Shown: positions 1 through 26,048 of the stretch, in pieces | How the letters are laid out: each line of letters begins with the position of its first letter | How positions within the stretch are numbered: position 1 is the first letter of the stretch | DNA from: a virus | DNA length: 26,048 bases | IMG/VR virus record: IMGVR_UViG_3300007735_000541 | Coordinates: 1 to 26,048 of that record | Reading direction: 5' to 3' (one strand) | Notes under the pieces: model-generated | What the model was told of the DNA's origin: nothing | What the model saw: the letters and a program-made list of their open reading frames with translations, nothing else | Database searches by the model: none | Made by a program: the position numbers and the translations under genes

Positions 1-7
1 ATACAAT

Positions 8-649
8 TTAGAACGGAACTTGATTGCCGTCTGCGTCAAGCTCGACCTTAGTGGCCGTGGACTTGCCAGCAGCGGTAGCAAATTCTTTGGATGCGCGGAT
101 CTTCTCCTGCAACCATTCTGGCATATCATTAAACTGGCCACCCTCACCCTGCTCGATTTCGTAATACAACTGATCGTTGGTGGTGGTAGCTGGTGCTTTC
201 ATTCCCTTGGGGAGTTTCGATGCACCTGCGATGGCGCAGTATTGCCGACCCTGCTGACTGGTCTTGTGGATCAAGGTCAGCATAGCTGGCTTTCCAAGCA
301 AGTTCTTCAAGCTGAATGCCTGGAGTTCCTTGGAGGTGAAGGTCTGACCGCGCCATTGTTCGAGAAGCTTGCGTAGGCTTGCTTTCTCGCCAAGACTGCG
401 TGTCTGCTCGATGGAAACGACCATAGGTTTTTCGACCTTGGTAGTTTTGCCGTTTTCGACCACCTCAAACTCATCGGTCTGATCGGGCAACTCAAAGGTC
501 AAGCGGACTTTTGGTGTCCACTTCTCTTGGTTGTCCCAATTAGTTTTCTGGTGGCCTAGGTCAACTAGGCTGTAGAGAACGCCTACAGTAGCTCCCGCTT
601 CTGGTAGTTTGCGTTCTTGTTTTGCTGACTCACTCAATGTTAGTGCCAT
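8..649 (-). CDS. Putative phage ssDNA-binding/recombination-associated protein
   Basis: This 213-residue protein resembles a common phage family found next to recombination and replication genes and usually described as ssDNA-binding or single-strand annealing accessory proteins. The signature features visible here are an N-terminal ARK-like stretch (KLPEAGATVGVLYSLVDLG), a middle segment with SLGEKASLRKLLEQWRG (about residues 86-101), LLGKPAMLTLIH (about 117-128), LPKGMKAP, and a DMPEWLQEKI helix near the C-terminus. The alternating beta pattern fits an OB-like fold, but that is inference. The ATG start is supported by GGAG about 8 bases upstream. It is the last gene of the leftward nuclease block, 12 bases downstream of the resolvase-like gene, which supports a DNA-metabolism role. 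The exact biochemical activity is not shown by the sequence. Confidence 0.6.
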   Translation of the reverse strand: MALTLSESAKQERKLPEAGATVGVLYSLVDLGHQKTNWDNQEKWTPKVRLTFELPDQTDEFEVVENGKTTKVEKPMVVSIEQTRSLGEKASLRKLLEQWRGQTFTSKELQAFSLKNLLGKPAMLTLIHKTSQQGRQYCAIAGASKLPKGMKAPATTTNDQLYYEIEQGEGGQFNDMPEWLQEKIRASKEFATAAGKSTATKVELDADGNQVPF

Positions 650-661
650 GTTATTTCTCCT

Positions 662-1108
662 TTATTTATTTGGGTTTGTTGTTGTTGGGGTAAGTTCGTC
701 AAAGGCTGGTGACTTAACGTAGTAGCCTTGGGCAATGGTTGCGGTCTTTGCATACTCGATAGTCACATTGGCGGGTGCAATCTGTCGAGCTAATTCGCAC
801 ACGCTATCTGCGGTCAATATGACCAGCCACTCTTTGCGCCCATTACGCCTAAAAAATACCGCTGGTATCTTGCCTGCTGGACAATCCCGCCTGGACTGTT
901 CCATCCACTCTTCGGGTTTGAGTGCTTGGCAACGCTTGCCTTCGATGTGAAAAGGAAAGTTCTCGCAGACTACATCTCCGCTACCACCCTCTGGATTGCC
1001 TGCGTATTGCTGGGTGCGTCTGGCCTTCTGCCAGCCCTGCTCGCGTAGATAATTTGCTAACTCACGCTCACCCGCTGCACCCTTTGCCCTACTATTGATT
1101 TTGCCCAT
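662..1108 (-). CDS. Putative Holliday-junction resolvase-like PD-(D/E)XK nuclease
   Basis: This 148-residue protein has the arrangement of a small PD-(D/E)XK nuclease of the archaeal Hjc/phage resolvase type. It begins with a basic KxxxKGxxGERELAxxLREQGW helix (E14/E16), followed by GSGDVV (D45) and then IEGKR (E56, K58), which is the E-x-K of the active site. The downstream segment AVFFRRNGRKEWLVIL forms the next strands of the core. It probably cleaves branched DNA during phage recombination or resolves concatemers before packaging; this is inferred from family resemblance. It lies directly upstream of the ssDNA-binding candidate. No clear Shine-Dalgarno precedes the ATG; instead a perfect 7-bp hairpin abuts the start codon (see 1109-1128). 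Confidence 0.65.
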   Translation of the reverse strand: MGKINSRAKGAAGERELANYLREQGWQKARRTQQYAGNPEGGSGDVVCENFPFHIEGKRCQALKPEEWMEQSRRDCPAGKIPAVFFRRNGRKEWLVILTADSVCELARQIAPANVTIEYAKTATIAQGYYVKSPAFDELTPTTTNPNK

Positions 1109-1128
1109 TGGTTGGGTTTAGCCAACCA
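1109..1128 (-). promoter_or_regulatory. Hairpin abutting the resolvase start codon
   Basis: TGGTTGG (1109-1115) and CCAACCA (1122-1128) are perfect inverted repeats separated by a 6-base loop. On the minus-strand transcript the stem ends immediately before the ATG at 1108, so it covers the place where a ribosome-binding site would lie. It could restrain translation or be opened by a factor. There is no U-tract after it, so it does not look like an intrinsic terminator. The inverted repeat is seen directly; the role is inferred. Confidence 0.4.
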
Positions 1129-1151
1129 CCCACCCCAAGGTCGAGTGCTAA

Positions 1152-1331
1152 TTAGTTCCGCCAAGTCTTATTAGCGTGGCTAATATCCTCATTAAATCTT
1201 CTAATCATTGCCATCATGGTCAGTTTTTCCACGATCTTCTTGTTCTTCTTGACCCAAGCCACGGCCTCATCAAAGGATTCTGCGTCCTTCAACCCAGCCT
1301 CAAACTTAGCCCACGCCTCTTTCTCGTTCAC
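1152..1331 (-). CDS. Small helical protein of unknown function
   Basis: I do not recognise this protein. It is predicted to be helical and Lys/Glu-rich, with an AEF-like pattern DAESFDEAVAWVKKNKKIVEKL and a C-terminal FNEDISHANKTWRN. The start is uncertain. The frame is open up to a TTG at 1373 (73 residues), but a GTG at 1331-1329 overlaps the TGA stop of the upstream nuclease by four bases (GTGA). That matches the coupled starts used elsewhere in this genome, so I prefer the 59-residue version. Neither start has a strong Shine-Dalgarno. Its place between two nuclease genes suggests a DNA-metabolism or host-interaction role, without direct evidence. Confidence 0.5.
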   Translation of the reverse strand: MNEKEAWAKFEAGLKDAESFDEAVAWVKKNKKIVEKLTMMAMIRRFNEDISHANKTWRN

Positions 1332-1711
1332 AAATTCTGAAATACCCGCCAGTTCTGACCTGTCGATGGGCAAAGTTTAGTTGTTATGCTTTTACACTTG
1401 GCAATTGGCAATAGCCAGAATAGATCATCGTTCATGCCCCAGCAGGCAACGTAATCTACACCACTGATCGCACGCTTGGGAATATTGAAGCCATTGCCAC
1501 TAGAAGTGGTGAAACGATACTTGGTGCGCCCAGGTTCTATTGCTTGCGCAGTTTTAACTTGGATGCGAAAGAACTTGTTATTCTTCTCAGCCACTACATC
1601 GTACCCAGCAAAATCCTCGTAAGGCGTAAGAACGTTGTATCCACACCGCAACAATGCGCCAGTAACGCGAGCTACCCCAACTGCTCCAACTTGGCGCGAT
1701 GATAATTTCAT
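1328..1711 (-). CDS. PD-(D/E)XK endonuclease-like protein (PF11645-type)
   Basis: This 127-residue protein resembles the small PD-(D/E)XK endonucleases related to intron-encoded and group I-associated nucleases (Pfam PDDEXK_1-like). Visible motifs are a leading helix MKLSSRQVGAVGVARVTGALL, then CGYNVLTPYEDFAGYDVV (D38 of GYDVV), and FRIQVKTAQ (Q51, K53), which corresponds to the (D/E/Q)-x-K strand of this family. The helix Glu that often precedes (GxxxE) is not obvious, so activity is uncertain. The open frame extends to a TTG at 1759, but the ATG at 1711 starts exactly at the family-like N-terminus and avoids overlapping the divergent gene at 1750, so I use it. It follows no other leftward gene closely and may begin its own transcript from the short divergent gap. 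Confidence 0.55.
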   Translation of the reverse strand: MKLSSRQVGAVGVARVTGALLRCGYNVLTPYEDFAGYDVVAEKNNKFFRIQVKTAQAIEPGRTKYRFTTSSGNGFNIPKRAISGVDYVACWGMNDDLFWLLPIAKCKSITTKLCPSTGQNWRVFQNL

Positions 1712-1749
1712 GCTTGACGGCTTTTGGTTTGTCCTAGAGACTTTTCCCA

Positions 1750-2127
1750 ATGAAAGCAATAATAACTATAACACTGACGGCGATGCTGATGGCATCGGGG
1801 TTGGCGGAAGATGAAACCGAAATGAACGACTTTATTGGAGGAGTCTATCGTGGAGGCGGAAATGTTCATAGGGCTGGTAGTGTAATTATGACTGAAGATG
1901 GATTGATATTTAAATCTGGAAGTAGGTTTATTTATCAAAATGGGCAGGTATGCCAGCACGTTGGATCAACATATCTTCGTGAAGATAATAGCGTTGTTGT
2001 TCGCGCTGGTAGTGCATTTGTGTCAAATGATGGTTTAACCGAAAAGGTTGGGTCTTGCTATATTGGTCCAGTTAATTCATTTACTGCTGGGTCAACCACA
2101 GTAAGGCAAGGCTGGGCAAGCCGTTAA
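1750..2127 (+). CDS. Secreted repeat protein with signal peptide (plus-strand insert)
   Basis: This 125-residue protein is the only convincing plus-strand gene inside the leftward block. Residues 1-19 look like a Sec signal peptide (MKA start, hydrophobic ITITLTAMLMASG, likely cleavage after GLA, before EDE). The rest is built from about five 14-15-residue units beginning x-G-S: AGSVIMTEDGLIFK (42-55), SGSRFIYQNGQVCQH (56-70), VGSTYLREDNSVVVR (71-85), AGSAFVSNDGLTEK (86-99) and VGSCYIGP (from 100). This periodicity suggests a small beta-solenoid. Cys68 and Cys103 could pair in the periplasm. I do not recognise the family. Its orientation and secretion suggest a moron-type cargo gene acting on the host envelope, for example superinfection exclusion; that is inference. 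No strong Shine-Dalgarno is visible upstream of the ATG. Confidence 0.6.
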   Translation: MKAIITITLTAMLMASGLAEDETEMNDFIGGVYRGGGNVHRAGSVIMTEDGLIFKSGSRFIYQNGQVCQHVGSTYLREDNSVVVRAGSAFVSNDGLTEKVGSCYIGPVNSFTAGSTTVRQGWASR

Positions 2128-2136
2128 CCCTGCCCA
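2113..2136. terminator. Possible bidirectional terminator at converging gene ends
   Basis: TGGGCA (2113-2118) and TGCCCA (2131-2136) can pair around a 12-base loop exactly where the plus-strand gene (ending 2127) and the minus-strand muralytic gene (ending 2124) converge. There is no flanking T-run on either side and the stem is only 6 bp, so this is a weak candidate based mainly on position. Confidence 0.22.
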
Positions 2137-2858
2137 AAGGTTGACAATCTATTCCTAATCCTAGCCTCTAGGCCAGGAATGAACTTCTTTCGGTTTGGGT
2201 CAAGCTCTGCTCGCTTGTACTCATCCTGCAATTGAGCATCGCTGGCCGCACGCATCAATGCCCTTGGCTCAACTTGGTTAATTGCTGCTAGAGTTTTAGG
2301 TCCAAGCCCACCATCTACCGCCACCCTCTGCCCTAGCGTATTCAATCCTTGCTGGATGTACTTCGTTGCACCGCCCAGCCCACGATTAAACGCGAGATCC
2401 TGCGTGAATGGTTGGAGTGCTTGAGGGAGTCTTTCAACGAGTGGCGCGGTATATCCTTGGATGTACTCTGCCGCTGCTTTCGCTCTTTCTTGCGCTGGGA
2501 GCGACGAGATGGCCTTGAATGCTTCTGGATGGTATCGGTCATTGATTCCAGCTACTTCAAAGTTTCCACCCATATCACCAGTTGGCAACTTGTAGACCGA
2601 AAGATTACCCTGCTTATCCTTGCGACCCTCCCACTCCACGGTTTGCAATGGTAACGGAAGCTCTCCAGATGGCTGCTGTACTGGTGCTGTTGGAGGTTTA
2701 ACGAATTCGCTCATGGGTTCTATCCTTGCGGTCTGTTCTGATGGTTGCTGTGGTGGTTTTGTGTAAGGCTCAAACTCCATACGGATCGCGTTATTACGAT
2801 CCTGCTGGCTTAATCCAGTTTGGCGTGACGCTGATCCAGAGATGTCAAATTTAGCCAT
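2124..2858 (-). CDS. Virion-associated muralytic protein, GH108-like with peptidoglycan-binding domain
   Basis: The 244-residue protein has a Pro/Gln-rich N-terminal linker (about residues 30-70) followed by a region resembling glycoside hydrolase family 108 (phage N-acetylmuramidase). It includes EWEGRKDKQG with candidate catalytic Glu77, then PTGDMGGNFEVAGIN (about 92-106), which parallels the DPADPGGxTxxGIT motif of the family. A C-terminal segment LAFNRGLGGATKYIQQ and VDGGLGPKTLAAIN (about 155-194), then FIPGLEARIRNR, matches the putative peptidoglycan-binding domain paired with GH108. It would cleave peptidoglycan, either during DNA entry or for lysis. The N-terminal extension and the position right after the giant virion protein favour a particle-associated role. 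No other endolysin is seen in the window. AAGGAG precedes the ATG, and the gene starts one base after the upstream stop. Confidence 0.65.
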   Translation of the reverse strand: MAKFDISGSASRQTGLSQQDRNNAIRMEFEPYTKPPQQPSEQTARIEPMSEFVKPPTAPVQQPSGELPLPLQTVEWEGRKDKQGNLSVYKLPTGDMGGNFEVAGINDRYHPEAFKAISSLPAQERAKAAAEYIQGYTAPLVERLPQALQPFTQDLAFNRGLGGATKYIQQGLNTLGQRVAVDGGLGPKTLAAINQVEPRALMRAASDAQLQDEYKRAELDPNRKKFIPGLEARIRNRLSTFGQG

Positions 2859-5800
2859 TTATTCTCCTTGTTGCATCATAAGCTCTCGGCCTATTTCTTG
2901 ACGCTTCTGCATCTCCTCTGGAGATAGCTCGCGTCTCATGCTTTTTGTGAGTGACTTGCTGATCTTGTAGTCTCTGTACTTGTTGTTGGCTATGGCTGAA
3001 GCATTGTCTACGCCCATCCCGCCAGCACGCATTGCAGATATGGCCTCAGACCTAGACAGACCAAGCAACATAGCAGCGTGGAAGTCTTTATTGGCCTCAT
3101 CGAACATAATCCTGCGCCTGTTCTGCATCTTCTCAAACTGTTCCCGTACCTTCGCTTCTGGAACATTGCCAACCGCGCCATAGGTTTCCGTGAAGATCCT
3201 ACCAACATCAGCCATATCAGTATTAAACCTGGATGCCTTCGATTCCAATGCCTTGGATACGTTTATGGACTGAGGACGGATACCGAACAGTGCTGACAAC
3301 TCCTCGGATGGCTTGTAAATACGGCCATACTTGGAAACAGTTGTGTCGGGTTGGCCGCTTAGTGCATATCCAATCCTTCGAATTTGGGATACAGTTGCTG
3401 GTTCATTTTGACGCAAAATATAAGAGATTGTATCAAGCGATTGATCGGTCAAAGTGTCCTGCGGGTTGCGAATTGTTCTGCCTTGCGGTGCTTTGCCGTA
3501 ATATGCAGATATGATTGAGTTCGCTAAAATGCTTGGACCAATATAAGACTCTGTAAAATCTTTGATTGCACCAAATATTGATTCCTCTGGATCTCTTCCA
3601 GAGACAGCCGCTTGCATGGGGCCAAAGAATATCTCATAGGGGCTAGTGTAAGATATGTCCACATAGCCAACATCTTTCCCGTCCATTCCAGTAGGCATAA
3701 GAGAAGCGTTCTTTTGATATGGCGCAACAAACCTTCTCAACGCATCGACCTTTCTGTCGTTAAATCCAGTTGCCCATTTCCCAATTGCAAGAACTCCCAT
3801 AATTGCGGATGTTCCCGCAATCATTCCAGCCAATCTTTTGAATGCGTACTTCCGCATTCCAGGTGTCCTGTAATCCTCTGCTGCATATCGCACTGTATTT
3901 GGAAGAGTCCGCAATATTTCAGAAGGCCAAGATACAAAGTTTCCAATCAATGGCTGCAAACGAAACGCCTTAATGATTCTTGGCACGCGAGAGTAAGTTG
4001 GCCTTGTGTTCTTAACGCGCTCGGCTGCGATCACCTCTGCCTCCTGGCGAGATAATCCTCTTCCATCCATAAGTTGCTTCGTTTCGTTCTCCCAAGCCAT
4101 TAACTTGAACAAATTATCTCCAGCGCGATAAGTTCTGTTCAATGCCTCAACACCCTTCTTTAGAACATTTGCGCTTTTACCAGCAAGTTCTTCAGCAAGG
4201 TCAATTGTCGACCCCTTGTACTGCTGTGCATCTTTGAGCATTTGTGTAAATTCATTAAGAACCGTGTTGTCGTATACGCCAAGCTGGGCAGCGCGAGTAA
4301 GATATGCCCTGCCTTCTTTTGTATCCACAGAAGGAACTCCAAATTCAGCCAATATTGTCTTTACTGGCTTTAGGTTCCCGCCAAAATTGAAGTTCCCATT
4401 AACGACTTCGATCAATACGTTTGAAATAGGATTTCTAAACTGAGCCTGAATACTTCCAACTGTCTTGCCCCACTTGACCCAAGCATTCGCCATTGAATAA
4501 AGCTGAAACAATGTTCCTCCTTTATGCATCATCTCAAAATTCTCAATCGCATCGACCAAGTCTTTCTCTGCGTATAGCCCATTTAACGGAGAGCGAGTAT
4601 CAGAGCCATCAGCCGCAATCTGCGTAGCTGCATTTCCAGTTGGTCTTTCAAAGAATAGCTTGTTTGCAACTCCAAATTCTTTCAGCTTGTTCAACTGCTC
4701 TTGTGATTGGAGCAAGTTAATCATCTTGCTGGCTGATCTGGCATAGTTAATTACTGGATCGGTGTACTCGCCCATCAAATATCTGATCTGTTCTGGAATA
4801 TCTTGTCTCGCCTTTGTGATCCCAAGTTTCTTTCCAATTCCAGATGCTTGAATCAATGACTCAAACGGCTTGTCCTTTCCACCCTCAATCAACTCCTTGA
4901 TCTTGCCCTGCACTTCAGCTTCGGTTATCGCTGGATTTGCAGCCTTCATTTGTGTCCTCATAAAATTCTCTGCTATTGCAAATTTATTTGGATCTCGCTT
5001 TTTCACAAGCTCTACTGTGTAGTTGGGGTTATCATCTCTTTCATAAGAACGAGTCAAATACTGTTCTTTGTTCATTCTGATAACGTCAGCCTTGCTCATT
5101 CCAGACGGACCGACCTCTTGTGAAAACACGCCTGCTTGGATTAAACCCTCAGATAAGTTATCTAGTTGACGGCGCATTTGCTGTACTATGGGTCTGATTG
5201 GACTTGGAAGATTCTCTGCTGGTAAATAACCACGCAGGAACTGATCAACCTGTATTGTTTGTTGTTCGGTTAGCTTCGGACTTCCATTAAGTTCCCTGGC
5301 GGCTTTGGCTAGATCCTTCAGCGTAAAATCAATCTGCTTCAGCATCGCCTGCGTGCGCGATCCTTTAGCTTCCATAATGTCAAACATCTCTTTTGGAAGA
5401 TTGCCTTCCGTGGTAAGCCACTTCTGCGCTACCTTGGCCGCGCCTTCCTGCACATCGGATACAACAAACCCAGCCTCACCAGCTTTGCCACGCATAGGGC
5501 GAGGGATGGTGGGTTGAGACTTTTGCTTTGCAGAGAATTTGCCCAATTCTGACATTAACTGATCTGCATAAAATTCTGGTTCTCCAGACCTTTTGCCATA
5601 TTCAAATTGATCTACTTCTTGAGCGTTTTCGTATTTCTCAAGTATCTCCTTTAACTTTTTAGTACCAGCCACATCTGATTCGTCTAATATATTTCTTAAC
5701 CTATAGGCAACATCAGCTTCTGTTATGTCCTCTTCTGCTGAATCATATTTTTCGTATAAATCAATTATTTTTGATTTTCCAATCTCAACTTGTTTTGCTG

Positions 5801-7226
5801 GCTCAACGGCCTGCGTAGCCTTTGCTTCAATAATTGGTTGTTCGCCTGCTGGCAACGCCAACCTCTCGCCACTAGGCAACTGCGTCCTTGGCGTAACAAT
5901 CGGACCTTCGCGCACAATCTCGCCTTGCAATCCGCGAGTATCTGGAATAATGGCCTCACGATTGATGCCTTGGGATTCAATTGTAAATACGTTTGTCTTC
6001 GGCACTGGATCGTTTAGATCCACTAAGCTTTCCTGCATTTGCGTTGTGATTCCACGCCGTTGCATTTCGGCTGTATCGGCTGCCGTACCACGCACGCTTC
6101 CACGCACTCCAACCTCTGGCAACTGTTCCTGCTGGACTACGGTAGCCTGCTTAATTGGACGCTCTTGTGGCTGTGGCCTTGCAACTTGAATCTCGGTAGA
6201 TGTTGGTGCTTGTAGTGGTTCGTAATAAGGACGAACTTCTGTAGGCGCACCGCCTTCAAGGCTTACTTTATCAAGAACAGTTTTACCACCAAGTTGCACT
6301 TCGGTACGTTTGGCTCGCTCAACTCCAGTTGCCTGCGTCCTTTGTGCCTCGTTAAGGATTTGTTGCCAATCACGAACTTCAGCAGGCGTTGCCCTGCCAC
6401 CCTTAACCTTGTAATTAAGATCCTTAAACTCGTTGAAATTGTATCCCTTAACCCTAGACCCACTGCCAAGCCCAGCATAAAGCGCACCGAACAGAGCGTC
6501 CTCGGCAACTGTGCCAGGAGTAACCTCTGTGCCAGTAATAGCCCTAACTCCGCTTCCAACAGCCGCGCTAACTCCAGCGGAAGTACCAACTGCTTTACCA
6601 AGTTCTTGCGCGGCTCGTTTTGCGCCTAATTCTTGAAACAATGTTTTGCCAGCTTGTACTAACTGCTTCGCCCCAACCGTACCCGTAACAACTTCTGGCG
6701 CGTACTGACCAGCCATTGCGTAACTTGGAGCAAACTCTCTTGACCTTGCAACCTTTGGTGTAAATTTTTGTAGGCCAGATTCTGCTAATTCCCCAGCCGC
6801 AATTGCTCCTCCAATTGCTAGTGCTGGCACGGCCACTGGAGCAACAGGACCAGTAAATGCTCCAGCAATAGCTCCACCAAGACCACCAAAAGTGCTTGCT
6901 GCTCCCTTAACCAACCCAGCCGTAAGCGCAGCCGCCTTCACATTGGCAGGAACATCGACAGCCTCTTTATTTACGAAGTCATCAATTTCAATGTCTTGCT
7001 CTGGCGTATAATCTTTAAGAGTGGATGCGTACTGCTTGGTTTCTGCACCCCATTGGCGAGCTAGGTCAACCTGCTCTGGATAGGTAAGGGTCTTGTAATC
7101 TTCGGAAGCCTTGATCTCGCTCCACGCTGGAGGTTCTTCTAGCTTTGGTGCTGGCTCTGCCTCTACTGGCATACCTGCCAGTTGCCTAATACGATTGGCT
7201 GACGATAGCTCTAGGGCTTCAGCCAT
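2859..7226 (-). CDS. Giant virion/ejection protein (1455 aa)
   Basis: At 1455 residues this is the largest gene and sits where T7-like phages encode internal virion (ejection) proteins. The N-terminus is acidic and helical. Residues about 97-148 form a Gly/Ala-rich hydrophobic stretch (GLGGAIAGAFTGPVAP, then PALAIGGAIAAGELAE), followed by a long Pro/Gln/Arg-rich low-complexity section (about 290-480). The second half is mostly helical. It includes TRPTYSRVPRIIKAFRLQP followed by a FVSWPSEILRTLPNT segment and a second hydrophobic helix near residues 1130-1156 (LAGMIAGTSAIMGVLAIG). This C-terminal half resembles the large polyvalent-protein-associated domains of phage giant proteins (LPD38-like), with moderate certainty. 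The likely role is to be packed in the capsid or neck and ejected to form a conduit across the cell envelope. It is followed immediately by the muralytic gene, consistent with a split transglycosylase function. Confidence 0.6.
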   Translation of the reverse strand: MAEALELSSANRIRQLAGMPVEAEPAPKLEEPPAWSEIKASEDYKTLTYPEQVDLARQWGAETKQYASTLKDYTPEQDIEIDDFVNKEAVDVPANVKAAALTAGLVKGAASTFGGLGGAIAGAFTGPVAPVAVPALAIGGAIAAGELAESGLQKFTPKVARSREFAPSYAMAGQYAPEVVTGTVGAKQLVQAGKTLFQELGAKRAAQELGKAVGTSAGVSAAVGSGVRAITGTEVTPGTVAEDALFGALYAGLGSGSRVKGYNFNEFKDLNYKVKGGRATPAEVRDWQQILNEAQRTQATGVERAKRTEVQLGGKTVLDKVSLEGGAPTEVRPYYEPLQAPTSTEIQVARPQPQERPIKQATVVQQEQLPEVGVRGSVRGTAADTAEMQRRGITTQMQESLVDLNDPVPKTNVFTIESQGINREAIIPDTRGLQGEIVREGPIVTPRTQLPSGERLALPAGEQPIIEAKATQAVEPAKQVEIGKSKIIDLYEKYDSAEEDITEADVAYRLRNILDESDVAGTKKLKEILEKYENAQEVDQFEYGKRSGEPEFYADQLMSELGKFSAKQKSQPTIPRPMRGKAGEAGFVVSDVQEGAAKVAQKWLTTEGNLPKEMFDIMEAKGSRTQAMLKQIDFTLKDLAKAARELNGSPKLTEQQTIQVDQFLRGYLPAENLPSPIRPIVQQMRRQLDNLSEGLIQAGVFSQEVGPSGMSKADVIRMNKEQYLTRSYERDDNPNYTVELVKKRDPNKFAIAENFMRTQMKAANPAITEAEVQGKIKELIEGGKDKPFESLIQASGIGKKLGITKARQDIPEQIRYLMGEYTDPVINYARSASKMINLLQSQEQLNKLKEFGVANKLFFERPTGNAATQIAADGSDTRSPLNGLYAEKDLVDAIENFEMMHKGGTLFQLYSMANAWVKWGKTVGSIQAQFRNPISNVLIEVVNGNFNFGGNLKPVKTILAEFGVPSVDTKEGRAYLTRAAQLGVYDNTVLNEFTQMLKDAQQYKGSTIDLAEELAGKSANVLKKGVEALNRTYRAGDNLFKLMAWENETKQLMDGRGLSRQEAEVIAAERVKNTRPTYSRVPRIIKAFRLQPLIGNFVSWPSEILRTLPNTVRYAAEDYRTPGMRKYAFKRLAGMIAGTSAIMGVLAIGKWATGFNDRKVDALRRFVAPYQKNASLMPTGMDGKDVGYVDISYTSPYEIFFGPMQAAVSGRDPEESIFGAIKDFTESYIGPSILANSIISAYYGKAPQGRTIRNPQDTLTDQSLDTISYILRQNEPATVSQIRRIGYALSGQPDTTVSKYGRIYKPSEELSALFGIRPQSINVSKALESKASRFNTDMADVGRIFTETYGAVGNVPEAKVREQFEKMQNRRRIMFDEANKDFHAAMLLGLSRSEAISAMRAGGMGVDNASAIANNKYRDYKISKSLTKSMRRELSPEEMQKRQEIGRELMMQQGE

Positions 7227-7227
7227 G

Positions 7228-8007
7228 TTATCTACCTAGTCTTGTTTTAATCCAATTTGCAGCCGCTGGTTCTTCAGATTCTCCAAAGAAGTTATTTAAT
7301 TGTGTTTTAATAAACTTTGGAGTTGACGGATCTTTCCACATTCTTTGTGCTTGTTCGTTTGTATAGGAAATTGTACTCATGCCATCGTTTGATGTGAGTA
7401 TAACCTTACCGCTTGATTGTGCCTTGAAAAGATTTTTAGTCACATCAGATCCAGCCATCTTGACGGCAGTATCTGAATCGTATCCTTGAGCCATATAGGC
7501 TTTCGCAAGCTGCGGAACTTGAGCCTGGAAAATTTGCTGGTTAATATCTGCGGTTGTTCTGCCAACCTCTGGAGCAAGAACAGTCCGCTGAACGCCACCA
7601 AGGTTAATGTCCGCAGTTGGAAGCAATGACTTTCCGCCAGCCAACGAGTTCTCTATTGATGCAATTCTAGCTTGCCTCATTTTGGATTCAACATCAAGCT
7701 CGCCTTGCATTTTGGTTGCTTCAAGAATGCTTGGGCCGCCCTTGGCCGTCATCCTTGCACCCATTTCCTCGCCAATAGGAATGCCAGATTCTTTTTGTTT
7801 TTCCTGCTCAAGAAATGCTGTTAGATCTGCTGCCCTACTTGCCTTCCCCCTTGGGGTTTCATCGTACCCTTTTTCTACCTCTTGACGAAGCCTTTGCATC
7901 TTGAGCGCATCTTCTTCGGCCTGCATTGCTTTACTTGCGCGATATGCCCTAATACTATCCATTTGCCACGGCATGGGAATGAGTGGATCGTTTGGATCTA
8001 GCGGCAT
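7228..8007 (-). CDS. Putative structural/ejection protein (259 aa)
   Basis: I do not recognise a named family. The protein starts MPLDPNDPLIPMPWQ, then a charged helical segment with coiled-coil character (about residues 20-75), and a central region that includes GGVQRTVLAPEVGRTTADINQQIF and LAKAYMAQGYDSDTAV. It ends with FFGESEEPAAANWIKTRLGR. There are no Cys residues, no signal peptide and no membrane segment. It is sandwiched with gaps of one and three bases between the giant protein and the 609-residue protein, so it is almost certainly co-expressed with them and probably part of the virion. A helical internal-core protein would fit. Confidence 0.5.
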   Translation of the reverse strand: MPLDPNDPLIPMPWQMDSIRAYRASKAMQAEEDALKMQRLRQEVEKGYDETPRGKASRAADLTAFLEQEKQKESGIPIGEEMGARMTAKGGPSILEATKMQGELDVESKMRQARIASIENSLAGGKSLLPTADINLGGVQRTVLAPEVGRTTADINQQIFQAQVPQLAKAYMAQGYDSDTAVKMAGSDVTKNLFKAQSSGKVILTSNDGMSTISYTNEQAQRMWKDPSTPKFIKTQLNNFFGESEEPAAANWIKTRLGR

Positions 8008-8010
8008 AAA

Positions 8011-9840
8011 TTACCCAATCTTCGAATCCATCCACTTACGGATGATTGCCTTTATTTTCGGCTTGTTGCGTATTGATTCAGCAATTCTCTCTCCATACTT
8101 GATGTAGAAGTTTCTTAGGTTATCGGATGCCTTTGTGAGCATCCATTCCCTAAATTGCAACCATTTAGGATTTTCAATACCGTAAACTTCGCGAGCAACC
8201 CAGCACAGAAGACCCGCTGAACCTAGAGCACCAAAACCTCTTGCAAGATCAAAGGCTCCACCAGCAGCCGTTGCAAAATTCTGGAATCCACTTGGCTGCC
8301 TAGAGATCGCACCAACCTGCGCTCCGTAGGTATTAGCCAAATAATTAGCCTGCGATCCGTAAAGGTTCGCAAAGGTATTTGTAAGATTGACAGGAATGCC
8401 TTGATCCACCGCCTGATAAACCGGCTGTGCCGTAGAAGGCTGTTGGTTAAAGCCACCAGGCAAAGCTTGATTGGCTTGGATATAATTCTGGAACGCACCC
8501 TGCTGTGCGCCTGTGCGTGCTTGGCCTAGGTTGTAGATGGAAGGACCACCAGCAATAAATCCAGAGGCTGCACCAAGGCGGTTCTGCAACAACGCATCGC
8601 GGAATGCAATGTCAGACTTGAGTGCGTCAGATGTGTTCTGGCCAGAAGCAAGGAACTGAGTGGCTGCACCATATCGCGCAAGCTTTCGCTGCTCACCAGC
8701 AGCACCAGTTGTTACAGCTTCCTCAACCGCAGGAGCCACGCCAAAGATGTTGCCACGGGCAGTCTGAGCAGCACGCGCGGCCTGCTGGTATTGCCTCTGC
8801 TCCTCTGCACCTAACTGCGAGCCAAGAGCAAGCTGATTGATTGCCTCTTGTTCTAGGTTGCCACGGAGTTGTTCGGCTTGTGCTGACTTTGTTTCTCCGA
8901 TTGGAGCAGTAGCCATCTGGCGATAACGCTGGCCAAGGGCAACAGCCGTTTCATAAGACTTTGGATCAATCTGGCGCAACTGCTGTGTGGCACGCTCTTC
9001 GGGTAGCTGTAAATATTCACGGAAAGAAGTGATTTGGCTTGCGGCTTCGGGTGTGCCAACACCAATAGGCTTAAACTCCTTGATCTGCTTATTGGCTCCA
9101 GTAATAGCTTCAGTAACGCTATTCAAATCCGATTTAAGCTGATCGACATAAACCTTGGAAGAGGTATAGCGAGGATCTCCTGATGGAAGCTGATTAAGTA
9201 GAGATTGCGCTGCGGTAAGCCTTTGCTGAATACCTGCAACCTGCGTGTTGCCCTGTTGCACAATGCTGTTTAAGCGACCAAGTTTAGTTGTGTTATAATC
9301 GTCAAGAATCTGCTGGTCGGATACTTGGAAGTTTAGCTTATTTGCAAGCGGAGATGTTGCAAAATTATTGCCAGAAGAAAGTGCTGTGATTGCTGGATTC
9401 TGTGCCAAGGCAAGCTGTGAAATGCCTCCGCTGATTGCGTCAAGAGCAGAAGCAGAAAGACCTACTGGCAATACTTGAGAGGCCGCGCCAATTGTTGTTC
9501 CAGGTTGGTTGCCACCAGAAAGAGTAGCAATCTGCTGTGCTAATGCGTTTCTTGCGTTTTCTTGGCTTGTGACATCGGCAAGTTTTTTGTCATAATCTGC
9601 GCGAAGCTGGTTTATTGAATTTTGTGTCTTAACATTTTGAGCAGCGTCTCTGGCTTCCTGTTCGCTGCGATATGGATATTGCCCAATCCTATTATTAAAA
9701 TCTGCAACTGATGGAGGCGATGCCTGATATCCAAGGCTTGTATCACGCGATCCACCATTGCGTTCTGGTGTTGTTATGCTTGAAATATTGCCATTTTCAT
9801 CAACACGCCATCCAGCAACTTGACTTGGTTTGTATGCCAT
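8011..9840 (-). CDS. Long helical virion protein with conserved C-terminal CWVAREVYG module
   Basis: This 609-residue protein is rich in Gln and Ala and is mostly helical. Long stretches (about residues 70-130, 170-260 and 290-400) have coiled-coil character. The last 66 residues (544-609) form a distinct module beginning LLCWVAREVYG, then NPKWLQFREWML, and FYIKYGERIAESIRNKPKIK. I recognise this as a tail-end module recurring in unrelated phage structural proteins, and it probably serves as a docking or anchoring element. The position between the neck genes and the giant protein suggests an internal virion (ejection) or neck protein comparable in place, not in sequence, to T7 gp14/gp15. The start ATG lies three bases after the upstream stop. 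Confidence 0.5.
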   Translation of the reverse strand: MAYKPSQVAGWRVDENGNISSITTPERNGGSRDTSLGYQASPPSVADFNNRIGQYPYRSEQEARDAAQNVKTQNSINQLRADYDKKLADVTSQENARNALAQQIATLSGGNQPGTTIGAASQVLPVGLSASALDAISGGISQLALAQNPAITALSSGNNFATSPLANKLNFQVSDQQILDDYNTTKLGRLNSIVQQGNTQVAGIQQRLTAAQSLLNQLPSGDPRYTSSKVYVDQLKSDLNSVTEAITGANKQIKEFKPIGVGTPEAASQITSFREYLQLPEERATQQLRQIDPKSYETAVALGQRYRQMATAPIGETKSAQAEQLRGNLEQEAINQLALGSQLGAEEQRQYQQAARAAQTARGNIFGVAPAVEEAVTTGAAGEQRKLARYGAATQFLASGQNTSDALKSDIAFRDALLQNRLGAASGFIAGGPSIYNLGQARTGAQQGAFQNYIQANQALPGGFNQQPSTAQPVYQAVDQGIPVNLTNTFANLYGSQANYLANTYGAQVGAISRQPSGFQNFATAAGGAFDLARGFGALGSAGLLCWVAREVYGIENPKWLQFREWMLTKASDNLRNFYIKYGERIAESIRNKPKIKAIIRKWMDSKIG

Positions 9841-9843
9841 AAC

Positions 9844-10323
9844 TTAACCTTGTAGCGGAGGATTGGATATGTTGGTTCCAATCGTTCCATAAATATCCTG
9901 CGGAGGCATATTGCGAGGAGCAAATGCCACATTTGGTTCCACGCTCGCATAGGGATTAGCTCCGTATAAACGCTCGAACTGGCGGGTCATTTGCGTTCCC
10001 AATCCTCGGTTTAAGGCATACGCCTGTGGGCTAGTCTCGTAAGACCTTCGCAATCCCTCTAGTGTCCTCTGCGGACCATACTGACGCTCTAGCTGCATCC
10101 CAGCCTGCACGCCTGCTTGCTGGTCTAGGGCGGCTAACTGGCGTTCTAGGGAACGCTGTTGTGGCATATACTGGACGCGAAGTTTGTTTTCCAGAGCAGC
10201 CATCTCTGGTGCTTTTTCAATATATGTTTCTACATTCTTTTTGTAAGCCTCTGAATTAGCCTGTGCCACCGCATTCGGATCGGGCGGAGGAGGAGGTGCA
10301 GGAATAGATGGTGATCCACCCAC
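9844..10323 (-). CDS. Putative internal virion protein, Pro-rich N-terminus
   Basis: The 159-residue protein begins MGGSPSIPAPPPPPDPN, an N-terminus typical of small phage proteins encoded just before ejection-protein genes. It continues with a helical, Gln/Arg/Leu-rich coiled-coil-like middle (about residues 35-110, including LENKLRVQYMPQQRSLERQL). The C-terminal third is Pro/Asn/Tyr-rich and probably extended. No enzymatic motif is visible. The ordering nozzle, 122-residue protein, this protein, then the large helical proteins parallels T7-like genomes, in which genes after the nozzle encode core proteins. I call it structural by context; the N-terminal Gly might be relevant to membrane insertion but nothing proves it. 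Confidence 0.45.
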   Translation of the reverse strand: MGGSPSIPAPPPPPDPNAVAQANSEAYKKNVETYIEKAPEMAALENKLRVQYMPQQRSLERQLAALDQQAGVQAGMQLERQYGPQRTLEGLRRSYETSPQAYALNRGLGTQMTRQFERLYGANPYASVEPNVAFAPRNMPPQDIYGTIGTNISNPPLQG

Positions 10324-10327
10324 GGCG

Positions 10328-10696
10328 TTAAACCCTAGCCTTTCGCATAAATGTCATATAGTCGTAACTCCTTGGTTTACCAGAACGATTAAATGTGATC
10401 CGCTTGCGAGGACCAAAACGCTCCCATAGGAGCAACAGCAAGCATCGTAAGGATTTAGCACCTTTTGAGGAGATAGTCAAATCAACAAACACATTCTCAC
10501 CATCCTCGCTATGCACATAATGGTCAGGCTTTTGCCCATCCTTGACGCACCTAGCCAGAGCTACCCCAGCAATACCATCCTCATCCCTAACAATCCCGAC
10601 CATCCCCTGTTTCTCAAACCATCCGAACCAATCAGCTAGGTTAGGCCACATAGCCTCTGGAACACTGCTCTGCTCAATATACTCCACAGCCGTCAT
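10328..10696 (-). CDS. Putative GNAT-like / gp13-like phage protein
   Basis: This 122-residue protein has no firm family match. The pattern [19 protein letters not shown], then a Trp-rich helix, [21 protein letters not shown] and [25 protein letters not shown] is reminiscent of an acetyltransferase-like fold: a central beta hairpin, an acyl-CoA-loop-like turn at SSKGAKSL, and a following helix. In T7-type phages a gene at the same place (gp13) encodes a small protein required for assembly of virion internal components. Its ATG overlaps the nozzle stop (ATGA), indicating coupled translation. Residue-level support for an active transferase is lacking, so treat the name as a suggestion from order and fold pattern. 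Confidence 0.4.
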
Positions 10697-12510
10697 ATAT
10701 TCTTTTGCACCTCGATTGTGTCGGGGTTGGCAGCAAGCATAATTTGCTTAATCGAAAGCTTCCTAGCTGGAGCTTCCATCTTAAACTTCATATTACGCCA
10801 CTTCTGATAAGACCTAAGACTATCAGCCCTAAAGTTGTAGGTCTGAGCCGAAAGCGTTGCTGGGAGCGTGAATGGCAGAGTCAATCCTCCTGGTGTCGAT
10901 GTGTCAACATTTGTCCCAATTGTCACATACTGAGAATCGGTTTCCCGCTTCATCCCTATTGTGCATCCAGTAGCCGTAGAATAATAAAACTCCATCTCAT
11001 AGTGCGACCCATACTTCTTTGAAATCCTATCGTCAAAATCGTAAGCCTTGGTCACAACGTAAGATGTATACGAGGTTCCGTAGTCCTTAAATTCGGTATT
11101 GCCATCACCCTGTAGGTCTGGGTCAAGATAATCGTAAAGATGCCCAACCTGCCCTGTAGGACTACCAATTGCAAGCTTTACGCAGTTTGTGGAGTACCCG
11201 CCAGAGAAGTTAGTCTTTGTCATTGCACTTGCGGCTATAGACCATAATCCCTCAAACGATCCAAACAGCGTGTTGTAAACAAGCACATAATTGCAGGTTG
11301 TCGAGTTGTCCAGAGGAAGAGCCAGATAATACCTGTTATTGTGGAACGCAGCGTTTGCAGAACCAATATAACCCCTATTTATTCTTGCTATTACATTCTT
11401 GACTTGCTCGGTAAGAGTTGGGCCTACTGTGTAGAAATCATCAGCTGCTGACCTTACAACGCTTCTTATTCCGTCATTAGACAGGAATAATACATCCTTA
11501 TTTGTGAAAATTGCAGACCCAGATGCTTGACATCCAACCTTGTCGTTAACCAACCTTACAGTCCATCCAGCAGCAGTTGTTGCTGTGGGGTCGACAGTAA
11601 CCAGGTAAATCTTGTTTGGCTTGAAAACAAGCAATTCAAAGTCAAAGAATGGCTGGATGGCAATAATGTCTTCGCCGTCATTACCTCCGACAACAATTGT
11701 ATTTGTTGTTTTCCATACTTCAGCATCAAGAATGTCTGACGCATAAAGCGTGTTTCGGTTTGCTCCAGTTCCTACGGCAAACAAGCGATTAGTAAACTGC
11801 CGAATGAGCCGAAGGCCAGAAGGCGCGAGAGCAGAAATGCTCGCTGTGGCTGTTGCGCTAGATCCACCCCCGCCAGTAATTGTAACCGTAGGTGCTGAAG
11901 TATATCCCGATCCAGCGTTTGTAACGGTAATGGCAGACACCTTATTTGATACAACTGTTGCAACCGCTGTGGCTGTCGTTCCGTAGGTTAGGCTTGGCGC
12001 GCTAATTGTTACTGTTGGTGCTGATGTATATCCTGTTCCATCATTTGTAACTGTAATAGAAAGAACGCTTGTTCCCTGTCTGTAATAACTTGTTCCATCA
12101 GTAAAGGATAGATTGCTTGCTCCGTCAGTATAATAGAGCTTGTTGTTAAACTGTGAAAAACTTACGCTAACAGCCCCGCTTGTTACGGTTCCAGCAGTAG
12201 TTCCAAAGCTTGTTGAGCTTGTGGAGTTAAATAACTTTCCGTTGCACGCCACAACAATTCGCTCAATGTCAGGCGTATCAAAATAGTGCATCCCTTGAAT
12301 TCCTGATCCACTTGAAACGTTTGCAGATACTTGTTCAATCCCTTGCCTAGTCTGGAGGATTCCAGACGGGCTGATTGTCATATTGTAAATATCGCTGGCT
12401 TGGTTGTTGCCAATTAGGCTTGGAGAAATTCCAGAAGCTTGCCCACCCTCAAAGCTGGAAGATCCAGCAATTGACAGTACATCGTCTGTTGTGTCTATGT
12501 AGTAAGGCAT
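10693..12510 (-). CDS. Tail tubular protein B / nozzle (T7 gp12-like)
   Basis: At 605 residues this protein has the beta-rich make-up of podoviral nozzle (stabilisation/tail tubular B) proteins. Visible propeller-like motifs include [24 protein letters not shown] near the N-terminus, [77 protein letters not shown] and [15 protein letters not shown]. It would form the distal tail tube below the adaptor and gate DNA exit. An apparent insertion at residues about 148-226 carries two copies of a [12 protein letters not shown] repeat. The gene follows the adaptor by 11 bases with AAGGAAGG upstream of the ATG, and it overlaps the next gene by four bases. Confidence 0.75.
11833..12069 (-). repeat. 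Two-copy [11 protein letters not shown] repeat insertion in the nozzle gene
   Basis: Residues about 150-170 ([19 protein letters not shown]) and 192-212 ([19 protein letters not shown]) of the nozzle protein are near-identical units 42 residues apart, followed by Thr/Ala-rich linkers. Such units occur widely in phage and cyanobacterial surface proteins and are probably small beta modules. Here they interrupt the propeller-like body between [11 protein letters not shown] and [15 protein letters not shown] and are likely surface-exposed decorations. Confidence 0.6.
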
Positions 12511-12521
12511 AACGCCTTCCT

Positions 12522-13220
12522 TTAAGCCGAGAACATTTCTTCTATTGTTAATTCACCTAAACTTTGAGGAGTGATCTGCTTCACGCCACCAACCTGGCTC
12601 AACTCGTAGTTAGCCATAGCTGCAAGGTCAGAGTTCGCCCCCTGCGTAATTACCTGCGCCTTTGTGTACTGGCGTTCACGCTCAAGTGCATCTGCGTGGG
12701 TCAAGGCAAGAACCAAGTGATGAACGTGAGGCAATCGAAGTTCGTCACCAAGAGCGTCCGTGGACGGAGGAAAGTCAACTATGTAGTTAGTGCGAGTAAT
12801 ACATTTCAACTTCTCGACTACGCGAAGAGGAATTGTTCCAGATGTGGCAAGCCTTGGGTAAAGGTTTAGCTGTGCAACACCACTGCTGTTCCTTCCTGTA
12901 AAATGGTAGGTATCTGGATCGCCAGTACGAGCATCGTCAAGCAAGCCTGGGTCTTGGCTTACAATCGTTGCTAGGTCAATCGGGTCAACCTCGGTGTCAT
13001 TGTAGGCAACCGAAAGAGGTGTTTCGACATTTGTTCCGAGAGTGATTGTCCTGTTTGTGCCAACCGAATAGGTGGAGTTGGTTACAGTCTCACGCCAAGG
13101 CGCAAAGTCCCATACGCGCCGATAGGCCAAGCTTGCTGATTTCTGCAAGAAGGTAAGTGTGTCGGCATCGGTTTTGCCAACCTTCTCGCCTGCGTATTGA
13201 GCGATTTCGGTTAGGGTCAA
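12522..13220 (-). CDS. Tail tubular protein A / head-tail adaptor (T7 gp11-like)
   Basis: This 232-residue protein matches the pattern of podoviral adaptor (tail tubular A) proteins. The N-terminal helix [14 protein letters not shown] is followed by [22 protein letters not shown], where the phrase up to W-RE is characteristic. A beta region ([34 protein letters not shown]) follows, then a C-terminal helix with [25 protein letters not shown]. It would connect the portal to the nozzle. The start is TTG, supported by GGAG five bases upstream that lies inside the end of the fibre gene, and by a four-base TTGA overlap with the fibre stop. It is immediately upstream of the nozzle, as expected. Confidence 0.75.
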
Positions 13221-14266
13221 GCTGCCTCCAGAGCTGTAACTTTAGCTTCGAGAGTTTCAATCTTTGCAATGGCCTCTTTAAGTGCAGCGGTTAGAAGAGG
13301 GACAATCTTGGATTGATCAATGCCCTGATAGATTGGATTTCCATCTGCATCAACTGCATCTTTTTCTCCAATTACGGCCTCTCGGACAATTGCCTTAGCC
13401 TCGTGAGCAACAAAACCATCAACCTTATTTCCGTTTTCATTTGTTTTCCAATTAAAACGATATACTGGCAATTGCTTGATTCGCTCTATTCCATTAGAAA
13501 TTGGCTCAAGATTTGTTTTTAATCTGTAATCTGATGATGTTACATAAGAAGTTGCACTTGCAGTTACTTCAATGCCTCCGACTTTTGTTCCAGAATAATA
13601 AAATGCAGCAGCAAACCTAGTTCCAGCCCCAGTTATTGAGTTTGTAGTTATTGGAGTTGTAGAGGCTCCGCCACCTGCGGCTTCTACTGTAAATTTTCCT
13701 ATTGCTGTTGTCGTCCCAATCCCAACATTACCACTCGCATCCTTATAAATCTGCCCACTTCCAATGTTAACTACGTTGGTTGATCCTGTGATTGTACCAA
13801 GGAATGTAGATGTCGTTGCGGAAAGATTGGTAATTGTTCCGTTGGTAACAACCTCGTTGGTTGATGTTGTAGTTCCAGTTGTGAGGGTTGGAATTGTGCC
13901 AGTAGTAATTGTCGCTGCTGTTGATGTGGTAGTTCCAAATGTGCCAGTTTGAATCGTTCCAGTAGTAATTGTCGCTGCTGTTGATGTAGTTGTTCCAAAT
14001 GTACCAGTTGGAATTAGAGCAGTTGTAATAGTTCCAGACGTAAATATTCCAGCAGTTCCAGTAGTCGTTCCAGCCGTAAGTGTTGGAATCGTTCCGAGCG
14101 TAATGCTTGCCGTGCTTGCAGTAAAATTAGCAATCGTTCCAGTGGTACTATTCAGCGAAAGGTTAGACGTAGGCACAGCATCGGCCACCAACGCATTAAG
14201 TTTAGCAGCCGTTACGTCATTGGTAACGCCGTCTGTGAATGAAGTTCCTGCTGTGAAATTTGCCAT
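13217..14266 (-). CDS. Tail fibre with peptidase S74 intramolecular chaperone
   Basis: In this 349-residue protein, residues about 40-160 are Thr-rich repeats ending in short NIGSGQIYKDASGNVGIGTTT, a signature strand pattern of phage fibres. The C-terminus carries the S74 auto-processing chaperone, starting SSDYRLKTNLEPISNGIERIK. Ser245 and Lys250 form the expected catalytic dyad, and cleavage would fall just before Ser245, releasing a chaperone fragment of about 105 residues. The conserved VDGFVAHEA and DQSKIVPLLTAALKEA motifs follow, then a terminal coiled coil. The trimeric fibre probably binds the host surface. The gene immediately precedes the adaptor, with coupled translation. Confidence 0.85.
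   Translation of the reverse strand: MANFTAGTSFTDGVTNDVTAAKLNALVADAVPTSNLSLNSTTGTIANFTASTASITLGTIPTLTAGTTTGTAGIFTSGTITTALIPTGTFGTTTSTAATITTGTIQTGTFGTTTSTAATITTGTIPTLTTGTTTSTNEVVTNGTITNLSATTSTFLGTITGSTNVVNIGSGQIYKDASGNVGIGTTTAIGKFTVEAAGGGASTTPITTNSITGAGTRFAAAFYYSGTKVGGIEVTASATSYVTSSDYRLKTNLEPISNGIERIKQLPVYRFNWKTNENGNKVDGFVAHEAKAIVREAVIGEKDAVDADGNPIYQGIDQSKIVPLLTAALKEAIAKIETLEAKVTALEAA
13838..14017 (-). repeat. 60-bp tandem repeats in tail-fibre gene
   Basis: Three consecutive 20-residue units occupy residues about 85-144: IPTGTFGTTTSTAATITTGT, then the same with IQ for IP, then a diverged IPTLTTGTTTSTNEVVTNGT. At DNA level, stretches such as AGTAATTGTCGCTGCTG recur exactly 60 bases apart (13901 and 13961). 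A diverged related unit lies at residues 60-79. The exact DNA identity suggests recent duplication, and copy number could vary between relatives and change fibre length. Confidence 0.8.
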
Positions 14267-14277
14267 TGTATAATCTC

Positions 14278-14526
14278 CTATCCGTTAAAACGGTTTTTCA
14301 AGACATCCCAGGCCATTGAGCAAACAAGCCCGATTAGCCCAGCTACAGCCAGAACCTTAGTTCGAAGATGTTCCAGCGCACCTAATCTATTAGCAACATC
14401 CCCGTGAAAAGCAAGTGACCTTTCGATCATTGAGATCAGCGTCATCTGGCGTTCTTCCATTCTTGCAAGTCGCTCTGATACGTTAGCAACCTTGTCCCTA
14501 AGATCCGAAACTTCATCAAGACTCAC
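14278..14526 (-). CDS. Coiled-coil protein with C-terminal membrane segment (holin/XhlA-like)
   Basis: This 82-residue protein has an N-terminal heptad-patterned helix (LRDKVANVSERLARMEERQMTL) and a single hydrophobic segment at about residues 59-76 (VLAVAGLIGLVCSMAW), then a short charged tail. That layout resembles phage XhlA-type haemolysin or holin-associated proteins, and also small coiled-coil membrane anchors found near tail fibres. The start is GTG, with GGAGG about 9 bases upstream, and it overlaps the upstream gene by 11 bases. It may act in lysis or in virion-membrane interaction. Since a separate holin-like gene exists at 22488-22658, its exact role is open. Confidence 0.55.
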   Translation of the reverse strand: MSLDEVSDLRDKVANVSERLARMEERQMTLISMIERSLAFHGDVANRLGALEHLRTKVLAVAGLIGLVCSMAWDVLKNRFNG

Positions 14527-14794
14527 GACCTTTACCCTCCAGATACTTTAACGCTACAGCCAGATGGACAACGGCATCCACAATCTCGTCCCGATCTCGA
14601 CCTTCTTCTACAATCCGCTTGATGCTTCTGTTGACAGATAGGAGATGCTTTACCTTGCCAATGTACTTGGTCTCCTTGACCATATTGTTGTTCTCCACGG
14701 CAAACTTTAACGCCTCCTTGAAACAAGCGTATTCCTTCCCCGTCATTAAGAAACGCAAACTCAAATTGGTCAGCCACATGGCGATGCGTTTCAT
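14516..14794 (-). CDS. Small helical protein of unknown function
   Basis: The 92-residue protein is not recognised. It starts MKRIAMWLTNLSLRFLMTGKEY, a basic amphipathic N-terminus with weak hydrophobic character, followed by charged helices (IGKVKHLLSVNRSIKRIVEEG, then DEIVDAVVHLAVALKYLEG). The ATG overlaps the stop of the upstream 39-residue lipoprotein by four bases (ATGA), and its end overlaps the next gene by 11 bases. That nesting supports it as the real frame; a competing 96-residue reading in another frame (14532-14822) has Cys/Arg-rich, non-protein-like composition. It belongs to a three-gene cluster with the lipoprotein and the coiled-coil membrane protein, so an envelope-related role is plausible. 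Confidence 0.5.
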   Translation of the reverse strand: MKRIAMWLTNLSLRFLMTGKEYACFKEALKFAVENNNMVKETKYIGKVKHLLSVNRSIKRIVEEGRDRDEIVDAVVHLAVALKYLEGKGRES

Positions 14795-14910
14795 TTGACA
14801 TTACCAGCATCTTCTGCGGCACCCATATCGGAATAGCGAGGAAGGGCGTTGTTGTCAGTGTGCTTCGGCGAGCAGGAGCAGAGCAAGAGGGTGAGGAGGA
14901 GGAGGGGCAT
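14791..14910 (-). CDS. 39-residue lipoprotein
   Basis: A short open frame encodes MPLLLLTLLLCSCSPKH followed by a polar tail rich in Asp, Asn and Ala that ends DAGNVK. The leucine-only hydrophobic run followed by Cys at positions 11 and 13 reads as a minimal lipoprotein signal (LLLC or LCSC), giving a mature lipopeptide of under 30 residues, as in tiny phage lipoproteins of the Rz1 class. Its stop overlaps the next start (ATGA), and it begins one base after the upstream gene stop, filling the only gap in this part of the operon. No Pro-rich region is present, so the o-spanin assignment is uncertain. Confidence 0.55.
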   Translation of the reverse strand: MPLLLLTLLLCSCSPKHTDNNALPRYSDMGAAEDAGNVK

Positions 14911-14911
14911 T

Positions 14912-15727
14912 TTATATAACTCTTGCAAGCGTGTTCATTAGGGTTGTGATTCGTGAATCTAAAAGAGCCAAATCAATGTTTGTTCCAAGCGAATAAAAAG
15001 ACATTCTGGCATCACTATATTGAGCAGAAGCACCATTATTAAAAACAGCTATTGCACCAGAAGCAAGTGTGGTAGATGTTAAGCCACTTATTGTATTTGT
15101 TTGTGAACTTCTAATTACTGTATTTGTAGATGAATTTCTTGAATGACCCTTAAATCCAATTGTTGTTCCTTCTCCTGTAATTGTTGCTCCTCCTGTTGGC
15201 GAACTTCTATTTTTTATATTTAAGTTTCCAGTAGTATTACTTAACATCCAAAGTCTCCCACCAATAGCAACCGATTGACCCATAAACATTCTTGCTACTG
15301 TTGCTGAAATTGTTGGTGCTTGAGTTACATAGCAAGAAATGTGCGTGTTGTCTTGTGGAAATGATGCATTTGTATTGTTGTATGAAGTAGAAATAAATTT
15401 TGTTGATGCGTCTCCAAGCAATCCAAGAGTTCTGCTGTAATCGCCAGAAACAAAGTTGTTGTTTGTAGGTGCGTTTCCAACCATAGGAGTAATTGCCCCT
15501 GCTACCGTTTTTGCCCCAGCCATAATGCAAGAGGCTACAAGTGAAGTCCAGATTCCGTCAGCTTTGCATCCAAGAACAAAAGCGTTAATAGCTCCTCGAA
15601 CTTGTGATTCAAGTCTCTGCCCATCTGCGGCCTCAACTCGCAGAATGTAATCCCTTGCGTCTGGATCGAATAATCTGTTTTTAATTCGATTAATAGGCAA
15701 CGGTTCAACTGCCGAAAATAATGGCAT
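14912..15727 (-). CDS. Putative receptor-binding tail protein, lectin-like
   Basis: The 271-residue protein has a recognisable phage tail-protein N-terminus: FDPDARDYILRVEAADGQRLE, INAFVLGCKADGIW, ASCIMAGAKTVAGAITPMVG and NNNFVSGDYSRTLGLLGDASTKFI. This segment recurs in many environmental phage tail-spike or fibre proteins. The rest is a beta-rich Ser/Thr/Asn region (for example HISCYVTQAP, RLWMLSNTTGNLNIKNR, FYSLGTNIDLALLDSRITTLMNTLA) that fits a concanavalin-A/LamG-like jelly roll. It most likely helps bind the host surface. It lies between small virion genes and the tiny lipoprotein cluster. The fold assignment is inferred from pattern only. Confidence 0.55.
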   Translation of the reverse strand: MPLFSAVEPLPINRIKNRLFDPDARDYILRVEAADGQRLESQVRGAINAFVLGCKADGIWTSLVASCIMAGAKTVAGAITPMVGNAPTNNNFVSGDYSRTLGLLGDASTKFISTSYNNTNASFPQDNTHISCYVTQAPTISATVARMFMGQSVAIGGRLWMLSNTTGNLNIKNRSSPTGGATITGEGTTIGFKGHSRNSSTNTVIRSSQTNTISGLTSTTLASGAIAVFNNGASAQYSDARMSFYSLGTNIDLALLDSRITTLMNTLARVI

Positions 15728-15737
15728 AGCCTAATTC

Positions 15738-16292
15738 CTAACTGATTTGCGTAACTCTTGCAGTTCCAGCCGTTGCAAATATGCCACCAACCAATCCAGT
15801 GTAATTAAATGGAACTTCGTAGTAATCTCCAGAAGAAAGGCGAACTGTGTAGGATGACGTACTTGCCGTTGCTGTGCCTAGCAGAACGTGGAGATTCCCT
15901 GCACCTTCGTTAAAAATAGTACAACCAAGCCTGTTAGTGTTTGCTGTTACAATCGTTCCGTAGGTAGTGCTTGTAAATGTAGTCGGACCAGTTCCGCCAG
16001 TTGTTGCCTGAGCTTCTTTTACAGGAAGTCCATTTGTGCTTGATAAAATACTAAACAATTCACTTGAAGTATTATAATATCCAAGTTGTACACCGTTCCC
16101 AGGTGCATTATTTCCGTTATCAATGGCAATATCCATCTGTCCTGAAAGAGCCGCACCATTGTCAAGTTTTATTCCATCAGCAACGTCTGCTTGTAGAGTT
16201 GTTAGCAATGCCTCAATGTCCGTTAAATTGGCATTGATGGACATTGTCCCGCCACTAAGGGCATCAATAATAGCATTCCACTGGCGGCCCAT
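15738..16292 (-). CDS. Putative structural protein (184 aa), beta-rich
   Basis: Not a named family. The N-terminal part is helical (MGRQWNAIIDALSGGTMSINANLTDIEALLTTLQADV); the C-terminal part is a beta-sandwich-like region with TNRLGCTIFNEGAGNLHVLLGTATASTSSYTVRLSSGDYYEVP, a pattern seen in phage minor head or tail decoration proteins that bear a generic NEG-type strand. The composition (Thr, Gly, Asn) matches neighbouring virion proteins. It lies 10 bases downstream of the 78-residue gene product's stop and 10 bases upstream of the lectin-like tail gene, so it is co-transcribed. The function is inferred as structural from context. Confidence 0.5.
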   Translation of the reverse strand: MGRQWNAIIDALSGGTMSINANLTDIEALLTTLQADVADGIKLDNGAALSGQMDIAIDNGNNAPGNGVQLGYYNTSSELFSILSSTNGLPVKEAQATTGGTGPTTFTSTTYGTIVTANTNRLGCTIFNEGAGNLHVLLGTATASTSSYTVRLSSGDYYEVPFNYTGLVGGIFATAGTARVTQIS

Positions 16293-16303
16293 TTTAGGAC
16301 TCC

Positions 16304-16540
16304 TTAATCTTTGCGATTGTAGATTGCCATCGCGCCACCCGTCAAACGAACTTCGTCAATGTCACCATAAACTGTGACACCAGCCGAATATGTCGCTGCC
16401 GTGGTAGCACCACTAATAACAAGGGTAGCTGTGGATAATGTAAGAGCAGTTACCGCATCGTAGCTTCCAGTATTAGTGGAAGCTGACGATGCGATAATTG
16501 TCCCACCATTACCAAGCGTAAGGCGAGATAAGAGTCGCAT
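16304..16540 (-). CDS. Small beta-rich protein, probable virion component
   Basis: The 78-residue protein begins MRLLSRLTLGNGGTIIAS and continues with a Thr/Ser/Ala-rich stretch, ending EVRLTGGAMAIYNRKD. No Cys, no membrane segment and no recognised domain is present. It starts four bases after the stop of the preceding 64-residue gene and shares its Ser/Thr/Gly-rich composition. It may be a small tail or head decoration protein; the name is based on context alone. Confidence 0.45.
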   Translation of the reverse strand: MRLLSRLTLGNGGTIIASSASTNTGSYDAVTALTLSTATLVISGATTAATYSAGVTVYGDIDEVRLTGGAMAIYNRKD

Positions 16541-16544
16541 ACAA

Positions 16545-16739
16545 TTAGGTGTGCAATGCGATTCTGTAAGACGTACCGTTCAAGGTCACGTTCAAGGACG
16601 CAGGGGCGGTTGCAACTGTGTTGACCGTACCACCGCTGGAGCTTGCCGTAAACTCAATGACGTTAGCGAAGTTAGAGCCATCAATACGGACGGCTTTATT
16701 CTTCGCCTTAATCGGACTTCTCTGAAACTCATTCGACAT
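16545..16739 (-). CDS. Small beta-rich protein, probable virion component
   Basis: This 64-residue protein starts MSNEFQRSPIKAKNKAVRIDG and continues with beta-prone VIEFTASSSGGTVNTVA and LNVTLNGTSYRIALHT. GGAG lies upstream of the ATG (GGAGAAAATA), supporting translation. It is not recognised. The position, right after the FmdB-like gene and before another small Ser/Thr-rich gene, suggests an auxiliary virion protein. It could also be read as the first half of a broken two-part gene with the following 78-residue frame, but both have their own starts and there is no obvious continuity. Confidence 0.45.
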   Translation of the reverse strand: MSNEFQRSPIKAKNKAVRIDGSNFANVIEFTASSSGGTVNTVATAPASLNVTLNGTSYRIALHT

Positions 16740-16740
16740 A

Positions 16741-17019
16741 TTATTTTCTCCTTATAGCCGCACGTTTGATACTATCTGGCGTGTACTGGCTTCTGAATCT
16801 ACTGCCAAGCTTTTGTTCCTGGCGATAGTACCCCTTCATCAAGTTGGTTTGATTGACTCCCAGCGGGTTGTCGAGGGGTTCGCCAACCCCCACCAGGCTC
16901 AATCTTTGTGGTACGGTGAATCGTTTAAGGTAACGAGGGACAGAGTCCCTTTCGGCTACAGCCTTTTCCAGTTCGACAACTTTCCCATTTCTGGAGTCCT
17001 CGTACTGGTAAATAGGCAT
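16741..17019 (-). CDS. Cys-less FmdB-like protein
   Basis: The 92-residue protein opens MPIYQYEDSRNGKVVELEKAV, which strongly resembles the first residues of FmdB/CxxC zinc-ribbon proteins (MPIYEYxCxxCG). Here all the Cys positions are replaced (YEDSRNG) and no Cys remains anywhere. The remainder is basic (KRFTVPQRLSLVG, YYRQEQKLGSRFRSQYTPDSIKRAAIRRK). Related zinc-ribbon-like short genes occur next to capsid genes in various phages. The zinc site is certainly absent here, so any conserved role would not use it. The ATG overlaps the stop of the upstream gene by one base. Confidence 0.5.
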   Translation of the reverse strand: MPIYQYEDSRNGKVVELEKAVAERDSVPRYLKRFTVPQRLSLVGVGEPLDNPLGVNQTNLMKGYYRQEQKLGSRFRSQYTPDSIKRAAIRRK

Positions 17020-17363
17020 TAGCTATAGTTTTCCTTATCCGACTCCTCGGCCATCTTCATCATCCGGTCTTCTTCGGACTCTTCGGGTTTAGCAGATTCT
17101 TCTTCGGGTTGTTCAGCCATAGCGTTGTTTACGCGCACCATAGCTACACCACCTTCGATTTTCTCCACTACACCTTCCAGTTCCACCATGTCTCCAGCTT
17201 CTGGTGTGGCGTTTTCTTCGCCTTCACCTAGCTCGAACATAGAGATCGGCAATTTTACCAATCCTTCTTTCATAGCTGGTTTCTCCTTGGTGGAAGAGGC
17301 TGGGGAGGTTTTACCCTCCCCAGCTTTCCGAGGACCCATACCAATTACTAGCATGGTTCCCAT
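17019..17363 (-). CDS. Acidic low-complexity protein of unknown function
   Basis: The protein is up to 114 residues long. The middle part PISMFELGEGEENATPEAGDMVELEGVVEKIEGGVAMVRVN could form a small beta barrel, while both ends are low-complexity: a Lys/Pro/Ser-rich start and a Glu-rich tail (QPEEESAKPEESEED). The first ATG (17363) lies only 7 bases after the capsid stop and has no Shine-Dalgarno; an internal ATG at 17354 is preceded by GGGAA and could be the true start. It follows the major capsid gene, where head decoration or assembly proteins are often encoded. The VEKIEGGVAMVRVN pattern is similar to small head-associated proteins in podoviruses, but no identity is claimed. Confidence 0.5.
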   Translation of the reverse strand: MGTMLVIGMGPRKAGEGKTSPASSTKEKPAMKEGLVKLPISMFELGEGEENATPEAGDMVELEGVVEKIEGGVAMVRVNNAMAEQPEEESAKPEESEEDRMMKMAEESDKENYS

Positions 17364-17370
17364 TTAATTA

Positions 17371-18399
17371 TTAGCTGTAGTTGGACTTCGCAACGATGAC
17401 TCGGAAGAACCGAGGATCAAGTTGCTTGGCCGCGTAGAACGTCTTGAAGGACGCAATGACGCGCTGGCCGTAGGGGTCCGACTTGTCGGCTGCATCAAGG
17501 ATCGTGACCTTCGGAGCGAAGGGCGAGCCAGAGGCTGCGAGGGATGACAAGCTAGGTACACCAAACGCACCACCACCGAGCAACACGTTGGCGTAACCAG
17601 TGTTAACACCAGTTGTTCCAACGCTGTTTTCAGCGATACCAGAGGCGGAGGTATTGAAGGTCTGAACGTTGGTCGAAGAGATGACCGACACGCCAAACAA
17701 TTTACCAGTTTCGCCCTTGAAGATTTGGTCGGGAGCCGAGTAGCTCGACACCTTCAACCAATCATCGTCCTGCTGTAGATCGCGGATAACGGCAGGGTGC
17801 GCGACGAGCGCGTAGCCGTCCTTGATCTTAGGAGCGCGAGCGATGAACAACGAAGTCGCACCATCGAGCAAGTCGGTGGCGGTCATTGCGCTGTTAGCAA
17901 CGGACGAGGTAGCCCAGGTCGTTCCGTTCGTTGTGTTTTGAGCATAACGAGCGTAGGACTTGGTGGCTACACCAGTACCAGTGCTGGTCGAGGAATCCTG
18001 CACCAACGCGCGGTGACAGAGTGTGTCGGCGTGAAGGGCGGCATCTTCGCCAAGTTGCTTAGTGGCCTGCGCAAGATGAGAAAATAGCTCTGTAGCGAGC
18101 ACGACATCCGTGAGGATGATTTTGCTTCCATATTGCACTAGGGTTGCTTCAACTGAGGACAACGTGAGATCACGCTCGTCACCAGAGGCAGGGGTTGTTC
18201 CTTCCGACAAGGCGGAGATAGCAGAGATGCTAGGGTCACCAAAGCGGAAAAACCTAATGGTTTTATTTCCGCCAGTTTTGGTCGGGTAGGGGGATTTCAT
18301 TGCAAATTGCTCCATTTGGAGCAATGGGATTGCACGTTCCAATAACGCCTTTGAAAAGTACGTCTGGAACTGTGCGCTGACTGAACCAGTAGTTACCAT
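17371..18399 (-). CDS. Major capsid protein, N4 gp56 family
   Basis: The 342-residue protein matches the N4-gp56 major capsid family (HK97-like fold). Signature segments include FSKALLERAIPLLQMEQFAMKSPYPTKTGGNKTIRFFRFGD, then ISALSEGTTPASG, VEATLVQYGSKIILTDVVLAT, YALVAHPAVIRDLQ, GETGKLFGVSVISSTNVQTF and a C-terminal segment DKSDPYGQRVIASFKTFYAAKQLDPRFFRVI. It assembles the procapsid around the scaffold encoded just upstream. AAGGA lies about 12 bases before the ATG. Codon composition is richer in GC (for example cgcgcggtgac, 18007 onward) than in many neighbours, as expected for a highly expressed gene. Confidence 0.85.
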   Translation of the reverse strand: MVTTGSVSAQFQTYFSKALLERAIPLLQMEQFAMKSPYPTKTGGNKTIRFFRFGDPSISAISALSEGTTPASGDERDLTLSSVEATLVQYGSKIILTDVVLATELFSHLAQATKQLGEDAALHADTLCHRALVQDSSTSTGTGVATKSYARYAQNTTNGTTWATSSVANSAMTATDLLDGATSLFIARAPKIKDGYALVAHPAVIRDLQQDDDWLKVSSYSAPDQIFKGETGKLFGVSVISSTNVQTFNTSASGIAENSVGTTGVNTGYANVLLGGGAFGVPSLSSLAASGSPFAPKVTILDAADKSDPYGQRVIASFKTFYAAKQLDPRFFRVIVAKSNYS

Positions 18400-18430
18400 A
18401 TAATTAGTTATCCTTGTTTGTTATGACTAC

Positions 18431-19390
18431 TCAACCTCTGTCAACTTCGCTTGCCATTTTCATCAATTCACGTTCTTGCTCATCGAGCGTTAGTTCGTGA
18501 AAAGCTTTAGTCTTGGCAGGACCTTTTGGTTGTCCAGACGCTGGAGTAGTCGCTTTTCTGAGTTGAGCCAATTCTGACTCATACTCTGCAACCTTCTTCT
18601 GCAAGTCGGAGGCGGACTCCGCTTTAAGCTTAACTTTTGCAATACCAACCGCATCCTTGATACCAGCTGGGTAATTACGCAGGATAGCGTGGTTTTGCAA
18701 CATTTCCGATACGGCTTTGTAGAGAGTGCTGTTTGAGTCTTTGAGTTCTGGATTTGCTTCTACTTCCTCAAGCAAATTCTTATCCCAGGCAGACTTTAGT
18801 TCTGCTTGGGTTTTTTGCTCAATCTCTTTCCTCTCCTCAACTTCGATGTCACCAGCTTTTTGTTCGGCAAGTTTTGCAAGATCGTCACGGCCTTCATCAC
18901 GGTAGCTCTTTGCTGCTTCCCGATAATCTTCCGCGCTAAACTTGCGGCTGCTCGATTTTGTCTCGCCTTGAGTAGTTTCTGAAGTCTTCCTTGCCCTTTC
19001 AGCCTCGATCTGCTCGCGTTCTGCTTTGATTCTGGCTTTCTCTGCTCGGACATCTTCCCACTCCTTCTCAAGTCGCGACTTAGCCTTCTCGTAACGGGTA
19101 GGCTTCTTTTCGGAAGCCGACTCCGACTTGTCTTCTGAAGATTGCGTTGTTAAAGAACTTTTATCTTCCTCGGATTTCTCCTTGGTCGATGAAGCCTCAT
19201 CCGAGGCTTCTAGTTTTGTTTTTTCGGCTTTATCAGCAGGCGCGGGTGTCTGCTCGTTATCTCCGCTTGAATTTACCTCTGTTTCCGTTTTCTCTTTCGG
19301 CTCATCCTTTGGGATTGTTTCCAATCCTGCATCGGCTGCTGCCGCAAGTTTCAACATATCCAGTTCAGTAACTTCCATTGAATCTGCCAT
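18431..19390 (-). CDS. Scaffolding protein
   Basis: The 319-residue protein is very acidic and Glu/Lys/Ser-rich in its first half (for example TEVNSSGDNEQTPAP, EKSEEDKSSLTTQ), then carries a long charged coiled coil (about residues 100-210: KARIKAEREQIEAERARK) and further helices, with a conserved-looking ending (GPAKTKAFHELTLDEQERELMKMASEVDRG). This composition and the location directly upstream of the major capsid gene are the hallmarks of phage scaffolding proteins, which nucleate capsid assembly and leave before maturation. AAGGG precedes the ATG. The assignment relies on composition and synteny, since scaffolds are poorly conserved in sequence. Confidence 0.75.
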   Translation of the reverse strand: MADSMEVTELDMLKLAAAADAGLETIPKDEPKEKTETEVNSSGDNEQTPAPADKAEKTKLEASDEASSTKEKSEEDKSSLTTQSSEDKSESASEKKPTRYEKAKSRLEKEWEDVRAEKARIKAEREQIEAERARKTSETTQGETKSSSRKFSAEDYREAAKSYRDEGRDDLAKLAEQKAGDIEVEERKEIEQKTQAELKSAWDKNLLEEVEANPELKDSNSTLYKAVSEMLQNHAILRNYPAGIKDAVGIAKVKLKAESASDLQKKVAEYESELAQLRKATTPASGQPKGPAKTKAFHELTLDEQERELMKMASEVDRG

Positions 19391-19438
19391 TTTGACCCTT
19401 TCTTACACTTTTCGGTAGGGAGTCATTCTACCTCAAGG

Positions 19439-19777
19439 TTACTCGGCTACTGGTTCATCCGATCCATCCCCATAGCCTGGGATGGCGGAGTTAAGTTTTT
19501 GGGATGCGAGCGATTCTAAGGTCGCTACACAACCACGAAATCCTTTAGCATAACCACAAGCGTCTGCAAGTGCCTCTGATTTCTTCATCACAGCAGAGCT
19601 ATTCTGGCGCAGGGTTAGGTTAAGCAAAATCAAACTTAGCTTCTGACCAGTAGGAGTTGACAAGAATCCTGTCCACGCCTTCTCATCCTCATCTTCCCAC
19701 TTAGGTTCGTTGACCCATTCTTGGTTGCGGATGAACGCTAATGCTGCTTTTAGTTTTCTCATAGCTTTATTGCCCAT
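19439..19777 (-). CDS. Small protein of unknown function in head operon
   Basis: The 112-residue protein (MGNKAMRKLKAALAFIRNQEWVNEPKWEDEDEKAWTGFL) is helical with no recognised domain. A C-terminal CGYAKGFRGCVATLESLAS segment could pack against the helix LLNLTLRQNSSAVMKKSEALADA. The ATG at 19777 has AAGG seven bases upstream and overlaps the methyltransferase gene by 19 bases. An alternative ATG at 19762 overlaps that stop as ATGA and would give 107 residues. Its place between methyltransferase/portal and scaffold suggests a head-assembly accessory role. Confidence 0.45.
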   Translation of the reverse strand: MGNKAMRKLKAALAFIRNQEWVNEPKWEDEDEKAWTGFLSTPTGQKLSLILLNLTLRQNSSAVMKKSEALADACGYAKGFRGCVATLESLASQKLNSAIPGYGDGSDEPVAE

Positions 19778-20289
19778 GAATCGCCTTGGAATAGCGTATA
19801 GTCCTTTTGTCCTATTTCCTCAAGCAAAGCCTTCTTGATTGATTCCCAACTCCAATCGTGACCAGCCATAATTCCGCCTTCTTTAAGCTTCTTACGCCAG
19901 CCTTTTAGGTCTGCCAGCACGCCTTCGTACCTATGATCTCCGTCAATATAGACAAGATCACAAGACCCATCCTCAACAAATTCAAGTGCATCCAGACTTT
20001 TTCCGCGGCTATACATCACGTTCTTTAGATCACCTGTACGCTCTTGGAAAGCATCAAATACAAACTTCATTGGGCATTGCTGACTTGCCCTATCGTTAAT
20101 GTCGTATCCGTTTAGCCAAGGATCTACTGCTAAAACGTCCTTAAAATACTTGGCTAGTACTACCGTTCCCTCGCCACTATACGCGCCAATCTCAACCGCC
20201 TTACCAGTTGCGCCTTGCTCGTTAGCCCACTCACAAAGATGTTTTAAGCCTTCCGCTTGGAAGGCATCCCGCATTACTGGTACTTTCAA
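19759..20289 (-). CDS. Class I SAM-dependent methyltransferase (Methyltransf_24-like)
   Basis: The 176-residue protein shows a Rossmann methyltransferase of the Methyltransf_24/CmcI type. Motif I is AVEIGAYSGEGTVVLAKYF (residues 31-49, glycine-rich SAM loop), the acidic residue after strand 2 is in AVDPW (D56), and motif IV with the following helix is DLVYIDGDHRYEGVLADLKGW (residues 111-131), followed by LKEGGIMAGHDW (135-146). Members of this group usually methylate small molecules or glycans, sometimes with a metal held by acidic and His residues such as D116, D118 and H119 here. Starting at TTG 20289, it overlaps the portal stop (TTGA); a second candidate start is the ATG at 20274. Its place in the structural operon suggests it may modify a virion or envelope component, but no substrate can be read. 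Confidence 0.7.
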   Translation of the reverse strand: MKVPVMRDAFQAEGLKHLCEWANEQGATGKAVEIGAYSGEGTVVLAKYFKDVLAVDPWLNGYDINDRASQQCPMKFVFDAFQERTGDLKNVMYSRGKSLDALEFVEDGSCDLVYIDGDHRYEGVLADLKGWRKKLKEGGIMAGHDWSWESIKKALLEEIGQKDYTLFQGDSWAIKL

Positions 20290-22166
20290 GCAGCCATCGG
20301 TGCTGGTGGTTGGCCTTGCATTGCTTGTGGAGGCAGTTGTTGCCCCTGCTGTTGCATCTGACCTTTAGCCGCATCACGAAGCTGTTTCTGGATTGCGCGG
20401 GATGTATTGGGATCAACCTGCTCCAAGCCTGCCAAGTGCTGTTGTAAATGCGCCATTAGAACTTGCATTGCACTCTGATCGACCTGCTGTTGTCGGCTTT
20501 GAGCCGCTTGGTTAAACGCGAAGAGAACGGATATATGCGCTTTGTGATCGTCCGAAGGCTTGATTGCGACTGGGAATCCAGTTGCAAGCATAGTCGCGAT
20601 TTCAGTCGCTTGATCTTCAGCTTGATCGCCAGAGGCTGCGTTAGGATCTTGGAAGAGTCTGCGGACCAGCGAGGGATCATCTTGTTCAAGCACTGATTTT
20701 ACCAGTTCGCCTTGGTTAACGAAAGGATTATTTTGGAACATCTGCATTCGCGCCACAGACTTCTGCAACGCAAACTGGCGGTTAATAAAGTCAAGTCCAC
20801 CCTTTGGTTCAATCGAATACTCATCGTGGATACCTTCGGGTGGCATTGATCCAGTTTCTTCCGCATAGCGATACATCAAGTCTTTCTTGTTGTACTGCGT
20901 GTAAAGCGACCAGCACTGCTTGAATAGATGAGCTAATCCCATTCGGAACATACGATTGCGTAAATCGCCAGACGCTGCTGCCTGCGACTGTAACGCTTGA
21001 ATCTCGGTGGCAGTCTTACGATCCGACACTTGGTACTGCGATCCAGCACCAAAGTCTGGATTGCCCATCCGTTGTTCGGAAAGCAGACGCTCCTCTAACA
21101 TCAATTTCTGAAAGTCAAATGGAGGTTGGCTGAACTGAACTGGCTTTAAGCCTTGTGGCAGAATCTGCCCAGGCTGCATCTTCAAGTTCGATGTGTTAAG
21201 CGATATAGGATTCTGTGCTTCAAAAACGGGTCGGTTGGCCAGTTCAACGTAATCGGAGAGGGAGTTCTTGAGCTTATTTAGCAGGTTCTCATTAGGGAGC
21301 AGTATCTCTGCTACGCCTCTCGGACTGTACCAACCGCCCCCTGTGACCTCATAGGGGAAATCTACAAAAGGTGGTTCACCGTGACGATAGGGTAATGTGA
21401 AAGGCTTGCGAACATCTTCGGTTACTACAAGCGGACTGTACGTTTCAACCTTCCATCCGTCCTCAGACGGCGTGTACATCTCCCAAAGAATGATGCGATC
21501 ATTCTCAGCTTCTTGAGTAATTCCCTCGCGTCTATAAATCTCGTCTTGAATCTCACTTCGTAAGCCCACCGATTTGGATGGTTTACCAGAAATTGTTTTG
21601 ATAAATTCCTCATCCTGCTTGTACAAGGGATTTGCCTTATAGGAATCGACACTTGTCGAGATGATGTGAACGATGAAATCTGCATCTTTGAACTCCTTGG
21701 TATAGGAAGGAACAATAATATGGAATGGATCAATAGCCTCAAAGTCAATGCGCTTCTTGTCCTCGTTCCAGATTATCTTAGCCACGCCTCGTCCGTAGAG
21801 GAGAATATGGTCAATTACGGAAACAATCTCTTTCTGAAAGTTTGTACGCTCGCGCATACTATAATCAAACCAACGCTCGGCTGATACGGTCAGCGGGGTT
21901 AACTGCTGGCGCATCGGGACGAAACTGGAAAGAATGTCGTTACCAATCGCGCTGTTGACGAAAGAAGGTTTTAGTTTCTCGATTGCGCTGTCGATTAACT
22001 GAACGTGAAGATCGGCTGCGGTAGGCCAAGGCTTAACCTTACGGCGTACACCAAAGTAGCGAGCTTGGTAGAACAAGCGTTGACGATTCTCCCAAGTCTC
22101 GCGCTGGTTGAGCGAGTCAATGATCCGAGAATAATAATCTGTTCTGCGTGTATCTTTAGCGTTCAT
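20286..22166 (-). CDS. Portal protein
   Basis: The 626-residue protein corresponds in size and order (between large terminase and scaffold/capsid) to a podoviral portal. Recognisable features include a helical beginning (YYSRIIDSLNQRETWENRQRLF), DLHVQLIDSAIEKLKPSFVN, HILLYGRGVAKIIWNEDKKR, IDFEAIDPFHIIVPSYT, and a clip/stem-type stretch (FPYEVTGGGWYSPRGVAEILLPNENLLNKLKNSLSDYVELANRPVFE). A long helical region with DRKTATEIQALQSQAAASGDLRNRMFRMG follows. The final 40 residues are a Gln/Pro-rich tail. It forms the dodecameric ring through which DNA is packaged and exits. GGAG precedes the ATG by eight bases, and the start overlaps the stop of the lysis lipoprotein by four bases. Confidence 0.85.
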   Translation of the reverse strand: MNAKDTRRTDYYSRIIDSLNQRETWENRQRLFYQARYFGVRRKVKPWPTAADLHVQLIDSAIEKLKPSFVNSAIGNDILSSFVPMRQQLTPLTVSAERWFDYSMRERTNFQKEIVSVIDHILLYGRGVAKIIWNEDKKRIDFEAIDPFHIIVPSYTKEFKDADFIVHIISTSVDSYKANPLYKQDEEFIKTISGKPSKSVGLRSEIQDEIYRREGITQEAENDRIILWEMYTPSEDGWKVETYSPLVVTEDVRKPFTLPYRHGEPPFVDFPYEVTGGGWYSPRGVAEILLPNENLLNKLKNSLSDYVELANRPVFEAQNPISLNTSNLKMQPGQILPQGLKPVQFSQPPFDFQKLMLEERLLSEQRMGNPDFGAGSQYQVSDRKTATEIQALQSQAAASGDLRNRMFRMGLAHLFKQCWSLYTQYNKKDLMYRYAEETGSMPPEGIHDEYSIEPKGGLDFINRQFALQKSVARMQMFQNNPFVNQGELVKSVLEQDDPSLVRRLFQDPNAASGDQAEDQATEIATMLATGFPVAIKPSDDHKAHISVLFAFNQAAQSRQQQVDQSAMQVLMAHLQQHLAGLEQVDPNTSRAIQKQLRDAAKGQMQQQGQQLPPQAMQGQPPAPMAA

Positions 22167-22402
22167 TTGTTGCGCTCCACTTTAAGTTCGTATGAAAGAT
22201 CGTTGACAGCATTCAAAGCTTTCCTAGCCCATTCGCGTGTGCCAGGTGTGCCTCTACGAATCTCGTTGTAGTTTTGATCTTTCATTAACTCTTCAACTAC
22301 CCCCGTTGTGTGTGTCACTGGTGTCGTTGTTGCGCAACCACCAAGACTCACCACGCAGATCACGCTCAATAGCATCGCGATTGCTGCGCCATTCGCTTTC
22401 AA
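22163..22402 (-). CDS. Lipoprotein, candidate outer-membrane spanin (Rz1-like)
   Basis: The protein has a lipoprotein signal (KANGAAIAMLLSVICVVSLGGC) with lipobox L-G-G-C, then a polar mature region ATTTPVTHTTGVVEELMKDQNYNEIRRG and a helical end. Three starts are possible in the same frame: GTG 22474 (103 residues), TTG 22402 (79 residues, the best signal peptide with an N-terminal Lys) and ATG 22375 (70 residues). I use 22402 but the choice is not certain. Its first part overlaps, in a different frame, the inner-membrane spanin-like gene at 22293-22481, as Rz1 overlaps Rz in lambdoid phages. It would reach from the outer membrane to fuse envelopes in the last lysis step. The mature part is not notably Pro-rich, which lowers confidence. 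Confidence 0.55.
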   Translation of the reverse strand: MKANGAAIAMLLSVICVVSLGGCATTTPVTHTTGVVEELMKDQNYNEIRRGTPGTREWARKALNAVNDLSYELKVERNK

Positions 22403-22481
22403 TGTTGTTAACCCGCTTCTCACGCCACGCTGGGATGAGGCGAAGGATTGATGCGATGAGATTAAATATCGCACCGATCAC
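22293..22481 (-). CDS. Small membrane protein, candidate inner-membrane spanin (Rz-like)
   Basis: This 62-residue reading begins with a GTG (MIGAIFNLIASILRLIPAW), a single hydrophobic N-terminal segment (about residues 2-18), then a charged helix EKRVNNIESEWRSNRDAIERDLRGESWWLRNN that could extend into the periplasm as a coiled coil, and a polar tail. Its second half overlaps the lipoprotein gene in another frame by about 110 bases. This topology and nesting match i-spanin/o-spanin pairs, though the protein is much shorter than lambda Rz. It follows the holin-like gene by 6 bases. Family identity is inferred, not recognised by sequence. Confidence 0.5.
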   Translation of the reverse strand: MIGAIFNLIASILRLIPAWREKRVNNIESEWRSNRDAIERDLRGESWWLRNNDTSDTHNGGS

Positions 22482-22487
22482 TTAATG

Positions 22488-22658
22488 TTATTTGATGTTC
22501 AGCCCAATCGTCTTTAGAAAATTAACGATCTTTTCCAAGAACGTATCGTCTGCTGGTGTAGGTGTAAGTTTAACAATGATGCGAGCAGCAAGAACGATGC
22601 CACCAACAGCGGCTACGATCTCTTGCCAGTTTGCAGTAATCCAATTCCAGATATTCAT
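22488..22658 (-). CDS. Small holin-like membrane protein
   Basis: A 56-residue frame reads MNIWNWITANWQEIVAAVGG, then IVLAARIIVKLTPTPADD, then FLEKIVNFLKTIGLNIK. It has one hydrophobic helix (about residues 13-29) and a C-terminal amphipathic helix. This pattern (an N-terminal WNWITxNWQEI, one membrane segment, then LTPTPxDD) is one I recognise from short phage membrane proteins annotated as putative holins. It starts 5 bases after the large terminase stop and is followed by the spanin-like pair. It would sit in the cytoplasmic membrane and could control lysis timing. Lysis activity is an inference. Confidence 0.6.
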   Translation of the reverse strand: MNIWNWITANWQEIVAAVGGIVLAARIIVKLTPTPADDTFLEKIVNFLKTIGLNIK

Positions 22659-22663
22659 AGTGT

Positions 22664-24088
22664 TTATCCTCCTGGGTCAAATCCAGCCATGACGGGGTCG
22701 TGTGCCACCATCATTTCTTGAAGTGACTTCCAAGTTGGACGCTCTATCTGAAATGTCAAGTCAAGACCTACATTTGAGCTACTGAGGCACAGGGCCAGCG
22801 CGTCAGCCCTATCTGGCGATGCTATGCCTCTGGCACGCATTGAGTCTTTTGATTCAACGCCAAGTTTGCCCTTGCTGTTGGTGATGGTTCGCCTGCAAGT
22901 CAATTGCGCTGTCAAGTCCTCATCCTCTGGCAATATGATTTCAGCATCCTCAATCTTCTTTGCCATTCCATACCACATCTCGGCAGACCGATTGGTATAG
23001 GCATTGTTGTCATACGCCGTAGCCCCAAAGTTCACCCTATTGACTACCCAGCCAGACTCAGCCAATGCATCGCACATAACCATGCCCATCCCGCTTGCGT
23101 CAGCGTAGATGTTGTTAGCTTCCAGCCCAGCCTTCTTAAACTCGACTATAAACCTGCCTACGGCTGCCATCGTGTCCTTTTCACGCCAAGCAATCATAGG
23201 AAGTATTTTGTTGCCATCGCTGATGCAGATCACGTTCTGATCGCCACCAGCCGCAAAGTCCACGCCTGCTATGCGTACACCTGGCTTGAAGCGTGGTGGC
23301 GTATTGTAGCAGTTCTGTAGCTGGGTGAGATTGATTACTAGGCTTTCTAGCCCTATGTCAACAAACTCGCCATAGATCATAGAACGGGTCAAAGGGTGCT
23401 TCTCGCCGTACCTCTGGATTACTTCGTCAATCTGGTTCTGCGTGATATGGGGGCAGTCAAACGCTGTGACTGCGTGCTTAGACCACATATTGGCTTCCTT
23501 GGTAAACGCTCGATAGAACGCGCCACTGGTCCCGCCAGGGCTGGATGCAATTAGCAAGCGGGTTGGTTGACATCGGCTGATAGCCTCAAACAGCGGGTCT
23601 GCGACAGTCTTGGCTTCGTCCACGACCATCAGCAACGGATGGTATTCGTGGTCCTCGGCGTGCCAGCCTTCAGCCCGTCCTGGGTCGGTGGCTGAGTAGC
23701 CTATGATTCGGCTGGTGTTTCCGTTTGCGTGTAGGTAGCGGATCTCGCCAGATGTTACCTCCCACGCGCCACCCAACTTGGCAATGTGATTACGCAGGCT
23801 AGGCCAAAGCTGACTTTCAACTTGGCGGAAAACGCCTGCGGTTGTTACAGCAATTGAGCGTGGGAAAACGAGTGCGTGCCATATCAAAATAGATGCAATA
23901 ACCGTGCTGGTCTTGCCAGAGCCGTTGGCTGCACGCAAGGCTACGCGACAGTCTCTCTGCTCTAAATCACGCAGTACACGCCTTTGCCAATCATAAAGAT
24001 TGATTCCCAATACGTTAGCAGCGAATGCAGATGGTTTAGAGAGGTCTTCAAGTATCTCGTCCTGGCTGCGCTTGGGAGGCTTTGGCAT
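22664..24088 (-). CDS. Terminase large subunit
   Basis: The 474-residue protein carries the packaging ATPase and nuclease motifs. Walker A is RAANGSGKT (residues 52-60), Walker B LLMVVDEAK (about 152-160), and the coupling motif LLIASSPGG (178-186). The RuvC-like nuclease domain has IAGVDFAAGGDQNVICISDG (D277), YADASGMG (D330) and the third acidic cluster SPDRADAL (D426/D429). It uses ATP hydrolysis to push DNA through the portal and then cuts it. It begins 61 bases after the small terminase stop, with AGAGG 14 bases upstream. The nuclease triad is complete, so the enzyme appears intact. No packaging site is identifiable. Confidence 0.9.
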   Translation of the reverse strand: MPKPPKRSQDEILEDLSKPSAFAANVLGINLYDWQRRVLRDLEQRDCRVALRAANGSGKTSTVIASILIWHALVFPRSIAVTTAGVFRQVESQLWPSLRNHIAKLGGAWEVTSGEIRYLHANGNTSRIIGYSATDPGRAEGWHAEDHEYHPLLMVVDEAKTVADPLFEAISRCQPTRLLIASSPGGTSGAFYRAFTKEANMWSKHAVTAFDCPHITQNQIDEVIQRYGEKHPLTRSMIYGEFVDIGLESLVINLTQLQNCYNTPPRFKPGVRIAGVDFAAGGDQNVICISDGNKILPMIAWREKDTMAAVGRFIVEFKKAGLEANNIYADASGMGMVMCDALAESGWVVNRVNFGATAYDNNAYTNRSAEMWYGMAKKIEDAEIILPEDEDLTAQLTCRRTITNSKGKLGVESKDSMRARGIASPDRADALALCLSSSNVGLDLTFQIERPTWKSLQEMMVAHDPVMAGFDPGG

Positions 24089-24149
24089 GAGTGTAGGTTA
24101 AGACCTCTTTTTGTTTTGAGCCACAATAATTTGGGGGGGTATATGCGTA

Positions 24150-24824
24150 TTAAATGGGGGCTGGGGGAGTGGCAGGTGGCGTGGTGGTAGGCGGATACTT
24201 GGCCAATGACTCTGCCCTAGGCTTTCTAAGTTTCATTCGCTTGTGACGAAGCTTAGGAGTTTTTGGTGATGCATCTTGTTGTTGTTTAACAGAGTTGGTG
24301 TTGTTGATACAATACTTATTATTCGACAAATGATTTTCTGGTTTGGTAGTAACTGGTTGAATGTCAATGTAGTTATGACTGCTTTCAATTTGTCGCTTTT
24401 CTGGAGTCGCTGTAATTTTCTTCTTCATCGCAATGCCCGCAAGCAACTGCGCCAAGTTTCCGCTGATGCCGTGGGTAACGTCCTGGCTAACTTGCAGTCG
24501 GGCAGAGGGTTGCGAATACGAAAACGATCTTTCTAAAATCCACGCTCTTGCTTGCCAGCTTTTCTCGCCAGCTTGGTTTATGTCTCGAAGTAGGGAAAGT
24601 TCATGCTTTTTTCTCGCAGTTTCCACTCTGCGCGCGAATTCAGGCTTTCTGCTCGCCCATGTTTTAATAGTGTTTGCGTTAACGCCTACCAACGCGCCTG
24701 CTTTCTCTAAAGTAAACCCACTTCCACAAGCTGCGACTATCTCATCAGCTATTTTATCGGAAAATATCTCTCGCCCGTTCTTGGCCTTTTCTATTGCGCT
24801 TGGAGATGCGCCGTTTTCATCCAT
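24150..24824 (-). CDS. Putative terminase small subunit
   Basis: The 224-residue protein begins with a DNA-binding helix-turn-helix pattern (IVAACGSGFTLEKAGALVGVNANTIKTWASRKPEFARRVE), consistent with small terminases, followed by charged helices (ARKKHELSLLRDIN and EKSWQARAWILERSF), also typical. The C-terminal third (about residues 150-224) is low-complexity: KTPKLRHKRMKLRKPRAES and then a Pro/Thr tail. It would recognise the packaging site and recruit the large subunit. The gene lies immediately upstream of the large terminase and starts just behind a leftward promoter-like region (24835-24840). AAGGA directly abuts the ATG, an unusual spacing. The functional call is by position and HTH, not by a characteristic family motif. 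Confidence 0.65.
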   Translation of the reverse strand: MDENGASPSAIEKAKNGREIFSDKIADEIVAACGSGFTLEKAGALVGVNANTIKTWASRKPEFARRVETARKKHELSLLRDINQAGEKSWQARAWILERSFSYSQPSARLQVSQDVTHGISGNLAQLLAGIAMKKKITATPEKRQIESSHNYIDIQPVTTKPENHLSNNKYCINNTNSVKQQQDASPKTPKLRHKRMKLRKPRAESLAKYPPTTTPPATPPAPI

Positions 24825-24833
24825 TCCTTATCT

Positions 24834-24890
24834 TACTATAAAATATCCTAAAATAAAGTTTGACTAATGCAATCGGCTGGTATAGTTTGT
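24834..24890. promoter_or_regulatory. Divergent promoter region between leftward and rightward genes
   Basis: The gap 24825-24894 is AT-rich and separates divergent genes. Rightward: TTGACT (24860-24865) and TATAGT (24881-24886) are 15 bases apart (16 if TTTGAC is used), a good sigma70-like pair; the predicted start point falls almost on the ATG at 24895, so the message would be leaderless or nearly so. Leftward: TATAGT on the minus strand (24840-24835) lies 10 bases before the ATG at 24824, with no convincing -35 hexamer. Both are predictions from sequence alone. Confidence 0.4.
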
Positions 24891-24894
24891 CGTT

Positions 24895-25164
24895 ATGCAA
24901 ACGAAACACACAGCAGAAAACACCGAAGCAAGCGCGGTACTAGTCGCTAGCATACTTAAGAATCTTGATAATTTGATTGACTTATCAAGAGAAAAACGGA
25001 TTCAATTCGATAGTTTTTATTTTGGAGATAGAGAACTTACGAATGAAGAAAAAGATTATGCCGTAAAGACTCATTTTGATCTAAAGAATGAACTTTCAAC
25101 TTACGGAAAGATCTTGAAAGACTTGCTTTCACTTGAAAAGGCAAACAAGGAGAAGCAAAAATGA
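24895..25164 (+). CDS. Small helical early protein
   Basis: The 89-residue protein (MQTKHTAENTEASAVLVASILKNLDNLIDLSREKRIQFD) is mostly helical with charged C-terminus LSLEKANKEKQK. It is not recognised. It lacks Cys and membrane segments. It is the first gene of the rightward set, transcribed away from the terminase from the divergent promoter. The ATG is 8 bases from the -10 box, with no Shine-Dalgarno, which suggests leaderless translation. Early phage genes of this kind often act on host proteins; nothing in the sequence says which. Confidence 0.5.
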   Translation: MQTKHTAENTEASAVLVASILKNLDNLIDLSREKRIQFDSFYFGDRELTNEEKDYAVKTHFDLKNELSTYGKILKDLLSLEKANKEKQK

Positions 25165-25241
25165 CTGAGTTCCTCTTAGTCTCTCTCCTCCTCTCACCCT
25201 GCGCTGTTTTTATGGCGTTGGGATATTTTGGTAAAAACTAA
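25161..25241 (+). CDS. 26-residue membrane peptide
   Basis: A very short frame encodes MTEFLLVSLLLSPCAVFM followed by ALGYFGKN, which forms one membrane-spanning helix. AAGGAG lies 8 bases before the ATG (25147-25152), a strong site, and the start overlaps the upstream stop as ATGA, so translation is plausible. It could be a small regulator or membrane factor, but there is no evidence for function. Confidence 0.4.
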   Translation: MTEFLLVSLLLSPCAVFMALGYFGKN

Positions 25242-25261
25242 TAAAGAAAGGAAACACACAC

Positions 25262-25597
25262 ATGAACAAGACAAAAACATGGAAGATAGGTGAAGAATGC
25301 GTAGGAGGTATTATTCAGGCGAAGATAAGCGAAAACGTTTACTTTCCTGCAAGTACTGCAGTTAAAATATTGATCAAGGATTGGAAAACTAAAGAGATAT
25401 TGGATTCTCAAGTTTTTGGAAGAATCCATGAAAGCAAATTAGAATCGTTCCTGCATGATATGACAACCTCCTACCATGCTTCCAACGTGATGGAATGGGT
25501 AAAGGAAAACGCCTGGAGCCATCGCGTGTTAGTCGCGTTTGACGGTGGAGACAATTGGAAAACGCGAGTCGAACCAAAAACATGGAGCTGCTCATGA
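25262..25597 (+). CDS. Small protein of unknown function in rightward operon
   Basis: The 111-residue protein begins MNKTKTWKIGEECVGGIIQ and shows a mixed beta/alpha pattern: strand-like segments IGEECVGGIIQAKI and STAVKILIKDW, then helices FGRIHESKLESFLHDMTTSYH and VMEWVKENAW, and finally HRVLVAFDGGDNWKTRVEPKTWSCS. AAGGAAA lies about 10 bases upstream of the ATG, a good ribosome-binding site. No family is recognised. Its stop overlaps the next start (ATGA), so it is coupled to the Cys-containing gene downstream. Confidence 0.55.
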   Translation: MNKTKTWKIGEECVGGIIQAKISENVYFPASTAVKILIKDWKTKEILDSQVFGRIHESKLESFLHDMTTSYHASNVMEWVKENAWSHRVLVAFDGGDNWKTRVEPKTWSCS

Positions 25598-26048
25598 TCC
25601 GCAACGCTCCACCCATCGTTCACTTGTCGAAAAAGAGCGGCAACGTAAAGACGGGCAAGATTCCCGTTTCAACTTCAGGCCGCAACACTTGCCCTGACGC
25701 TTGCCCACTCAAAAAAGCAAACGGTGGGAAAGGTTGTTACGGCGAAGGCGGACCGTTGTCATGGCACTGGAACAAGGTTGACGGCGCGGACCGGGGGACA
25801 ACTTGGGAGGGATTTTGCGAATCAATCGCACGCCTTCCCGTTGGTCAATTATGGCGGCATAATCAAGTAGGGGATCTGCCTGGAGACAATAACACGGTCA
25901 ACGGTGTGCTACTTGGTCAACTTGCTAAGGCTAACACGGGCCGCAATGGGTTTACCTATACCCATAAACCCGTATTAGAGCGGCAAGATGGCCCGACAAA
26001 ATCACACCGTGACGCGATTAGAGCCGCAAACCGAAACGGCTTTACCGT
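25594..26048 (+). CDS. Cys-containing phage protein of unknown function (DUF7227-like), truncated by window edge
   Basis: The open frame runs off the right edge after 151 residues. Seen motifs are KTGKIPVSTSGRNTCPDACPL, then GKGCYGEGGPLSWHWNKV with Cys33, Cys37 and Cys48 (spacing C-x3-C-x10-C), IARLPVGQLWRHNQVGDLPG, and AKANTGRNGFTYTHKPV. I recognise this arrangement from a family common in phages and plasmids with no established function (DUF7227-type, name from memory). The clustered Cys may bind metal. GGAG at 25584-25587 favours the ATG at 25594, which also overlaps the upstream stop as ATGA; an in-frame ATG at 25582 is an alternative. Confidence 0.6.
   Translation, partial: MIRNAPPIVHLSKKSGNVKTGKIPVSTSGRNTCPDACPLKKANGGKGCYGEGGPLSWHWNKVDGADRGTTWEGFCESIARLPVGQLWRHNQVGDLPGDNNTVNGVLLGQLAKANTGRNGFTYTHKPVLERQDGPTKSHRDAIRAANRNGFT

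What the first reader, a model, noticed from the sequence alone, without database searches (positions are those of the whole stretch)
1750..2127. Lone plus-strand secreted repeat protein in a leftward genome arm
All surrounding genes are leftward, yet this 125-residue ORF points the other way, has a Sec signal peptide, and is built from five units of 14-15 residues starting x-G-S, indicating a beta-solenoid. Two Cys may form a disulfide. This looks like an inserted moron gene that alters the host envelope; I know of no named family with this repeat in phages.
Basis: partly seen in the sequence, partly recalled or inferred. Interest (0 to 1): 0.6.

Follow-up and report, generated by a model that had tools for sequence, protein, structure and literature searches.

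The report
Secreted phage protein with swappable repeats
A small exported protein of an uncultured phage group sits in a fixed genome slot behind a constant promoter and export signal, while its repeat-built body exists in at least 14 exchangeable types; this suggests, but does not prove, a specificity module for keeping rival phages out of the infected cell.

Summary
The + strand ORF 1750-2127 encodes an exported-type 125-aa protein with six G-S steps spaced 13-15 residues (0 of 200,000 shuffles match). It is a real gene: dN/dS within its class is 0.07. It is not an inserted moron. In 140 of 140 related loci with enough flank, the slot PDDEXK_5 nuclease< | gene> | <endolysin is occupied, and relatives found by the repeat alone lie only there. 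Promoter and signal peptide belong to the left (nuclease) block. The mature domain falls into at least 14 classes (mostly 20-50% identical) that swap behind identical signal peptides: one 57-nt leader serves 8 subclasses. TTGAC begins 34-36 nt before the ATG in 107 of 107 intervals, which fits a leaderless sigma70-type transcript. No Pfam, NCBIfam, PHROG, PADLOC, PDB or named-phage match was found. AlphaFold gives 12 short strands (pLDDT 85.5), but Foldseek finds no solenoid. Class correlates best with the neighbouring large virion protein and endolysin and not with the nuclease; linkage could explain this. Best reading: an envelope superinfection-exclusion protein with exchangeable specificity (inferred, about 0.4). 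Novelty: an orphan family with unusual modular architecture, working like known exclusion proteins.

The parts
1714..1742 (+). Conserved promoter-like element: TTGACG (1714-1719), 17 nt, GAGACT (1737-1742); predicted start of transcription falls at or next to the ATG (leaderless mRNA)
   Evidence: coordinates; TTGAC 34-36 nt before ATG in 107/107 intervals and 34-38 nt in distant relatives; no Shine-Dalgarno before the ATG. The -10 is weak (3 of 6), so the generic scan did not list it
1750..2127 (+). The gene: exported variable repeat protein, 125 aa, class C2
1750..1806 (+). Signal peptide MKAIITITLTAMLMASGLA, the constant part; exchanged independently of the mature domain
   Evidence: identity between main classes 52-82% in signal versus 25-47% in mature; one identical 57-nt leader in front of 8 mature subclasses
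1807..2124 (+). Mature domain: short acidic/helical start, then six G-S beta repeats of 13-15 residues (G at residues 43, 57, 72, 87, 101, 114)
   Evidence: AlphaFold2 model
1328..1711 (-). PD-(D/E)XK nuclease (PF11645 PDDEXK_5), divergent neighbour that shares the intergenic promoter region
   Evidence: E 2.5e-15; weak resemblance to homing endonucleases (PADLOC HEase 0.0034; PDB 2ost 0.036)
2124..2858 (-). Endolysin-like protein (PG_binding_3), convergent neighbour whose stop codon overlaps that of the gene
2859..7226 (-). Large virion protein (1455 aa), position and size of a podovirus internal/ejection protein; occurs as three unrelated types in relatives and is the best sequence correlate of the mature class
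   Evidence: phrog_22602 virion structural

Best explanation
The gene makes a small exported (periplasmic or envelope) beta-repeat protein of a probably virulent, podovirus-like phage group. Most likely it acts as a superinfection-exclusion protein: it is made from its own host-type promoter as a leaderless mRNA, exported by Sec, and in the envelope interferes with entry of related phages, either at injection (contact with the incoming phage's internal or muralytic proteins) or at a receptor. Shown: real gene, export-type leader, repeats, fixed slot, conserved promoter geometry, exchangeable discrete mature classes each under purifying selection, best correlation with the adjacent virion protein and endolysin block. 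Inferred: expression time, location in the cell, the exclusion function and its target.
For: Fixed slot, opposite strand, 140/140 related loci with room and 107/107 intervals; relatives found only through the mature repeats are again in the slot (51 loci, 30 of them examined in detail). Own TTGAC-17-GA(G/T)ACT element at constant distance. Discrete types: 14 classes, mostly 20-50% identical, mature dN/dS 0.07-0.19 inside classes, exchange behind identical leaders; this is the pattern expected of maintained specificity types. Class correlates with the large virion protein (Mantel r 0.44, p 0.001) and endolysin (0.28, p 0.001), but not with nuclease (-0.02) or capsid (0.06), and only weakly with tail fibre (0.12). 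Precedents: P22 SieA blocks DNA injection, escape maps to ejection proteins, exists as three types about 25% identical, and its gene lies next to ejection gene 16 (PMC10883804); T5 Llp, a small exported protein of a virulent phage, blocks the receptor from the periplasm (PMC9586334); CwpV, exported, with constant anchor and five repeat types, blocks DNA injection (PMC4737114).
Against: No homology to any exclusion protein. No lipobox and no transmembrane segment in the mature part, unlike Llp and SieA. The correlation with the virion protein can be plain linkage: only the 735-bp endolysin gene lies between, clustering gives mature-endolysin AMI 0.70 against mature-virion protein 0.53, and within virion-protein type I no neighbour predicts the class. 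In P22 the two tested SieA types had the same target range, so type diversity need not mean specificity. Host and phage are uncultured; nothing is known of expression.
Confidence: 0.4

Rival explanations
1. Lysis partner: the exported protein binds or inhibits the endolysin (or a virion muramidase), delaying lysis or shielding the wall, and its class is matched to endolysin type.
For: It neighbours the endolysin gene in all loci, with overlapping stop codons in the window; class and endolysin cluster share the highest mutual information (AMI 0.70); T4 Sp is known to inhibit the tail lysozyme (background in PMC4737114).
Against: Six classes (C2, C4, C5, C6, C8, C11) occur with one endolysin cluster, so endolysin type does not fix the class. 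Opposite strand and separate promoter are unusual for a lysis cassette.
Confidence: 0.17
2. Surface modifier or decoy unrelated to related phages: the protein coats the infected cell or debris (for example against grazers, other phages or re-adsorption of progeny) and diversifies with host surface types.
For: Export, repeat architecture, discrete types under purifying selection; a weak tail-fibre correlation (r 0.12, p 0.036).
Against: The tail-fibre correlation vanishes after control for the virion protein (0.09, p 0.085); no anchor motif seen.
Confidence: 0.2
3. Virion-associated or secreted accessory protein whose mature domain is reshuffled only because recombination is frequent there (nuclease-stimulated exchange), the types being functionally equivalent.
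For: Adjacent PD-(D/E)XK nuclease with homing-endonuclease resemblance; left block (nuclease, promoter, leader) and right block recombine freely.
Against: Classes are old and discrete, with strong constraint inside each (dN/dS 0.07-0.19); free drift would not keep few well-separated types in one slot.
Confidence: 0.15

Closest known systems
P22 SieA (PMC10883804)
   Same: Phage gene beside the ejection-protein gene, own promoter, types only about 25% identical in one genome position; escape mutations in ejection proteins
   Different: SieA is an inner-membrane protein of a temperate phage, found in 22 of 66 P22-like phages; ours has a signal peptide, no transmembrane segment in the mature part, beta repeats, and is present in every relative seen
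T5 Llp (PMC9586334)
   Same: Small exported exclusion protein of a virulent phage, acting from the periplasm
   Different: Llp is an acylated lipoprotein; ours lacks a lipobox and has no match to a named family
CwpV of Clostridioides difficile (PMC4737114)
   Same: Exported; constant N-terminal part and several alternative C-terminal repeat types; blocks DNA injection
   Different: Host-encoded, cell-wall anchored, repeats of 79-120 residues, phase variable
Single-layer beta-sheet and hairpin-repeat proteins (OspA, TCP10 G-box, MORN) and beta-solenoids
   Same: Short tandem beta strands joined by G-containing turns
   Different: Foldseek finds no match at E <= 1e-3; topology unresolved

Membership tests
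Any named protein family (Pfam, NCBIfam, PHROGs, PADLOC) | Profile match above the curated cut-off | tested here: not met
   no match for the window protein; best PHROG E 0.29
Sec-exported protein | Positive n-region, hydrophobic core, small residues before the cleavage site | tested here: met
   by composition only; SignalP was not available
Phage exclusion lipoprotein (Llp/Cor type) | Lipobox with Cys at the cleavage site | tested here: not met
   GLA|ED in the window, no Cys at +1; the listed relatives likewise carry A or G followed by acidic residues there
SieA family | Sequence homology and inner-membrane helices | tested here: not met
   mature parts have no 17-mer above mean hydropathy 1.64; no family match. 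A direct alignment with SieA was not made
Superinfection-exclusion function | Expression blocks infection by related phages | not testable with these tools
   needs host and phage
Beta-solenoid | Coiled parallel strands, match to solved solenoids | tested here: inconclusive
   12 strands, pLDDT 85.5; no Foldseek match at E <= 1e-3; coordinates not readable here; a second class gave only pLDDT 54.7
Moron (inserted accessory gene) | Present in some relatives and absent from the same site in others | tested here: not met
   slot filled in 140/140 loci with room
Moron (inserted accessory gene) | Own promoter, opposite to neighbouring genes | tested here: met
   (promoter by sequence only)

The most novel reading that the evidence does not exclude
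A phage 'immunity-type' locus: a constant leaderless promoter and signal peptide into which interchangeable specificity domains are recombined, each exported protein excluding phages that carry the matching injection or muralytic module, so that incompatibility groups of virulent phages are set by one swappable cassette.
Probability: 0.25. Interest if true: 0.78.

Novelty: new variant of a known kind. Interest (0 to 1): 0.52.

Why it matters
Exclusion proteins of virulent phages are known from few models. A core gene with a fixed address, constant expression and export parts and at least 14 exchangeable bodies would offer a ready-made natural series to ask whether exclusion types define incompatibility groups among co-occurring phages, and whether they track injection proteins. 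It also defines a new exported beta-repeat family absent from the family libraries searched.

Tried and rejected
Chance ORF or antisense artefact: rejected by conservation, dN/dS 0.07 and slot constancy. Inserted moron: rejected. Prophage-expressed gene: no integrase of either kind in 50 records, although many records are fragments. Tail-fibre or receptor matching: weak and lost after control. Specific matching to the large virion protein: first looked strong, but clustering shows the endolysin is at least as informative and within type I nothing predicts the class, so I do not claim it. Sliding-window search for an interaction region in the virion protein showed none. Bacterial homologues or host: genome scans gave no relative of the protein and, for the terminase, one fragmentary lake-MAG contig at 66% plus three remote matches. 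The fold of class C1 was of low confidence and its fold search uninformative. Named phages: no match for four classes.

Full report
Observation. The ORF at 1750-2127 (+) is as described: 125 aa, start MKAIITITLTAMLMASGLA followed by acidic residues, then G-S steps at residues 43, 57, 72, 87, 101 and 114. Shuffling the mature part 200,000 times never gave five spacings of 13-15. Its neighbours are leftward: a PD-(D/E)XK nuclease (1328-1711, PF11645, E 2.5e-15) and an endolysin-like protein (2124-2858, PF09374). The stop codons of gene and endolysin overlap. The window is a 26,048-base virus record with a podovirus-like set of genes (terminase, portal, capsid, tail fibre, large virion protein); its terminase is closest to Akkermansia phages at 37% and its portal is below 30% to any named phage, so the group is uncultured and the host unknown.

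It is a core gene. A search with the protein found 43 relatives. To avoid selecting by the gene itself I fetched relatives of the two neighbours. All 140 of those loci with enough flank hold both neighbours, and all 107 unique intervals between them hold one rightward ORF, about 112-144 aa. A further search using only the mature repeats again returned genes in this slot: the 30 loci examined, including all contigs not seen before, lie opposite to whichever neighbours are present, even where the nuclease is only 49-55% identical. Limits: each neighbour search kept the best 80 of 162 and 175 matches, so more distant genomes may differ.

Two-part architecture. The mature parts form 14 classes at a 60% threshold, mostly 20-50% identical to one another, while the signal peptides of the main classes are 52-82% identical (alignment). 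One identical 57-nt signal-peptide sequence stands before 8 mature subclasses, and class C2 (18 members) has 18 different leaders. Pairwise identities show two blocks: left genes, nuclease, promoter and leader vary together (Spearman 0.5-0.7), but the mature part is unrelated to them (0.06-0.11) and weakly tied to endolysin and virion protein (0.2-0.36). Exchange therefore happens at or near the signal-peptide border. Inside classes the mature part is under strong purifying selection (dN/dS 0.07-0.19), so types are stable alternatives, not a rapidly mutating surface.

Expression. TTGAC starts 34-36 nt before the ATG in all 107 intervals (three have a second copy at 21) and 34-38 nt in deeper relatives, followed after 15-18 nt by GA(G/T)ACT or similar. 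By the usual geometry of sigma70 promoters the transcript would start at the ATG, and there is no Shine-Dalgarno sequence, whereas many other genes of the window have one. This is an inference from sequence; the -10 is weak and the generic scan does not score it.

Structure. AlphaFold2 on 36 family members gave mean pLDDT 85.5 with 12 short strands, two per repeat. Foldseek found nothing at E <= 1e-3 in PDB or BFVD. Loose, non-significant hits include single-layer sheets and hairpin repeats (OspA, TCP10, junctophilin), so a solenoid is not established. A class C1 model was poor.

What does the class go with? Capsid, portal, terminase and nuclease are mostly above 90% identical to the window across much of the group, but the large virion protein exists in three unrelated types. 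In 38 records the mature class correlates best with this protein (Mantel r 0.44, p 0.001), then endolysin (0.28), terminase (0.27, 21 records), tail fibre (0.12), capsid (0.06) and nuclease (-0.02). This would fit exclusion at injection as in P22 SieA (PMC10883804). But the three genes are adjacent, cluster-based information is higher for the endolysin (AMI 0.70 against 0.53), and inside type I several classes circulate with no clear correlate. I therefore report the association and leave linkage as a full alternative.

Interpretation. A small exported protein with its own host-type promoter, on the opposite strand of the late genes of a phage without a detectable integrase, with exchangeable, stably maintained types, most resembles superinfection-exclusion proteins in how it would work (SieA; T5 Llp, PMC9586334; CwpV repeats, PMC4737114). 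It is not a member of any of these families by the tests made here. Rivals are an endolysin partner, a surface decoy, and functionally neutral recombination.

Noticed in passing
2859-7226 and relatives (for example L209:1867-5529, L215:9556-11631): The large virion protein next to the endolysin is replaced by unrelated proteins (three types, about 700 to 1,600 aa) in phages whose capsid, portal and terminase are mostly above 90% identical.
   Followed up: partly
1328-1711 (-): PDDEXK_5 nuclease is 91-100% identical in many phages with endolysins only 54-77% identical and weakly resembles homing endonucleases; it might promote local exchange.
   Followed up: partly
L115:3593-4384, L098:3716-4507: Two relatives carry an extra 263-aa gene between endolysin and the variable gene, with an HEYGH motif suggestive of a zinc peptidase.
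   Followed up: no
14912-15727 (-): A 271-aa phrog_17104 protein found in only 2 of 40 records, an accessory or fast-changing gene near the tail fibre.
   Followed up: no
19759-20289 (-): An ORF that looks like a SAM-dependent methyltransferase (by eye, not searched) sits between portal and capsid genes and is absent or only 25% identical in some relatives.
   Followed up: no
10693-12510 (-): This structural protein occurs in about two forms (about 41% or 58-91% identical to the window) that do not follow the rest of the genome, another mosaic site.
   Followed up: no
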